A stretch of DNA of 64,000 bases from Pseudomonadota bacterium (GTDB lineage Bacteria; Pseudomonadota; Gammaproteobacteria; Steroidobacterales; Steroidobacteraceae): NCBI GenBank assembly GCA_018241505.1, contig JAFEDS010000028.1, positions 1 to 64,000 on the forward strand. The letters are read 5' to 3'. Both the position numbers and the translations under genes were made by a program. A model generated the notes under the pieces. It was not told the DNA's origin, did not search any database, and saw nothing but the letters and a program-made list of their open reading frames with translations. Shown here in pieces: positions 1 to 64,000 of this stretch. Positions within the stretch are counted from its first letter, which is position 1; each line of letters opens with the position of its first letter.

Positions 1-1080
<1,080 letters not shown>

Positions 1081-1144
1081 GTCCCCCCCCAAAAGGGATA
1101 TCGAATCTGTAACACAACATCGATAAGATACTGGTGACGGTTAA

Positions 1145-1180
1145 GGGTTGCTGCCGCGCCCCCTAAGTGCGGCGCAACCC
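1145..1180 (+). other. GC hairpin in the groEL 3' untranslated region
   Basis: An inverted repeat with arms 1145-1157 and 1169-1180 pairs GGGTTGC with GCAACCC and GCCGC with GCGGC around one bulged T, with an 11-base loop. It lies 64 bases after the groEL stop and upstream of the terminator. It has no T-run and so is not itself an intrinsic terminator. It may protect the mRNA 3' end or be an RNA processing signal; that role is inferred. Confidence 0.45.
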
Positions 1181-1221
1181 CGAAAGACGCGGAACAAGAC
1201 CCCCTATTCCGCGCATTATTG

Positions 1222-1250
1222 AAACCCGGCTTCGGCCGGGTTTTTTTTTT
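1222..1250 (+). terminator. Rho-independent terminator after groEL
   Basis: A perfect 9-bp stem (AAACCCGGC / GCCGGGTTT) closed by a TTCG tetraloop runs directly into a stretch of ten T. This is a textbook intrinsic terminator, 142 bases after the groEL stop codon. Confidence 0.93.
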
Positions 1251-1694
1251 GGCCGCTGCGTTCGCGAATTGGAACACTGCAGCGGCTTTCCGCACTGCGT
1301 CCAACACCGGTTAAGGCGGCGTTAATTTTCCTCGAGGTGCGTGCCGCCGCGCGCAACACGTGTTGTCGCAACTTCCCAACATGAGCGCGGCGGCTAAACC
1401 AACTTGCCGCTGACATGACGCAGGTCGTGCCGCGCCGGTCGCGGCAGGTACCGGGCGCAGAACTTCAATACGTTTGCATATATCATCACGGCGCCGGCCG
1501 CCGGTCGCACGCGACTGGACAATATGACAGTGCGGCGAACACATTCACTGCTGCGCGACTTTGGGTGCTGATCAATTTTTGAGCGGCGTGCTATGTTCTA
1601 CCGCAGTGTCTGACACATCGGCGCGCCCCTCAGTGCTTCGGACGCGCGGGTCCTTCCGCATCGTGCGGGGTGTTGGATGTCGCGGAGAATGGAA
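1251..1694. other. Non-coding gap between the groEL terminator and the lipoprotein gene
   Basis: No convincing gene is seen: the short frames present have neither good ribosome sites nor recognisable products. The stretch holds a small palindrome at 1428-1446 (TGCCGCG / CGCGGCA, 5-base loop) and A/T-rich patches near 1475-1490 and 1573-1597 that could carry the promoter of the next gene. I cannot assign a clear -35/-10 pair. Confidence 0.5.
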
Positions 1695-2666
1695 ATGCCC
1701 ACTATTGTTAAACCGATGCTCGCAGCCGGGTTGCTGCTCGCACTGAGTGCCTGTTCCAAACTCGGCGGCGGTGGCCAGGATCAGATGGCCTGGGCGAAGG
1801 ACGCGCTCGACCGCAACGATCGCGTAGAGGTAGTGGCGTCCGACCCACAAGCCAAGACCTTCACGGTGCGGGTGAAGGAGTCGGGCCAACTGGTTGTCCT
1901 TCCGGTTGATCAAATCATTGCCGGGCCGGCTGGAACGCTGGCGTTACCTGACAAGCAGGCCGCCGTGAGTCCAGCGAGCAACCAGTCGGCTGCCCCAGCG
2001 CCTCCACCGCCTGCACCGGAGACGTCGGTGCCGGAGGCTGCACCTCTACCGGTAGCACCCGGCCGCACGGACAAACCTTTACCTGGACCTTCGCAGCCCA
2101 GCAGTAGTCCTTCCCTGGCAACCAGCGGTGAAGCGGCTCGCCCAGCCTCAGACGAAAATGCGGCCCCTGACGAAACCGCACAGCCGATGGACTCGGCCAA
2201 GGGTCCTCACGCGGAATCTGCGTCGCGCGCAAAAGCGGGGGCCGTGCTGGCGGAGGGGCCTGGCTACAGCATCAAGGCGAGCGGATCCAAAAGCGTGGCT
2301 TCGACGGCGTCACCTGCCGGCGCGCCGCGCGGCGCGCCGGAACGGCTGCATGATCCGATCATCTGCCAGGGTTCTCGCCTGCTGCATATTGACAATCGCA
2401 ACCTGGAATTCGATGGTGATGCCATTACGGCCGAAGATGGCTGCGAGATTCACATCACCAATACGCACATCAGTGCGAAGGGCATAGGGGTTCTGGCGCG
2501 GGCCGCGAATGTGCACATCAAAAACAGCGAGATTGATGGTGACTCGGGCGCTGTCGATGCCTCCGAGGGTGCCCAGGTGTATGCCCAGTCGTCCCGGTTC
2601 AAGGGTTTGACGCGGCGGCTGGAGAGCTCTTCATTTCACGACCTGGGTGGCAATGTCTGGAACTGA
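1695..2666 (+). CDS. Putative lipoprotein with Pro/Ala/Ser-rich linker and beta-helix-like C-terminal domain
   Basis: Function unknown. From the ATG at 1695 the protein is 323 residues. It has a lipoprotein signal (MPTIVKP, a hydrophobic stretch, then LSAC with the lipidated Cys at about residue 20) and should be membrane-attached. A short folded part follows, then a long Pro/Ala/Ser/Glu-rich linker. The last ~95 residues carry short repeating beta strands (HIDNRNLEFDG, EIHITNTHISAKG, NVHIKNSEIDGD) like a right-handed parallel beta-helix. Start choice: ATGs lie at 1677, 1689 and 1695, and the GGAG at 1684-1687 fits 1695 (7-base spacing). A 24-bp perfect palindrome lies inside at 2317-2340. 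The stop lies at the beginning of the glnE frame. Confidence 0.7.
   Translation: MPTIVKPMLAAGLLLALSACSKLGGGGQDQMAWAKDALDRNDRVEVVASDPQAKTFTVRVKESGQLVVLPVDQIIAGPAGTLALPDKQAAVSPASNQSAAPAPPPPAPETSVPEAAPLPVAPGRTDKPLPGPSQPSSSPSLATSGEAARPASDENAAPDETAQPMDSAKGPHAESASRAKAGAVLAEGPGYSIKASGSKSVASTASPAGAPRGAPERLHDPIICQGSRLLHIDNRNLEFDGDAITAEDGCEIHITNTHISAKGIGVLARAANVHIKNSEIDGDSGAVDASEGAQVYAQSSRFKGLTRRLESSSFHDLGGNVWN
2317..2340. repeat. 24-bp perfect GC palindrome inside the lipoprotein gene
   Basis: The two 12-base halves (CCGGCGCGCCGC and GCGGCGCGCCGG) are exact reverse complements with no spacer, so the whole block is self-complementary. It encodes part of the Pro/Ala/Gly/Arg linker. It contains two GGCGCGCC octamers. 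Confidence 0.8.
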
Positions 2667-5497
2667 CCGGTGAGACTCGGGACGCTGTCGAGGCGGCGAC
2701 GGCGTCCATCCGCGATTCGCTTGCTTTTGTTTTTGCGGCCAGCGACTTCGTATCCCAGGCCTGTACGCGTGATCCCCGCCTGCTACCGGACCTGATTGCC
2801 AGTCAAGATCTGCTGCGCAAGCTATCCGCTGCGGATTTTGCCGCCCGGGCGCCGCGCTCCGAGGCGGAGCCGCAATTTCTCGAAGACCTGCGCAGGTGGC
2901 GGCGGCGCGAGATGGTGCGCATTGCGTGGCGTGACCTCGCTGGATGGGCGCAACTCGAAGAAACGCTTGCCGATCTGACTGCTTTCGCGGATGCCGCCAT
3001 CAGCACGGCATGTGAGTTCGCACGCCGCTCGCTGGTGGCTCGCTACGGAGAGCCTTGCTCGGACAGTGGCGTCGTGCAACCGCTCGTCGTGGTTGGAATG
3101 GGCAAGCTCGGGGGTGGTGAGCTCAACTTTTCATCCGATGTCGATCTCGTCTTGCTGTTTCCCGAGCATGGCGAGACGAACGGTCCGCGTTCCATTGCAA
3201 ACGAAGAGTTCTTTACGCGGCTCGGGCAGGCGCTGGTGCGGATGTTGGAAACACCGACGCCGCATGGGATCGTTTTGCGAGTGGACCTGCGGCTGCGCCC
3301 GTTCGGGGATAGTGGTCCGCTGGTCGTGAGCTTCGCTTCGTTCGAAGATTACCTGCCGCGTCACGGCCGCGACTGGGAGCGGTATGCGTACGTGAAAGCC
3401 CGCGCGATCACGGCTCCGCAGGAGTACGAGGAAATCGAGGCGTCCGCAGTTCGTCCATTCGTCTACCGGCGCTACCTCGACTTCGGCGTGTTCGAAAGCC
3501 TGAGAGAAATGAAAGCGCTGATTGCACGCGAGGTCGAACGCCGCGAGCTTGCGGATCATGTGAAGCTCGGACCGGGCGGCATTCGCGAGATTGAGTTCAT
3601 CGTTCAGGCCTTCCAGCTCATTCGTGGTGGCCGCGATCGTCGGTTGCAGACACCCTCCCTGTTCAAGGCGTTGACGGTGTTGGGCGAAGCGCGCCTGCTG
3701 CCTGCGAACGTGGTCAGCGATCTGCGCGCCGCGTATGTATATCTGCGCCGCCTGGAGAATCGCCTGCAGATGCTGGCCGATGCGCAGGTGCACAAGTTGC
3801 CGGAAGATGCGCTCTCGAGAGGCAGGATCGCCGCTGCGATGGGCGCGGCCGATTGGCTGTCGATGCTCGAAGAGTTGAATCAACATCGGGCTCGTGTCAG
3901 CGGTCAGTTTCAGTTCGTGGTGTTTGGCGGCAGCGATCCGGATCGCGGCGCGGTCCGGATCGACCTGGGGCGATTCTGGGACTCGCAGGCGGAAACCGCG
4001 GCACTGACCGAATCATTGGCCGGCGCCGGCTTCCGGGAGCCGCAGGAAGCGACCCGCATTCTGTTGGAATTGCGCGCGTCCACGCTGGTTCGCAAGCTCG
4101 ATGAGCCGGGGCGCAAGCGCTTGCAAAGCCTGCTGCCGGCATTGCTGTCCGATATTGCCGCGAGCGGCGGGCAATTGGCGGTGTTGCAGCGTGTGTTGAA
4201 GATCATCGAGGCGATCGGGCAGCGCTCGGCATACTTCGCGCTGCTTCAGGAAAGCGCTGCGGCGCGCGCACGCCTCGTTGAATTGTGCGGGCACGGCGAT
4301 TTTCTCGCGCAGCAGATTGCATCCTATCCTTTGTTGTTGGATGAATTGATTGATGGGCGCGCGCTGGCGGAGCTCACGGGCCGCGCGGATCTCGCACGCG
4401 AGCTCGATCTGCGCATGGAGCTCGTCCAGGACGACGATCCGGAGCGCCAGGTTGAGGCTCTACGCCAATTCCAGCGCGCAGCCATATTTCGCGTCGCTGT
4501 TGCCGATCTGACGGGCCGCCTGCCCGTCATGCGCGTCAGCGATCGCCTGACCGAAATCGCGGAGCTCATTGTGGAGCGCGCGATGCAACTGAGCTGGCAA
4601 CAGATCACGGCACAGTACGGCACGCCCCTGTGTGATGACGGTGGCGGCCTGCGCCCGGTCCGTGTTGCCGCAGCCGGTTACGGCAAGCTCGGTGGCATGG
4701 AGCTCGGCTATTCGTCGGACCTGGATCTCGTGTTTCTGCACGACTCCCGCGGCGAGCGGCAGGAAACCAACGGCCGCGAGGTTGGCAAGCCCCGGTCGAT
4801 TGACAACCAGGTGTTTTTTGTCCGTCTCGCACAGCGGATCGTACATCTGCTGACGATGCACTCCGCCGCAGGCCGGCTCTACGAAGTGGATGTACGGCTG
4901 CGCCCGAGCGGTAAAGGTGGAATGCTCGTCACGAGCATCAATGCGTTCGCGGAGTATCAACGCCTGGAAGCGTGGACCTGGGAGCATCAGGCTCTCCTGC
5001 ACGCCCGGTCTGTGGCGGGCGCTCCTGAGCTGCGCGCTGAATTCGAGGCGATCCGCCTGGACTCGCTGTCGAACCACGTCCGGCGGGGCACGTTGCGCCC
5101 TGAGGTCCGCAAGATGCGCGAGCGCATGCGAAAGGAATTGTCGCGTGCCGGTGAGTCTCAGTTCGATATCAAGCAGGATGCCGGAGGGGTGGCGGATATT
5201 GAGTTCCTTGCGCAGTACTGGGCGCTCGAATGGGCACAGCAATACCCGCCGGTCGCCATGTTCTCGGACACGATCCGGCAGCTCGAGTCAGTCGCGTCCG
5301 CGAACCTGATACCGCAGCTCACGGTCGACGTACTGGTACTGGCCTATAAGGCGTACCGTGTGCGCACGCATCACCTGTCGTTGATGAACCAGGCGCCCAT
5401 AGTGGCGAGCACCGAGTTCGTCGCCGAGCGCGCCGCCGTCACCGGGATCTGGAATCAGGCCATGGCCGACGATTCCGCTGCGGCGGATCATCTATAA
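2663..5497 (+). CDS. glnE: Bifunctional glutamine synthetase adenylyltransferase / adenylyl-removing enzyme
   Basis: Adenylylates and deadenylylates glutamine synthetase, controlled by PII, to tune nitrogen assimilation. Two nucleotidyltransferase halves are visible: GMGKLGGGELNFSSDVDLV near the N-terminus and GYGKLGGMELGYSSDLDLV in the second half. Each is followed by a helical domain, with GPGGIREIEFIVQAF and DAGGVADIEFLAQY motifs. Start problem: the first ATG is at 2912 (861 aa), but the frame stays open upstream to a stop at 2540-2542. Codons from about 2690 encode conserved GlnE sequence (SDFVSQACTRDPRLL, then FLEDLRRWRRREMVRIAWRD). No ATG, GTG or TTG lies in that upstream frame. A CTG at 2663, overlapping the previous stop, would give 944 residues, close to the 946 of E. 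coli. I list that start as a hypothesis; a one-base indel is the alternative. Confidence 0.93.
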   Translation: MTGETRDAVEAATASIRDSLAFVFAASDFVSQACTRDPRLLPDLIASQDLLRKLSAADFAARAPRSEAEPQFLEDLRRWRRREMVRIAWRDLAGWAQLEETLADLTAFADAAISTACEFARRSLVARYGEPCSDSGVVQPLVVVGMGKLGGGELNFSSDVDLVLLFPEHGETNGPRSIANEEFFTRLGQALVRMLETPTPHGIVLRVDLRLRPFGDSGPLVVSFASFEDYLPRHGRDWERYAYVKARAITAPQEYEEIEASAVRPFVYRRYLDFGVFESLREMKALIAREVERRELADHVKLGPGGIREIEFIVQAFQLIRGGRDRRLQTPSLFKALTVLGEARLLPANVVSDLRAAYVYLRRLENRLQMLADAQVHKLPEDALSRGRIAAAMGAADWLSMLEELNQHRARVSGQFQFVVFGGSDPDRGAVRIDLGRFWDSQAETAALTESLAGAGFREPQEATRILLELRASTLVRKLDEPGRKRLQSLLPALLSDIAASGGQLAVLQRVLKIIEAIGQRSAYFALLQESAAARARLVELCGHGDFLAQQIASYPLLLDELIDGRALAELTGRADLARELDLRMELVQDDDPERQVEALRQFQRAAIFRVAVADLTGRLPVMRVSDRLTEIAELIVERAMQLSWQQITAQYGTPLCDDGGGLRPVRVAAAGYGKLGGMELGYSSDLDLVFLHDSRGERQETNGREVGKPRSIDNQVFFVRLAQRIVHLLTMHSAAGRLYEVDVRLRPSGKGGMLVTSINAFAEYQRLEAWTWEHQALLHARSVAGAPELRAEFEAIRLDSLSNHVRRGTLRPEVRKMRERMRKELSRAGESQFDIKQDAGGVADIEFLAQYWALEWAQQYPPVAMFSDTIRQLESVASANLIPQLTVDVLVLAYKAYRVRTHHLSLMNQAPIVASTEFVAERAAVTGIWNQAMADDSAAADHL

Positions 5498-5532
5498 TCG
5501 CCCCTCCACACCCATTTGCGTAAAGCTGACCC

Positions 5533-5730
5533 ATGGCCGTGACGATCAAGGTGCTGATCCAGCCCAATGCCCAGAACCAGTACGATGTGACCGAAGAGGA
5601 TCTGCCGCTGTCATGCCCCATGCCGCAGATGTACCTGTGGAATTCCCACCCGCGCGTGTATTTGCCCATTCAGCAGACGGGCTGGGCGAAGTGTCCCTAT
5701 TGCGGAGCGGAATACACGCTCAAATCGTGA
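5533..5730 (+). CDS. Small zinc-finger (CHCC type) protein
   Basis: A 65-residue protein with the spacing of the zf-CHCC family: Cys28, His39, Cys54 and Cys57, the last two in a CPYC turn. The domain is related to the zinc-binding part of the mitochondrial complex I subunit NDUFS6. Its bacterial role is not established. It starts 35 bases after glnE, in the same direction, and may be co-transcribed with it. Length and motif fit the family well. Confidence 0.8.
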   Translation: MAVTIKVLIQPNAQNQYDVTEEDLPLSCPMPQMYLWNSHPRVYLPIQQTGWAKCPYCGAEYTLKS

Positions 5731-5731
5731 G

Positions 5732-6145
5732 CTATGGAGCCGCGCTCCCACCCGTGCGGTAGGGCTTGTACGACTTCTCTTCGACGATCCGCGAGCCAAG
5801 CGCCAGATTTACGCGCTTTTTGATAGCTGCGCGCTCGTCGTTGCAGATGTACACAGCGCGCGCGAGCTCAATGAAGTCGCGATCGAACGTCTGGACCGCT
5901 TCCTTCTCGCGGATCCGGTCTTCAACGTCCCAGAGACGCTCGTTTACATCGTGGAGGGCGCGTTCGTCCGCCTGGATGTTAGCGGCCGCACAGCCACTGT
6001 CCCGCCAGGTGTTCTCCAGCAGGCTGAGCTCCAGCCGCACGTTCCCCACCTTGGCTGGGTCGGTGATGCGGGCGGCCTTGATCCGCAGGATGGTGATCTT
6101 GTCCAGCAACTCGCCGGGCGAGATGGGAACCAGTACGTCGTTCAT
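5732..6145 (-). CDS. DUF6165 family protein
   Basis: Function unknown. From the ATG at 6145 it is 137 residues and begins MNDVLVPISPGELLDKITIL, which is characteristic of the family. The remainder is mostly helical, with LLENTWRDSG and a Tyr-Lys-Pro-Tyr near the C-terminus. A longer reading from 6184 would overlap the upstream gene and is less likely. It lies 10 bases downstream of the GT9 glycosyltransferase on the same strand, so an LPS- or sugar-related role is suggested by context only. Confidence 0.72.
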   Translation of the reverse strand: MNDVLVPISPGELLDKITILRIKAARITDPAKVGNVRLELSLLENTWRDSGCAAANIQADERALHDVNERLWDVEDRIREKEAVQTFDRDFIELARAVYICNDERAAIKKRVNLALGSRIVEEKSYKPYRTGGSAAP

Positions 6146-6155
6146 GGTGCCTAGT

Positions 6156-7196
6156 TTAACGTAACAGCTCATCGAGCTTCGCAATCACGCGGGGCACCGT
6201 AATCAGGTTCATCACGCCGGGTACTTCGATTTTGCGTGTCCAGGCCAACTGGCCGGCGGGCTTTCCGCAGAACTGCATGGCGGCCTCTGCATAAGCATCC
6301 ACACACCATTGACGAGACAGGTAGGGTCCACTGCGGGCCGGGTTCGTGGCCGCGTATAAGCCAATCACGGGTGTACCGACCATGGTGGCCATATGAGCGG
6401 GTCCCGAGTCGGGCGCAATGAGCACCCGCGCCCGCTGCAGCAGCGCCAGAAGCTGTGGCAGCGTGTCCTTGCCGATCTGATTGATGACCGGGGTAGTCAT
6501 CAAACGCTCGATGGCTGCGCCGGTCTCGCGCTCCAACGGCGTGGGACCGCCCGCGAGGATGACGCGCATGCCGTGCTCCCGCGCAGCGTAATCGGCGACG
6601 GCCGCGTAGCGATCTACGGCCCAATTGCGCCGGGAATGACTGGAGCAGGGGCTGATGACGAGCGTCGGTTGCGTGTCGGGAATGAGGGTCGTTGCGTAGC
6701 TGAGTGCGTCCTCAGGGAGCGGCAGATCCCATTGCAGAACGCGCTCCTGAATTCCGAGGGCAACCAGAAAGCCGAAGAAGCTGTCGAGCACGTGCTCGCG
6801 GGTCCGGGGAGGGATCTGTGTATTGGTAACCAACCACTGCAGCTCGCGGGCTCGGGCGCGATCGAAACCGACTTTGATGGGTGCCTTCACCGTCTGCGCC
6901 ATGACGCTCGCCCGGAGCGCAAGCTGCATGTGGAGCAAGACGTCGAACTGCCGACCGCGGAGCTGCTCTCGCAAATTGCGCAACCCTGACAATCCGGAGC
7001 GCTTGTCGACGGTGATAAGCTCCACGCCCGCGGCGAGTTTCATCAGGCGAGCCTCGGTTTTCCCGATGATCCACGTGAGCTGCGTCGTCGGCCACACATG
7101 CTGTAACGTACGGATGATCGGGACTACGTGGCAGGTATCGCCGATCGCGGACAGTCGCAGGATGCAAATATGTTTCGGCGGTTGAGCAAGAGGCAT
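6156..7196 (-). CDS. Glycosyltransferase family 9 (heptosyltransferase-like)
   Basis: Probable ADP-heptose:LPS heptosyltransferase-type enzyme acting on the LPS inner core at the inner face of the cytoplasmic membrane. The 346-residue protein has the N-terminal LRLSAIGDTCHVVPIIR motif of family 9. Its C-terminal nucleotide-sugar half contains SPCSSHSRRNW, LAGGPTPLE, and APDSGPAHMATMVGTPVIGLY. It lies in an LPS core cluster with kdkA and waaA. Its start codon (7194-7196) abuts the divergent kdkA start. Which heptose it transfers cannot be told from sequence alone, so no waaC or waaF symbol is given. Confidence 0.85.
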   Translation of the reverse strand: MPLAQPPKHICILRLSAIGDTCHVVPIIRTLQHVWPTTQLTWIIGKTEARLMKLAAGVELITVDKRSGLSGLRNLREQLRGRQFDVLLHMQLALRASVMAQTVKAPIKVGFDRARARELQWLVTNTQIPPRTREHVLDSFFGFLVALGIQERVLQWDLPLPEDALSYATTLIPDTQPTLVISPCSSHSRRNWAVDRYAAVADYAAREHGMRVILAGGPTPLERETGAAIERLMTTPVINQIGKDTLPQLLALLQRARVLIAPDSGPAHMATMVGTPVIGLYAATNPARSGPYLSRQWCVDAYAEAAMQFCGKPAGQLAWTRKIEVPGVMNLITVPRVIAKLDELLR

Positions 7197-7198
7197 TG

Positions 7199-7969
7199 AT
7201 GGCGGGTAACAAGTGGTCGCTGGGGTCGGAAGTCAAGCATGCGACGCTGCCGGGCGGCGCCATGCTATATGACGGCTCCCGCCTGGGCAATTTGGCCCCG
7301 AGCTGGTTTGATCCGAATCATTGGCGGGCGCGCGGTGAGATCGAGGGAACTGCCCGCGGCCGCGGTTCCGCCCACTACATCAAATCCGCGGGGCGGCAAT
7401 TTGTGCTGCGGCATTATCACCGCGGCGGCCTGGTGGCGTATTTGTCGCGCGACAAGTATTTCTGGCGCGGCGAACAGGAGACGCGCCCGTTCGCGGAGTG
7501 GCAACTGACCTACAGGTTGCATCGCGCGGGACTGCCCGTTCCGGCGCCCCTCGCGGCCCGCTACCAACACGATGGCATGACGTACACCGGCGATATCATC
7601 ACTGAGCGTCTCAACACAGTTGGTTCGCTTGCCGAATGTCTGGCGCAGGGTGCGTTGTCCATTCTTACCTGGATCGAAATCGGCCGCTGCATCCGGCGCT
7701 TCCACGACCTCGGGGTCTGCCACGCCGATCTCAACGCACACAACCTGCTGTTGAATGAGGATGCCAAGGTCTACCTGATCGACTTCGATCAGTGTCAGTT
7801 GCGCCGCTCGGGACTGTGGCGCGATGGCAATCTGGTGCGCCTGCGGCGCTCGCTCGAAAAGATCACCTATGCTTTGCCACGCGACCGCTTCGGTGAAGCC
7901 GACTGGCACGGCCTGCTCGATGGGTATCGGCAAACCTCGGGCGACCAGTCCCTGGTGGCCGGCACCTGA
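7199..7969 (+). CDS. kdkA: 3-deoxy-D-manno-octulosonic acid (Kdo) kinase
   Basis: Phosphorylates the first Kdo of lipid A-Kdo at O4, as in bacteria with a single phosphorylated Kdo. Protein-kinase-like motifs are present: the catalytic loop HADLNAHNLLL (His175, Asp177, Asn182) and the metal-binding YLIDFDQC (Asp196). The family sequence GSAHYIKSAGRQFVLRHYHRGGLV lies at about residues 57-80. Start: ATG at 7199 with AAGAGG at 7187-7193; a TTG at 7196 is also possible. It is divergent from the GT9 gene with no real spacer, and 14 bases upstream of waaA, consistent with an LPS core operon. Confidence 0.9.
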   Translation: MAGNKWSLGSEVKHATLPGGAMLYDGSRLGNLAPSWFDPNHWRARGEIEGTARGRGSAHYIKSAGRQFVLRHYHRGGLVAYLSRDKYFWRGEQETRPFAEWQLTYRLHRAGLPVPAPLAARYQHDGMTYTGDIITERLNTVGSLAECLAQGALSILTWIEIGRCIRRFHDLGVCHADLNAHNLLLNEDAKVYLIDFDQCQLRRSGLWRDGNLVRLRRSLEKITYALPRDRFGEADWHGLLDGYRQTSGDQSLVAGT

Positions 7970-7983
7970 AGTCCGCCCCGCAC

Positions 7984-9261
7984 GTGCGTTACCTGTACAT
8001 ATTGGCGGTGTACCTGGCCGCCCCGCTGATCAGCCTGGTGATGTTGTGGCGCGGCCTGTTCGACCGCAGCTACTGGCATGATTTCGGCGAGCGCTTTGGA
8101 TTCGGTGCGCCGCTGCCGCCGGGCGGTGTCTGGGTGCATGCGGTTTCAGTTGGAGAGGTAAATGCGGCGGCCGCTCTCGTCACCACTTTGCGCGAACGGT
8201 ATTCCAATGTGCCCGTGTTGGTTACGACGCTGACACCGACCGGGGCGCTGCGCGCGAAGACGTTGTTCAAGGATCTCGCACAGGTCCGCTACATACCTTT
8301 CGATTTGCCCGGCTCCGTGCGGCGCTTCTTCAAACGCACGCAACCGCGGCTGGGCGTGATATTCGAGACGGAGTTGTGGCCGAATCTGTATTACCAGAGC
8401 GATCGGCTGAAGATTCCCCTTGTGTTGGCCAGTGCGCGCATTTCTTCGCGTTCGGTGGGCCGCTATCGGCGCCTGGGATCGCTTTTCCGCGACGCGTTGG
8501 CGCGACCGGTTGTCGTGGCTGCGCAAGGGGAGGGGGATGCCAGTCGTTTCGTGTCGCTTGGCGCGGATCCTGATCGCACTCACGTCACGGGCAACATCAA
8601 GTTTGATTTCAGCGTCCCGCAGGACATTGCGCAGCGTGGCCGCCGACTGCGCGAGCTCTATGCAAATTCCCGGCCGATGTGGGTGGCAGGCAGCACTCAT
8701 GGTGGCGAAGAGGACATTGTGCTCGATGCGCACCAGATTGTGCGCGGCAGCCATCCCCAGGCTCTGTTGGTTCTGGTGCCCCGTCATCCACCGCGATTCA
8801 CGGAGGTTGCTCACGCGCTTCAGCGTGCCGGCATCCGCTTTGTGCGGCAGTCACAGCGCGCGGGCGAGGAGGCCGGCGCCGCGGCGGCATCGGCTGACGT
8901 GTTGCTCGTGGACACGCTCGGTGAATTGCTGGACTTCTATGCGGCGGCCGATGTTGCGTTTGTCGGCGGCAGCCTGGTGCCCATCGGAGGCCACAACCTG
9001 CTCGAGCCGGCGGCGCTGGGATTGCCCATAGTCACGGGGCCGTATAACGGCAACAGCGCGGATATCGCGAAGTTGCTGATCGATCGGGGGGCCGCTGAAG
9101 TGGTACACGACGCCAATGAGTTGGGCGGGCGCGTGTCGTCACTGCTGTCGGATCCGGATGAGCGGGCGCGGATAGGTGCGGTGGGCCGCGATTGCGTCGA
9201 TAGCAATCGCGGCGCGCTGGGCAAGCTGTTGAGCTTGATTGAGCCGCTGCTGCGAGGTTAA
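7984..9261 (+). CDS. waaA: 3-deoxy-D-manno-octulosonic acid transferase
   Basis: Transfers Kdo from CMP-Kdo to lipid IVA on the inner leaflet. The 425 residues match the usual length. There is an N-terminal membrane anchor (about residues 4-22), the GVWVHAVSVGEVNAA motif with the likely catalytic Glu58, and the CMP-Kdo-binding half with WVAGSTHGGEED, VPRHPPRF and GGHNLLEPAALGLPIVTGP. The start is GTG. It follows kdkA closely, fitting the pairing of a Kdo kinase with a probably monofunctional WaaA. It converges on tolC with a 4-base overlap of the two stop regions. Confidence 0.96.
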   Translation: MRYLYILAVYLAAPLISLVMLWRGLFDRSYWHDFGERFGFGAPLPPGGVWVHAVSVGEVNAAAALVTTLRERYSNVPVLVTTLTPTGALRAKTLFKDLAQVRYIPFDLPGSVRRFFKRTQPRLGVIFETELWPNLYYQSDRLKIPLVLASARISSRSVGRYRRLGSLFRDALARPVVVAAQGEGDASRFVSLGADPDRTHVTGNIKFDFSVPQDIAQRGRRLRELYANSRPMWVAGSTHGGEEDIVLDAHQIVRGSHPQALLVLVPRHPPRFTEVAHALQRAGIRFVRQSQRAGEEAGAAAASADVLLVDTLGELLDFYAAADVAFVGGSLVPIGGHNLLEPAALGLPIVTGPYNGNSADIAKLLIDRGAAEVVHDANELGGRVSSLLSDPDERARIGAVGRDCVDSNRGALGKLLSLIEPLLRG

Positions 9262-10742
9262 CGCTGTGGTGGTGTCGGAGTGATCGGTTGCGCGGACTGT
9301 TCAGTCGGCGCCTCGATGGGGTGCATCGGCACGGTCGGCGCGGATACTGCCAGCCACTTGTTGATTTCGGTGACATCGCTCGCCGACAGGTTGCCGGCTG
9401 CGAGCCGAAGCTGAATCACGCTGATGATGTAGTCGTAGCGGCTGACGGCATAGTCCGTTTGTGCCTGCACCAGCGTGCGCCGTGAGTTGAGAACGTCCAC
9501 CGCGGTTCGCGTTCCCACTTCATAGCCGGCTTCAGTGGCCTTCAAGGCGGTCTGGCTGGATTCGAGCGCCTGTTGCAGCGCCTGTACGCGCGCGATTCCG
9601 CTGATTACGCCGAGGTACGCATCGCGAGCCAATCGTTCGGTAGCGCGTGAGGATTGCACCACTCCTTCTTTGGCGGCAATCCACTGGTACTGCGCTTGAC
9701 GGACTTTCGACTGCGTCAGTCCGCCGCTGAAAATCGGCACAGTGATCTGCAGGCTGTACTGCCGGTCGTTGATGGTGTTGTTGAGACTGAAGGGGCTACC
9801 GGAAATGGACTCGCTGCCATCGACCAGCGTGCGGTTTTTGCTTGCGAGCAGATCCAGTGTCGGCAGGTGGCCGCCGATGGCAATCCTGACATTCTCACGG
9901 GCGATGTCAGCCTGCAGACGGTTGGAGAGCAGCGAGACATTCTGATCGAGGGAGACCGTCACCCAGCGATCCTCATCCGCGGGCTGCGGAGTGTTCAACG
10001 GCATGTTGTCGCCGGGCTTGTTCAGCGAGTCGTATTTCTGGCCCGTGATCTCACTCAACTGATCGCCCGCGGTGGCCAGAGTCCGCTTGCCGGCAATGAC
10101 CGCTGCCGCCGCGGTGTCGCGCGCCGCTTTGGCCTCCTGAACATCCGTGATGGCAATCAGGCCGACTTCAAACCGCTTGTTGGCCTGATCCAACTGCCGG
10201 GAGATCGCCTCCAGGGAGGCCTGGTTGGCATCCAGTCCATCGAGTGCCGAGAGCACATTGAAGTAAGCCTGGGCCACGCGCAGGATCAGGTTCTGCTCGG
10301 CCGCACGATAGGTCGCCTCCGCCTGGCCGACTTCCTTCTCCGCCTGCTTCACGGCCATCCAGTTCGACCACGAAAACAGGTTCTCGCGCAGGTTCAGGCC
10401 CCAAGACTTCGAGGTCGTGTTGACGACGAACGGCACGCTGCTGCTCGATCCGTTGACCGGCTGTACCGGCCCGGTCGGTGTGCTGGTGCCCGAGCCGATG
10501 GCGCCCTCGGCCTCGCTGCCGTCCTGTTTGTCCTGACCGCGGGACAAGGTGCCCGAGATCTGCGGCAGCAGTGCCGACCACGCCTGGGGCCGCGCCTCCC
10601 GCGAAGCGAGGCGGTTGGCGTCTGCCTGGCGTAGCTGGGGGTCGTTCTTCAATGCATCCTCATAAACCCCTACCAGGTCCTTGGAGCTCGCCGCGCTCAT
10701 GGATGCGAGCGCGACGAACAGGCAGGCGAGCGAGCGCTTCAT
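9258..10742 (-). CDS. tolC: TolC family outer membrane efflux protein
   Basis: Outer membrane channel for type I secretion and RND/ABC efflux. The 494-residue protein has a signal peptide ending near residue 20, then the typical opening LVGVYEDALKNDPQLRQADA. Two repeats of long alpha-hairpins and beta strands follow (NLRENLFSWSNW and SLQITVPIFSGGLTQSKVRQA). The C-terminal 40 residues are Pro/Thr-rich. It overlaps the upstream methyltransferase stop by one base (TGATG), indicating translational coupling. Confidence 0.94.
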   Translation of the reverse strand: MKRSLACLFVALASMSAASSKDLVGVYEDALKNDPQLRQADANRLASREARPQAWSALLPQISGTLSRGQDKQDGSEAEGAIGSGTSTPTGPVQPVNGSSSSVPFVVNTTSKSWGLNLRENLFSWSNWMAVKQAEKEVGQAEATYRAAEQNLILRVAQAYFNVLSALDGLDANQASLEAISRQLDQANKRFEVGLIAITDVQEAKAARDTAAAAVIAGKRTLATAGDQLSEITGQKYDSLNKPGDNMPLNTPQPADEDRWVTVSLDQNVSLLSNRLQADIARENVRIAIGGHLPTLDLLASKNRTLVDGSESISGSPFSLNNTINDRQYSLQITVPIFSGGLTQSKVRQAQYQWIAAKEGVVQSSRATERLARDAYLGVISGIARVQALQQALESSQTALKATEAGYEVGTRTAVDVLNSRRTLVQAQTDYAVSRYDYIISVIQLRLAAGNLSASDVTEINKWLAVSAPTVPMHPIEAPTEQSAQPITPTPPQR

Positions 10743-11398
10743 CAGAACGTGAACTCCTGCGGGCGCCGTGCGTTGATCAGAGGGTCGACCACGGTTTCGA
10801 ACAGGCTTTCAGTGGTCCAGGCGTCCTCGGCGGTACGGCGGATCAGCCGTGCGTTCATCACTGGAGCCTCACCAACGATCATGAAGAGCCGTCCCCCGAT
10901 TTCGAGCTGGCGCTGGAATCGATCGTCCGCAATGGGCAGGGAGCCAGTTACGGCAATCGCCGCGTAGCGCCTGGTGGGACCGGCCGCTGCTGCCAGGGCG
11001 TCCGCGGTCACTATTTGCGTGTTGCCGATGCTGAGGGTCGCCAGATTGCTCTTGGCGAGCTCGGCCAGTTCCGGAATCACTTCAATGGATTCGACATGAG
11101 CGCTGACGGCCGCCAGGCAGGCGGTAATAAATCCAGATCCGGCACCGATTTCCAGCACTCGTTCGGTGCCCGTGAGCTCCAGGGCTTGCAGAAGCCTCCC
11201 GGCAACACTCGGCCGCAGCATGTGTTGACCCTTGGGCAGCGGAATTTCGAGGTCCATGTAGGCCATGTACCGCTGCTCGGCCGGAACGAAATGCTCGCGG
11301 GGAATTTTGCGGAAGATTCCCAGCACGCGCTCATCCAGCACGTCCCACGCGCGCACCTGCTGCTCGATCATCTGTTCGCGGGGGCTGGCGGTCTGCAT
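10742..11398 (-). CDS. pcm: Protein-L-isoaspartate O-methyltransferase family protein
   Basis: SAM-dependent methyltransferase of the PCMT family, 218 residues. The SAM-binding glycine loop VLEIGAGSGFITACLA and the following acidic strand (VESIEV) are clear. The substrate-side motif that normally reads ISxP is replaced by MLRPSVAGRLL, so repair of isoaspartyl residues is uncertain and the symbol is by family only. A GGAG lies 7 bases upstream of the ATG. It is the first gene of a two-gene unit with tolC. Confidence 0.8.
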   Translation of the reverse strand: MQTASPREQMIEQQVRAWDVLDERVLGIFRKIPREHFVPAEQRYMAYMDLEIPLPKGQHMLRPSVAGRLLQALELTGTERVLEIGAGSGFITACLAAVSAHVESIEVIPELAELAKSNLATLSIGNTQIVTADALAAAAGPTRRYAAIAVTGSLPIADDRFQRQLEIGGRLFMIVGEAPVMNARLIRRTAEDAWTTESLFETVVDPLINARRPQEFTF

Positions 11399-11637
11399 CG
11401 GCTACTCCAATTGGACTTAATACGGATCGGTGAAAAGCGCGGAAGAAGTTAAGGGTTTTGCCGGGTCCTCACAAGCGTGCTTGCGACCAGCAGACCCCAT
11501 ATAGAGATATATAGTGAAATCAAGCCTGGGACAGGTTCAGCTTGCTATATGCTGCGGCTGTACGTATCCCCGGCATCACACTAATGAATAAGGAACCGGT
11601 GGAACGCGCTCCCCAACTGAGGCGCTGAGAACAGTAG

Positions 11638-13959
11638 ATGTCGATCGTCGGGCTTTTGTGCCTTCTATTCGCACTCGTCGCGAGCCTCATGTTCGTGCTC
11701 TATTGGGTGCAGAGGCGCGAGATTCGCAGCGTCGAGCGGCTATCCCAGCAGGTGCAACGGATAGCGATCGGCGGGCGTCTGAACGGCCGCGTCGACCTGC
11801 AGAGCGACCAACCCGAGATCTCGCTGCTCACCACATCCATCAATCACCTGTTGACGCGTGTAGCCGCCACCAACGAGAGCGAAGTTGCACGCAGCACGCC
11901 CAAACTGTTCGCCGACCTGGGCGATCGCATTCACGAAGCGGTGCTCGTGCACCGCGATGTCATATTGTACGCCAACCGTCAGTTCGCGACTTTTGTCGGT
12001 GTTGACCGCATTGAGCTGGTGGGCCGCAAGTTGGCCGACCTGGTGCCGCCGGAATATGCCGAGCTGGTGACTGAGAACATCCGGCGCCGTTTCGCGGGCG
12101 AAACCGGCGGCGAGCGTTACGAAATCGACATGGTGGGCATGCAGGGCCAGTTGAGCCGGCTCGAGATCAGCGCCGCACCCGTCGACTACGAGGGCGCGCC
12201 GGCGTTGCTCATCACCGGTGTTGAAATCATCCCCACTCAGACGGTGCAGCAGTTGCGGCTGCCGCCCGAACCAACCGAGCCAACCCCACCGGGCATGCAC
12301 TCGCTGGCGCTGGATTCGCTGGCCGAGGCGATCATCACTACCGATGCGGCCGGCCTCATAACCTATATCAATGCCGCGGCGGAGCGGCTCACCGGCAGCT
12401 TGTCAGCCGCCGCGGTCGGCAAGACCCTCGAGGACATAGTCGGTTTTGTCGACGAAACGGATCGGCGCCTGTTGTCCGATCCGGTGCGGCAGGCGTTGAC
12501 GAGCGGTACGCCCGTGAACCTGAGCCGCCGCGCCTTGTTGCTGTCGCGGACCAACGGCAGTGAGCGTTCCATCGAGTTGTCGGCTTCCCCGATTCGCGAT
12601 GATGCGAAGGAGCTGGTGGGCGCGGTTGTGCTGCTGCACGATGTAACCGAGTTGCGCGGGCTCGCGCGCCAGATGTCGTATCAGGCGACACACGATGCGC
12701 TGACGGGCCTGGTGAACCGGCGCGAGTTCGAGACGCGCCTGGAGGAGTCGATTGAAAGCGGCCATCGGGGCGATGGCCAGCACGTGTTGTGTTATCTCGA
12801 TCTCGACCGCTTCAAGGTGGTGAATGACACCAGCGGCCACCTTGCCGGCGACAGCATGTTGCGCGAAGTGGCGAAGGTGCTGCGCGATGCGGTTCGCGAT
12901 AGCGACACAGTCGCGCGCCTGGGCGGGGACGAGTTCGGCATGTTGCTGATCGGCTGCCCGTTGGAGAAGGCGCGGCAGATCGCGGACGATGTGTGCCGCG
13001 CGGTCGGTGACTACCGGTTTGTCTGGAAGGACAAAATCTTCAATATCGGGGTCTCCATCGGCCTGGTGGAGATCTCGCGCGAGAGCGGCTCGCTCGAAGA
13101 GTTGTTTGCCGCCGCCGATTCAGCCTGCTACGTGGCCAAGAAACAGGGGTCGGGCCGGGTGGCCGTCTACTCCGCGCGTGACGAGGCATTGGCGCGCCAC
13201 ACCGGCGAGATCCAGTGGCTGCAGAAACTGCAAGGCGCCTTGAAGGACAATCGCTTCCAGTTGTACCACCAGCCCATCGTGCCCGCCTATGGCCAGGATG
13301 GCGGCGGCCCTGCGATGGAGGTGTTCGTGCGCCTCCAGGATGAGGCGGGCCACGAAGTACCGCCCTCGGATTTTGTGCGCGCCGCGGAACGTTACCGTTT
13401 GATGAGTCTCGTCGATCGCTGGGTGGTGCAGACGACACTGGCAGCGTTGGGTCGGGGAGCGATTCCGGTTCCGTCCAACCGCAGTGTTGCCATCAACGTG
13501 TCGGGTCAGACGCTGGGCGATGTGCAGTTCCTCGAGTTTGTGGTGGAGTGCCTGGACAGCACGGGCGTCACGCCTTCCCAGGTGTGTTTCGAGATTACCG
13601 AAACGGCGGTGGTGGCCAACCTCGACCACGCACGCCGCTTTGTCGGGGTGCTCCATGGCATGGGGTGCCAGTTCGCCCTGGATGATTTCGGCTCGGGGGT
13701 GGGCTCGTTCTCCAATCTGAAAAACCTCCCCATGGACTACCTGAAGATCGACGGCTCGTTCATGCACAACCTGGCCCGGGACTCGGTCAACCAGGCTATG
13801 GTTACGGCCATGATCAAGCTGGCTCGAACCCTGAATTTCAAGGTCATAGCGGAACAGGTCGAAGATGAGGCAGGGCTCGAGGCAGCCCGCCGCATGGGCG
13901 TGGATTACATCCAGGGATTTGTGGTCGGCAGGCCGCAGCCGTTGTCACTGGCTGCCTAG
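11638..13959 (+). CDS. Membrane-anchored PAS-PAS-GGDEF-EAL protein (c-di-GMP turnover)
   Basis: Probable c-di-GMP enzyme of 773 residues. Order of parts: one N-terminal transmembrane helix (about 4-23), a linker resembling HAMP, PAS-like domain 1 (about 95-200), PAS domain 2 (about 222-340), GGDEF domain (active-site GGDEF at 429-433, preceded by the inhibitory RxxD site as RDSD), and EAL domain. The signature EAL is EVF (561-563), so Glu is kept but the context is changed. Other catalytic positions look intact: CFEITET, DDFGSG (Asp682, Asp683), YLKIDG and IAEQVE. Cyclase activity is therefore expected; phosphodiesterase activity is uncertain. It has its own 239-base upstream region. Confidence 0.93.
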   Translation: MSIVGLLCLLFALVASLMFVLYWVQRREIRSVERLSQQVQRIAIGGRLNGRVDLQSDQPEISLLTTSINHLLTRVAATNESEVARSTPKLFADLGDRIHEAVLVHRDVILYANRQFATFVGVDRIELVGRKLADLVPPEYAELVTENIRRRFAGETGGERYEIDMVGMQGQLSRLEISAAPVDYEGAPALLITGVEIIPTQTVQQLRLPPEPTEPTPPGMHSLALDSLAEAIITTDAAGLITYINAAAERLTGSLSAAAVGKTLEDIVGFVDETDRRLLSDPVRQALTSGTPVNLSRRALLLSRTNGSERSIELSASPIRDDAKELVGAVVLLHDVTELRGLARQMSYQATHDALTGLVNRREFETRLEESIESGHRGDGQHVLCYLDLDRFKVVNDTSGHLAGDSMLREVAKVLRDAVRDSDTVARLGGDEFGMLLIGCPLEKARQIADDVCRAVGDYRFVWKDKIFNIGVSIGLVEISRESGSLEELFAAADSACYVAKKQGSGRVAVYSARDEALARHTGEIQWLQKLQGALKDNRFQLYHQPIVPAYGQDGGGPAMEVFVRLQDEAGHEVPPSDFVRAAERYRLMSLVDRWVVQTTLAALGRGAIPVPSNRSVAINVSGQTLGDVQFLEFVVECLDSTGVTPSQVCFEITETAVVANLDHARRFVGVLHGMGCQFALDDFGSGVGSFSNLKNLPMDYLKIDGSFMHNLARDSVNQAMVTAMIKLARTLNFKVIAEQVEDEAGLEAARRMGVDYIQGFVVGRPQPLSLAA

Positions 13960-14068
13960 AGGGAGCGGGCCGGGCGGAACGCCGCTCAGCGGCCTTCTGG
14001 CGCCGGACCAGGGGGCGTGGTAAGAAGGGCGCCCGTCCTAACACCACAACGACTAACGGACGCGCCCT

Positions 14069-14371
14069 ATGCAACTTGCACGACTGTGGCGTGAGCATCT
14101 TGCTGCCGGTTGCCCGACCGAGGTGGCCGGAGTCGAGATTGCCGGTAGCGATGCCCGGGCCCTGGATGCCGAGATCACGGCCTGCGCCAGCGCGTTGATC
14201 TGCAGGAAGATGACGGTCGATGGCCGGATGGAACGGCGGCTCACGGAGATCCGCTCGGCATTGACCGAGAAGCTGGCCGACAGCGATGAGCCGGTCGCCA
14301 GTGCGTATTACGCGAGGTTGAACGAGCTCGTGAGCGCGGTTCTCGTGGAATCGCACTCCGGGCGTGCGTAA
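14069..14371 (+). CDS. Hypothetical protein, 100 residues
   Basis: I do not recognise this protein. It is soluble and mostly helical, with no signal peptide. It has an Ala/Leu/Glu-rich middle with three Cys and a basic patch (ICRKMTVDGRMERRLTEIR). Its end overlaps a longer, less likely reading of the response regulator gene downstream. The ribosome site before the ATG is weak. Its position between a c-di-GMP protein and a receiver protein suggests a regulatory role; this is context only. Confidence 0.5.
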   Translation: MQLARLWREHLAAGCPTEVAGVEIAGSDARALDAEITACASALICRKMTVDGRMERRLTEIRSALTEKLADSDEPVASAYYARLNELVSAVLVESHSGRA

Positions 14372-14450
14372 TAGTAATTTGGTGACGCACCGCAGGAGAC
14401 GGGGCGCACATTTCTTGCTACATCGCCGACTTCGGGAGAGAGGGCCGGGA

Positions 14451-14858
14451 ATGATCGAAGAGATGCCGCATGCCGAGGTGCCGTTGAAGGTGCTGGTGGT
14501 GGACGACCAGGCCGATTCAGCGGACGCCGTCGCCTTCATGCTGTCACTCATGGGACATGACGTGCACACGGCTTACGGACCTCGCGAGGCGATTGAGCTG
14601 TTCCGGGAGGTTCAGCCCAGTGTCGTCTTCATGGACATCAGCATGCCCGAGTTGAGTGGCCTGGAGGCCGCCGCCCGCATCCGCTCCCTGCCGGAAGGCA
14701 CTTCCACGACCATCATTGCCCTGACAGGGCTGGGCCACGAGCAGGACCGGCGGCGCTCGCGCGAGGCCAGTATCGATCATCACCTGGTGAAGCCGGCTTC
14801 GCCGGCGGCCCTGCACCGGCTGCTGAGCGGCATTCAGCCAATACAACCCGCGGCCTGA
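14451..14858 (+). CDS. Stand-alone response regulator receiver protein
   Basis: A CheY-like receiver of 135 residues with no output domain. The phospho-acceptor pocket is visible: VLVVDDQ (acidic pair), VVFMDISMPELSG (phospho-Asp), ALTG (Thr) and LVKPAS (Lys). It likely relays a signal by protein contact. The start is taken at ATG 14451, preceded by GGGAGAGAGGG; a longer frame from 14364 would add an unlikely Arg-rich leader. No partner kinase is adjacent; the nearest is the histidine kinase at 19909-20775. Confidence 0.88.
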   Translation: MIEEMPHAEVPLKVLVVDDQADSADAVAFMLSLMGHDVHTAYGPREAIELFREVQPSVVFMDISMPELSGLEAAARIRSLPEGTSTTIIALTGLGHEQDRRRSREASIDHHLVKPASPAALHRLLSGIQPIQPAA

Positions 14859-14928
14859 TTCAGCACCTGCCGACCGGCGCGCCGCGGCTGGAAAGTGTCG
14901 TGGCGCCTGCGGTTGCCCCGCGGTCGGG

Positions 14929-15002
14929 GTGGGGCGGTGCTACCGCCCCACAGGCAGTCGGAGCGGGACCAAGGTCCTGGCTCCGCGCGGCCAGTGCCGC
15001 GC
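14929..15002. terminator. Three consecutive hairpins between convergent genes (possible bidirectional terminator)
   Basis: Between the stops of the receiver gene and hppA lie a perfect 10-bp stem with 3-base loop (14929-14938/14942-14951), a GGACC/GGTCC stem (14966-14970/14973-14977), and a 7-bp GC stem (14985-14991/14996-15002) three bases from the hppA stop. None has a T-run, so termination is plausible but not proven. The third belongs to a palindrome family seen elsewhere in the window. Confidence 0.45.
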
Positions 15003-15005
15003 CAA

Positions 15006-17099
15006 TCAGATGATAGTGACCAGCAACAGGGCCACGATGTTGATGATCTTGATCAGCGGGTTGATGGCCGGGCCGGCCGTGTCCTTGTAAGGATCGCCGA
15101 CCGTATCGCCCGTGACCGCGGCTTTGTGGGCATCCGAGCCTTTGCCGCCGAAGTTGCCTTCCTCGATGTACTTCTTCGCGTTGTCCCAGGCGCCGCCACC
15201 GGTGGTCATGGAAATGGCCACAAACAACCCGGTGACAATCGTGCCGATGAGGACCCCCCCCAGCGCCCGCACGCCTGCGTCTTCTCCCATCAGGAACTTC
15301 ACGGCATACACAACGACGATCGGTACGAGGATGGGCAGCAGAGAAGGAATGATCATTTCGCGAATGGCGGCCCGGGTCAGCAGGTCCACCGCGCGGGAAT
15401 AGTCGGGCTTGGCCGTGCCTTCCATGATGCCCTTGATTTCGCGGAACTGGCGCCGGACTTCATTGACGACCGAACCGGCGGCACGACCCACGGCCTCCAT
15501 GGCCATTGCGCCGAACAGGTAAGGAACCAACCCGCCAATGAACAAACCGATGACCACCGCGGGATCGAACAGCGAGAACAACTGGTGCGGGTGCCGGCCG
15601 ACGGTGTCGAGATTGTGTGTGTAGTCGGCAAACAGCACCAGGGCCGCAAGGCCTGCGGAGCCGATTGCGTAACCCTTCGTCACGGCCTTGGTTGTGTTAC
15701 CCACTGCATCGAGCGGGTCCGTGATGTCGCGAACGGCTTTCGGCAGTCCGGACATCTCCGCGATTCCGCCGGCGTTGTCGGTGATCGGGCCGTAGGCGTC
15801 CAACGCGACAACCATTCCCGTCATTGACAGCATGGACGTGGCTGCAATGGCGATGCCGTACAGACCCATGCCCGAGTGGAAGGACTCACCGAGTTGGTAG
15901 GAACCGTAGATGGCAAAGCACACGGCAATCACAGGCAGGGCAGTCGACTTCATGGACACGCCCAGTCCGGCGATGATGTTGGTTGCATGGCCGGTCTGGG
16001 AGGCGGCCGCCACGCGCTGCACCGGGCTGTATTCAGTCGCGGTGTAAAACTCGGTGATCATGATCAAAGCGGCGGTCAGAGCCAGGCCAACCAACGCACA
16101 GCCATAGAGGGAGCTGACATTGCCGGTGCCGGCCATCAACTGGTGCGTGATGAAGTAGAAGGCCACCGCGGAGACGACGCCGGAAACAATGACACCCTTG
16201 TACAGGGCGTTCATGATCTTGCCGCCTTCCTTGGCCGACACAAAGAACGTGCCGAGAATCGAAGCCACAATGGACGCAGCGCCCAGTGCCAGCGGATAGA
16301 TCAGCGCACTGAACTTGTTTGCTTCGTCGCTCGCGAACAGCAAACCGCCCAGCAGCATTGTGGCCACCAGCGTCACGGCGTAGGTTTCGAACAAGTCAGC
16401 CGCCATGCCGGCGCAGTCACCCACGTTGTCGCCGACGTTGTCGGCAATGACCGCCGGGTTGCGAGGGTCATCTTCAGGAATTCCTGCTTCGACTTTGCCG
16501 ACGAGGTCCGCACCGACGTCCGCGCCTTTCGTGAAAATACCGCCGCCGAGACGCGCAAAGATCGAGATCAGCGAGCCGCCGAACGCGAGGCCGACGAGCG
16601 CGTGCAACGCGCCTTCATCGCCAACGGATGAGCGTAGGGCTGCGAAATAACCGGCGACACCGATCAGTCCGAGTCCGACGACGAGCATTCCGGTGATCGC
16701 GCCGCCGCGGAACGCAACACTGAGTGCTGCATTCAACCCGCGAGTCGCCGCCTCCGCTGTGCGCACGTTCGCTCGCACTGAGATGTTCATGCCGATGTAA
16801 CCCGTCAGTCCCGACAGGAATGCGCCAACTGCAAAGCCGCCGGCGGTCGCCCAGCCGATGGCCACACCGAGCGCAATGAACAGAAGGATTCCGACAATGA
16901 AGATCGTCGTGTATTGACGATTGAGGTAAGCCTTGGCGCCCGCTTGAATCGCTGCAGCGATCTCCTGCATGCGGGCATTGCCCGCCGGCAGACGCAGAAT
17001 AGACATCATCGAGAACACGCCGTACAGCACGGCCAGGACACCAGCAGCGATTGCAACCCACAGCCAAGAAGCAGCATCGATCACAGGCTTCCCCCCCAA
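15006..17099 (-). CDS. hppA: Membrane-bound proton-translocating pyrophosphatase (K+-independent type)
   Basis: Couples PPi hydrolysis to H+ transport across the inner membrane. The 697 residues form about 16 membrane segments with the acidic PPi-binding motifs [20 protein letters not shown] (about 185-204) and [12 protein letters not shown] (about 220-231), plus [19 protein letters not shown] near 432-450. Lys471 in [10 protein letters not shown] marks the K+-independent class, in which K+-dependent enzymes have Ala. It lies downstream of pfp on the same strand with a 187-base gap, so it may have its own promoter. Together they link the PPi pool to glycolytic flux and the proton gradient. 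Confidence 0.96.
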
Positions 17100-17257
17100 A
17101 ACAACCAGTTGTAGTTCGGTTCAGCGGACCTGAGCGGTGAACAGTTTGACAGCTCGTAACGACCCGCCAAAAAACGCGCGGGCACTGTAGCACAACCCCC
17201 AGGCCGCCCCGCTAGCGGGCGCAGGGCCAGGACGCGGCGGAAAAGAACCCGGGCTCC

Positions 17258-17275
17258 GCGCGGCCTTTGCCGCGC
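17258..17275. repeat. GC palindrome after pfp
   Basis: A perfect 7-bp stem (GCGCGGC/GCCGCGC) with a CTTT loop lies 11 bases past the pfp stop. Its flanking sequence on the minus strand (TTGG before the stem, GGAGCC after it) matches the palindrome after hppA, showing a shared repeat rather than chance. No T-run follows immediately. Confidence 0.6.
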
Positions 17276-17286
17276 CAATTGAAAAA

Positions 17287-18564
17287 TCAGGCCTTGAAAT
17301 CGGTTTTCAGCTTGCGCTTCACGCCAACCCCCTTGATCCGGACGTAGTCCGGGAGTCCGTCCTTGTATGGCGGGTAGGCTTCGCCCCCGATGAGCGGCTC
17401 GAGGTAGCGGCGGCAGGCCTCGGTTATTCCAAAACCGTCGGCCGTGATGTATTCAGGCGGCAGCTTCTTTTCCTTGTTGGCTACCTCGGCCAGCGGGACG
17501 TGACCGATGGTCCACTTGTAGGGCTTTGAGGCCTTGCGAACGATGGTCGGCATGACGGCGTTGACGCCTTTGACGGCGAGCTCGACAGCCGCCTTGCCGA
17601 CCGCATAGGCCTGGTCCACGTCCACCTTTGATGCAATGTGTCGCGCCGCACGCTGCAGGTAGTCGGCAACCGCCCAGTGATATTTGTACCCGTGCGCCTC
17701 GCGGACCATGTTTGCCACGAGCGGTCCGACACCACCGAGTTGTGTATGTCCGAACGCATCGGTCGTACCGGCGTCGGCGAGGAATTTGCCGTCCGGAGTT
17801 GCGCTGCCCTCGGAAACGACGATGACGCAAAAGCCATAGTCGGTGACGCACTGCTTGACTTTGCCCAGGAACTTGTCTTTTTCGAACGGCACTTCGGGGA
17901 ACAGGATGATGTGCGGCGGATCGCCCGCCTTGCGTCCCGCAAGTCCACCCGCGGCGGCTATCCAGCCGGCATGGCGCCCCATCACTTCGAGAACAAATAC
18001 CTTGGTCGAGGTCCGCGCCATCGACGCCACGTCCAGCGCCGCTTCGCGCGTGGACACAGCGATGTACTTCGCCACGGAACCGAATCCGGGACAGCAGTCA
18101 GTATGCGGCAGGTCGTTGTCGACCGTTTTGGGCACACCGACGCAGGTGATCGGATAGCCCATGGACTCGCCGATCTGCGAGACCTTGAGGGCGGTATCCA
18201 TGGAGTCGTTGCCGCCGTTGTAGAAGAAATAGCCAATGTCGTGCGCCTTGAATACTTCAATCAGGCGCTCGTACTCAGCCTTGTTCTGCTCCAGGCCCTT
18301 GAGCTTGAATCGGGCCGAGCCGAAAGCCCCGGCGGGGGTGTGCTTCAGGCCTTTCAGGAGGGCCGGGCTTTCCTTGTAGACATCGATCAGGTCCTCGGTG
18401 AGCGCGCCAATGATGCCGTGCCGCCCGGCATAGAGCCGGCCAATCTGGCGGGGGTGTTTTTTCGCGGTCTCGATGACACCGGCCGCCGAGGCATTGATGA
18501 CGGCGGAGACACCACCTGACTGGGCGTAGAACGCGTTCTTGGGGGCGGTTTTTTTCTTGGCCAT
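17287..18564 (-). CDS. pfp: Pyrophosphate-dependent 6-phosphofructokinase
   Basis: Reversibly phosphorylates fructose 6-phosphate using PPi instead of ATP. From the ATG at 18564 it is 425 residues. PPi specificity is read from GGND (117-120, Asp where ATP enzymes have Gly) and PKTVDND (145-151, Lys in place of Gly); Asp149 is the catalytic base. Other family motifs are MGRHAGWIAAAGGLAG and FGITEACRRYLEPLIGGEA. A start at 18618 would add an unlikely leader. hppA lies downstream and adk is divergent, an arrangement that fits PPi-based energy saving. Confidence 0.93.
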   Translation of the reverse strand: MAKKKTAPKNAFYAQSGGVSAVINASAAGVIETAKKHPRQIGRLYAGRHGIIGALTEDLIDVYKESPALLKGLKHTPAGAFGSARFKLKGLEQNKAEYERLIEVFKAHDIGYFFYNGGNDSMDTALKVSQIGESMGYPITCVGVPKTVDNDLPHTDCCPGFGSVAKYIAVSTREAALDVASMARTSTKVFVLEVMGRHAGWIAAAGGLAGRKAGDPPHIILFPEVPFEKDKFLGKVKQCVTDYGFCVIVVSEGSATPDGKFLADAGTTDAFGHTQLGGVGPLVANMVREAHGYKYHWAVADYLQRAARHIASKVDVDQAYAVGKAAVELAVKGVNAVMPTIVRKASKPYKWTIGHVPLAEVANKEKKLPPEYITADGFGITEACRRYLEPLIGGEAYPPYKDGLPDYVRIKGVGVKRKLKTDFKA

Positions 18565-18642
18565 GTTTGACAGTTGCGCACTGGTGAGGGGATGGGGCCT
18601 AAGGATAGCGCAGGGCATGGCTTTTGCGCCCGGATGACGAGT

Positions 18643-18671
18643 TTGACCTTGCCTGGAACGGCCGGTAACGT
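18643..18671 (+). promoter_or_regulatory. Possible sigma-70 promoter for adk
   Basis: TTGACC (18643-18648) is separated by 17 bases from TAACGT (18666-18671), 42 bases before the adk ATG. The -35 box is good and the -10 box weak, so this is a candidate only. Confidence 0.35.
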
Positions 18672-18713
18672 GGCGGGCCTTTCTGTCGATACGAAACCGA
18701 AATAAATCACATC

Positions 18714-19820
18714 ATGCGCATTGTTCTGTTGGGGGCGCCCGGATCGGGCAAGGGAACGCAGTCTCAGCGTCTGGTGAAGGAGCACGGGATTCCGCAGATC
18801 TCCACCGGCGATCTGTTGCGCGCCGCCGTCGCCAAGGGCACGGCGTTGGGTGTTCGCGCCAAGGAGACGATGGATGCCGGCAGGCTCGTAGAGGACGAAA
18901 TTGTGCTCGGCATGATTCGCGAGCGGCTGGCCGAGCCGGATGTTGCGAATGGATTTATTCTCGATGGTTTTCCGCGCAACCTGCTGCAAGCCGACGCGCT
19001 CGATGCGTTGCTGACGGAGTTGGGTCAGCCGTTGGATGCTGTTGTGCAAATGGATGTCGAATACGACGAGCTCATGCGTCGCATTTCCGGGCGCCGCTCG
19101 TGCGCCGATTGCGGCGCCGTTTTCAACGTGTTGACCACGCCCGCGGATCGGATTGAACACGACAAGTGTCCGAAGACGGGCGAGCCGCACAAGTTGTTTC
19201 AGCGGCCGGATGACACTGAGGAAACGGTTGCGAAGCGCTTGAAGGTGTACGAAGAGAAAACCCGGCCGCTGATTGATTTCTATCGCGGGAAGGGGATTCT
19301 GCAGACCATCAACGCCGAAGGGGACGTTGAGGAAATCACCGGGCGCCTGGAGGAAGCGTTGCAGGCTGCCACGGCGCGGAAGCCCGCGGCCGCTGCGAAG
19401 CGCAAGGCGGCGCCCGCGAAGAAAAAGGCGGCCGCTGAGGCGCCGGCCGACGGAGCGGCGGCAAAGTCACTCTCGAAGAAAGCGCCGGCCAAAAAGCGGC
19501 CGGCGAAGTCGGCTGCGGGGAAGGCCCAGGGCGCCGCTACCAAGACCAACGCGAAAGACGCGGGCAAGAGAACCGCCGCTAAGGCTGGTGGTAAAGGGGT
19601 GGGCAAGGGCGCCGCCACCAAGGTCAGTGGTAAAGGGGCGGGCAAGAGCGCTGCTACCAAGATCAGTGGTAGAGGTACGGGCAAGGGCGCCGCCGCGAAG
19701 GGCGCGCGTCGCACGGCAGCGGTTGCGAAGGTGGGGCGTAAGGTGAAGAAGGGCCCGGCGCGTCGTACGACGGCGAAGAAAAAGTCGGCGGCGAAGAAGG
19801 CTGGGAAGCGGTCTCGCTAA
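18714..19820 (+). CDS. adk: Adenylate kinase with a long Lys/Ala-rich histone H1-like C-terminal tail
   Basis: Interconverts AMP + ATP and 2 ADP. Residues 1 to about 220 are a complete adenylate kinase: P-loop GAPGSGKGT (7-15), GFILDGFPRN (80-89), and a long-form LID with Cys130, Cys133, Cys152 and Thr155 at the zinc/hydrogen-bond positions. Residues 221-368 are a disordered-looking extension of Lys, Ala, Gly, Arg, Ser and Thr without acidic clusters, ending KKSAAKKAGKRSR. It holds three 13-residue repeats (292-330). The tail resembles bacterial histone H1-like proteins and should bind nucleic acid. The fusion has no stop or frame break at the junction. Ordinary adenylate kinases end near residue 215. 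Confidence 0.95.
   Translation: MRIVLLGAPGSGKGTQSQRLVKEHGIPQISTGDLLRAAVAKGTALGVRAKETMDAGRLVEDEIVLGMIRERLAEPDVANGFILDGFPRNLLQADALDALLTELGQPLDAVVQMDVEYDELMRRISGRRSCADCGAVFNVLTTPADRIEHDKCPKTGEPHKLFQRPDDTEETVAKRLKVYEEKTRPLIDFYRGKGILQTINAEGDVEEITGRLEEALQAATARKPAAAAKRKAAPAKKKAAAEAPADGAAAKSLSKKAPAKKRPAKSAAGKAQGAATKTNAKDAGKRTAAKAGGKGVGKGAATKVSGKGAGKSAATKISGRGTGKGAAAKGARRTAAVAKVGRKVKKGPARRTTAKKKSAAKKAGKRSR
19587..19703 (+). repeat. Three tandem 39-bp coding repeats in the adk tail
   Basis: Units at 19587-19625, 19626-19664 and 19665-19703 encode GGKGVGKGAATKV, SGKGAGKSAATKI and SGRGTGKGAAAKG. They are imperfect, in frame, and lie in the basic tail of the adenylate kinase. Confidence 0.8.
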
Positions 19821-19857
19821 CAGCGGACGAAGGCGCGGTGCAGGTCCGGGCGCGCGC

Positions 19858-19909
19858 GGGCTTGCGCAGCGGGGTGCGACGACGGGCTTGTGTAGCAGGG
19901 TGCGACGAT
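19858..19909. repeat. Two tandem 26-bp repeats between adk and the histidine kinase
   Basis: Copies at 19858-19883 and 19884-19909 both begin GGGCTTG and end GGGTGCGACGA plus one base. They differ at four positions, all C/T or G/A. The second reaches the stop codon of the minus-strand kinase gene. Confidence 0.75.
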
Positions 19910-20775
19910 CAGTCGCCCTGCAACTCCCGGACATTGACCTGCGAGTCATACATCTGCAGGTCAGCCGCGGCACTCTGCTGGGCAGTGGCGTGTTGGTCAG
20001 GCGAGCTTGCGCGCGGCGCTACGCGCGGCAACACCACGGTGAATGTTGACCCTCGGTTGGCTCCTTCGCTGGTGGCCGTGACCGTACCGCCGTGCAACTC
20101 AACCAACCGCTTGGCCAACGCGAGTCCCAACCCCAGGCCGGAGAATCGTTGCTCGGGAGACGTGTCGGCGCGCCAGAAGCGGTCGAACACAAACGGCAGC
20201 ATGTCACTGGCGATGCCGGTACCGGTGTCGGTAACTGAAATTTCGCAGTCCGGACCTTCGGATCGCAAGGTCACGAGGGCCAGCCCGCCGCGCGGCGTGA
20301 ACTTGATGGCATTGCTCACCAGGTGCCAGATGACCTGTTGCAGCCGGTGTGGATCGCCGAAAACCAGGCAGTCGGGCTTGGAGAATTCCTTGCGCAACTG
20401 CACGCCCTTGGCCTTGGCCATGGGCTGCAGAATATCCAGGGCGGCTTCCACAATCTCACAGATGTCGGTTTCTTCGGGATCGACGCGAATTTTGCCGCTG
20501 GTGACAGCGGCGAGATCCAGCAGGTCATCCACCAGATGGGCGAGATGGCGTGCATTGCGGGAAATGGTCTGACCGGCGGATTGAGTTTCCGTGGCATCGA
20601 GCCGGCCCAGCTCCATCAGCCGCGACCACCCCAGGATGGAATTGAGCGGCGGCCGCAGCTCGTGCCCCAGGGCCTCAATGAACTCGTCTTTCAGCCGGCC
20701 CGCGCGCTCGGCCTCGAGCCGCGCGGCGCGCTCGAACTCGAGCAGGGCACGCAGCTCATCGAGGGACTCGTTCAT
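19909..20775 (-). CDS. Soluble sensor histidine kinase
   Basis: A 288-residue kinase without membrane segments or a recognised sensor domain. A short N-terminal coiled coil (about 1-30) leads to the HisKA helix ALGHELRPPLNSILGW (phospho-His38). The HATPase domain follows, with N box HLVSNAIKFTPRGG, G1 DTGTGIASD, and G2 GLGLGLALAKRLVELHGG. The last ~35 residues are Ala/Gln-rich. It may act with a separate sensor. It lies 56 bases downstream of rnd on the same strand, so co-transcription is possible. No response regulator is adjacent. Confidence 0.88.
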   Translation of the reverse strand: MNESLDELRALLEFERAARLEAERAGRLKDEFIEALGHELRPPLNSILGWSRLMELGRLDATETQSAGQTISRNARHLAHLVDDLLDLAAVTSGKIRVDPEETDICEIVEAALDILQPMAKAKGVQLRKEFSKPDCLVFGDPHRLQQVIWHLVSNAIKFTPRGGLALVTLRSEGPDCEISVTDTGTGIASDMLPFVFDRFWRADTSPEQRFSGLGLGLALAKRLVELHGGTVTATSEGANRGSTFTVVLPRVAPRASSPDQHATAQQSAAADLQMYDSQVNVRELQGD

Positions 20776-20831
20776 GTGAGAACAGCACCAGTCACTAGTC
20801 TATTTTCCGACGCACTCTACCATTCATTGGT

Positions 20832-21950
20832 TCAAAGCGCGGCCAGCATGCGATTGCCTACAATCTCGCGCCGCCAGCCGTGCAGCACTCCAACGTCGCG
20901 GCGTCCCTCCACCAGCAGCTCGAGGTCGCGCCGGGTGGCCAACACTTCCGGGCTCAAGCCGAGCTCGGCCGCCAGCGCCTGATTGAGTGCGCCGAGCTTT
21001 TTGACCAGCGCCGTCTTGGCAGGGTCGGGGCGGGAGCGCACATTGATCGGCGGGGGCGGCTCGGGAACTGCTGCTGCGCGTATACACTCGAGGATATCGG
21101 CGCCGCAGTGCTTCAGCACACCCGCGGGAAACTCCGGAATGGCTGCAATCGCCTCCAGCGAGCGCGGCACCTGCATGACAATATCGCGAAGCGCTGCATC
21201 ATCGAGAATCCAGCCTCGCGGTCTGTTGCGTTCAATCGCGCGCCGCTCACGCCATGCAGCAAGTAGTTGCGCGAGGCGCTCACGCGCGGGATCGAGCGAC
21301 CGCAAGCCCTTGATGCGAAGCCAGGCCTCGTCGGGGTCGGTGGTGATATTGCGCGTGTCCTCGAGGTCATGCAGCTCTTCGGCGAGCCATGTGAGGCGTC
21401 CGCTACGCTCGAGCTGTTCCTCCAGATGTGCCTTCAACGGCAACAGATAGCGAACGTCATCCAGCGCATATTCAATCTGCTCAGGCGACAGCGGCCGGCG
21501 CGACCAATCGGTACGTGTGTGTGATTTCGGAAGCTCTTTGCCAAGCAGGCGCCGTACGAGCTCGCCATACCCGATCTGCGCAGGCAGGCCTGTCAGGGCG
21601 GCGGCAATCTGTGTATCGAATACCGGGCGCACCAGCCCCGCGATGGGAAACAGTACTTCGACATCCTGTCGCGACGCATGCATGACCTTCGTGATCGATG
21701 GCGCCGTCAGCATTGCCGCGAGGGATGAGAGATCAGTAAGCGCCAGCGGATCAACGCACCAGGCGTCGCTATGTGACGACAGTTGCACCAGGCACAGCTC
21801 CGCTCGATAGGTTCGCTCCCGCAGAAACTCCGTATCGAGCCCCACGAGATCGCACGTTTGCAGCTCGGCGGCGAGCCCCGTGAGGGCAGAGGATGTCGTG
21901 ACTATGGTTTGCAACGGTCGAAGGTCACATGGCTCATGGGGGCTGTACAA
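20832..21950 (-). CDS. rnd: Ribonuclease D
   Basis: 3'-5' exoribonuclease acting in tRNA 3' maturation and stable RNA processing. The 372 residues start with a DEDD exonuclease domain (DLVGLDTEFLRERTY with Asp39 and Glu41; VMHASRQDVEVL; the third motif around YALDDVRYLLPL). An HRDC-type domain follows (about 210-290, with RERLAQLLAAWRERRAIERNRPR split across its helices). Length and motif order are normal for the family. Confidence 0.93.
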   Translation of the reverse strand: MYSPHEPCDLRPLQTIVTTSSALTGLAAELQTCDLVGLDTEFLRERTYRAELCLVQLSSHSDAWCVDPLALTDLSSLAAMLTAPSITKVMHASRQDVEVLFPIAGLVRPVFDTQIAAALTGLPAQIGYGELVRRLLGKELPKSHTRTDWSRRPLSPEQIEYALDDVRYLLPLKAHLEEQLERSGRLTWLAEELHDLEDTRNITTDPDEAWLRIKGLRSLDPARERLAQLLAAWRERRAIERNRPRGWILDDAALRDIVMQVPRSLEAIAAIPEFPAGVLKHCGADILECIRAAAVPEPPPPINVRSRPDPAKTALVKKLGALNQALAAELGLSPEVLATRRDLELLVEGRRDVGVLHGWRREIVGNRMLAAL

Positions 21951-22025
21951 TCGGCAAGATGCACATTATGCGAGTCGGACGCCGGTATACAAAGTAATGA
22001 ACGTATGTAGAAGGGTGAGCCGGCG

Positions 22026-22547
22026 ATGACTGAGCTTCTACGGCTTTTTACCCAGATCGCCCTGTCACGCAAAGGTCCCCAGGACCTGCCGGCCTCAGCC
22101 ATTCTGCTCGCGCTGACGATTTGCGGTTATTTCGCCGTCCATCTGGTTGTCGGTACAGTGCTGCCGCCGATGCCCGGGCCGTGGATCAATCATCTGATCC
22201 TGGACATCGTGTTTACGTTCTGCTGGTACGCGCTTCTGCTGTACGTGGCGAAAAAGCCCGAACGCTTCCTCCAGACGGCGACCGCGGTGTATGGCTATCA
22301 GGCCGTACTGTCACCCCTGTTGGTTGCTGCATTGTGGTTGCAGCGGCGATTCGAGCAGGATTCCCTGTGGCAGTTCCCGGTGACCCTGGTCAGCCTGGCT
22401 CTGCTCATCTGGATCATTGCGGCCAACAGCCACATTGTGAAGGCAGCCCTCGAATGGTCCATGGCGCCGAGTGTTGCCCTCGTCATACTGCAGACGCTGG
22501 CGGGCGACCTCCTGGTGCTCACCCTGTTTCACTCATCAACTTCGTAG
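22026..22547 (+). CDS. Hypothetical inner membrane protein (about four helices)
   Basis: Function not recognised. The 173-residue protein is largely hydrophobic, with likely membrane segments near residues 24-46, 55-74, 89-105 and 116-134, and a weaker one at the C-terminus. An AAGGGTGAG ribosome site precedes the ATG. It ends 11 bases before mpl, so it probably shares a transcript with that cell-wall recycling gene. Confidence 0.75.
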   Translation: MTELLRLFTQIALSRKGPQDLPASAILLALTICGYFAVHLVVGTVLPPMPGPWINHLILDIVFTFCWYALLLYVAKKPERFLQTATAVYGYQAVLSPLLVAALWLQRRFEQDSLWQFPVTLVSLALLIWIIAANSHIVKAALEWSMAPSVALVILQTLAGDLLVLTLFHSSTS

Positions 22548-22558
22548 CGATTAGAACG

Positions 22559-23944
22559 ATGCACGTCCACATACTCGGAATCTGCGGCACTTTCATGGGC
22601 GGCATTGCCGCCATCGCCCGCGCAGCCGGTCATCGGGTGACCGGCTCCGACAAGAACGTCTATCCCCCGATGAGCACTCAGCTCGAGGCAATGGGCATCA
22701 ACATCGTGCAGGGCTTCGAAGCCGCGCAACTGGATCCGGCTCCCGATGTTGTAGTCGTCGGCAACGTCATGACCCGCGGCCAGCCGGTCATTGAAGCGTT
22801 ACTCGAGCTGGGTATTCCCTATGCTTCGGGTCCCGAGTGGCTGTCACGCGAGGTCCTGAAGGATCGTTGGGTGTTGGCGGTGGCAGGTACGCACGGCAAG
22901 ACCACCACCACCTCCCTCCTGACCTGGATCCTGGAAAAGTCGGGGCTCGCCCCGGGCTTTCTGATCGGCGGCGTGCCTTCCAACTTCGATACCAGCGCGC
23001 GCCTCGGTAACGAGCCGTTTTTTGTGATCGAGGCGGACGAATACGACACCGCCTTCTTCGACAAGCGCGCGAAGTTTGTGCACTACCGGCCGCGCACGGC
23101 GATTCTCAACAACCTGGAATATGACCACGCCGATATCTATCCGGATGTCGAATCGATCGAGCGCCAGTTTCATCACCTCGTCCGAATAGTGCCCGGCAGT
23201 GGCCGCATCGTCTGGAACGCCTCCGACGCGCGGCTCGAAAAGACACTCGAGATGGGATGCTGGACACCGTGCGAGGGCTTCTCGCGTTCCGCGGTACCGG
23301 ATGCGCTGTGGACGGCGCGACCAACAGGGAACACGGACGATTACTCGCAGTTTGAGGTGCTGGAAGGCGGAAAACCGCGCGGCACCGTTCACTGGGACAT
23401 GATCGGCGCGCACAACATGGAGAATGCGCTCGCGGCTATTGCGGCGGCCCGGCATGCCGGCGTGACCGTAGAGCACGCCATCGAGGCCCTGGAATCATTC
23501 AAGGGTATCGCACGGCGCATGCAGCTCCGTGGCGAGGTCAATGGGATTCGCGTGTACGATGATTTCGCGCACCATCCGACAGCGATAGCCACGACAGTCG
23601 ATGGATTGCGGCGGCGAGTGGGCAATGCTCGTATCATCGCGGTCCTCGAACCGCGGTCGAACACCATGAAAATGGGCGTGCATCAGAAGACACTCGGGCC
23701 GTCGCTGCTGGGCGCGGACGATGTCTGGCTGTTCACGCCGCCTGATCTGGGTTGGGACGCGAGCCCGATCGTCGCCTCGCTCGGCCAGAAGGGGCACTCG
23801 GGCCGTGACATTCCCTCGCTCGCCGCGGACCTGGCGAAAGCCGCCCGGCCGGGCGATCACATCCTGATCATGAGCAATGGGGGCTTCGGTGGCCTGCACG
23901 GCAAAGTGCTGGCCGAGTTGGAGAAAAAACGCGCCAGCCAATGA
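22559..23944 (+). CDS. mpl: UDP-N-acetylmuramate:L-alanyl-gamma-D-glutamyl-meso-diaminopimelate ligase
   Basis: Attaches recycled murein tripeptide to UDP-MurNAc in the cytoplasm. Starting at ATG 22559 it is 461 residues, the normal length. Features are the N-terminal Rossmann-type HILGICGTFMGGIAAIA, the ATP-binding AGTHGKTTTTS (about 109-119), the catalytic region EADEYDTAFFDKRAKFVHY, and the C-terminal domain with VYDDFAHHPTAI. The frame is open further upstream, but that part is antisense-like and outside the family. It overlaps the next gene by ATGA. Confidence 0.96.
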   Translation: MHVHILGICGTFMGGIAAIARAAGHRVTGSDKNVYPPMSTQLEAMGINIVQGFEAAQLDPAPDVVVVGNVMTRGQPVIEALLELGIPYASGPEWLSREVLKDRWVLAVAGTHGKTTTTSLLTWILEKSGLAPGFLIGGVPSNFDTSARLGNEPFFVIEADEYDTAFFDKRAKFVHYRPRTAILNNLEYDHADIYPDVESIERQFHHLVRIVPGSGRIVWNASDARLEKTLEMGCWTPCEGFSRSAVPDALWTARPTGNTDDYSQFEVLEGGKPRGTVHWDMIGAHNMENALAAIAAARHAGVTVEHAIEALESFKGIARRMQLRGEVNGIRVYDDFAHHPTAIATTVDGLRRRVGNARIIAVLEPRSNTMKMGVHQKTLGPSLLGADDVWLFTPPDLGWDASPIVASLGQKGHSGRDIPSLAADLAKAARPGDHILIMSNGGFGGLHGKVLAELEKKRASQ

Positions 23945-24519
23945 TTCCGCTTTTCCCACTCAACACGGTGTTGTTTCCACACGGTCCGCTGCCGCTGCGG
24001 ATCTTCGAGACGCGGTACGTGGATATGGTCCGCTATTGCATGCGAGAGCAATCGCCGTTTGGAGTCGTGTTGATCCGGGCCGGTTCCGAGGTGGGAAGTG
24101 CTGCCGTGGGAGAGACCAGTGTGGTGGGTACAACGGCGCGCATTCTGGATTTCAACGGGCTGCCGGACGGCTTGCTGGGCATAACCTGCCAGGGCGAGCG
24201 TAAGTTTTCGGTAACAAAGCACTGGCAACAGGAAGACGGTCTTCATTGCGCCGAGGTGCTGTTCGCCGAGCCTGAAGAAGCGGTCGACGTACCCTTCGAG
24301 TATGAACATCTGAGCGAGTTGCTGCGCAAGGTGTTGCCGGAGCTGGGTGAGTTGTATGCGCATGTGCCGAAATACTTTTCGAACGCGTCCTGGGTGGGTT
24401 GCCGCCTGGCCGAGATCCTGCCGATCGCATTGTCGGAGAAACAATTGTGTCTGGAGCTCGACGACCCCATTGCCCGCCTGGCACGCCTGAGTCCCCTGAT
24501 TCGCAAGGCGGAGGATTGA
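23941..24519 (+). CDS. LON substrate-binding domain protein (no protease domain)
   Basis: A 192-residue protein made only of the N-terminal domain of Lon: it opens IPLFPLNTVLFPHGPLPLRI, with FETRYVDMVRYCM next. No AAA+ or Ser-Lys protease part follows. Such stand-alone LON-domain proteins are common and their function is largely unknown; a substrate-recognition role is inferred. Start and stop both overlap neighbours (ATGA with mpl, TTGA with the next gene), so translation is coupled. Confidence 0.87.
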   Translation: MIPLFPLNTVLFPHGPLPLRIFETRYVDMVRYCMREQSPFGVVLIRAGSEVGSAAVGETSVVGTTARILDFNGLPDGLLGITCQGERKFSVTKHWQQEDGLHCAEVLFAEPEEAVDVPFEYEHLSELLRKVLPELGELYAHVPKYFSNASWVGCRLAEILPIALSEKQLCLELDDPIARLARLSPLIRKAED

Positions 24520-25766
24520 GTCCAGTCGCACGGCGCGATTTTCTGCGGCTGACGGCCGGGTCGCTGGCGATTTCCAGCGCGCTGGCAACATCGATGGCGG
24601 CGCGCGCGGCGACGCTGGCAGCGCCTGCGGAAACCACAAGCGTACAGGCGAAGACCACAAGCGCATACGCGGAAACCACAAGCGCACAGGCGGAGACCAC
24701 GCCCACGCAGGCGGTGACCGCGGCGACACGATCCGATGAAAGAGGCCACTGGCCCGACGCCATTATCGTGAACGCACTCGGCGGCCTGGAGGATCCCAAC
24801 CCCACGCCATCTGACGAGCGCGCCGTTCGTGATGCACTGGCCTCGGGACTCACCGCCGTCAATGTCACGTTAGGTCATGTTTTCGGCGCGGGTGAGCCGT
24901 TTGAGATCACAGTGCGCGATATAGCGAAGACCGACTCTCAGATTCGCGCCAATCCCAACAACCTGCTGAAGGTCTATACCGCCGCTGACATCCTGCGAGC
25001 CAAGGCCGAGCACAAAGTAGGTCTCATCTACGGCTTTCAGAACGCCGCGATGCTGGGCAACGATGCTTCGCGCGTGGAGATTTTCGCGAGGCTCGGCGTC
25101 AGGGTCGTGCAGCTCACCTACAACGGGCCCAATGCTCTCGGCGATGGCTCGATGGTGGCCGAGAATCGGGGACTCAGCCCGTTCGGGCATGAAGTGGTGG
25201 AGCGATTGAATGCGAACCAGGTCATGGTCGATCTCTCGCACAGCGGCCAGCGCATCTGCCTGGATGCCGCGCGCGCCTCGAGACAACCGATCTCAATCAA
25301 TCACACGGGCTGCCGGGCCCTCGTGGATGTGCCGCGAAACAAGACGGACGAGGAATTGCGCCTGGTAGCAGCGAAGGGCGGCTTCGTCGGCATCTATTTC
25401 ATGCCGTTCCTGAGCAAAACGAGTCACCCGACAGCGGACGATGTGGTCGCGCATATCGAGCATGCAGTCAATGTCTGTGGCGAGGATGCCGTTGGAATCG
25501 GCACTGATGGCTCGGTCACCGCCATCGACGATCTGACGGCGTACAGGGCCGTCATCGCGCAGGAGAATGCGGATCGGCGCAAGGCCGGAATCAGCGCTCC
25601 CGGAGAAGGGCCTGACATCGTGCCGTTCGTAGTCAATCTGCGCGGCGTCAACCAGTTCTACGAGCTGGCGGACCGGCTCCAGCAGAAGGGCGTTTCCACC
25701 GGGCGGGTTGAAAAGATTCTCGGCCGCAATTTCGTGCGCTACGCACGAGATGTCTGGGGCGCGTAG
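24516..25766 (+). CDS. Tat-exported M19 (renal dipeptidase-like) family protein
   Basis: Resembles membrane/renal dipeptidases, which cleave dipeptides in the periplasm. From a TTG at 24516 (overlapping the previous stop) it is 416 residues. It has a Tat signal (VARRDFLRLTAGSLAISSA), a linker of 7-residue TTSAQAE-like repeats, then the M19 barrel. His in DLSHSG and INHTG and Asp in GIGTDGS are present. The N-terminal HxD appears as VNAL, and the bridging Glu as Gln in YGFQNA, so the normal two-metal site looks incomplete. It may be inactive or have another activity. GGAGGA sits right next to the TTG, an awkward spacing, so the start is uncertain. Confidence 0.8.
   Translation: MSPVARRDFLRLTAGSLAISSALATSMAARAATLAAPAETTSVQAKTTSAYAETTSAQAETTPTQAVTAATRSDERGHWPDAIIVNALGGLEDPNPTPSDERAVRDALASGLTAVNVTLGHVFGAGEPFEITVRDIAKTDSQIRANPNNLLKVYTAADILRAKAEHKVGLIYGFQNAAMLGNDASRVEIFARLGVRVVQLTYNGPNALGDGSMVAENRGLSPFGHEVVERLNANQVMVDLSHSGQRICLDAARASRQPISINHTGCRALVDVPRNKTDEELRLVAAKGGFVGIYFMPFLSKTSHPTADDVVAHIEHAVNVCGEDAVGIGTDGSVTAIDDLTAYRAVIAQENADRRKAGISAPGEGPDIVPFVVNLRGVNQFYELADRLQQKGVSTGRVEKILGRNFVRYARDVWGA
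24631..24714 (+). repeat. Four tandem 21-bp coding repeats
   Basis: Units at 24631-24651, 24652-24672, 24673-24693 and 24694-24714 share the start ACCACAAGCG (the last is diverged). They encode TTSVQAK, TTSAYAE, TTSAQAE and TTPTQAV. They form the spacer between the Tat signal and the enzyme domain. Confidence 0.85.
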
Positions 25767-26620
25767 TACCGCACCAGGAAGATGCCCAGCAGCACGGTCC
25801 AGCCGAACACCAACCAGCCGACGAAGCCGTCGAACTGACTCAACAGGAAGCTCAGGGGCTGGTCACGGACCGGCTTCGTGAGGTCGCGGGTGAACAGCAT
25901 CACCCAGACCCAACCCGCGTGGAGTCCTACGCAGGCCGCGATGTTGCCGGTCCTCGCGCGAATCATAACGAGCACCATTCCGACGGCAAACAGACAAAAG
26001 TACGCATCTGCCATGACCAGCGGCTCCGCGAACCGGTGGAGCATGCCGGCGAGCAGATCGAGGCCGCTGCGAGCGGTCGGGTGGGCGTCTACATCGTGGT
26101 AGCTGTCCAGGAAGTGCACCGCCGCGTACACGAGGGAAGTCAGGACGACGGCCTTTTTCGTACCCGATTCGCGTTCGATGGCCGAGAACATCACGCCCCG
26201 CAGCATGGTTTCCTCTATGAAGGCCACCGCGAGGCCGCTCGCGAGGCGACTGAAGACGATTTTCACCAGCTTGCCACCCGTGACGGTCGACGCCTGCGAC
26301 CAGTCCAGCAGCCCCAGTGCCGACATGATTCCGACGATGGCCATCATGCCAACCACGCCAAATACGAGCGCTTTCAACATTTCACGGACGAACAGCGGGC
26401 GCGGGAGGGCGTAGCCGAGGCTTCTCTTGTCGGCCATGCCGACGCGGCGAGCCACCAGGGTGAAGCTGATGGCGAGGGCCAGCATTCCTATGCGATCGCC
26501 TATGCGATGGAACGGGAAATCGAAGTACGGATGCAGGAGTAGCCATGCCGGGTACGTGAAGATGGCGATGGAAGCCAGCGCAGCCAGCATCAGGCCGAAG
26601 AACAGGGTGAACGCGCGCAT
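25739..26620 (-). CDS. CPBP family intramembrane metalloprotease
   Basis: A 293-residue polytopic membrane protein with the CPBP (Abi) motifs: EETMLRG with Glu136, Glu137 and Arg141, then His169 in AAVHF, and His234 in GLHAGW. These residues form the zinc site in Rce1-like proteases. The substrate is unknown; bacterial members include bacteriocin-immunity and membrane-protein processing functions. Its 3' end overlaps the convergent dipeptidase-like gene by 28 bases. Confidence 0.85.
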   Translation of the reverse strand: MRAFTLFFGLMLAALASIAIFTYPAWLLLHPYFDFPFHRIGDRIGMLALAISFTLVARRVGMADKRSLGYALPRPLFVREMLKALVFGVVGMMAIVGIMSALGLLDWSQASTVTGGKLVKIVFSRLASGLAVAFIEETMLRGVMFSAIERESGTKKAVVLTSLVYAAVHFLDSYHDVDAHPTARSGLDLLAGMLHRFAEPLVMADAYFCLFAVGMVLVMIRARTGNIAACVGLHAGWVWVMLFTRDLTKPVRDQPLSFLLSQFDGFVGWLVFGWTVLLGIFLVRYYAPQTSRA

Positions 26621-26734
26621 CAGCCGTCCCTCAGGCTCGAATATGGCCCCAAATACAGAGGCAGTTGGGCTATCGCAGGCGCTTGTCGACTACTGACAAT
26701 GGCGTTGTGGGCAATAACCATGGAAGGTTGAGTC

Positions 26735-27142
26735 ATGCAAGAACAACGTGCACGTAAAATACTTCAGGCTCTCGTACAGGGAGTGGATCCAACGACGGGT
26801 GCGGAACTGGAGGCCGGAACGGTGTTGCAGCGGGCGGATGTGCTCCGTGCCCTGCTCGCCGGCGTCGCGGCCCTCGAGCAGCTTTCCGCACGGGCGCAGC
26901 GGCGGGCGCAACTACCGGAAAATGTTGGCTTGCCGTGGTCGTCGGACGAGGAACGCGCGCTGATATCGGAGTTCCAGGCGGGTGACCCGCTTAACGATAT
27001 CGCGGCGAAGCACGGACGAACCCTGCGCGCGATCGAGGCTCGCCTCGAGAGACTCGGGCTCATCACGGCCGACCAGCGGACTACTAACAACAGCTTCACC
27101 GGAGCCCCAGCATCGCGCGCCAACGATCCACAACCGCCGTGA
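26735..27142 (+). CDS. Hypothetical protein with a helix-turn-helix/SANT-like segment
   Basis: A 135-residue soluble protein. Residues about 67-110 (PWSSDEERALISEF, then DIAAKHGRTLRAIEARL) look like the Myb/SANT-type or winged-helix segment of a family that recurs in gammaproteobacteria with unknown function. The Trp, acidic run and IEARLERLGL helix are typical. The last ~20 residues are polar, and their coding region overlaps the convergent glycosyltransferase by 47 bases. A DNA-binding role is inferred. Confidence 0.7.
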   Translation: MQEQRARKILQALVQGVDPTTGAELEAGTVLQRADVLRALLAGVAALEQLSARAQRRAQLPENVGLPWSSDEERALISEFQAGDPLNDIAAKHGRTLRAIEARLERLGLITADQRTTNNSFTGAPASRANDPQPP

Positions 27143-28163
27143 GGCGGAAGCGCGGATCGGGCGCGGTGCTCGGGCGGCCTCCGGCCCGCCAGTCGCGGAT
27201 ACGCTCGATGTAGGCGTCGAACAGTCCGAGGCTGTCCGCGAAGCGTGCTGGTCCGCGGCGCCAAGCGGGGGAGAGGCTCTGGAAGACTGCTTCGTAGGCC
27301 CGCTGACCCAAGGTCACGGGGAGTACCTGCTGCGGGTCGCCGACGATTTCGGCGGCCGCTCCGCAGTCGCAGGTGAGAACGGGCGTGCCAACGGCCTTGG
27401 ATTCGGCGAACACGAGGCCAAAGGTCTCCGGAATGACGAAGTTGGGAAAGAAGGTACACAGCGCGGAGCGGACTTCCTTGTGAATCCGCTCCTGCGGCTG
27501 AGGGCCCAGATACTCGACACCCTCAATGAGGGATGATTTGCGAATCTTGTAGCCGGGGTTGCCGACCTGTATCCGCAGGTCCGGCATTCTCCGGCGCAGG
27601 GCGCGAAAGGCATCGAGGGTGAACGCCAGACCCTTGTTGGGCGAGGAAAAAAAGACCAGCTTGCGCTCGTCAATCGCGGAGCCGTCGGGCGTGAGATCGT
27701 CGGAAACGGGGTTGTAGATTGTTACGGCCTTCACGACATCGGCTACGCCGATCTTGCGTACGGTGGCCTCTACACCTCGGCGCTGAGAATCCGAGACACA
27801 GATGATCGTAACGTTGCACTCGCGCAGGTGCTGAGCGGTGGCGGCAAGTCGTCTGCCGCGCTTCGAGCCGGGCCTCAGTTGATCATGGACCCAAAGGTAT
27901 GTTTTTGCATCAGGATAGAGCGCTCGCACCTTGGGAAGTGCGCGCGAGTCGCGATTCAGGATCACGTGTTCGATGCCGGCGATCTTCCCGGGCGGCAAAT
28001 ACGAGCCGAATGCTTCCGTGCGGTTGTGCTGCATGACGAACGCGCCGAGCGCGTCGGCAATACGCGTGATGCTGGCCTCAGTGCCACCGGTGGCTTGCTG
28101 GGTCAACGTACGCGTGTCGTACGGTCGCTGGCAGGCGGGGTCGTAGAACAACACGGAACTCAT
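27096..28163 (-). CDS. Glycosyltransferase, GT4-like (GT-B fold)
   Basis: 355 residues from the ATG at 28163; a start at 28286 would run into the divergent neighbour. The C-terminal half carries the GT-B donor site: KLVFFSSPNKGLAFTLDAF, GPQPQERIHKEV, and FVIPETFGLVFAESKAVGTPVL with the E-x7-E-type acidic pair. The acceptor is unknown. It is divergent from a GT2 gene only 12 bases away, so both may act in LPS or other surface glycan synthesis. Confidence 0.85.
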   Translation of the reverse strand: MSSVLFYDPACQRPYDTRTLTQQATGGTEASITRIADALGAFVMQHNRTEAFGSYLPPGKIAGIEHVILNRDSRALPKVRALYPDAKTYLWVHDQLRPGSKRGRRLAATAQHLRECNVTIICVSDSQRRGVEATVRKIGVADVVKAVTIYNPVSDDLTPDGSAIDERKLVFFSSPNKGLAFTLDAFRALRRRMPDLRIQVGNPGYKIRKSSLIEGVEYLGPQPQERIHKEVRSALCTFFPNFVIPETFGLVFAESKAVGTPVLTCDCGAAAEIVGDPQQVLPVTLGQRAYEAVFQSLSPAWRRGPARFADSLGLFDAYIERIRDWRAGGRPSTAPDPRFRLTAVVDRWRAMLGLR

Positions 28164-28175
28164 TGACGGTATTCT

Positions 28176-28937
28176 ATGCCAATGAAGCTGACGGCCTGCA
28201 TCATCACTTACAACGAGGCGGATCGCATCGAGTCCTGCCTCCGGTCCGTGAGCTTCTGCGACGAGATCATCGTGGTTGATTCCCACTCGACGGACGCGAC
28301 TCGGCAGATTGCCGGCTCACTGGGGGCTCGGGTGATTGAGCGTGACTGGCCCGGCTATCGCTCGCAGAAGCAATTTGCCATTGAAAGCGCCAGTCACGAC
28401 TGGGTGCTGTGCCTGGATGCGGACGAGCGTGTGACTGGTGAGTTGCGCCAGGAGATCGAGACGTTGCGTGGCCGTGGCTTTCCTGCGCATGCGGGTTGGT
28501 CTGTACCGCGAATCACCGATTATTTTGGGCGTTTTCTGCGCCGCGGCAACACCTATCCGGACCGTCTGATCCGGCTGTTCGATCGGCGCCGCGGCGGCTG
28601 GATTGGAGAGGAGATCCACGAGAACACGCGCGTGAGCGGCACCGTCGGGCGGCTCTCAGGCCACCTGGAACATTTCTCCTATCGAAGTCTCACGGATCAT
28701 CACAACCGCATGGCTCGTTACGCCGATCTCATGGCGCGTGCCTCGTACGCGCGGGGCAAGCGATGCGGGTTGCTGAAAGTGCTGTTCAACCCGCAGTGGC
28801 GCTTTTTCCGGGGTTATGTGCTGCGGCTGGGGTTTCTGGATGGCTGGCGGGGGCTCGTCTTTCACCTCGTGGAGGCGAATTACGTGCGGCGCAAATACCT
28901 GGGGCTGTATTTTCTGTCGCGCGGACTGCCACCCTAA
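28176..28937 (+). CDS. Glycosyltransferase family 2 (WaaE/KdtX-like)
   Basis: 253 residues from ATG 28176 (MKLT at 28182 is equally possible). GT-A motifs are LTACIITYNEADRIESCL, IIVVDSHSTDATRQIA and the metal-binding LCLDADERV. The C-terminal part (IHENTRVSG, LEHFSYRSL) is typical of the LPS core beta-1,4-glucosyltransferase group WaaE/KdtX. An LPS inner-core role is therefore likely, but the sugar is not determined by sequence. It converges on the TraB/GumN gene with a 4-base overlap. Confidence 0.87.
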   Translation: MPMKLTACIITYNEADRIESCLRSVSFCDEIIVVDSHSTDATRQIAGSLGARVIERDWPGYRSQKQFAIESASHDWVLCLDADERVTGELRQEIETLRGRGFPAHAGWSVPRITDYFGRFLRRGNTYPDRLIRLFDRRRGGWIGEEIHENTRVSGTVGRLSGHLEHFSYRSLTDHHNRMARYADLMARASYARGKRCGLLKVLFNPQWRFFRGYVLRLGFLDGWRGLVFHLVEANYVRRKYLGLYFLSRGLPP

Positions 28938-29803
28938 TTGAGTTGCTCTGCCTTGTAACCGTCGCGGCGCAGAAGGTCGAGCAGTCCGCCATCGCCGACG
29001 AGATGCAGCGCGCCCACGACAACGAACGCATCCTGATTGCCGTGCAGAAGGGTTTCAATCTGCGGCACCCAGCGTTTGTTGCGTTCGCTGACCAGCACTC
29101 GATATAGATTGGGAAACGACTTGTATTCTTCGCTCAACAGCGCTGCGAGCTTCGCTGCGTTCCCCGAGCGCCAGGCGTTCACGACAGATTGTGTTTCCCC
29201 GGCCACGTCGTGCATTTCATCCACGACCATGTCTAGAAAGCGTCCTTGATCGGCGTTTGACATGCCTTGCAGGGCGCCGAGCTGTTCGTCCAACGTTTCC
29301 AGGCCACTGATGGGCTTTCCATCGGCCTGCGCCTTGTGTTCCAACTGCTGCTCGACACCGCTTTGCCGATCGAAACCCATCTGCATGTACTGCATTTCAA
29401 CCAACTGCAGGCCGACAACCCACGGCTGCATCATGTCGATGGCTTCCATTGGCACGCCCAGGCGCTCGGCTTCCTTGCTGACGCGTCGGTAGCGTTCATC
29501 GCCGATCGTTGCACGAAGCGTGGCGCCCTCCTTCAGCATCCCGTTTTCCATCATCCACGATGCCATTACCGTCGGATCGATCTTGTCGATGGCGAGCTCC
29601 ATTACAACGGCCTTGGCATCCTTGTAGGCGCGATCGAAGCCCGGCGGCAGGGTGGCGTCCGTGGCCTTGAGCAGATGAACGGAGCCGGCGAGATAAATGG
29701 TGCTGTGATCGCCGTGTATGGCCCAGACGGGACTGGCGGCGTGTGCAGTTACGCTGCCGAGTAGACTGAGTGCAAGGAGCCACCAACGCGTTTTTCGACC
29801 CAC
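28934..29803 (-). CDS. TraB/GumN family protein (putative exported)
   Basis: A 289-residue protein beginning at GTG 29803 behind GGAGG, with a signal peptide (TRWWLLALSLLGSVTAHAAS). TraB/GumN motifs: YLAGSVHLLKATDATLP near the N-terminus and VVVGALHLVGDGGLLDLLR near the C-terminus, both with the conserved Gly and His seen in this Tiki-like metalloprotease fold. The role in bacteria is unsettled. It overlaps the 3' end of cpdA by 55 bases, so translation is likely coupled. Confidence 0.82.
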   Translation of the reverse strand: MGRKTRWWLLALSLLGSVTAHAASPVWAIHGDHSTIYLAGSVHLLKATDATLPPGFDRAYKDAKAVVMELAIDKIDPTVMASWMMENGMLKEGATLRATIGDERYRRVSKEAERLGVPMEAIDMMQPWVVGLQLVEMQYMQMGFDRQSGVEQQLEHKAQADGKPISGLETLDEQLGALQGMSNADQGRFLDMVVDEMHDVAGETQSVVNAWRSGNAAKLAALLSEEYKSFPNLYRVLVSERNKRWVPQIETLLHGNQDAFVVVGALHLVGDGGLLDLLRRDGYKAEQLN

Positions 29804-30543
29804 ACAACCTCCGTAAACAGCGAGCCATCGGAATGCAGCTCGAGAGTGCGGTAGGCGGGCGGGCGCCGGTCCACGGCAAACTCGTCGGCATGCGGCACAA
29901 ACTGTGCGCACGTCGATGGCGTCGCTAACAAGCGTACGTTGTTGCGCATTCCTTCGTACGCCTGGTGCACGTGGCCCCAGACGACTGCGCGTACATTATC
30001 GTGCCGGTCGATCACATTGAAAAATTCTTCGGCGTTCTCGAGCGCTACTCGATCCAGCCAGCGGCTCGCCATCGCGATCGGGTGATGGTGCAGTGTGACC
30101 AGGCAATGGCGCCCATCGGCCGTCTTCAACGCGTCATCGAGCTGTGCGAGCGACTTGTCGCTCAGGCGCCCGCTCGCCGATCCCGGCAGCGCGCTGTCGA
30201 GCAGCACGATTCGCCATGCGTCGTAATCGCGGTGGCCGCCAACCGTGAAGGGATCAACGCGCAACTCGCGGCGCATCACCGCCGGATCGTCATGATTTCC
30301 GGGTATGCACAGAATCGGCATACCGAGCTGTCCAAACACGCGACGGATGTGCTTGTAGCCGGTGGGATCGTCCTGCACGAGATCGCCCGTGACGAGCACA
30401 ACATCCGGCGGCCATGCTGAGGACTGCTGTGCACAGTCAAGCGCAGCCTCGAGCGCGGGGAGCGTTGCAATCCCGCGCAGCGTTTCCGTCTCGCTCCCGT
30501 AAAGATGCGGATCGGTGAATTGGATGAGACGCAAAACTGTCAT
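29749..30543 (-). CDS. cpdA: 3',5'-cyclic-AMP phosphodiesterase / calcineurin-like phosphoesterase
   Basis: Binuclear-metal phosphoesterase of 264 residues. Metal ligands in order: FTDPHLYG (Asp, His), VLVTGDLVQDD (Asp), IPGNHDD (Asn, His), LVTLHHHP (His) and VWGHVHQ (two His). This order and the length match CpdA, which hydrolyses cAMP. A role on another phosphodiester cannot be excluded. It is the first gene of a pair with the TraB/GumN protein. Confidence 0.87.
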   Translation of the reverse strand: MTVLRLIQFTDPHLYGSETETLRGIATLPALEAALDCAQQSSAWPPDVVLVTGDLVQDDPTGYKHIRRVFGQLGMPILCIPGNHDDPAVMRRELRVDPFTVGGHRDYDAWRIVLLDSALPGSASGRLSDKSLAQLDDALKTADGRHCLVTLHHHPIAMASRWLDRVALENAEEFFNVIDRHDNVRAVVWGHVHQAYEGMRNNVRLLATPSTCAQFVPHADEFAVDRRPPAYRTLELHSDGSLFTEVVWVEKRVGGSLHSVYSAA

Positions 30544-30869
30544 GATGGGGACAGCGTATCAGACGGTCCCTGGGCCTCTGCAGTGAACTGGGTCATGCAC
30601 CCGCGGCGGGTATTCGCGAACATGACGCAGTACCGTGTCAGCGCCAGAAATTGTGAAGCCAAACGGCTACATATAGTCGCATCGACCGAGCCCAATGTCG
30701 CGTGTGAGTTCGCCCATGTCGGTCCTTCCAGACAGCACGTGGGGCGCTCATTCGCAGATCCGTCGGACGCCCGTCCCGGCCGCGTGCCCGTACAAGCTGG
30801 GGTCCGCGCTTCGCACTATGGCAAACTGCTCCTTTACACACCCTTCCTGCGACCCGAACAAAGATCTCT
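30544..30869. other. Non-coding gap between divergent cpdA and tkt
   Basis: No gene is supported in these 326 bases; the frames present lack ribosome sites and recognisable products. It should hold the promoters of both divergent genes. A TTGTGA (30651-30656) and TATAGT (30672-30677) pair facing tkt, with a short 15-base spacer, is the only candidate I see. Confidence 0.5.
30651..30677 (+). promoter_or_regulatory. Weak candidate promoter for the tkt-gap-pgk-pyk run
   Basis: TTGTGA and TATAGT resemble -35 and -10 boxes, but the spacer is 15 bases rather than about 17. They lie nearly 200 bases upstream of the tkt start. Confidence 0.25.
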
Positions 30870-32867
30870 ATGAGCACCAAACGCGAGCTGGCCAACTGCA
30901 TTCGTGCGCTTTCCATGGACGCTGTCGAACACGCCAAATCGGGGCATCCAGGCGCACCAATGGGGATGGCGGACATCGCCCAGGTCCTGTGGGGCGACTT
31001 TCTCAAGTACAACCCGGGGCACCCCGAGTGGGTCGATCGCGACCGCTTCGTGCTGTCGAATGGCCACGCGTCCATGCTGCTGTATTCGCTGCTGTATCTC
31101 ACGGGCTATCCATTGGGCCTGGAGGAGATCAAATCGTTCCGTCAGTTGGGTTCCCGCTGCGCGGGCCATCCGGAGCACGAGGTGGGCATCGGCATCGAAA
31201 CCACCACCGGTCCGCTCGGTCAGGGCCTGGCGATGGCGGTGGGTATGGCGCTCGCCGAGAAGATGCTCGCGGCGCAATTCAACAAACCCAATTTCAACAT
31301 CGTCAGTCACTTCACGTACGTGTTTGCAGGTGACGGTTGCCTCATGGAGGGCGTGTCGCACGAGGCCTGTTCCTTCGCCGGCACAATGGGCCTCGGCAAG
31401 CTGATCGTGTTCTATGACGACAATGGCATCTCCATTGACGGCAAAGTGGCCGGATGGTTCCGGGATGACACGGCAAAACGCTTCGAGGGTTATCACTGGC
31501 ACGTCATTCCCAACGTCGATGGCTATAACCCCGACGCCATCGCGGCGGCGATCAAAGCCGCGCAGGCGGAAACCGCACGGCCGACATTGATCATCTGCAA
31601 GACGATCATCGGGTACGGTGCGCCAGACAAGCAGGGAACGAAGTCGGCGCACGGGGAAGCGCTTGGCGCTGACGAAGTGGCGAAGGCACGCAAGCAGCTC
31701 AACTGGCCATACGAGCCGTTCGTCATTCCCGATGCACTGAAGGCGCAGTGGGATCACCGCCAGTCCGGTGAAGCCGCGGAGAAGATCTGGAAGGACCTGT
31801 TCGCGCGCTATCAGAAGGAATATCCCGAGCTCGCCGCCGAATTCGAGCGGCGCACCTCGGGACAACTGCCGAAGACCTGGCGCGATACCGCCGCGAGGAC
31901 CGTGGAGTCGCTCGGCGCACAATCCAAGCCGCAAGCCACCCGCCAGTCTTCGCAGGCTGTGCTCGACCTGCTGGCACCGGGGCTGCCGGAGTTCCTGGGC
32001 GGTTCAGCCGACCTGACGCCCTCCAACAACACACAGTTCAAGAACGCCGTAACCATCACTCCGGATGATTTCAAAGGGAACTACCTGCACTACGGGGTGC
32101 GTGAGTTCGGGATGACCGCTGCATTGAACGGCATGGCGCTCCACGGTGGCTTCGTTCCCTACGGCGGAACCTTTCTCACGTTCTCCGACTACGCTCGCAA
32201 TGCCGTGCGTCTGGCGTGCCTGATGAACACGCATACGATCCTGGTCTATACGCACGATTCGATTGGCCTCGGCGAGGACGGTCCGACCCATCAACCGGTG
32301 GAGCACCTCGCAAGCTTGCGCGCCATGCCGAACATGACGCTCTGGCGGCCCTGTGACGGCGTCGAGACCGCGGTGGCCTGGGTATCCTCGGTTGAACGCA
32401 AAGGCCCGACCCTGCATGTCCTGACGCGCCAAGCGCTGCCTCAGCAGCAACGGACGCCTCAGCAGCGATCGGACATTGCGCGCGGCGGTTATGTACTCAT
32501 CGAGACGCAGGGTGTTCCACAATGCATTGTGATCGCCACGGGCTCGGAAATCGGCATTGCCGCGGATGCGGTGAAGGCCGCTAATTCGAAGGGTCTGCGG
32601 GTACGGCTGGTCTCGATGCCGTGCACGGAAGTCTTTGATGCGCAGGATGAAGCTTACCGTGAGAGCGTCCTGCCAAAGGCCGTGAGGGCGCGCGTGGCTG
32701 TCGAGGCCGGCGCGCCCTTGGGCTGGTGGAAATATGTCGGGCTGGACGGCCGGATTCTGGGCATCGATCGCTTCGGCGCCTCCGGAAAGGTTCAGGATCT
32801 GTTTCCACACTTCGGCTTCACAGCCGATAATGTCGAGCGGCTGATCCAAGAGCTGGTCAAGCCGTAA
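30870..32867 (+). CDS. tkt: Transketolase
   Basis: Thiamine-diphosphate enzyme of the pentose phosphate pathway moving two-carbon units between sugar phosphates. The 665 residues match the family. Visible are the N-terminal [20 protein letters not shown], the ThDP/Mg motif ([13 protein letters not shown]), [20 protein letters not shown] in the pyrimidine domain, and the C-terminal domain. It opens a run tkt-gap-pgk-pyk (gap 38 bases to gap), a classic cluster in proteobacteria. No aldolase gene follows here. Confidence 0.98.
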
Positions 32868-32905
32868 ACCATCGTTCGAGACACTTTTTCCAGAGGTTGA
32901 GGGGC

Positions 32906-33922
32906 ATGGCAATAAAGGTGGGAATCAACGGTTACGGTCGTATTGGACGTAACATTCTGCGCGCGCTGTACGAAGCGAAGCGAACTTCAGAGGTCCAGAT
33001 CGTTGCCATCAACGACCTGGGCGATGCGAAGACCAATGCACACCTCACGCGTTACGACACGGCGCACGGCAAGTTCCCCGGGGAAGTGAAGGTCGACGGC
33101 GACTCCATGGTCGTCAACGGCGATCGTATTCGCGTGCTCGCCGAGCGCGATCCGTCGAAGCTGCCGTGGGGCGAGCTCGGCGTTGAAATTGTTCTCGAGT
33201 GCACCGGCTTGTTCACTTCGAAGGCCAAGGCTGGCGCGCACCTCAAGGGCGGCGCGAAGAAGGTCATGATTTCGGCACCCGGCGGCGAAGACGTCGATGC
33301 CACGGTCGTCTATGGCGTCAACCACCAGGTCCTGAAGAAGGACTTCACGGTCGTGTCCAACGCATCCTGCACGACCAACTGCCTGGCTCCGATGGCGAAG
33401 GTGCTGCATGACAGTGTTGGAATCGTCGCCGGCCTCATGACGACGATCCACTCCTACACGAACGACCAGGTTCTGACGGATGTGTACCACTCCGACCTGC
33501 GCCGCGCGCGCTCCGCGACGATGTCGCAGATTCCGACCAAGACCGGTGCTGCCGCGGCGGTTGGGCTCGTGATGCCGGACCTGAAGGGCAAGCTGGATGG
33601 CTTCGCGGTACGCGTACCGACCATCAACGTGTCGCTCGTGGATCTGACATTCACCGCCAAGCGCGCCACCAGCGTCGAGGAAATCAACAAGATCCTGAAG
33701 GAAGCCGCCGGAACCGCCCATTGGAAAGGTGTCCTGGGCTACAACGACGGCCCACTGGTCTCGGTTGACTTCAACCACGATTCGCACTCATCGATCTTCG
33801 ACTCGACGCTCACCAAGGTTGCCGAGGGCACCCTCGTGAAGGTGTGCTCGTGGTACGACAATGAGTGGGGCTTCTCCAACCGCATGATCGACACCACGGT
33901 GGCCTGGTCGAAGGCGTCATGA
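32906..33922 (+). CDS. gap: Glyceraldehyde-3-phosphate dehydrogenase, type I
   Basis: Oxidises glyceraldehyde 3-phosphate to 1,3-bisphosphoglycerate. 338 residues from ATG 32906: Rossmann [14 protein letters not shown]-side AINDLGD, catalytic Cys in [12 protein letters not shown], the following His in [10 protein letters not shown], and C-terminal [17 protein letters not shown] nine bases upstream is a less likely start. The stop overlaps the pgk start (ATGA), implying coupled translation. Confidence 0.98.
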
Positions 33923-35097
33923 AGGTCCTGCGACTGACGGATACCGACCTGCGCAACAAGCGGGTGTTGATCCGTGAGGACCTCAACGTTCCGGTGTCGA
34001 GTGGAGTGGTGACCAGCGATGCGCGGATCCGGGCGGCTCTGCCGACGATCCGCTATGCGTTGGATCAGAACGCGAAGGTGTTCATCCTCTCCCACCTCGG
34101 CCGACCCAAGGAGGGCGAGTACGACGAGTCTTTGTCGCTCGCTCCGGTCGCGACGCGTCTGTCGGAGCTGCTCGGCAAGCCGGTGCAGCTCCGTAAAGAC
34201 TGGCTCGATGGCGTGGATTGTCCGACGGGCAGCGCTGTGTTGTGCGAAAACGTTCGCTTCAACAAGGGCGAGAAGAAGGACGACGAGAAGCTGGCCCGCA
34301 AGATGGCTGAGCTGTGCGATGTGTTCGTGATGGACGCGTTCGGCACGGCCCATCGCGCGGAGGCCAGCACGCACGGCGTCGCTAAGTTCGCCAAGGTGGC
34401 TTGTGCGGGCCCACTGCTGGTGGGCGAGCTCGAGGCGCTCGAGACCGCGCTCGACAAGCCGGCGCGGCCGCTGGTCGCGATTGTGGGTGGTTCGAAAGTC
34501 TCGACCAAGTTGACTGTCCTCGAGTCCCTGCTCGAGAAGGTCGACAAGCTGATTGTGGGCGGCGGCATTGCCAATACGTTCCTGGCCGCTACGGGCGTGA
34601 ATGTGGGCAAGTCACTGCACGAAGGCGAGATGCTCGATGTGGCGCGCCGGCTGATGTCCAAGGCGAAGGCAAAAGGAACCGAAATTCCTCTGCCGACGGA
34701 CGTTGTGGTTGCCAAGGAGTTTGCCGCCACTGCTCACGCCGATGTGCGCGATGTTCACGATGTGCGCAGCGACGAGATGATTCTCGATATCGGGCCGGAT
34801 ACCGGCGATCGCTTCAGCGAGCTGGTGCAAGCCGCCGGGACCATCATCTGGAACGGGCCGGTGGGTGTGTTCGAGTTCGAGCAGTTCGGTGAAGGCACAC
34901 GGGCCATCTCGCTGGCCATTGCGCGCAGCAAGGCGTTCTCACTGGCCGGTGGCGGCGACACGCTCGCGGCAATTGAGAAATATAACATTGAAGATGGCAT
35001 ATCCTACATTTCAACAGGGGGGGGCGCGTTCCTCGAGTTTGTTGAGGGCAAGACGCTTCCCGCTGTCGCGGTGCTGGAGGAACGGGCCAAAGGTTGA
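33919..35097 (+). CDS. pgk: Phosphoglycerate kinase
   Basis: Makes ATP and 3-phosphoglycerate from 1,3-bisphosphoglycerate. 392 residues: N-terminal REDLNVPV substrate region, SHLGRPKEG, the basic and hinge segments ([13 protein letters not shown]), [10 protein letters not shown], and the nucleotide-binding [12 protein letters not shown] and [14 protein letters not shown] near the end. It is coupled to gap through ATGA and followed 12 bases later by pyk. Confidence 0.98.
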
Positions 35098-35109
35098 GCT
35101 CCAAGGACT

Positions 35110-36549
35110 ATGTTGAGACGCACAAAGATTGTTGCGACGGTGGGACCGTCGACGGATGACCTGAACGTATTGACGGACATGATGCGGGCCGGCCTCGATG
35201 TGGTTCGCCTGAATGCATCGCATGGGTCGGTTGAAGACCGCCGCCGCCGCCTCGGGCTGGTCCGGGAGGCCGCCAAACGCGCTGACAAATGTGTTGGTGT
35301 GCTGCTGGACCTCGGTGGGCCCAAGATCCGCATCGAAGGCTTCCGCACAGGCAAGGTTCTGCTCGAGGAAGGGCAGGCCTTCGCTTTGGACACCACGCTC
35401 GATCCCAAGTCGGGATCGCAGGAAGTGGTGGGTGTCGCGTACAAGGACCTTCCAAAGGATGTCGTCCCGGGCGACACGTTGTTGTTGGCGGATGGGCTGA
35501 TCGTCCTGGACGTCGAGCGGGTGACCGGTACACGTATTGAGACTCGCGTGCGTGTCGGCGGCGAGTTGTCGGACCGCAAGGGATTGAACCGCCAGGGCGG
35601 CGGTATTTCGGCACCGGCCATCTCCGACAAGGATCGCGAGGACATCAGGTTCGTTGCCCAGGAGGGCATCGACTACATGGCTGTGTCCTTCGCGCGCGAT
35701 GCGGCTGATATTCAGGAGGCCAGGTCGCTGTTGCGCGAGGCGGGCGGTGACGCTCGCATTGTTGCGAAGATCGAGCGTCATGAAGCCGTCGCCAACCTCG
35801 CGGGCATCATCGATGCATCGGATGTAGTGATGGTTGCGCGCGGCGATCTCGGCGTTGAGATGGGGTATGCAGAGCTGACCGGCTTGCAGAAGACCATCAT
35901 TCACCAAACTCGTGCCCGGAATCGGGTGGTGATTACGGCGACGCAGATGATGGAGTCGATGATCACCAGTCCTGTGCCCACACGCGCAGAGGTGAGTGAC
36001 GTTGCAAACGCCGTAATGGATGGCACCGACGCAGTTATGCTCTCCGCGGAGAGCGCGACAGGTCGTTATCCCGTCAAAGCCGTGCAAGCGATGGCGCAGG
36101 TCATCGAGGGTGCGGAAAAGTATCAGTTGACGCATACACGCACACGGCACCGCGTCGAAGGTCAGTTCAAGGGGACTGAAGAAGCGATTGCGATGTCCGT
36201 GATGTATACCGCCAATCATATGAAGGTCGGTGCGATCGTTGCGTTGACTGAGACGGGAGCGACTCCGTTGTGGATGTCGCGTATTCGGTCAGACATCCCG
36301 ATTTACGCCTTTACGCGTCATGAGGCGACGAGACGCCGGGTTACGATGTTTCGCGGCGTCTATCCTGTGATTTTTGACGTGACCGGTCCCCGTACGCACG
36401 ACAACCTGTACCGGGAGCTGTTTACGCGACTGCTGGATCTGCAGTTGGTGAAAAAGAACGACCTGGTGATCCTGACCAAGGGAGAGCTGTCGGGCGTGAC
36501 CGGTGGAACCAACTCCATGTTGATTCTGAAGGTGGCTCTCGAGAGCTGA
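35110..36549 (+). CDS. pyk: Pyruvate kinase
   Basis: Final glycolytic step, phosphoenolpyruvate to pyruvate with ATP formation. 479 residues, similar in length and sequence style to the PykA class: TKIVATVGPST, VVRLNASHG, LDLGGPKIRIEGF (the usual Gln of DLQGPKIR is Gly), active-site VAKIERHEAVANL, MVARGDLGVEMG and ITATQMMESMI. The C-terminal regulatory domain ends TGGTNSMLILKV. It is the last of the carbon run; the next gene starts 10 bases later in the same direction. Confidence 0.97.
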   Translation: MLRRTKIVATVGPSTDDLNVLTDMMRAGLDVVRLNASHGSVEDRRRRLGLVREAAKRADKCVGVLLDLGGPKIRIEGFRTGKVLLEEGQAFALDTTLDPKSGSQEVVGVAYKDLPKDVVPGDTLLLADGLIVLDVERVTGTRIETRVRVGGELSDRKGLNRQGGGISAPAISDKDREDIRFVAQEGIDYMAVSFARDAADIQEARSLLREAGGDARIVAKIERHEAVANLAGIIDASDVVMVARGDLGVEMGYAELTGLQKTIIHQTRARNRVVITATQMMESMITSPVPTRAEVSDVANAVMDGTDAVMLSAESATGRYPVKAVQAMAQVIEGAEKYQLTHTRTRHRVEGQFKGTEEAIAMSVMYTANHMKVGAIVALTETGATPLWMSRIRSDIPIYAFTRHEATRRRVTMFRGVYPVIFDVTGPRTHDNLYRELFTRLLDLQLVKKNDLVILTKGELSGVTGGTNSMLILKVALES

Positions 36550-36559
36550 CTTCTATTGC

Positions 36560-39088
36560 ATGAAACGAAAATACGTCGTGACGGCGGCGCTTGCGGCGCT
36601 GGTCCTGGTGCCGTTGACCGTCGTTCACGTCGTGTTGCGTTCGTCATTGCCCACCCTCGATGGCGATGTTCATCACCTCGGCGTCGTTTCACCGGTTACC
36701 GTGGACCGCGATGCACGGGGTGTGCCTACCATTGAGGCGGCCAATCGAGTCGACCTTGCCTATGGAACAGGGTTTGTTCACGGTCAGGACCGCTTTTTTG
36801 AAATGGATCTGTCGCGGCGGCTGGCTGCCGGCGAGCTGTCCGAGGTGTTTGGAAAAGTCGCCGTCCAGCAGGACGAGCGGGCACGGTTGTTTCGATTTCG
36901 GCAGGTAGCACGGGCGGCGCTGCAACAGGCGACGCCCGAACAGCGAGCGGTACTCGAAGCGTATGCACGCGGCGTCAATGCCGGGCTGGCCGGCTTGCGC
37001 TCGCGGCCCTGGGAATACTGGGTGTTGGGTTCGCCGCCGGTCGAGTGGCGGCCGGAGGATACGTACCTGGTTTCGCACGCCATGTGGTGGGATTTGCAGT
37101 ACTCGGGGATCGATCGGGAGATCCTTAGGATGCAGATCAATGAGCGGCTGCATGGGGATGAGTGCGAGGGCGGGTGGAAGTGCGCGTTGCAGTTTATGTA
37201 TCCGCAGCGGACGGCTTGGGATGCGCCCAATGCGGCTGTTGGGGTGGTGAATAGTAGCGCGGCGGCTGTGGGTGGCGCTGCGCTCGGCGTTGCGGTGGCG
37301 GGCGCGGACGCTGGCCGGTCGGCTGACGACGGTGGCCGGGCGGGTGACGGTAGCCAGGCGGCTGGCGATGGGCGGGGAGTGCCTAACGCGGTGTCGGGTT
37401 ACGGCGCGGTTGATTTGCCGCCGCCTGAAGTGTTTGACGTGCGGGGTGCGGCAAGTGCGGCGCGGGCTGCTGGGGCGCCCGAGGCGTCGCTGGCTCCGCC
37501 GTCCCCTGACGTCGGGATCGGCAGTAACAACTGGGCGGTGAGCGGTCGATTCACGACTACTGGCGCGGCGTTGGTTGCCAACGATATGCACCTGCGCGCG
37601 CGCGTTCCGATTATCTGGTATCGCGCTCGCTTGCGTGTCAGAGCTTCTGAAACCCAACCCGCTCTGGATCTCAATGGCGTAACGCTTCCGGGCACGCCGA
37701 TTCTCGTTGCCGGGTCCAACGGGCACATCGCCTGGGGATTTACCAACAGCTACGGCGACTGGGTGGACGTCAAGAAGGGCGATTGCTCGGCGGCCAACAC
37801 TGAGCACCCGGAGGAAATCCGCGTTCATGGCGGCGCCAGCGTGCGTTTCGCCGTCAAGTCCGGCCCCGATGGGGTTTTGTATCGGGCAGAGCCTGACAAC
37901 AAAACATGCTGGTTTGTCTCGTGGCTCGCGCAGCAGCCCGCTGCCACCAATGTCAACCTGATGGGGCTGGAACGTGTGAGCTCTGTCAGCGAGGCGCTCA
38001 CGGTCGCGCCGACCCTCGGCATTCCACACCAGAACTTCGTCGTGGGCGATCGAGGCGGCCATATCGCATGGACGATTGCCGGTCGCATTCCCATGGACAG
38101 CGGGTCGAGTCGTTCGAGCGGCACACCCGCATGGGCCGCGCCCGAACTGCAGCCGCGGATTGTGGATCCCGAAATCGGCCGTATCTGGACGGCCAATTCA
38201 CGAGCTACCGACGATGCAGGTCAGCTTGCGGCCATCGGCGGAGTCGATGCTTCCGTAGGCGCCGATTATGACCTGGCGGCCCGGACCCGCCAGATCCGGG
38301 ATGATCTGCTGGCCTTGCCGGGACCGGCGGCGCCGCAGGACATGCTGCGCATCCAACTTGACGACCGGGCACTGTTTCTGACTCGGTGGCAGCACTACAT
38401 CACGGCTCTCCTGGACGCGGACGCCGTTGCCAATCATCCGGAGCGGGCACAGTTCAAGAGGCTCGTAACGGATTGGAATGCGCGCGCCAGCGTCGATTCC
38501 GTCGGCTATCGGCTGGTGCGGGCCTTTCACGAGCGCCTCGAACGATCAGTCTGGACCATGATGTTGGACGGTCTGGCATTGAAACCGACCGAGGAGAGCT
38601 GGGCCCCGTCGCGATTCGAGTCCGCGCTTTGGGTGCTCGTGAACGAGCGGCCCATGCACATGCTCGCCGCCAACTACACGGATTGGCGTCAGTTCCTGTT
38701 GGCGGAAGTCGATGCCACTATCGCCGATCTCCACCAGAGCTGTCCGCGGCTCGAAACCTGCGCCTGGGGCGCGCACAACCCCGTGCATATCCAGCATTCG
38801 CTGTCGAAGGCGCTGCCGTTTCTGTCCGGACTGCTGGACATGCCGAAACTGGAGCTTCCGGGCGACCATGACATGCCGCGCGTCCAGGACGGCCCCGTGG
38901 GCGCCTCGGAACGATTTGCCGTGTCGCCGGGGCACGAGGATCAGGGATATATTCACATCCCGGGAGGGCAGAGCGGCCATCCGCTATCGCCTTACTACCG
39001 GGCTGGATTCATGGACTGGGCGCAGGGCATACCCAGCCCGTTTTTGCCGGGAGCCTCACAACACCGACTGACTCTTCAGTCTGAATGA
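36560..39088 (+). CDS. Penicillin acylase family protein (Ntn hydrolase precursor)
   Basis: 842 residues with an N-terminal membrane or signal helix (about 6-27), so periplasmic. Family features: alpha-chain (VDRDARGVPTIEA, GTGFVHGQDRFFEMDLSRR) and the autoprocessing site at GSNNWAVSG, where Ser322 would become the nucleophile of the beta chain. ANDMHL, GFTNSYGDWVD and the C-terminal HPLSPYYRAGFMDW follow. Unusually, the linker before Ser322 is expanded by an Ala/Gly-rich low-complexity stretch (about residues 218-320). Substrates could be beta-lactams, acyl-homoserine lactones or other amides; sequence does not decide. It lies 10 bases after pyk. Confidence 0.9.
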   Translation: MKRKYVVTAALAALVLVPLTVVHVVLRSSLPTLDGDVHHLGVVSPVTVDRDARGVPTIEAANRVDLAYGTGFVHGQDRFFEMDLSRRLAAGELSEVFGKVAVQQDERARLFRFRQVARAALQQATPEQRAVLEAYARGVNAGLAGLRSRPWEYWVLGSPPVEWRPEDTYLVSHAMWWDLQYSGIDREILRMQINERLHGDECEGGWKCALQFMYPQRTAWDAPNAAVGVVNSSAAAVGGAALGVAVAGADAGRSADDGGRAGDGSQAAGDGRGVPNAVSGYGAVDLPPPEVFDVRGAASAARAAGAPEASLAPPSPDVGIGSNNWAVSGRFTTTGAALVANDMHLRARVPIIWYRARLRVRASETQPALDLNGVTLPGTPILVAGSNGHIAWGFTNSYGDWVDVKKGDCSAANTEHPEEIRVHGGASVRFAVKSGPDGVLYRAEPDNKTCWFVSWLAQQPAATNVNLMGLERVSSVSEALTVAPTLGIPHQNFVVGDRGGHIAWTIAGRIPMDSGSSRSSGTPAWAAPELQPRIVDPEIGRIWTANSRATDDAGQLAAIGGVDASVGADYDLAARTRQIRDDLLALPGPAAPQDMLRIQLDDRALFLTRWQHYITALLDADAVANHPERAQFKRLVTDWNARASVDSVGYRLVRAFHERLERSVWTMMLDGLALKPTEESWAPSRFESALWVLVNERPMHMLAANYTDWRQFLLAEVDATIADLHQSCPRLETCAWGAHNPVHIQHSLSKALPFLSGLLDMPKLELPGDHDMPRVQDGPVGASERFAVSPGHEDQGYIHIPGGQSGHPLSPYYRAGFMDWAQGIPSPFLPGASQHRLTLQSE
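37211..37520 (+). other. G/T-rich low-complexity insertion in the acylase spacer peptide
   Basis: This in-frame coding stretch is rich in GGCG/GTGG-type triplets and encodes mainly Ala, Gly, Val, Asp and Arg. It ends directly before the autocatalytic Ser. It would be removed or left flexible after processing. Its composition differs from the surrounding enzyme. Confidence 0.65.
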
Positions 39089-39106
39089 CCCTGCGGGGAA
39101 TCGCAC

Positions 39107-39955
39107 ATGACCGAACGCTTTGCCGGCACCGATCGCTACATCGCCACTGACGATCTCATGATGGCGGTCAACGCCGCGGTCACTCTCGGCCGGCCGTTGC
39201 TCATCAAGGGGGAGCCGGGCACGGGTAAGACGCAGTTGGCGCAGGAGATCGCCCGTGCGCTGGGCAAGCCGATGTTTGAGTGGCACGTGAAGTCGACCAG
39301 CAAGGCCCAACAGGGTCTGTACGAATATGACGCGGTCTCGCGCCTGCGCGATTCGCAACTGGGCGACGCCCGGGTGCACGACATTGCCAATTACATCCTG
39401 AAAGGAAGCTTGTGGCAGGCCTTCGAATCCGAAGTGCAGCCGGTGTTGCTGATTGACGAGATCGACAAGGCCGACATCGAGTTTCCCAACGACCTGCTGC
39501 GCGAGCTGGATCGAATGGAGTTCTATGTCTATGAGACGCGCCAGCTCGTGAAGGCGCGGAATCGTCCGATCATTGTCATCACCAGCAATAATGAGAAGGA
39601 GCTGCCGGATGCGTTTCTGCGCCGCTGTTTCTTCCACTACATCCGCTTTCCCGATGAAGCGACGATGGGGCGGATCGTGGAGGTTCACTACCCGGGTTTG
39701 AAAAAGGAACTGCTGGCGCAGGCGCTGGCGGCATTCTTCCAGGTGCGCGACACGCCGGGCCTGAAAAAGAAACCCTCCACTTCGGAGTTGCTCGACTGGA
39801 TCAAGCTGCTCGTGGCGGAGGACATCGATCCGGCGGTGTTGCGTTCGCAGGATGCGAAGAAGACCCTGCCGATCCTGCACGGTGCGCTGCTGAAGAACGA
39901 ACAGGATGTCCACTTGTTCGAGCAGCTCGTGTTTCTCAACAGGCGCGTCCGGTAG
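39107..39955 (+). CDS. MoxR family AAA+ ATPase
   Basis: 282 residues. AAA+ features: Walker A GEPGTGKT (35-42), Walker B VLLIDEIDK (about 113-120), sensor 1 ITSNNEKELPDAFLRRC, and a C-terminal lid. MoxR ATPases act as metal-insertion or assembly chaperones together with VWA proteins; such a protein is encoded 15 bases downstream. The client is unknown. The gene starts 18 bases after the acylase gene. Confidence 0.92.
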   Translation: MTERFAGTDRYIATDDLMMAVNAAVTLGRPLLIKGEPGTGKTQLAQEIARALGKPMFEWHVKSTSKAQQGLYEYDAVSRLRDSQLGDARVHDIANYILKGSLWQAFESEVQPVLLIDEIDKADIEFPNDLLRELDRMEFYVYETRQLVKARNRPIIVITSNNEKELPDAFLRRCFFHYIRFPDEATMGRIVEVHYPGLKKELLAQALAAFFQVRDTPGLKKKPSTSELLDWIKLLVAEDIDPAVLRSQDAKKTLPILHGALLKNEQDVHLFEQLVFLNRRVR

Positions 39956-39970
39956 GGCGCGAAACGCGCC

Positions 39971-41218
39971 GTGCTCGTCAAATTCTTCTTTGAGCTGCGC
40001 AAGGGTGGGGTTCCCGTGACCCTCACCGAATTCCTCACCTTGCTCGAAGGCCTGCGTGCCGGGGTCGCGTGGGCTTCGGCCCAGGAATTCTACTATCTGG
40101 CGCGCACGACTCTCGTCAAAGATGAACGACACTACGATCGTTTCGATCGGGTGTTTGCGGAAATCTTCAATGGCGCGGAGAAGCTGTTTGAAGAGATTGT
40201 GGCCAATGTGCCGGCCGAGTGGCTGCAGGCGCTGGCGGCCCGCAATCTGAGCGAAGAAGAAAAAAAGAAGCTCGAGGCACTGGGCGGTTGGGAAAAATTG
40301 CTCGAAACATTGCGGCAACGCCTGGCGGAGCAGAAAGAACGCCACCAAGGCGGTAACAAATGGATCGGGACGCAGGGAACCTCGCCCTTCGGTGCCTACG
40401 GTTACAACCCTGAAGGCATCCGGATCGGTCAGCCCGGATCGCGCCAGCGGCGCGCGGTCAAAGTGTGGGACCAACGCGAATATCGCAACTTTGACGACAC
40501 GGTTGAGCTTGGAACGCGCAACATGAAGATGGCGTTGCGCAAGCTGCGCAAATTCGCCCGCGAGGGAGCGCAGGATCAGCTCGACCTGGATGGCACCATC
40601 GATGCAACCGCCCGTAACGCCGGGCTGTTGGACCTGAAGCTGGTGGCCGAGCGCCGCAACGCGGTCAAGGTGCTGTTGTTCCTGGATGTCGGTGGCTCGA
40701 TGGACGATCACATCCGCGTGTGCGAAGAGTTGTTTTCAGCCGCCCGCAGCGAGTTCAAGCACCTCGAGTATTTCTACTTCCACAACTTTCTCTACGAGAG
40801 TGTCTGGAAGGACAACCGGCGGCGCTTTGCGCAGGTCACTCCGGTGGCGCAGATTTTGCGCACCTACGGACACGACTATCGTGTGATATTCGTAGGCGAT
40901 GCCACCATGAGCCCTTACGAGATCACGCAGCCCGGCGGCAGTGTCGAGCACTGGAACAAGGAGGCGGGCGCTGTCTGGATGGGGCGCATGACCGCGACTT
41001 ATCCGCGGCTGGTATGGTTGAATCCGGAAAAGCGGGATCGTTGGGAATACACAGCGTCGGTGCGCATTACACGGGAGCTGGTGGACGACCGGATGTTTCC
41101 GGTGACCATCCAGGGACTGGACGACGCTATCGGCGCACTCCGCCGCCCGCTGGGGGGTACGAGAACTGGGCCTGGGTCACAGGGAGGGGAACTGAATCCG
41201 GGCCATAATGCCAGCTAA
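39971..41218 (+). CDS. VWA domain protein (CoxE-like), MoxR partner
   Basis: 415 residues from GTG 39971. The N-terminal part is helical and charged (VTLTEFLTLLEGLRAGV, then SEEEKKKLEALGGWEKLL), typical of CoxE-like proteins. The VWA domain begins near residue 233 with the metal-ion adhesion site DVGGS (239-243). Ser and Thr/Asp positions follow (IFVGDATMSPYEI). In the family the VWA protein docks on the MoxR ATPase and brings the client. The next gene starts 3 bases later. Confidence 0.88.
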   Translation: MLVKFFFELRKGGVPVTLTEFLTLLEGLRAGVAWASAQEFYYLARTTLVKDERHYDRFDRVFAEIFNGAEKLFEEIVANVPAEWLQALAARNLSEEEKKKLEALGGWEKLLETLRQRLAEQKERHQGGNKWIGTQGTSPFGAYGYNPEGIRIGQPGSRQRRAVKVWDQREYRNFDDTVELGTRNMKMALRKLRKFAREGAQDQLDLDGTIDATARNAGLLDLKLVAERRNAVKVLLFLDVGGSMDDHIRVCEELFSAARSEFKHLEYFYFHNFLYESVWKDNRRRFAQVTPVAQILRTYGHDYRVIFVGDATMSPYEITQPGGSVEHWNKEAGAVWMGRMTATYPRLVWLNPEKRDRWEYTASVRITRELVDDRMFPVTIQGLDDAIGALRRPLGGTRTGPGSQGGELNPGHNAS

Positions 41219-41221
41219 CTC

Positions 41222-42430
41222 ATGACGGAAGGTGCCTTCCAATCTCACCGCTCCAGCGGTCGTCCGACGGTAGGACTGGTTCTCACCGGGGGCGGCTCCC
41301 GCGCCGCATACCAGGTGGGGGCGCTGCTGGCGCTCTCCGAGTTGTGGCCACGCTCGCGTAACCCTTTCCAGGTCATTGTCGGCACCTCCGCCGGAGCCAT
41401 GGCTGCCGCGGTTCTCGCAGCGGAAGCGCATCAGTGGCGCCGCGCAGTACAGGGTCTCGAGCGGGTTTGGGCCAACTTTCGCTCGGAGCAAATTTTCCAC
41501 GTAGATCCCGTACATATGTTGCGTGCGGGCATGCATTGGGTGCTCGCGTTGGCATCGGGGGGTCTGGTGCTGACACCTCCGAAGTCCATGCTGGACAATT
41601 CGCCGCTGCGGCATTTGCTGGGCGTTCACATCGATTTCTCGGGAATCCGGCGCAGTCTTTCGCGGGGCCACCTGCGCGCTGTTGCGCTGTGCTCGACGAG
41701 TTATGTGACGGGGCATTCTGTTGCCTTTTATGATGGTATCGAGGCGTGCACCGAGTGGTCGCGGGTGCAGAGGGTCGGGCGTCGAACCGAGTTGACGGTG
41801 GATCACCTGATGTCGAGTGCCGCGATCCCGCTGTTGTTTCCGCCGATGCGGCTCGGCGATGAGTATTTTGGCGACGGCGCGATGCGCCAGCTCAATCCCT
41901 TGAGCCCGGCGATTCACCTCGGAGCCGATCGGGTGTTGATTATCGGTGTACGCGCCCGGCAGTCGGCCGGTGTGCCGGTCACGCGGACGCAGCCCATGAT
42001 GCCCAGCCCGGGAGAAATTTTCGGATATATGCTGGATACGCTGTTCACGGACCAGATTTACGGTGACCTGGAGCAGCTCGACAAGATCAATGAGCTCGTG
42101 AAGCAGGCTCCGGAAGCCGCCGGCGGTTCACGGCACGTGGAAACGTTGATGCTCGCGCCGAGCGTTGATCCGCGGGAGATTGCGAGCCGGCACGGCCACG
42201 AGTTGCCGAAGGGGCTGCGCGCCCTGCTTCGAGTCATCGGCGGACGCGACGCGTCAGGATTTCAGTTGGCGAGCTACCTGACGTTTGAGTCGGGATATAC
42301 GCGGGAGTTGATTGAGTTGGGATATCGCGATGCCATGGAGGCGCGCGACGCGCTCGATGCGTTCATGAGCGGGGAGAAGACGCCGCAGGTGGTGGCTACG
42401 TCGCCTGGGGTTGTGGCGCAGGCGACGTGA
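41222..42430 (+). CDS. Patatin-like phospholipase
   Basis: Ser/Asp lipid acyl hydrolase of 402 residues. The oxyanion loop TGGGSRAAYQVGAL, nucleophile GTSAG (Ser56) and catalytic DGA (Asp218-Gly219) are all intact. The C-terminal ~180 residues are helical and end in a short Val/Ala/Thr tail coded by G/T-rich sequence. No signal peptide is apparent. Being three bases from the VWA gene, it is likely part of the same transcript. Confidence 0.9.
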   Translation: MTEGAFQSHRSSGRPTVGLVLTGGGSRAAYQVGALLALSELWPRSRNPFQVIVGTSAGAMAAAVLAAEAHQWRRAVQGLERVWANFRSEQIFHVDPVHMLRAGMHWVLALASGGLVLTPPKSMLDNSPLRHLLGVHIDFSGIRRSLSRGHLRAVALCSTSYVTGHSVAFYDGIEACTEWSRVQRVGRRTELTVDHLMSSAAIPLLFPPMRLGDEYFGDGAMRQLNPLSPAIHLGADRVLIIGVRARQSAGVPVTRTQPMMPSPGEIFGYMLDTLFTDQIYGDLEQLDKINELVKQAPEAAGGSRHVETLMLAPSVDPREIASRHGHELPKGLRALLRVIGGRDASGFQLASYLTFESGYTRELIELGYRDAMEARDALDAFMSGEKTPQVVATSPGVVAQAT

Positions 42431-42488
42431 GGGTGGTGGTGTGGGCCGCGGTGCGGTTGGGCGGCCGGTGGCGCTTCGGGCGGAGCGC

Positions 42489-43133
42489 TCAGTGCGACTT
42501 TTCGTACTTGTCGCTGTAGGGGCCGTAGGGCAGGCCTGTTTGCTCAGGGTAGAACAGGTTGGCATTCGCGAGCCGGCTGACCTGGTGGGCCTTGTCGCCA
42601 TGTTTGTTCAACGCCTGGGTGACTGCGGCGGCAACCAGGTCAACCAGCAGGCTTCCTGAGCCGCTGGAGCTCTGCTGAGCCACACCATGGCCTTCCCATA
42701 GCAAGGTTCCGGTGCGCGTATCCACGAGTTTCGCGTTGACCTCCACGGTAACCACGCTGCTCAGGACTTTGTATTGCGCCCCATATTGTTTGAGGTCGAG
42801 AAACATCACGGCGTCGGCACCGGTGACTTCCGCGAACTTGGCCAACGGCGCCTGTTGCATTTCGGCGGCGCCTGGCAGGCCGTTTGCCTTCATGAACTGG
42901 TCAACAACGGCTACCGGGAAAACGTAGTAGCCACGTTCGGCGACAGGCCGCGTGACCGTCGTCAGGTAACCGTACGTACCTTCAATCGCCGTACTCTCAT
43001 TCAGCGGCGGCAACACCAGGATGGAGCGCGGCGGGTGCGCCCTGAAGTTGCTGTAGTCGTAGGGTTTCACGGTCTGACAACCCGCGAGAATGACCACAGT
43101 CATCAGTGTTGCGAAACGGGTAAAGACGTTCAT
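42489..43133 (-). CDS. DUF799 family lipoprotein
   Basis: 214 residues with a lipoprotein signal (VVILAGC, Cys19). The mature part matches the DUF799/GNA1162-type family: RSILVLPPLNESTAIEGTYGYLTTVTRPVAERGYYVFPVAVVDQ in two parts, then VTVEVNAKLVDTRTGTLLWEG. The fold is similar to TolB/CsgG-like alpha/beta domains. It is the last gene of a three-gene run with CsgG-like and DUF4810 lipoproteins, overlapping the preceding gene by 4 bases. Confidence 0.87.
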   Translation of the reverse strand: MNVFTRFATLMTVVILAGCQTVKPYDYSNFRAHPPRSILVLPPLNESTAIEGTYGYLTTVTRPVAERGYYVFPVAVVDQFMKANGLPGAAEMQQAPLAKFAEVTGADAVMFLDLKQYGAQYKVLSSVVTVEVNAKLVDTRTGTLLWEGHGVAQQSSSGSGSLLVDLVAAAVTQALNKHGDKAHQVSRLANANLFYPEQTGLPYGPYSDKYEKSH

Positions 43134-43477
43134 GGGTGTTTCACGTTGGCGAGCAGTCGATCCACAAACACGGCCGACTCCGGAAACTCCGCCTTCTCGG
43201 TCATGAGCTCCTGCCGGGCCTGGTCACCTTTGCCGACCTGGTAGTACAGGTAGCCCAGATGGGCGTGCCAGCCGGGCGGCATGCGCTTGTTCTGTGAACG
43301 CGCGGTCTGGTAATCCTTCTCCAGCAGCTCGACCTGCTTTTCAGCGGGTACGTCGTCGTGAGCGAGGTACGAGGCATAAACCACTTCCTCGTAGCTGCCC
43401 CACTCGTACCGCGACTGCTGTGTCGCACAGCCGGACAGCGCGAGAACCGCACCGGCCAACAGAACGCCCCGGATCAT
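43130..43477 (-). CDS. DUF4810 family lipoprotein
   Basis: 115 residues from ATG 43477, which overlaps the csgG-like stop (ATGA). The signal ends at LSGC (Cys17). The mature protein starts ATQQSRYEWGSYEEVVYASY and contains a single TPR-like helical pair (PPGWHAHLGYLYYQVGKGDQARQEL in two helices). The family accompanies CsgG- and DUF799-type lipoproteins; its function is unknown. Confidence 0.87.
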   Translation of the reverse strand: MIRGVLLAGAVLALSGCATQQSRYEWGSYEEVVYASYLAHDDVPAEKQVELLEKDYQTARSQNKRMPPGWHAHLGYLYYQVGKGDQARQELMTEKAEFPESAVFVDRLLANVKHP

Positions 43478-44169
43478 CGTGATGCGTGCGGTGACCAACT
43501 TCCGTTCTCCATTCCCTGGACCAGGTTATCGACCGCCTCGCGAATGGCGAGGTCCAGGACCTTGCCATTCAGCGTCGAGTCGTAGCTCGCCGTGCCGCCG
43601 AAGCCGAGCACCTCGCGGTTGTTCAAGGCGTACTCACCAGCGCCGGAAGCGCTATAGACGACCTGCGAGGTCAGCACATTGACGACGTTCAAAGTGACTT
43701 TGGAGTAGGCAGCCTGCTTCTTGCCTTCGCCCAGGATGCCGAACAACTGGGCATCACCGGTTTCCTTGCGGCCGAATTCGACCACGTCGCCGGTAATGGT
43801 GAAGTCGGCTCCCTGTAAAGTTTGTTGCTTGCCGCTGAGCTTGGCTTCGCGCGCGTTCTCCTCCATGTTCTCGCGCTCCAGCACATTGAACCGGCCGGTT
43901 TCCTGGAGGTGTCCGACGAGGATGGTCTTCGCCTGGCCGCCCAATCGATCAACACCGTCGGAAAACAGTCCGCGCAGGTAGGTGGAGCGATTGTCGAACT
44001 TCCCCACGGCGATGGCGCTTCGGGCGCCGCGGTAGGGGACAGTCGATGAGGCTGTATGTTCAACCTGAACAGCCTGATGCGACTCGGTGGCGCAGCCTGC
44101 TACGACGGAGAGCAGGGTCAGTGCGCAAAAGATACGGGCCTTGGGATGTGCCGTTGGTTCCCTCATCAC
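43474..44169 (-). CDS. CsgG/HfaB-family lipoprotein
   Basis: 231 residues, lipoprotein signal ending at VVAGC (Cys26). The CsgG-like domain includes IAVGKFDNRSTY, the helix GGQAKTILVGHLQETGRFNVLERENME, GADFTITGDVVEFG and a C-terminal beta part. CsgG itself forms the curli secretion pore in the outer membrane; no curli subunit gene is present here, so this protein may make a different outer-membrane assembly. It is the first gene of the triad with DUF4810 and DUF799. Confidence 0.87.
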   Translation of the reverse strand: MMREPTAHPKARIFCALTLLSVVAGCATESHQAVQVEHTASSTVPYRGARSAIAVGKFDNRSTYLRGLFSDGVDRLGGQAKTILVGHLQETGRFNVLERENMEENAREAKLSGKQQTLQGADFTITGDVVEFGRKETGDAQLFGILGEGKKQAAYSKVTLNVVNVLTSQVVYSASGAGEYALNNREVLGFGGTASYDSTLNGKVLDLAIREAVDNLVQGMENGSWSPHASR

Positions 44170-44262
44170 AGCGCGGTTGCCTCATGCGGTTGGTGCACTG
44201 GCGCGGACACTACCTGAGCAGTTGGGGTGATTCAATGAGCCACATCACGATATGCTCCTCAG

Positions 44263-45489
44263 GTGACTCAAATACGCATAGAAGGCCTGACCAAACTGTA
44301 TGGCGACACGCGCGCGCTGAACGGGATAGACCTCGAAATCCGCGGCGGCGAGCTGTTCTTTCTGTTGGGCCCAAGTGGTTGCGGCAAGAGCACTTTACTG
44401 CGGACCATTGCCGGGTTGCAGACAGCCACGGCCGGGCGAATCCTGTTCGATGGCCGTGATGTTACAGCCGTGGAGACACAAAAGCGTAATGCGGTCATGT
44501 GTTTTCAGGGCTACGCCCTGTGGCCCCACATGACGGTGCGCGAAAACATCCGGTTTGGCCTGTCGGTACGGGAGGCGGCGCGAGGGGTACAACTCACCCA
44601 GGTGGACAAGGCTCTCGATATTGTGCAGATGCGAGACCTCGCCGATCGCAAACCGCAGGAACTATCAGGTGGTCAGCAGCAGCGGGTGGCGCTGGCACGG
44701 GCACTCGCGGTTGAGCCTGCTTGCCTGCTGCTCGATGAGCCACTGAGCAACCTGGATACGCACCTGCGCCAGGAGTTGCGGCGAGAGATCCAGCGAATTT
44801 GCCGCCAGGCGGAAATTACGACCATTTATGTCACGCACGACCAGAAGGAGGCGCTGAGCACGGCCAACCGCATCGCGGTCATGAAGGACGGCGGGGTGGT
44901 GCAGGTTGGTACGCCCCAGGAGCTGTATAGCGCTCCTGTGAATGCGTTCGTGGCGGAGTTCATGGGGGAGACCAACCTGATAGAGGGCGTCGTGACGGCC
45001 GCTGGCGATGGGTTGGTTCGCGTGGCTACCGGAGTGGGGGAGATTGTTGCTGCGGTGGCGCCAGAGGACGGGCGTGCCGTTGCCGGGGCACCGATGATGG
45101 GGCGTGCCGTTGGTGCGCGGTCGTTAGGTGCGACGCAGGTCGGTACGCGGGTGATGCTCAGCGTTCGGCCGGAGTTGATTCGCATCGCGCCGGCCGGTGG
45201 GGACGATGCGGGGCGGGAGCTTGTGGCACGGCCTGGGGGCGATGCCGCCAGCGTTGGTGCTGTGTCGCGTGTTGGTGTCACCGCGGGGGCGGCAGTAGCT
45301 CGTCACGCTTCCTTGAACCGTCTCACTGGGGCGATTGTGGAGAGCACCTTCTTTGGCCAATCCAGCGAGCACCTCGTTGCCGTTGGCAGCGGACGCCTGA
45401 CCGTGGTGTCGGCGCCACCGCAATCCGGAATTACCGGTGCCGTTGCGCTGGAGCTCGCTCCTGCCGACGTGGTGGTGTTGGAGCGATGA
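44263..45489 (+). CDS. ABC transporter ATP-binding protein (Fe3+/polyamine-type importer)
   Basis: 408 residues from GTG 44263. Walker A GPSGCGKST (36-44), Q-loop CFQGYALWPHMT, signature LSGGQQQR (134-141), Walker B CLLLDEPL and the switch His in THDQKEAL are intact. The C-terminal TOBE/OB domain is interrupted by Gly/Ala/Val/Arg-rich low-complexity sequence (about 250-345). It resembles FbpC/PotA/PhnT-class ATPases; the substrate is not fixed. It overlaps the binding-protein gene by ATGA. Confidence 0.9.
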   Translation: MTQIRIEGLTKLYGDTRALNGIDLEIRGGELFFLLGPSGCGKSTLLRTIAGLQTATAGRILFDGRDVTAVETQKRNAVMCFQGYALWPHMTVRENIRFGLSVREAARGVQLTQVDKALDIVQMRDLADRKPQELSGGQQQRVALARALAVEPACLLLDEPLSNLDTHLRQELRREIQRICRQAEITTIYVTHDQKEALSTANRIAVMKDGGVVQVGTPQELYSAPVNAFVAEFMGETNLIEGVVTAAGDGLVRVATGVGEIVAAVAPEDGRAVAGAPMMGRAVGARSLGATQVGTRVMLSVRPELIRIAPAGGDDAGRELVARPGGDAASVGAVSRVGVTAGAAVARHASLNRLTGAIVESTFFGQSSEHLVAVGSGRLTVVSAPPQSGITGAVALELAPADVVVLER

Positions 45490-47051
45490 AAGCCTGGAGC
45501 ACCCGGATTCTTCTGGTGCTCGTCGTCCTCGTGCTGATGTTGCCTTTTTTCTTCCGCGCCCTGTTGGTCACACAGCCGCGAGTGGCGGTTCAATCGGGGC
45601 CGACGGACCAACTCGTCATCATGACACCGAATCTGGAGGCCGTCCGGCGCAAATTCGAGCGGGGATTTTCTGCATGGTACGCGGGCAAGTACCACCGCGG
45701 TGTGAGTATCGAGTACCTCAGCTTCGGTGGCGGCGAGATCGTGAAATTCTTTCAGGCCAGTGAAGCGGCTCACGAGAAATCGGGGACGTACAACGTCGAT
45801 CTCGTCTGGGGCGGCAGCGATTCTCTTTTCAGTGATGCCCTCGGGGGCAAATACCTCGAAACGACTTCACTGGAGCCTGGGGTGTTGGAGGCGGCGTTTC
45901 CTACGCCGGACATCGGTGGCGTGCCTCTGTATGACACCTCACCCGGTGGTCCCCGTTGGTTCGGAGCAGCCCTCTCGAGCTTTGGCATAATGTACAACCG
46001 CGATGTGCTCGCGTATCTGCACCTTCCCGAACCGAAGACTTGGGCGGATCTTGCCGACCCGCGCTACAGCGGCTGGCTCGAGCTGGCGGACCCAACCCGC
46101 TCTGCGTCTGCGAAAGCGGCTCTGCAGGTAATTGTCGAACGGGAGATTGAAACGGCCACCGAGCAGCATCGACCGCAGGAGGAAGCGTGGGCACGTGGTA
46201 TGGGGTTGATACGGCAGATCGCGGCGAACGCACGGGGATTTACGCAGGCGGCGAATGAGCTGCCGAGCGCGGTCGGTAGTGGAGATGTGGCCGCGGCGAT
46301 GTCCATTGATTTTTATGCGCGGTCGCAGATTGCGGCGATTGGGTGCGAGGCGCGGCCGGGGGTGGCGATTGAGTTGTCGAGGGCGACGGTTGGGCGGACC
46401 GGTGCGACGCTCGAGCGGCCGGGCGCCTGTGTTGAGCGCGTCGGTTATGTGGAGCCGCAGGGCGCCACCATGGTTACGCCAGAGCCGATCGGCGTTGCAA
46501 AAGGCGCACAACATGCGGAAGTAGCGAAACGCTTTATTGAGTTTGTGCTGAGCGAGACGGGGCAGCGTTTGTGGATCACCAGGCCGGGGCGGGGTGAGAC
46601 GCCGGAAATGGCGTTGCAACGTTTGCCGGTCGTGCGTTCCGTGTATGACAACCCAGTCAACTTTACGGAGTTCACCAACCCATTTACGACCGCCGGCGGT
46701 TTCAACACGAAGCCGAGCCGGCGGGCCGCCTTCGGATTGATGGGTGAGCTGATTGCGCTGTGTTGCATCGATTTGCTGCCCGATTTGCGCACAACCCGCC
46801 GGGCGATTGTCGAGTCGCCGCGTGCCGCGCAGTTGGATACCCAGCTCGGGACGTTTCCGGTGAGTCAGGCAGCATCTCAGGCCGGGGTGGAGGTCCACCG
46901 GCAGATGTTGAAAGGGAAGCCGGAGGACTGGCTGGCGCTGCAGCGTCAGTGGCGGGATCAGTTCAGGGCGGAGTATCGAGAGTTGCGGCGTGCCGCGGCG
47001 GTTGCGGGTCCGCGGGAGGCAGCGTCGGGGCGCGCGCTGGTGGCGCGGTGA
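45486..47051 (+). CDS. ABC transporter extracellular solute-binding protein, membrane-anchored
   Basis: 521 residues, longer than typical family 1 binding proteins (~340). The N-terminus is a hydrophobic helix (ILLVLVVLVLMLPFFFRALL) without a clear cleavage site or lipobox, so the protein may stay tethered. The periplasmic part has DLVWGGSDSLFSDAL, GIMYNRDVL, PKTWADLADPRYSGWLEL and VEPQGATMVTPEPIGVAKGA, typical of Fe3+/2-aminoethylphosphonate-type proteins. An Arg/Gly/Ala insertion sits before VEPQG (about 285-317), and the C-terminal ~30 residues are low complexity. Overlaps both neighbours (ATGA, GTGA). Confidence 0.85.
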   Translation: MKAWSTRILLVLVVLVLMLPFFFRALLVTQPRVAVQSGPTDQLVIMTPNLEAVRRKFERGFSAWYAGKYHRGVSIEYLSFGGGEIVKFFQASEAAHEKSGTYNVDLVWGGSDSLFSDALGGKYLETTSLEPGVLEAAFPTPDIGGVPLYDTSPGGPRWFGAALSSFGIMYNRDVLAYLHLPEPKTWADLADPRYSGWLELADPTRSASAKAALQVIVEREIETATEQHRPQEEAWARGMGLIRQIAANARGFTQAANELPSAVGSGDVAAAMSIDFYARSQIAAIGCEARPGVAIELSRATVGRTGATLERPGACVERVGYVEPQGATMVTPEPIGVAKGAQHAEVAKRFIEFVLSETGQRLWITRPGRGETPEMALQRLPVVRSVYDNPVNFTEFTNPFTTAGGFNTKPSRRAAFGLMGELIALCCIDLLPDLRTTRRAIVESPRAAQLDTQLGTFPVSQAASQAGVEVHRQMLKGKPEDWLALQRQWRDQFRAEYRELRRAAAVAGPREAASGRALVAR

Positions 47052-48790
47052 GCAGTGGCGCACGCTACATCGCCTTCGCGGCCGTCCTGCTGCTGTTCAG
47101 CCTTTTCCTGCTGTGGCCCGTTTGGACGGTCATCAGCACGGGCCTCGGGCTTTCAACCCCGGGTGTGAAGCTCGCCTCGGTGGGCGCCTATCTCACCGCT
47201 GTCTTCCAGGACCAGCAGTTTCGCATGGGCGCTATCAACAGCGCCGTGATCGCTGCGCTCGTGACCGCGTGTTGTGTTGCGATTGCCGTGCCGCTCGCGC
47301 TCCTGAATCGGCGATTTGAGTTTCCCGGCAAGAAGCTGTTCGCCTCCTTGCTGCTCGTGCCCCTCGTCCTGCCGCCTTTTGTCGGGGCTATCGGTATCCG
47401 GTTCATGTTCGGTGCCCAGGGCGCGCTGACGGCCCTGTGCCAACACCTGGGCCTCGTGCCGCAAGGGGCGCCGCTCAATTTCCTTGCCAACCACTCATTC
47501 GGCGCGGTGGTGGTCAGCGAAGCATTCAGTCTGTACCCCGTCCTGTTTGTGAACGTGGTAACGGCGCTGTCATTCGTGGACCCGTCACTCGAGCAGGCGG
47601 CGGCCAATCTGGGCGCATCCGCGGGGCGCGTGTTTCGTTCAGTGACCTTACCGCTGATGCTGCCGGGCGTCTTCGCGGGCGCTTCCATTGTGTTCATCTG
47701 GAGCTTCTCCGAGCTGGGTACCCCGTTGATGTTCGACTTCTACGATGTCACGCCGGTGCAGGTTTATTTTCGGATCACGGAAATTTCCAACAATCCGCTG
47801 CCCTACGCGCTGTTGATTGTGACCATGCTTGGCTGCTGCATCGTGTATGCACTGGGAAAAGTGGCTATGGGCTGGCGCAGTCAGATCGGCTGGACCAAGA
47901 CGCCAGCGGCGCTGGGCAGCATTCAACTGCGCGGTGCCGGCGCGGCGTGGGTGGCGATACCGTTCGTCATTGTGATTCTGCTGGCCCTTCTGCCGCACGT
48001 TGGCGTGATTCTGACGAGCGTCGCGCAGACCGGTCAGTGGTATCAAAGTGTTCTGCCACGTGTGTTCACAACTGACCATTACCAGCATGCGTTGACGCAT
48101 GAGCTGGCGCTGCCTTCCATCCGTAACAGCCTCGTCTTCTCGGGGCTGAGTGTGGTGCTCGATATTGCGCTCGGCCTGGGATTGGCGATTCTGATCGTGC
48201 GTTCCAAACTGCCGTTCGCGCTGCGTGCAATGCTCGACAGTCTGTCGATGATGCCGCTGGCGGTTCCCGGGCTGGTGCTGGCATTCGGCTATCTTGCGGT
48301 CAGCTTGCAGATCAAGGCGTGGTTTCCCGACTGGAAGTGGCTGCTGAGTGTGATAGATGTGCAGAAGAATCCGACCCTCCTGCTGGTAATGGCTTACACC
48401 ATCCGGCGCTTGCCTTACGTGGTCCGGAGCACGGTGGCGGGTCTGGAGCAGACGCCCGAGGAGCTGGAGCTGGCGGCACGGAATATGGGGGCCACGCGCT
48501 CGCAGGTGCTGCTGCGGATTACAACTCCGTTGTTGGGTGCAAATCTGGTTGCCGGTGCCTTGATGGTATTTGCGTTCACCATGCTGGAGGTGAGCGATTC
48601 ACTGATCCTGGTGCAGAAGCAATCCTACTGGCCGATCACACGAGCAATATTGGAGCTGTTTCAGCGGCTGGGAGACGGGCCATATATCGCAAGCGCACTG
48701 GGTGCCTGGGCCATGCTGCTGCTGACTCTCATACTCGTTTTGGTGAATTCGCTGTTGGGCAAGCGCGTGGGCGCGCTTTTTAGAATTTAA
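47048..48790 (+). CDS. ABC transporter permease, fused double (FbpB-like)
   Basis: 580 residues from GTG 47048, which overlaps the binding-protein stop (GTGA). It contains two permease units. Their EAA loops are SLEQAAANLGASAGRVFRSVTLPL (first) and TPEELELAARNMGATRSQVLLRITTPLL (second), each after a cluster of membrane helices, so one chain forms the whole channel as in FbpB. The frame is open upstream but that part lies inside the binding-protein gene. It converges with rapZ with a 4-base overlap. Confidence 0.9.
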   Translation: MSSGARYIAFAAVLLLFSLFLLWPVWTVISTGLGLSTPGVKLASVGAYLTAVFQDQQFRMGAINSAVIAALVTACCVAIAVPLALLNRRFEFPGKKLFASLLLVPLVLPPFVGAIGIRFMFGAQGALTALCQHLGLVPQGAPLNFLANHSFGAVVVSEAFSLYPVLFVNVVTALSFVDPSLEQAAANLGASAGRVFRSVTLPLMLPGVFAGASIVFIWSFSELGTPLMFDFYDVTPVQVYFRITEISNNPLPYALLIVTMLGCCIVYALGKVAMGWRSQIGWTKTPAALGSIQLRGAGAAWVAIPFVIVILLALLPHVGVILTSVAQTGQWYQSVLPRVFTTDHYQHALTHELALPSIRNSLVFSGLSVVLDIALGLGLAILIVRSKLPFALRAMLDSLSMMPLAVPGLVLAFGYLAVSLQIKAWFPDWKWLLSVIDVQKNPTLLLVMAYTIRRLPYVVRSTVAGLEQTPEELELAARNMGATRSQVLLRITTPLLGANLVAGALMVFAFTMLEVSDSLILVQKQSYWPITRAILELFQRLGDGPYIASALGAWAMLLLTLILVLVNSLLGKRVGALFRI

Positions 48791-49671
48791 GCAAGGCGCA
48801 GGCGTTGGGGTGCGGCGTGCAGCGAGCTGTGGCGCGCCGAGACATTTGGATAGCGGGCGGCGAAAATCTCCGCGAGCCGATCCACGATATAAACCGAACG
48901 ATGCTGGCCGCCGGTGCAGCCCACCGCCACGGTCAGGTAGCCGCGGTTGCTGGCCTGGTACTCAGGAATCCGTGCCGTCATGAATTGCGCTATGTCGGCA
49001 ATCAGGGTTCCGACAGTCGTCTGGGCTTCGAGGAAGTGAATGACTTCCGGATCGCGCCCCGTCAGATTGCGCAGCGAGGGTTCCCAGTAGGGATTGGGCA
49101 GGGAGCGTGCGTCAAACACGAAGTCCGCATCGCCCGGAATGCCATGTTTGAAGCCAAAGGATTCGAACGTGATGGACAGCCGGCCGACACTGCGCTGTTC
49201 CACACGCTCGTGGATGATATCGCGCAGGGCGTGTACGCCCATCTTCGAAGTGTCGATGACCAGGTCGGCTGCATAGACTATGGGCTCCAGCAGTTGCCGC
49301 TCCAGCGCCATGGCCTCGCGAAGGTCGACATTGTGACCGCTCATCGGGTGCTTGCGGCGCGTTTCGGCAAAGCGGCGCAGGAGCTCCTCGTCACTGGTCA
49401 CGAGAAAGATGACCTCGCACTGGATGCCGCTTCGCCGCAGCTCGTCTATGAGCTGCGGTACCGTCGCAATCTCGGCCGCCGTGTTGCGCGCGTCGAGGCC
49501 GATGGCGGTGCGCTCGTAGGTCGGCTCCGGGCTGCGCACCGTGTAGGAAATAAACGGCTTCAGCAATGCCGCCGGGATGTTGTCAATGCAATAAAAGCCG
49601 AGGTCCTCGAGCATGTGCAATGCCACGCTTTTCCCGGAACCCGACAAACCGCTGAGGATGATGATGCGCAC
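48787..49671 (-). CDS. rapZ: RNase adapter protein RapZ
   Basis: 294 residues. In enterics RapZ binds the small RNA GlmZ and delivers it to RNase E, controlling glmS and hence amino-sugar synthesis; it also binds nucleotide. Walker A GLSGSGKS (8-15), the conserved IGLDARN and FETRRKHPM (as RFAETRRKHPMS), TFESFGFKHGIP and the C-terminal VAVGCTGGQHRSVYI are present. It sits where expected near rpoN and hpf, but ptsN, usually just before it, is missing. Confidence 0.95.
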   Translation of the reverse strand: MRIIILSGLSGSGKSVALHMLEDLGFYCIDNIPAALLKPFISYTVRSPEPTYERTAIGLDARNTAAEIATVPQLIDELRRSGIQCEVIFLVTSDEELLRRFAETRRKHPMSGHNVDLREAMALERQLLEPIVYAADLVIDTSKMGVHALRDIIHERVEQRSVGRLSITFESFGFKHGIPGDADFVFDARSLPNPYWEPSLRNLTGRDPEVIHFLEAQTTVGTLIADIAQFMTARIPEYQASNRGYLTVAVGCTGGQHRSVYIVDRLAEIFAARYPNVSARHSSLHAAPQRLRLA

Positions 49672-49839
49672 GGGCGCAAGTTAGCGCCAGCAGCCGGGCG
49701 GCTGCAAGCGCCGGTTTGGCCAATATGCGTTACGGGCCTGTGACCGTCCGAACCGTGACAAAACGGTTGAACATATCGGGCCGGCCGGGGCCCCGTGACC
49801 GAGTCCGGCGCGGTCCAAAACCGCGCCGGCAGGGGAAGC
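49672..49839 (-). other. Spacer between hpf and rapZ (site where ptsN is normally found)
   Basis: 168 bases without a gene. It contains a 10-bp perfect GC stem after hpf (listed separately) and a small AACCGT/ACGGTT stem (49751-49756/49763-49768). No remnant of a phosphotransferase gene is recognisable. Confidence 0.6.
49805..49829 (-). terminator. Strong GC hairpin after hpf
   Basis: Perfect 10-bp stem (CCGGCGCGGT/ACCGCGCCGG) with a 5-base loop, 10 bases past the hpf stop. No T-run follows on the minus strand, so it may attenuate or stabilise rather than terminate. It belongs loosely to the GC palindrome family. Confidence 0.5.
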
Positions 49840-50172
49840 TTACAATGATGCGATGTTGCGGGCGGAGCGCTGGGCTTCGCTGGCGTGGTGGTCGCGTTTC
49901 TTTTCTTTGTGCTTTTTAACGCAGCGGTCGAGCTTGTCGGTGAGAACGTCGATGGCGGCGTACATGTTTTCTTCCGAGGCGTCTGCGTGAATGGAATTGC
50001 CGCTCACGTGCAGAGTTGCTTCGGCCGTCTGTCGCAGCTTCTCTACCGTCAGCACGCAGTGAACGTCGATGACCTGATCGAAGTGCCTTGCGATACGATC
50101 GATTTTCTTCTCCACATATCCGCGTAGTGCCGCAGTGACCTCGATATTGTGGCCGGTGACGTTGAGCTGCAT
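49840..50172 (-). CDS. hpf: Ribosome hibernation promoting factor
   Basis: 110 residues from ATG 50172 (GGAGAC 5 bases upstream). Short-type HPF that helps form inactive 70S/100S ribosomes in stationary phase. Features: MQLNVTGHNIEVTAALRGYV, IDVHCVLTVEK, then HADASEENMYAAIDVLTDKLDRCVKKHKEK. It lies directly after rpoN, the usual order. An earlier ATG at 50196 would add eight unlikely residues. Confidence 0.95.
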   Translation of the reverse strand: MQLNVTGHNIEVTAALRGYVEKKIDRIARHFDQVIDVHCVLTVEKLRQTAEATLHVSGNSIHADASEENMYAAIDVLTDKLDRCVKKHKEKKRDHHASEAQRSARNIASL

Positions 50173-50200
50173 AGCCGTCTCCTTTGAGTTGTTCACTCTC

Positions 50201-51685
50201 TTACATTTGCCTCAATCCCGCTCGTCGACGCTCATTCGAGGGGGCAATGCCCATCGCCTCGCGATACTTGGCCACTGTTCGGCGTGCGACCGGGATACCC
50301 TCCCCGGACAACAACTCCGCAATGCGACCGTCGCTCAAAGGCGTCTCGGCGTCTTCTTCTTTGACCAACTTCTTGATTTTGGCGCGAATGGCGGTGGAGG
50401 ACGTGCCGGAGCCATCCGCCCCTTCGACCTGGCTGGAGAAAAAATAGCGCAGCTCGAAAACGCCGCGCGGTGTATGCATGTACTTGCCGGAAGTCACGCG
50501 TGAGATGGTGGACTCGTGCATGCCGACGGCTTCGGCAATGTCCTTCAGGATCATTGGCCGCATATGCTCATCGCCGTGCTCGAGGAAAGCCTGCTGGCGC
50601 TCGACAATGGAGCGCGCGACCTTGATGAGCGTTTCGTGGCGGATTTCCAGGCTCTTCAGCAGCCAGCGCGCTTCCTGGAGTTGGGCGCGCATGGTGGCGT
50701 GACTGGCATTGCGGCCAATCAGGCTCGCGTAGCTGTTGTTCAGGCGGACGCGGGGCAGGGTGGCGGAGTTGATTTCCACCGACCAACCGTGATCGGTCCG
50801 GCGTACAAACACGTCGGGAACCACGTACTCCGCGGAGCCGGTGCTGACTGTGGCGCCCGGGCGCGGATGGCACGAGCGCACCAGCGCCAGGGCATTCGCG
50901 ATCTCTTCCTCGGTCGCGCGCAGCTCACGGCGCAGGAGCGACAACTCGCGCTCGGCAACGAGCTCGAGATGATGGCGTGCAATTTCAATCGCAGTGTTGA
51001 ATCCGGGTGTCGCAGGGTCGAGCTGGCGCAACTGCAGCTCGATGCACTCGCCCACCGAGCGCGCACCGACGCCTGGAGGATCCAGCGCCTGCACGCCGCC
51101 GACCAACACGGACTCCACCTCGGCGGCATCGCATTCGATTTCCGGACGCAGGGTGTTGGCAATCTCGTCGAGCGGCTCGGTCAGGTAACCGTCGTCGCTG
51201 ATGGCATCGACGATCGCGCGGGCGATGGCGAATTCACGCGGTTCGAGCTTCGCCAGCTCGAGCTGCCACAACAGGTGGTCCTGCAGTGACTGGCCGGCGG
51301 CGTCCGCGAACTCCTGCTGGCGCTCATCGTCATCGTTGTTCCACGGCGTCTCGGAGGATCCAACGCTCTGCTCGCCCCAGCCCTCGTCAACAACCTCGAC
51401 GGTGCTCTCTTCCCGGCTGCGCTCCGGGACCTCAGGTTGCTCGCGAACCCGATCGAGCTCGTGCTGCTGATCGGCGGCCAGCGGCGTTTCGCTGTCGGTG
51501 GCCTCGAATGTCCCGGTACCCTCGGCATCCTCCGTGGGCTCGAGCATCACATTTGTTTCGAGCAGCTCGCGAATGTGAGCTTGCAATTCGAGCGCCGGGA
51601 GCTGCAAGAGCCGGATTGCCTGCTGCAGCTGCGGGGTCATGGTCAGTTGCTGACCCAACTTGAGCTGCAGAGAAGGTTTCAGCAT
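50201..51685 (-). CDS. rpoN: RNA polymerase sigma-54 factor
   Basis: 494 residues. The Gln/Leu-rich region I (LKLGQQLTMTPQLQQAIRLL) binds enhancer-activator output. An acidic region II follows (about 55-125). The core-binding and HTH parts lie in the C-terminal half, with GMHESTISRVTSGKYMHTPRG and FELRYFFSS, and the RpoN box RRTVAKYRE (468-476) that reads the -24 element. It stands downstream of lptB in the usual LPS-export/nitrogen operon. Confidence 0.97.
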   Translation of the reverse strand: MLKPSLQLKLGQQLTMTPQLQQAIRLLQLPALELQAHIRELLETNVMLEPTEDAEGTGTFEATDSETPLAADQQHELDRVREQPEVPERSREESTVEVVDEGWGEQSVGSSETPWNNDDDERQQEFADAAGQSLQDHLLWQLELAKLEPREFAIARAIVDAISDDGYLTEPLDEIANTLRPEIECDAAEVESVLVGGVQALDPPGVGARSVGECIELQLRQLDPATPGFNTAIEIARHHLELVAERELSLLRRELRATEEEIANALALVRSCHPRPGATVSTGSAEYVVPDVFVRRTDHGWSVEINSATLPRVRLNNSYASLIGRNASHATMRAQLQEARWLLKSLEIRHETLIKVARSIVERQQAFLEHGDEHMRPMILKDIAEAVGMHESTISRVTSGKYMHTPRGVFELRYFFSSQVEGADGSGTSSTAIRAKIKKLVKEEDAETPLSDGRIAELLSGEGIPVARRTVAKYREAMGIAPSNERRRAGLRQM

Positions 51686-51777
51686 GGCGACACGAACGGC
51701 AGGATGGGCATTCCAATTGTAAGTAATTGAAAGATTTGACTTTATCCTCGTACCCCGCGGGGCGGGGCCGGCGCGGG

Positions 51778-52503
51778 TCAGAGGCGAAACGACTGACCCA
51801 AGTACACCTCACGCACTTGGGGGTTGGCAAGGATTTCTTCCGCAGTTCCGGCCGCGATGGCGGTGCCCTGATTGACAATGTAGGCGCGGTTGCAGACGCC
51901 CAGCGTCTCGCGCACGTTGTGGTCGGTAATCAGCACACCGATGTCCCGGCTGGTCAGCTCCCGAATGATGCGCTGAATGTCCAGGACGGAGAGGGGGTCG
52001 ACTCCGGCAAAAGGCTCGTCGAGCAGCATGAAACGGGGCTCCGCGGCCAATGCGCGGGCAATTTCCACACGCCGCCGTTCACCGCCGGAAAGTGACAGTC
52101 CCATGCTGCGCCGGACGTGTCCGATTCGTAGCTCTTCAAGCAGCTCTTCCAGACGTTGTTCCCGGGCTGCACGATCGAGGTCATCGCGCGTCTCGAGGAT
52201 GGCCATGACGTTGTGTTCGACCGACAGTTTGCGGAATACCGAAGCCTCCTGCGGCAGGTAGCCGAGTCCCAGCCGCGCACGCCGGTGCATGGGCAGGCTG
52301 GTCAGTTCGGTATCTCCGAGGTGTATGCGTCCGGCATCGCACGGAACGAGCCCCACGATCATGTAGAACGCGGTTGTCTTACCGGCACCGTTGGGACCGA
52401 GCAGTCCCACGACTTCGCCGTTGGCGACTTCAATGGACAAATCGCGGACGACTTGCCGCGACCTGTAGCTCTTGGCAAGGCCGATGGCTCTGAGGGCGGT
52501 CAT
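51778..52503 (-). CDS. lptB: LPS export ABC transporter ATP-binding protein LptB
   Basis: 241 residues. Powers extraction of LPS from the inner membrane together with LptFG. Walker [11 protein letters not shown]-loop [16 protein letters not shown], signature [15 protein letters not shown], Walker [17 protein letters not shown] and switch His TDHNVRETL are intact. It overlaps the lptA stop by 4 bases. rpoN follows after 92 bases. Confidence 0.97.
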
Positions 52504-53201
52504 GGTTTCTTGTCGGTATCCGTGCCACCGGAATTCGGGTTGATCTGGAAGTGCACCTGGCCCTTACCTTCGGGGTCCGCCGTGGCCTGCACATGCTGCG
52601 CCCGGATGTCATAAACCAGCTCGGGCGCACTCACCGAGTTGTGACCATCCCAGACCCAGGCGTCGTCCGAGCCGGAGTGGGCCGCGCCAGGAGCGATCTC
52701 CGCTCCGACCAACCTCACCGTTCCATCCGCCACGTTGTAGACGATTTCGTGCGCGCGGCCGCGGGCGGTCGCATCTATGTCGGTGCGCTTCTGCTCGAAT
52801 TCGGCCGGATTGCCCGTGGCGGTGGCCTTGGCAATGTACTTGTTCTTGAACTCTACAACGGCGAGATCCGACTTGAGACTGCCGTGCTGCTCACCGGTGA
52901 TCCTGACATTGCCCTCGAACGTCCAGCGGCTGTTGTCGAAGTTGTCGAGGCCGGTCGCGTGCGCGTGGTCAGCCTGGACTTTCGTGTCGCCCTGGGTGAT
53001 GACCACATCCTGGAAAACTACCGTGTCGCCTTTGTAGTCGACCTTCGACGATGTGACATCGATGGGCAGTTTGCGCGCGTCCTTGGAGGGAGCGGGAATC
53101 GAGCCCTTGTTGACTGCTGCGATGTGCGTCACGGCCAGCGCGCTGTTGAGCACCAACAGCGCGGGGGTGAGCAGGGCGATTCGTTGCAGCATTCGCATCA
53201 T
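52500..53201 (-). CDS. lptA: LPS transport periplasmic bridge protein LptA
   Basis: 233 residues from the ATG at 53201 with a signal peptide ([20 protein letters not shown]). A GTG at 53222 is possible but would overlap lptC. The mature part is the OstA-like beta-jellyroll: [25 protein letters not shown] and similar strands. The C-terminal ~20 residues are polar. It forms the periplasmic LPS bridge between LptC and LptD. Confidence 0.93.
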
Positions 53202-53202
53202 G

Positions 53203-53763
53203 TTATGGAGTAAACGTGCCACGCACGTTGGATTCGAGCACCAGGTGGTGTTCTTTCAGTGTGGCTACCAGTCCTTTCGATTTGAGCAGTCGTCCGGTTG
53301 TCGTCACCGTCACGGGTTCCGCCGTCGTGATGATGTCGTCGTGGGTGTCCACTGAAACCTTTTCCGTTGCGAGGTCGGCCATCTGGGATGATCCCGGGAG
53401 CAGTCCGTTCACATGGACGTTGCCGCTCAAGTCAACCTTGCCCGTCTCCGTGGTGAGCTCCCCCCGATCGGCCCGGCCCTTCCAGAGTTGGCCCTCATTG
53501 TCCCGGAACGACATCTGTACTTGCTCAAACTCCACGCCGTCTCCTGGGTGTTGACGAATCACGTCGGCATTTAGTGTGTAGACCGGCAATCCGTCGGCCC
53601 CGGTTTCCACGAGCGTTGCGTTACGTGCCGAGTAGCCGAGGTCCGCGCTCCCGGCGTCCAATGTCGTAGTCGTGGCGGTTGTCTCGCGCTGCTCTCCTCC
53701 GAGCCAGAACGAGCCTACTATGATTCCAATGATCAGCAGGGCGGCGAGAATCCGGAAAATCAT
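53203..53763 (-). CDS. lptC: LPS export system protein LptC
   Basis: 186 residues from ATG 53763, which overlaps the kdsC stop. A single N-terminal membrane helix (FRILAALLIIGIIVGSFWLGG) anchors a periplasmic jellyroll domain (YTLNADVIRQHPGDGVEFEQV, LSGNVHV). LptC receives LPS from LptBFG and passes it to LptA. Sequence is weakly conserved in this family, but size, topology and position are decisive. Confidence 0.93.
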   Translation of the reverse strand: MIFRILAALLIIGIIVGSFWLGGEQRETTATTTTLDAGSADLGYSARNATLVETGADGLPVYTLNADVIRQHPGDGVEFEQVQMSFRDNEGQLWKGRADRGELTTETGKVDLSGNVHVNGLLPGSSQMADLATEKVSVDTHDDIITTAEPVTVTTTGRLLKSKGLVATLKEHHLVLESNVRGTFTP

Positions 53764-54284
53764 CGTTTGCGCGCATCCAACAAATAGTCGCAAACCTCGC
53801 GTACCGCCCCTTGGCCACCCGGTAGCGAAGTCACCACGTGCGCTGCCTCGATCGCCTCCGCGTGAGCATCCGCAACTGCAAAAGCGAGCTTCACGGCCCT
53901 CATCAGGGGTACGTCTACTATATCGTCACCTACACACGCGCTTTCGGTCAGGTCGACCTGCAACTTCTTGCGCACTTTCTCGAAAGCGGCCACCTTGTCC
54001 TCAGCTCCTTGGACGACGTGTTTTACACCGAGTTCGCGGCACCGCGCGGAAACAATTCTGGAGCTGCGCCCGGAGATGACCGCGACATGGATTCCGGCCC
54101 GATCCAGGTGCTTGATCCCCAGACCGTCTCGCACATGAAACACTTTCAGTGCTTCACCACGGGGGCCGTAGTACAGCCGCCCATCCGTCAGGGTCCCATC
54201 AACGTCGAGTACCAGCAGCCGAATTGCGGCGGCAGCCTTCCGAGTTGTCGTTGTTAAACCGGGGCGTTTGGTCAACTTAGACAA
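53760..54284 (-). CDS. kdsC: 3-deoxy-D-manno-octulosonate 8-phosphate phosphatase
   Basis: 174-residue HAD phosphatase that converts Kdo 8-phosphate to Kdo. Motif I LLVLDVDGTLTDG (Asp27, Asp29), motif II ISGRSS, conserved Lys and GDDIVDVPLM are visible. The C-terminal tail LLDARKR is short. Overlaps kdsD (8 bases) and lptC (4 bases), so the operon is tightly coupled. Confidence 0.96.
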   Translation of the reverse strand: MSKLTKRPGLTTTTRKAAAAIRLLVLDVDGTLTDGRLYYGPRGEALKVFHVRDGLGIKHLDRAGIHVAVISGRSSRIVSARCRELGVKHVVQGAEDKVAAFEKVRKKLQVDLTESACVGDDIVDVPLMRAVKLAFAVADAHAEAIEAAHVVTSLPGGQGAVREVCDYLLDARKR

Positions 54285-55281
54285 CGCCCGCGCGGAACAA
54301 GTCGTGCACGTTCAGAGCGCCGATTAGGCGGCCGTCCGCATCCGCAACTGGAAGTGCCGTGATGCGATGCGTTTCCATGAGATGCACGGCCTCTGCAGCC
54401 AGAGCCCGCGGTCCTATGGTTTTGCCGTTGGGCGTCATTACCGCTTTCATGGGAGTGCTATGAACATCAATGTGCTTGTCCAGCGCCCGCCTCAAATCGC
54501 CGTCTGTAAAGACGCCCAAGATGTTGTCGGCAGAGTCCACGACGACTGTCATGCCCAGCCCCTTGCGCGACATTTCGACCAGGCCCGCGCCGAGAAGCGC
54601 ATCCGCAGAGATGCGGGGCAGGGCGTCCCCAGTCCTCATGACGTCTTCGACGTGGAGCAATAGTTGTCGTCCGAGCGATCCGCCCGGGTGCGACATCGCA
54701 AAATCCTGCTCGGTGAAACCACGGGCTTCCAGTACCGAAACGGCAAGTGCATCACCCATTGCGAGAGTGGCGGTGGTGCTGGCAGTTGGAGCGAGATTCA
54801 GCGGACAGGCCTCCCCTGGAACACTCACGTCGATGGCGACGGACGCGGCGCGGCCGAGCGTTGAGTCGACCCTGCCGACGAGCACAATCAACGGCACTGC
54901 CAGGCGCTTCAGGTGCGGAAGCAGAAGCACGAGCTCAGGTGTCTCGCCGGAATTGGAAATTGCGACCACCACATCGGTTCGCGTGATCATGCCCAAGTCG
55001 CCGTGGCCCGCCTCGGCCGGGTGAAGGAAGAAGGCCGGGGTGCCGGTACTGGCAAAGGTCGCCGCGATTTTGCGCGCAATATGGCCCGACTTACCCATAC
55101 CCGTAACGACGACGCGGCCTTCGCACCCCAGGCAGATGCGGCAGGCGGTGGCAAAACCGGCGTCCAGACGCGGCGCGAGCGCCGCGACCGCCTGGGCCTC
55201 TATCTCGAGGGCTCTGCGGCCATACGCCAGCAACTGGGAATCTTCGGGAGATAATGTCGAAATGGCGACCGGGGACTGCAT
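54277..55281 (-). CDS. kdsD: Arabinose-5-phosphate isomerase
   Basis: 334 residues. Isomerises ribulose 5-phosphate to arabinose 5-phosphate, the first step to Kdo. An SIS domain (VVTGMGKSGHIARKIAATFAST, HPAEAGHGDLGMI, ISNSGETPEL) is followed by two CBS domains (about 210-330, with VFTDGDLRRALDKH). It is the first gene of the minus-strand operon kdsD-kdsC-lptCAB-rpoN-hpf-rapZ and is divergent from ibaG. Confidence 0.95.
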   Translation of the reverse strand: MQSPVAISTLSPEDSQLLAYGRRALEIEAQAVAALAPRLDAGFATACRICLGCEGRVVVTGMGKSGHIARKIAATFASTGTPAFFLHPAEAGHGDLGMITRTDVVVAISNSGETPELVLLLPHLKRLAVPLIVLVGRVDSTLGRAASVAIDVSVPGEACPLNLAPTASTTATLAMGDALAVSVLEARGFTEQDFAMSHPGGSLGRQLLLHVEDVMRTGDALPRISADALLGAGLVEMSRKGLGMTVVVDSADNILGVFTDGDLRRALDKHIDVHSTPMKAVMTPNGKTIGPRALAAEAVHLMETHRITALPVADADGRLIGALNVHDLFRAGVV

Positions 55282-55398
55282 AGCCTGCGGATTATAGCCT
55301 CGGGCATGTAAACTCGTTCACGGCCTGCGGCCGAACTTTCAACGGGGTCGATGCGACCCCGACCATTTAGCGGCGCCAAGGCGCCGTCAAGAGAAGAC

Positions 55399-56890
<1,492 letters not shown>

Positions 56891-57013
56891 CCTATCGGCG
56901 CAGCCCGGGTTCTAGCTCCTTTGGACTAGGGCGGGCGCTTCGTCGGACAAATGTGACTGCAGATTGACACGTGCCGCGCGTAGTATGGCCAGCTCAAATT
57001 GCTGGAGTGATGT

Positions 57014-58027
57014 ATGCGCATCGGCATGGTTGGACTGGGGCGTATGGGCGCAAACATGGTGCGCCGCCTTTTGCGGGGCGGCCACGAAGTTGTCGCCTTC
57101 GATAATTCCGCGCAGGCCGTCAAGGCACTGGCCGAGGAGGGCGCCAAGGGCGCGAACACCCTCGCCGATCTCGTCAACGGGCTGAGCTCACCGCGAGTGG
57201 TGTGGATCATGGTGCCGGCCAGTGTCGTCGATCCGGTGATTGCGCAACTGCGCCCCCTGTTGAAACAGGGCGATGTCATCATCGATGGCGGTAATTCCAA
57301 CTACCACGATGACATCCGCCGTGCCGAGGAGCTGCAGTCCGCCGGCATCCACTATGTTGATGTTGGTACGAGCGGCGGCGTGCTCGGCTTGGAGCAGGGC
57401 TTCAGCCTGATGATCGGCGGGGAGAAGGCGGTCGTGGCCGCGATCGAGCCGATTTTTGCCAGCCTGTCGCCCGGCGGGAAGATGCCGGAGAAGAAAGGCT
57501 CCAGCGCGCCGGCCGATGGCCAGGCGGGGATGGGCTATCTGCACTGCGGTCCCGTCGGCGCCGGTCATTTCGTCAAGATGGTCCACAACGGCATCGAGTA
57601 CGGAATCATGGCCGCCTACGCGGAGGGGCTCAACATTCTGAAACATGCGGACGCGGGCCTGCAGACCCGCGAGGCGGACGCCGAAACGGCGCCGCTCGCC
57701 AATCCGAAATTCTTTCAATACAACCTGGACATTGCGGCAATCTCCGAAGTGTGGCGTCACGGCAGCATCATTTCATCCCGGTTGCTCGACCTGACGGCCG
57801 CGGCGTTGGCGAAAAGCCCGAAGTTGGAAGAGTTCGGCGGGCGGGTCTCCGATTCGGGCGAAGGACGCTGGACGGTGCAAGCCGCGATTGACATCGGTGT
57901 CCCGGCCAACGTGCTGACTGCGGCGCTGTATTCGCGCTTCGAGTCGCGCGGCCGCGCCGAGTACGCCGACAAGCTGTTGTCGGCCATGCGACTCGGGTTC
58001 GGCGGGCACCACGAAAAGAAGGAGTGA
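57014..58027 (+). CDS. gnd: 6-phosphogluconate dehydrogenase (decarboxylating), short form
   Basis: Converts 6-phosphogluconate to ribulose 5-phosphate and CO2. 337 residues, the short class (about 470 in enterics). N-terminal [16 protein letters not shown]; after the second strand lies FDNS (Asp30), where NADP enzymes have Asn-Arg-Ser/Thr, suggesting NAD preference. [23 protein letters not shown] and [13 protein letters not shown] are catalytic and substrate motifs. zwf follows one base after the stop. Confidence 0.93.
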
Positions 58028-58028
58028 C

Positions 58029-59462
58029 ATGCAGCGCAGCGATTCCGATGCCCTGGTGATTTTTGGCGCCACCGGCGATTTGTGTTTCAAGAAGATCTTT
58101 CCGGCCCTGTACAACCTGGTGCGGCGCGGGCATCTGTCGATTCCGGTGATCGGCGTTGCGCGCGCCGGCTGGAATGTTGAAAAGCTGGCCGATCACGTGC
58201 GTGACAGCGTGCACACGGCGGTCAAGAAGACCGATGAGGCGGTTCTGTCGAAGCTGACGGCGCTGTTGAAGTACGTCGACGGTGATTACACGAAACCGGC
58301 CACGTACGAGTCGCTGAAGAAGGCGCTCGGGGATGCGCGGCGGCCGCTCAACTACCTGGCGATTCCACCCAGCGTGTTTCCTCCGGTCATCGGTTGTCTG
58401 GAGAGGGCGATGCCGGTCAAAGATACCCGGGTCGTGGTTGAAAAGCCGTTCGGGCGCGATCTGCCTTCGGCGCAGAAGTTGAATGCCACGCTGCTGGCGT
58501 CGTTTCCGGAGTCCAATATCTTCCGGATCGATCACTACCTGGGCAAGGAGCCGGTGCAGAACCTGTTGTATTTCCGCTTTGCGAACTCGTTCCTGGAGCC
58601 GGTCTGGAATCGCAACTTCGTGAACAGCGTGCAGATCACGATGGCGGAAAAATTCGGGGTTGCGGGCCGTGGCAAGTTTTACGAAGAAGTCGGTGCAATC
58701 CGCGACGTCGTACAGAACCATCTGCTGGAAGTTGTCTCGCTGCTGGCGATGGAGCCGCCGTTGAGCGCTACCGGCGAAGCGTTGCGCGATGAGAAGGTGA
58801 AAGTCCTGAAAGCCATCCGGCCGTTGTCGCCTGCGGATGTGGTGCGCGGTCAGTTCGCGGGTTATCGGCAGGAAGACGGTGTCGCTAAGGACTCGCATGT
58901 CGAGACGTTTGCGGCGCTGCGCCTGCGGATCGATTCGTGGCGCTGGAGCGGCGTTCCGTTCTATGTGCGCGCCGGGAAATCGCTGCCGGTCACTGCGACC
59001 GAAGTGGTCGTGGAAATGCGACGCCCGCCGGCGCGCGTATTTGGCGATGCGAGTCCCGAGCAGCCCAACTACCTGCGCTTCCGTTTGAGTCCTGACACCG
59101 CGATCGCGTTGGGAGCCCACGCGAAGAAGCCCGGGCCGGCCATGCAGGGACGGGATGTGGAGTTGTTTGTCGACCAGCGCGATCCGGATGAAGCGGAAGC
59201 GTACGAGCGTTTGATCGGCGCCGCGTTGATTGGTGACACGACGCTGTTTGCACGGCAGGATGAAGTGGAAGCTGCCTGGGCGGTGGTCGATCCGGTCCTG
59301 AGTGTTGATTCAGTGCCGTTTGAGTACACGCCGGGGACGTGGGGACCGAAGGAATCGGACGCTGTGATCAAGGGCGATTGCAGTTGGCACAACCCGGGGG
59401 CGGATGCGCATAGTTGGACGAGGTCCTGTGGGCCCATCAATCTGAGTAAGTTTGCACCTTGA
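58029..59462 (+). CDS. zwf: Glucose-6-phosphate 1-dehydrogenase
   Basis: Oxidises glucose 6-phosphate to 6-phosphogluconolactone. 477 residues, with the coenzyme-binding [12 protein letters not shown] (11-22), the active-site [19 protein letters not shown], and the substrate-side [16 protein letters not shown]. No pgl or edd gene follows, so the lactonase is elsewhere. It forms a pair with gnd and ends next to a GC palindrome. Confidence 0.97.
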
Positions 59463-59469
59463 TCTCATC

Positions 59470-59489
59470 GGCGCGGCCAGTGCCGCGCC
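59470..59489. terminator. GC palindrome at the zwf / protease junction
   Basis: Perfect 8-bp stem (GGCGCGGC/GCCGCGCC) with a CAGT loop between two convergent stops. TAGTTATTTCG follows on the plus strand, a weak T-rich tail, so it may terminate zwf. The same stem-loop family occurs after hppA and pfp. Confidence 0.5.
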
Positions 59490-60616
59490 TAGTTATTTCG
59501 AGGCCGCTCGCTGACTTGTGCGTGGACGTCGAATTCCTTGCCGGCGCGGATGCCGTGAATCGCAATTTTCGCGCCCGGCTTGTGAGTTGCAATCTGGCCC
59601 AGGGTGTCCTGCGCGCCGCGCACGGCGACCGAGTCAATGGCCAGGATGAGATCGCCCGGTTGCAATCCGGCCTGCTGCGCCGGGCTGCCCACATACAGGT
59701 TGGCAATCAGGACACCGCCCTGCGACAGACCGTACTGAGCGGCCTGCTCGTTCGAAACATCTTCGGGCACTATCCCGATCCAGCCGCGAATGACGCGCCC
59801 GTTGGCAATGATGTCGCTCAACACGCCGCGCACCATGTTGACAGGTATGGCGAATCCGATGCCCTCGACGCCCAGGTTCTTGGCAACAATCGCCGTGTTG
59901 ATTCCAACCAGCGCGCCGCTCGAATCAATGAGCGCGCCACCGGAGTTGCCGAAATTGATGGGGGCATCGGTTTGAATGAAATCCTCGAGTGCCGCGATGC
60001 CCAACTGTTGGCGGCTGGTGGCGCTCACGATGCCGTGGGTCACGGTCTGTGACAGCCCGACCGGATTGCCGATGGCGAGCACGACATCCCCCACCTTGAG
60101 TTGATCCGACCGGCCCAGCACCGCGATGGGCAGGGGCGTCAGGTCGATTTTGAGCACCGCCAGATCGGTGTCGGGATCGCGGCCCACGATGTGGGCATCG
60201 GCCACCCGACCGTCCGCGAGTTGCACCCGCACCGAGTCGGCATTCGCAATGACGTGGTGGTTGGTCACGATGTGCCCAGCGTCATCGACGATGACGCCCG
60301 AACCCAGGCTGCGCTCGATCCTCTGCCGATACCGCGGCAGGAACCCCCCGAACAACTCGCCCAGGGACGAGGGCGCAACCCGCTCGGTGACCAGACGCGC
60401 GGTGTAGACATTTACCACCGCGGGAGCGGCCCGCTGAACGGCGGCGGAGTAAGTGACCCGGGCAGGGGCCGGCTCGGCCGGCCGCGGACCGGCGAGTATG
60501 GTTGAGGGCGTGACTGGCGTGTCGCGACGAATCAGGTCCGGGCGCACCATCACCGCCAGGAAGGCGAGGGCCAGGCCGCCGACTACCGATCCCGCCAGAA
60601 AAATGAGTCCCCGCAT
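59489..60616 (-). CDS. DegS/DegQ-like membrane-anchored serine protease with one PDZ domain
   Basis: 375 residues. N-terminal membrane helix (about 4-24), then a trypsin-like domain with His121 (TNHHVI), Asp151 (DTDLAVLKID) and Ser225 (FGNSGGAL), and one PDZ domain (about 265-360). The architecture is that of DegS, which cleaves RseA in the sigma-E response. A DegQ-type quality control role is also possible. The gene stands alone on the minus strand, divergent from petA. Confidence 0.9.
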   Translation of the reverse strand: MRGLIFLAGSVVGGLALAFLAVMVRPDLIRRDTPVTPSTILAGPRPAEPAPARVTYSAAVQRAAPAVVNVYTARLVTERVAPSSLGELFGGFLPRYRQRIERSLGSGVIVDDAGHIVTNHHVIANADSVRVQLADGRVADAHIVGRDPDTDLAVLKIDLTPLPIAVLGRSDQLKVGDVVLAIGNPVGLSQTVTHGIVSATSRQQLGIAALEDFIQTDAPINFGNSGGALIDSSGALVGINTAIVAKNLGVEGIGFAIPVNMVRGVLSDIIANGRVIRGWIGIVPEDVSNEQAAQYGLSQGGVLIANLYVGSPAQQAGLQPGDLILAIDSVAVRGAQDTLGQIATHKPGAKIAIHGIRAGKEFDVHAQVSERPRNN

Positions 60617-60633
60617 CCCGATCTTCCTTTAAT

Positions 60634-60649
60634 GCGGCGGACCCGCCGC
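60634..60649. repeat. Short GC inverted repeat upstream of petA
   Basis: GCGGCGG (60634-60640) and CCGCCGC (60643-60649) form a compact stem immediately upstream of the candidate petA promoter. It may be an operator-like element or just GC-rich chance; no factor is identified. Confidence 0.35.
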
Positions 60650-60676
60650 TCGCGCAAATGGCCTGTTTCGTTTGTG

Positions 60677-60682
60677 TATAAT
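60677..60682 (+). promoter_or_regulatory. Consensus -10 box of the petABC promoter
   Basis: TATAAT exactly, preceded by TGTG (close to an extended -10), about 100 bases before the petA ATG. No good -35 box lies 16-18 bases upstream, so this is either an extended -10 type promoter or activator-dependent. Confidence 0.55.
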
Positions 60683-60780
60683 GCGCCGCCCCCCGCAAGC
60701 CGGAAACTGCACGCGTCCTTACCCGAGTATGCGCGCCGAACGACGCGCGGAAGATTGGGCTGCAAGCGGGAGAACGGTTA

Positions 60781-61401
60781 ATGGCGGAAAACGTTGTCGT
60801 CGGTGACGACGGGGTCGATCAGAGTCGACGTAAGTTTCTAACCACGGCTACGGTTGCCACCGGCGCGGTGGGCGCTGCATTCGCCGCAGTGCCATTTATA
60901 GCTTCCTGGGCACCGTCGGAGCGGGCCAAAGCCGCCGGCGCGCCGGTCGAGCTGGACGTCTCCAAGGTCGATCCCGGCCAGATGGCGATAGTCACCTGGC
61001 GCCGGAGCCCCATTTACGTCGTCCGCCGCACGCCCGAGATGGTCGGTCAACTCAAAGGTCACGACGATCGTCTGAAGGACAAGGACTCGGCCGAATCCGA
61101 TCAGCCGGATTACGCCAAGAACGAATACCGCGCGCGGCTGCCTGAGGTTCTGGTCCTGATCGGCACCTGCACCCACCTGGGTTGCCTGCCGAAGCAGCGC
61201 TTCGAGGCGCATAGTGCCGAGATGGGCGCCGACTGGCCGGGCGGCTTTTTCTGCCCCTGCCATGGCTCGCGATTCGACCTCGCGGGGCGCGTATTCAACG
61301 GTTCGCCGGCGTCCCTCAACCTGCGCATTCCGCCGTATTCATTTCCGTCGCCGCTCAAGCTCGTTGTGGGTGTCGATGAGACCCACAAAGGAGCCGCATA
61401 A
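60781..61401 (+). CDS. petA: Ubiquinol-cytochrome c reductase, Rieske iron-sulfur subunit
   Basis: Rieske protein of the bc1 complex, exported by Tat. 206 residues: Tat motif SRRKFL (15-20) with an uncleaved membrane helix (about 21-45), then the cluster-binding CTHLGC (Cys130, His132, Cys135) and CPCHGSRF (Cys158, His161; Cys160 for the disulfide). It transfers electrons from ubiquinol to cytochrome c1. Overlaps petB by one base (TAATG). Confidence 0.97.
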   Translation: MAENVVVGDDGVDQSRRKFLTTATVATGAVGAAFAAVPFIASWAPSERAKAAGAPVELDVSKVDPGQMAIVTWRRSPIYVVRRTPEMVGQLKGHDDRLKDKDSAESDQPDYAKNEYRARLPEVLVLIGTCTHLGCLPKQRFEAHSAEMGADWPGGFFCPCHGSRFDLAGRVFNGSPASLNLRIPPYSFPSPLKLVVGVDETHKGAA

Positions 61402-62651
61402 TGGCTGCAGTGCAAGGCGCCAAGCCTGAGAGAAAGGGGTTCCTGGGCTGGCTCAACAAGCGGCTGCCGGTGGATGAGTTCATTTCCAGCCAGCTCACCG
61501 GTTACTACGCCCCGAAGAATTTCAATATCTGGTACTTCTTCGGCTCGCTGGCGCTGGTCGTGCTCGTGTTGCAGCTCGCCACGGGCATCTTCCTCACCAT
61601 GTTCTACAAGCCGGGCGAGCTGACCTCGTTCGACTCCGTCGAATACATCATGCGGGAGATCAACTACGGTTGGCTCATTCGCTACCTGCATTCGACCGGT
61701 GCATCGGCGTTCTTCATCGTCGTGTACCTGCACATGTTCCGGGCGTTCCTGTATGGCTCGTACCGCGCGCCTCGGGAACTGCTGTGGATCCTGGGAATGC
61801 TTGTGTATCTCGCGTTGATGGCCGAGGCCTTCATGGGCTACGTCCTGCCGTGGGGCAACATGTCGTTCTGGGGCGCGCAGGTGATCGTCAACCTGTTCAG
61901 CACGATTCCAGCCATCGGTCCGCCGCTGGTCGAGTGGATTCGCGGTGACTACGGCATTGCTGACGCGACGCTGAATCGCTTCTTCTCCCTCCACGTCGTG
62001 GCCGTGCCCCTGGCGCTGCTGCTGCTCGTTATGTTGCATCTCGTCGCCTTGCGGCAGACGGGATCCAACAACCCGGACGGCATCGAGATCAAGAAGAACC
62101 TCGGACCCGATGGCCACCCGATCGACGGGATCCCGTTCCATCCGTACTACACGGTGAAGGATGTGGTGGGCGTTGGTGTGTTCTTTGTTCTGTTCACCAT
62201 CGTTGTGTTCTTCGTTCCGACCTTCGGCGGGTTGTTCCTGGAAGGTCCCAACTTCGAACCGGCGAATCCAATGTCCACACCTGAGCACATTGCCCCGGTT
62301 TGGTACTTCACGCCGTACTACGCGATCCTGCGTGCCGTTCCGAACCAGCGCATGGGCGCATTGCTCATGGGCCTTGCCGTGTTCGCGTTTTTCCTGATGC
62401 CCTGGTTGGATCAGTGCAAGGTGAAGTCGATACGCTACAAGCCGTTTATTTCGAAGCTGGCCCTGGCGATCTTCGCGGTGTCATTTGTGTGCCTCGGCTA
62501 CCTCGGACTGCAGCCGGCCGAGGGCCTGTACGTGGCGCTCGCGCGGATCTTCACGGTGCTGTACTTCGCATTCTTCGCGCTGATGCCCTTCTACTCGCGA
62601 ATGGGCACGCCAAAGCCTGAGCCAAAGAGGGTGACCTACCATGCGCATTAA
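61401..62651 (+). CDS. petB: Cytochrome b of the bc1 complex
   Basis: 416 residues with about eight membrane helices and two haems b. The haem ligand His pairs lie in helix B (IRYLHSTGASAFFIVVYLHMFRA region) and helix D (SLHVVAVPLALLLLVMLHLVAL region). The Qo-site PEHIAPVWYFTPYYAILRA with PEW-like sequence is also seen. Single chain, as in proteobacteria. The 3' end overlaps petC by 11 bases. Confidence 0.97.
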   Translation: MAAVQGAKPERKGFLGWLNKRLPVDEFISSQLTGYYAPKNFNIWYFFGSLALVVLVLQLATGIFLTMFYKPGELTSFDSVEYIMREINYGWLIRYLHSTGASAFFIVVYLHMFRAFLYGSYRAPRELLWILGMLVYLALMAEAFMGYVLPWGNMSFWGAQVIVNLFSTIPAIGPPLVEWIRGDYGIADATLNRFFSLHVVAVPLALLLLVMLHLVALRQTGSNNPDGIEIKKNLGPDGHPIDGIPFHPYYTVKDVVGVGVFFVLFTIVVFFVPTFGGLFLEGPNFEPANPMSTPEHIAPVWYFTPYYAILRAVPNQRMGALLMGLAVFAFFLMPWLDQCKVKSIRYKPFISKLALAIFAVSFVCLGYLGLQPAEGLYVALARIFTVLYFAFFALMPFYSRMGTPKPEPKRVTYHAH

Positions 62652-63444
62652 TTCGATGCGCGCGCTGAAAGTGTTGTTGTGCGGGACGTTGCTGCTGACG
62701 TCCGGGGCGCTGTACGCCGCTGAGGCGGACGCCGGTGCCGAGGGTGCCACCCAGACGAACTGGAAGGCCTGGCACGCTGACCTGGACATCGCGAATCGCG
62801 ACCAGTTGCAGCGCGGTGCCCGCAACTTCGTAAACTATTGTTTGGGTTGTCACTCGCTCAAGTACATGCGGTATTCCCGCATGGGCCAGGACCTGGCGAT
62901 TCCACCCGACCTGCTGAACAAGTACCTGGTTCAGCCGGGTGACAAGGACACAAATTACATAACGACGTCCATGCCCGCCGCGGACGCGGAGACCTGGTTC
63001 GGCAAGACTCCGCCGGACCTCTCGTTGATGGCACGGGCTCGGGGCACCGACTACCTGTATCGGTTCCTGAAGACGTTCTACGTCGATCCCACCCGCCAGA
63101 CGGGCGCGAACAACTTGCAGTTGCCGTCAACGGCCATGCCGCATGTGCTTTCCGAGCTCGAGGGCCTGAAAAAGCCGATCTACAAGAGCGTGGAAAGCAA
63201 GAACGAGGAAGGCAAGACCACGACCGAGCAGGTTTTCGATCATTTTGAGCAGGTGGCACCAGGCCGGATGAATGCCGAAGAGTACGATGGCTTCGTGCGT
63301 GATACCGTGGCCTTCCTCAGCTACGTAGGTGAGCCGGCGCAGATTCAGCGTCACAGCCTGGGAATCTGGGTCGTGCTGTTCCTGCTGGTATTCACCTGGC
63401 TGGCGTGGCTACTGAAGAAAGAATACTGGAAGGATGTCCACTGA
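62641..63444 (+). CDS. petC: Cytochrome c1 of the bc1 complex
   Basis: 267 residues. Signal peptide (VLLCGTLLLTSGALYAAEA), c-type haem site CLGCH (67-71), RYSRMGQDL and the likely axial Met in STAMPHVL. A C-terminal membrane anchor (LGIWVVLFLLVFTWLAWLL) ends the protein. It completes the petABC operon and passes electrons to soluble cytochrome c. Confidence 0.97.
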   Translation: MRINSMRALKVLLCGTLLLTSGALYAAEADAGAEGATQTNWKAWHADLDIANRDQLQRGARNFVNYCLGCHSLKYMRYSRMGQDLAIPPDLLNKYLVQPGDKDTNYITTSMPAADAETWFGKTPPDLSLMARARGTDYLYRFLKTFYVDPTRQTGANNLQLPSTAMPHVLSELEGLKKPIYKSVESKNEEGKTTTEQVFDHFEQVAPGRMNAEEYDGFVRDTVAFLSYVGEPAQIQRHSLGIWVVLFLLVFTWLAWLLKKEYWKDVH

Positions 63445-63510
63445 CGATCGGCCACGAGACGGCCATCGGATAGGCCCTGGAGCGGAAGTTTGTCGAGCAG
63501 ACGATCCATC

Positions 63511-64000
63511 ATGACGCTCTTTTCCGCTCCTAATGACCCGTGGAGTCATAGGACGCGGATCGTGCTGGCCGAAAAAGGCATCAGCATCGATATTGTGAGC
63601 GTTGAGCCGGGCAAGCTGCCGGAAGACTTGCTCGACCTCAATCCGTACCACAGCGTGCCGACGCTGGTGGATCGGGATCTCGTGCTTTATGACTCGCGCG
63701 TGATCATTGAGTACCTGGATGAGCGGTTTCCGCACCCGCCGCTCATGCCGGTCGATCCGGTGACCCGGGCGCAATTCCGCCTGGCTCTGTATCGCATCGA
63801 GCGCGACTGGTATGCGCTGATTCAACAGATCGAGCAGGACCCCGACAAGAAGAACACGGTGAAATTGAAGAAGATCCTGCGCGACACGGTGTTGCAGAGC
63901 ACCGAGTTGTTCAAGGTGAAGCCGTACTTCCTGTCGGATGAATTTTCACTCGTGGATGCGACGATTGCCCCGGTGTTGTGGCGCCTGCCGTACTACGAGA
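63511..64000 (+). CDS. sspA: Stringent starvation protein A (GST fold), 3' end outside window
   Basis: 163 residues visible from ATG 63511. GST-like thioredoxin domain: MTLFSAPNDPWSHRTRIVLAE, NPYHSVPTLVDRDLVLYDSRVIIEYLDERFPHPPLMP, then the helical domain start with RIERDWYALIQQIE. SspA binds RNA polymerase during starvation and acid stress. Its position after petABC is the usual order in beta/gammaproteobacteria (sspB normally follows). Confidence 0.92.
   Translation, partial: MTLFSAPNDPWSHRTRIVLAEKGISIDIVSVEPGKLPEDLLDLNPYHSVPTLVDRDLVLYDSRVIIEYLDERFPHPPLMPVDPVTRAQFRLALYRIERDWYALIQQIEQDPDKKNTVKLKKILRDTVLQSTELFKVKPYFLSDEFSLVDATIAPVLWRLPYYE

Follow-up and report, generated by a model that had tools for sequence, protein, structure and literature searches.

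Why should an adenylate kinase (Adk), generally regarded as a housekeeping enzyme that diffuses freely, end in 150 residues of strongly basic sequence? The question is raised by a gene at positions 18714-19820 (forward strand) of the window, that is, the whole 64,000-nucleotide stretch of Steroidobacteraceae DNA that was analysed. The gene is a single uninterrupted frame running from ATG to TAA and encoding 368 amino acids. Its parts are as follows:

18714..19367, forward strand: adenylate kinase core, residues 1-218, with P-loop (GAPGSGKGTQ), NMP and LID regions (profiles, structure alignment, conserved residues)
19368..19817, forward strand: Lys/Ala/Gly/Arg-rich C-terminal tail, 150 residues, net charge about +44 (composition, frame reading)
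19560..19701, forward strand: 39-nt (13-residue) tandem repeat within the tail, 3.6 copies (TRF score 158; copies in frame)
19818..19820, forward strand: stop codon TAA (frame reading)

By sequence tests the window protein is an adenylate kinase. The core matches the Pfam family ADK (PF00406) with an E-value of 5.6e-55 and 186.1 bits (cut-off 26.8), Pfam ADK_lid is also matched, and the scores against NCBIfam PRK00279.1-2 (277.4 bits; cut-off 251) and TIGR01351 (245.6 bits; cut-off 168) exceed their cut-offs; the solved Adk 5g3y aligns to residues 1-216. Residues G7, G10, G12, K13, T15, R36, D84, R88, R123, R127, R164, D166, D167 and R175 are invariant in 26 tailed Adks including the window's. 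These include the P-loop K13 together with R36, R88 and R123, which we take to be catalytic. A search for the ADK family throughout the assembly (7.88 Mb; a draft of 46 contigs, estimated to be 93.9% complete with 5.67% contamination) returned one match, the window protein itself. The intact core and the single match in the assembly suggest that the gene supplies an active enzyme.

The tail differs sharply from the core: the computed pI is 5.07 (charge about -8) for the core and about 12 for the tail. In composition the tail has K35 R12 A47 G20, with D2, E1 and 6 Pro. An earlier note on this DNA, made from the letters alone, had described a complete adenylate kinase continuing in frame into some 148 residues of Lys/Ala/Gly/Arg sequence with 13-residue tandem repeats and no acidic clusters. 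That description is borne out on every point: there is one frame, the core profiles lie above their cut-offs, the repeats are where they were said to be and acidic residues number three in 150. Nor is there any sign of the frameshift at the junction that would have undone it: the other two forward frames across the tail contain one and six stops and read as Arg-rich rather than Lys/Ala-rich, and the third codon position is GC-rich throughout (GC by codon position in the tail frame is 0.62/0.69/0.77). The label 'histone H1-like' survives in part. The tail is long, Lys/Ala-rich, repeat-bearing and nearly devoid of acidic residues, as expected of an H1-like tail in terms of composition, but searched alone against Pfam and NCBIfam it matches no family at E up to 1, histone H1, Hc1 and Hc2 included. 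The bias correction of HMMER weakens matches to low-complexity sequence, yet a search of this kind still finds HC2 in a DksA-like protein. On these profiles 'histone-like' applies to composition only and says nothing of membership in a histone family. The same composition leads us to regard the tail as presumably disordered.

Several observations concern the surroundings of the tail and of similar sequence. The possibility that the tail derives from an H1-like gene already present in the window genome received no support: with the tail as query the next matches have E-values of 0.22 and 0.51, and no donor came to light. Elsewhere in the order there are DksA-like proteins extended at the N-terminus by a long Lys-rich stretch: that at L213:801-1658 matches Pfam HC2 (E 6e-12), and those at L211, L214 and L215 have, by eye, the same kind of extension. 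Beside adk, a histidine-kinase-like ORF (by eye; 19909-20775, reverse strand) lies between the gene and the next, rnd-like, ORF; at many loci of the genus nothing seems to separate adk from the rnd-like reading. Upstream and divergent (15006-18618, reverse strand) are ORFs resembling, by eye, a membrane H+-pyrophosphatase and a pyrophosphate-type phosphofructokinase, which would place a set of phosphate-energy genes together.

The earlier note had treated the tail as a single oddity, and this view has to be abandoned: its own suggestion, to look for the same fusion and for variation in tail length among relatives, shows the fusion to be recurrent, with tails of 50-315 aa, and absent from many relatives. 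Within the genus, an Adk match was obtained in 29 of 36 genomes searched; eight of the 29 carry a basic Arg/Lys-rich tail (L006, L014, L018, L019, L020, L023, L024 and L027), the complete ones measuring 50-79 aa (L014 is cut by a contig end), and the rest stop within about 10 residues of the core. Five further same-genus genomes, from the survey of the order, include one tailed Adk (G130 = L081, 73 aa). Most same-genus Adks are thus tailless, and the tail is therefore dispensable in the genus. The window core is 67-75% identical to same-genus cores, tailless sisters included; its tail is longer than all same-genus tails, among which L081 alone equals it in Lys content (23%).

Across the order, 144 of 148 genomes gave an Adk match, and uncut cationic tails of at least 45 aa are present in 15 of the 144, distributed over four families. 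Nine are in the window's family (G000, G001, G130, G127, G151, G061, G078, G174 and G070), one is in f5 (G040), two are in f9 (G044 and G057) and three in f16 (G051, G065 and G073); the tails of G054 and G067, cut by contig ends, stand outside this count. The survey opened every best-match frame of at least 250 aa (shorter frames cannot hold a 45-aa tail) and left out a weak second match, G115:C149 (E 2.3e-4). A search of genome contigs found six relatives, one with a basic tail (L033). Among relatives both the sequence and the length of the tail drift while its basic character is kept. At least eight gains or losses of a basic tail are implied by a quick maximum-likelihood tree built from 152 distinct cores (215 columns), although many of its forks are unresolved and some of its branches are long, which makes the figure a rough one; the count is based on 31 tailed rows and leaves out L046 and L131 (cut by contig ends) and L158 (tails of at least 30 aa, charge below +10). 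As a separate observation, the two f9 genomes with the longest Adk tails (L061 = G057 and L062 = G044) each have a second, distant and tailless Adk-like gene (34% identity).

Whole-protein alignments had suggested that in many relatives the tail lies beyond a stop codon, as it would had it arisen from a split gene or by stop readthrough. Reading the frames overturned this: what lies past the relatives' stops is an Arg/Ala/Ser-rich reading of the neighbouring sequence, which by eye is taken to be the antisense of an rnd-like gene.

It is possible that recurrence of this kind is near-neutral: GC-rich lineages may add Ala/Lys/Arg repeats by slippage at tolerant C-termini, in which case the tail would do little. 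The absence of tails from most relatives examined, the breadth of their lengths and the tandem repeats of the window tail are all consistent with such accretion. In composition, 30 uncut tails of at least 45 aa (those cut by contig ends being left out) were compared with controls consisting of the 100 codons 3′ of the stop, further stops skipped, in 114 Adk genes that count as tailless (fewer than 20 aa of tail). The controls contain a median of 1% Lys, none of the 114 reaches 10% Lys, and their net charge per residue has a median of +0.12 and a maximum of +0.28. The tails have medians of 28% Lys, 12% Arg, 25% Ala and 1% acidic residues, and a median net charge of +0.40 per residue; 27 of the 30 contain at least 10% Lys, the remaining three being Arg-rich and from the same genus as the window. 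Net charge lies between +0.29 and +0.55 per residue in 29 of the 30, with acidic residues at 0-6%; the exception, L033 (+0.17), falls within the control range and is not separable by charge. The window tail is set apart from the controls by its Lys content, its net charge (+0.29) being barely above the control maximum. Judged by composition, the recurrent Lys-rich tails of Adks are more than chance read-through.

Signs of purifying selection on relatives' tails point in the same direction. In nine pairs of sister species, tail dN/dS is 0.06-0.62 in eight and 1.03 in the ninth (L018/L081), a pair that speaks for accretion; the pooled value is 0.34 (bootstrap 0.28-0.42), and the bootstrap upper bound for single pairs is below one in seven of the nine. 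Core dN/dS in sister-species pairs is 0.06-0.21. A separate run with other code on 12 pairs placed all tails below one, although the two runs share pairs and are not independent. These values are to be read with the knowledge that protein-guided alignment of low-complexity sequence favours amino-acid matches and so lowers dN/dS. The window's own tail is in neither run because no close relative has the same tail.

Similar tails are found on other proteins. In the window genome there are at least two: the alpha subunit of succinate-CoA ligase (L208:463-1581, contig C29), which ends in a like Lys/Ala/Arg basic tail, and a tandem glyoxalase-domain protein (L185:628-1764, contig C16), whose Lys/Ala/Pro tail is about 100 residues long and which shows, over residues 243-375, a weak match to the tail portion of the PRK13808 Adk model (E 2e-4). 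The ligase alpha subunit was matched (E up to 1e-60) in 29 of the 30 comparison genomes checked, from a set of 31. Within the window's family it has a basic tail in 19 of 23 assessable genomes, the window's included (relatives' loci among L217-L245), four others have only 4-16 residues past query residue 281, and one is cut; in f9 and f16 the tail is present in none of five. With query residue 281 as the starting point these tails are 58-118 aa long, which includes a few residues of the normal C-terminus. In the window's family the ligase tail accompanies a tailed Adk in nine of nine genomes and an untailed Adk in 10 of 14, so that there is no strict coupling between the two. In other genomes of the order, the bearers of Lys-rich tails include nucleic-acid binders: topoisomerase I, Ku and ribosomal protein L17. 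Proteins with no evident nucleic-acid role are also among the tail carriers: besides the ligase and the glyoxalase-like protein, a wax-ester-synthase-like protein.

A codon-pattern search of the window genome, with patterns that are narrow and do not amount to a census of tails, found Lys/Ala runs in the glyoxalase-like protein, the ligase alpha subunit, a DNase-II-like ORF and a micro-ORF. The last (L068:1489-1539, contig C46) encodes 16-17 residues that are nearly all Lys and Ala (MAKAKKKA...) and lies, its neighbours being judged by eye, between an EVE-domain-like gene on its upstream side and an rpiA-like gene on its downstream side. A Lys/Ala micro-ORF is present in three same-genus genomes (L186, L187 and L189) with a near-identical upstream stretch, and like patterns occur in four more.

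The tails on the ligase and the glyoxalase-like protein of the same genome are, again, consistent with accretion. Against it stand the pooled dN/dS, the Lys content that separates tails from controls, and the consistency of charge across separate lineages, and on this evidence we consider accretion an unlikely, though not a negligible, account of the tail.

The explanation we prefer, and to which we give an even chance, is that the gene encodes a working adenylate kinase held on nucleic acid by a disordered polycationic C-terminal tail. The tail would bind DNA and/or RNA by charge and without sequence preference; binding would gather Adk at the nucleoid or in parts of the cell rich in RNA; and there ATP-using enzymes would release the ADP and AMP on which Adk acts. 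The activity, the disorder, the binding, the relocation of the enzyme and its usefulness are things that we infer. The tails of HupB, TopA, PhaF and AlgP act as charge-driven tethers, and for this reason the Adk tail, too, would be expected to bind polyanions, with nucleic acid first among them. The interpretation in the earlier note is supported in part: the tether to DNA or RNA that it proposed agrees with what has been published on comparable tails (PMC9239181, PMC5676037, PMC7398561, PMC3574117), and its other proposal, a nucleoid protein, would be a candidate role. The nucleic-acid tether is favoured because the core is intact, the ADK family has a single match in the assembly and cationic tails recur at the same junction; because charge is kept while sequence and length drift, and relatives' tails have signs of purifying selection; and because bearers of Lys-rich tails in related genomes include topoisomerase I, Ku and ribosomal protein L17. 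It is weakened by the tailless state of most same-genus Adks, by tail carriers with no evident role on nucleic acid, by the charge of the window tail, so close to the control maximum, and by the L018/L081 pair.

Alternatively, the relevant polyanion may be polyphosphate. The tail would bring Adk to granules, where PPK2-type kinases convert AMP to ADP and Adk converts 2 ADP to ATP and AMP, such that stored polyphosphate would be cashed locally. AlgP of Pseudomonas aeruginosa, which has a 154-aa H1-like tail, is reported to associate with polyphosphate granules, and truncation of that tail to perturb the granules in their size, number and spacing (PMC9239181); that polyP:AMP phosphotransferase and Adk together regenerate ATP is already in print (a title cited in PMC8776046), and the window genome contains matches to PPK1 and PPK2. 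The kinases are not, however, associated with the tail: PPK2 is matched in 13 of 15 Adk-tailed and 12 of 16 untailed genomes, PPK1 in 14 of 15 and 15 of 16, and one genome with a tailed Adk (G061) has a match to neither. Furthermore, AlgP itself, when polyphosphate kinases are lacking, appears to go to the nucleoid (PMC9239181). A polyphosphate role for the Adk tail is not favoured and seems to us rather improbable. The PPK2-type match of the window genome (C11:26838-27508), it may be added, is split into two neighbouring pieces that lie in different frames, and is possibly a broken or misread gene.

The tail might also act on the enzyme rather than on its location, by balancing the acidic core, by altering solubility or oligomer state, or by contacting anionic substrates or lipids. 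The contrast in pI between core and tail is suggestive of such a role, but the tail overshoots the charge of the core about five-fold and tailless sister enzymes with cores 67-75% identical manage without one; we regard this as very unlikely. In a contaminated draft of many contigs one could imagine that adk has been run together with unrelated sequence, be it through chimeric assembly, a frameshift or an overlooked stop, but the junction is clean, the coding signature is in frame and many other genomes share the architecture, so that an artefact is scarcely credible.

If the tail does fix Adk to nucleic acid, or to a condensate, then these bacteria would balance their adenylates locally. One may go further and suppose, as a speculation to which we attach little weight, that the window's family grafts a polyanion-binding tail onto enzymes that produce or balance ATP (Adk and succinate-CoA ligase alpha), thereby holding part of the nucleotide supply on the nucleoid, RNA or polyphosphate: a metabolic address tag that has come and gone repeatedly. 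The tail's repeated appearance and disappearance among sister species, combined with the parallel tails of the ligase, provides natural pairs of tailed and untailed enzymes with which the significance of enzyme location could be tested.

How does the window protein relate to systems already described? A literature search returned, among the matches listed (titles and abstract openings, with subscription papers and preprints outside its scope), no paper on a tailed adenylate kinase or a tailed succinate-CoA ligase, which is weak evidence of absence. Among the closest known systems is the NCBIfam model NF010381 (PRK13808.1; 335 positions), which we take to be built on Bradyrhizobium-type proteins and whose name and description make no mention of a tail. 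The likeness is plain: an Adk with a Lys/Ala-rich C-terminal tail, the model itself extending into the tail. Nevertheless, the window protein reaches 215.7 bits where the cut-off is 426, its best stretch being 1-127, and by this profile is not a member of NF010381/PRK13808. The cut-off is exceeded in eight of 299 genomes of the phylum, all of family f61 (L101-L108; tails of 91-116 aa), in a sample that was opened in part and gives no rate for tails of other types; one f61 genome (G270, L112) falls below the cut-off and is tailless. The NF010381 group differs from the window protein in having a core with a shorter LID (193 aa), which is 42-44% identical and distant in the core tree. The window Adk is best regarded as a further enzyme with an H1-like tail, probably of an origin separate from that of PRK13808.

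Among the proteins on which the tether is modelled, AlgP presumably has no fused enzyme, and its tail, as we understand it, is made of KPAA repeats, whereas the window tail has just 6 Pro in its 150 residues. The AlgP tail is nonetheless, like the window's, basic and H1-like, C-terminal and of similar length, and it is disordered (PMC9239181), as the window tail presumably is. More generally, the low-complexity regions of prokaryotic proteins with DNA-binding terms are reported to be enriched for Lys (PMC6821194). TopA, the actinobacterial topoisomerase I, is, like the window protein, an enzyme with a Lys-rich C-terminal tail, and is described as more likely to leave DNA when its lysine repeats are missing (PMC7398561); DNA, however, is the substrate of TopA and not of Adk. 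HupB, the mycobacterial HU, has a comparable tail of the PAKK/KAAK type, which is reported to be indispensable for nucleoid association (PMC5676037), but the HU-type domain of HupB itself binds DNA. Finally, the phasin PhaF unites a cargo-binding domain with a basic, disordered domain at its C-terminus that is reported to bind DNA while unfolded (PMC3574117): the cargo of PhaF is a storage granule, and it performs no catalysis.
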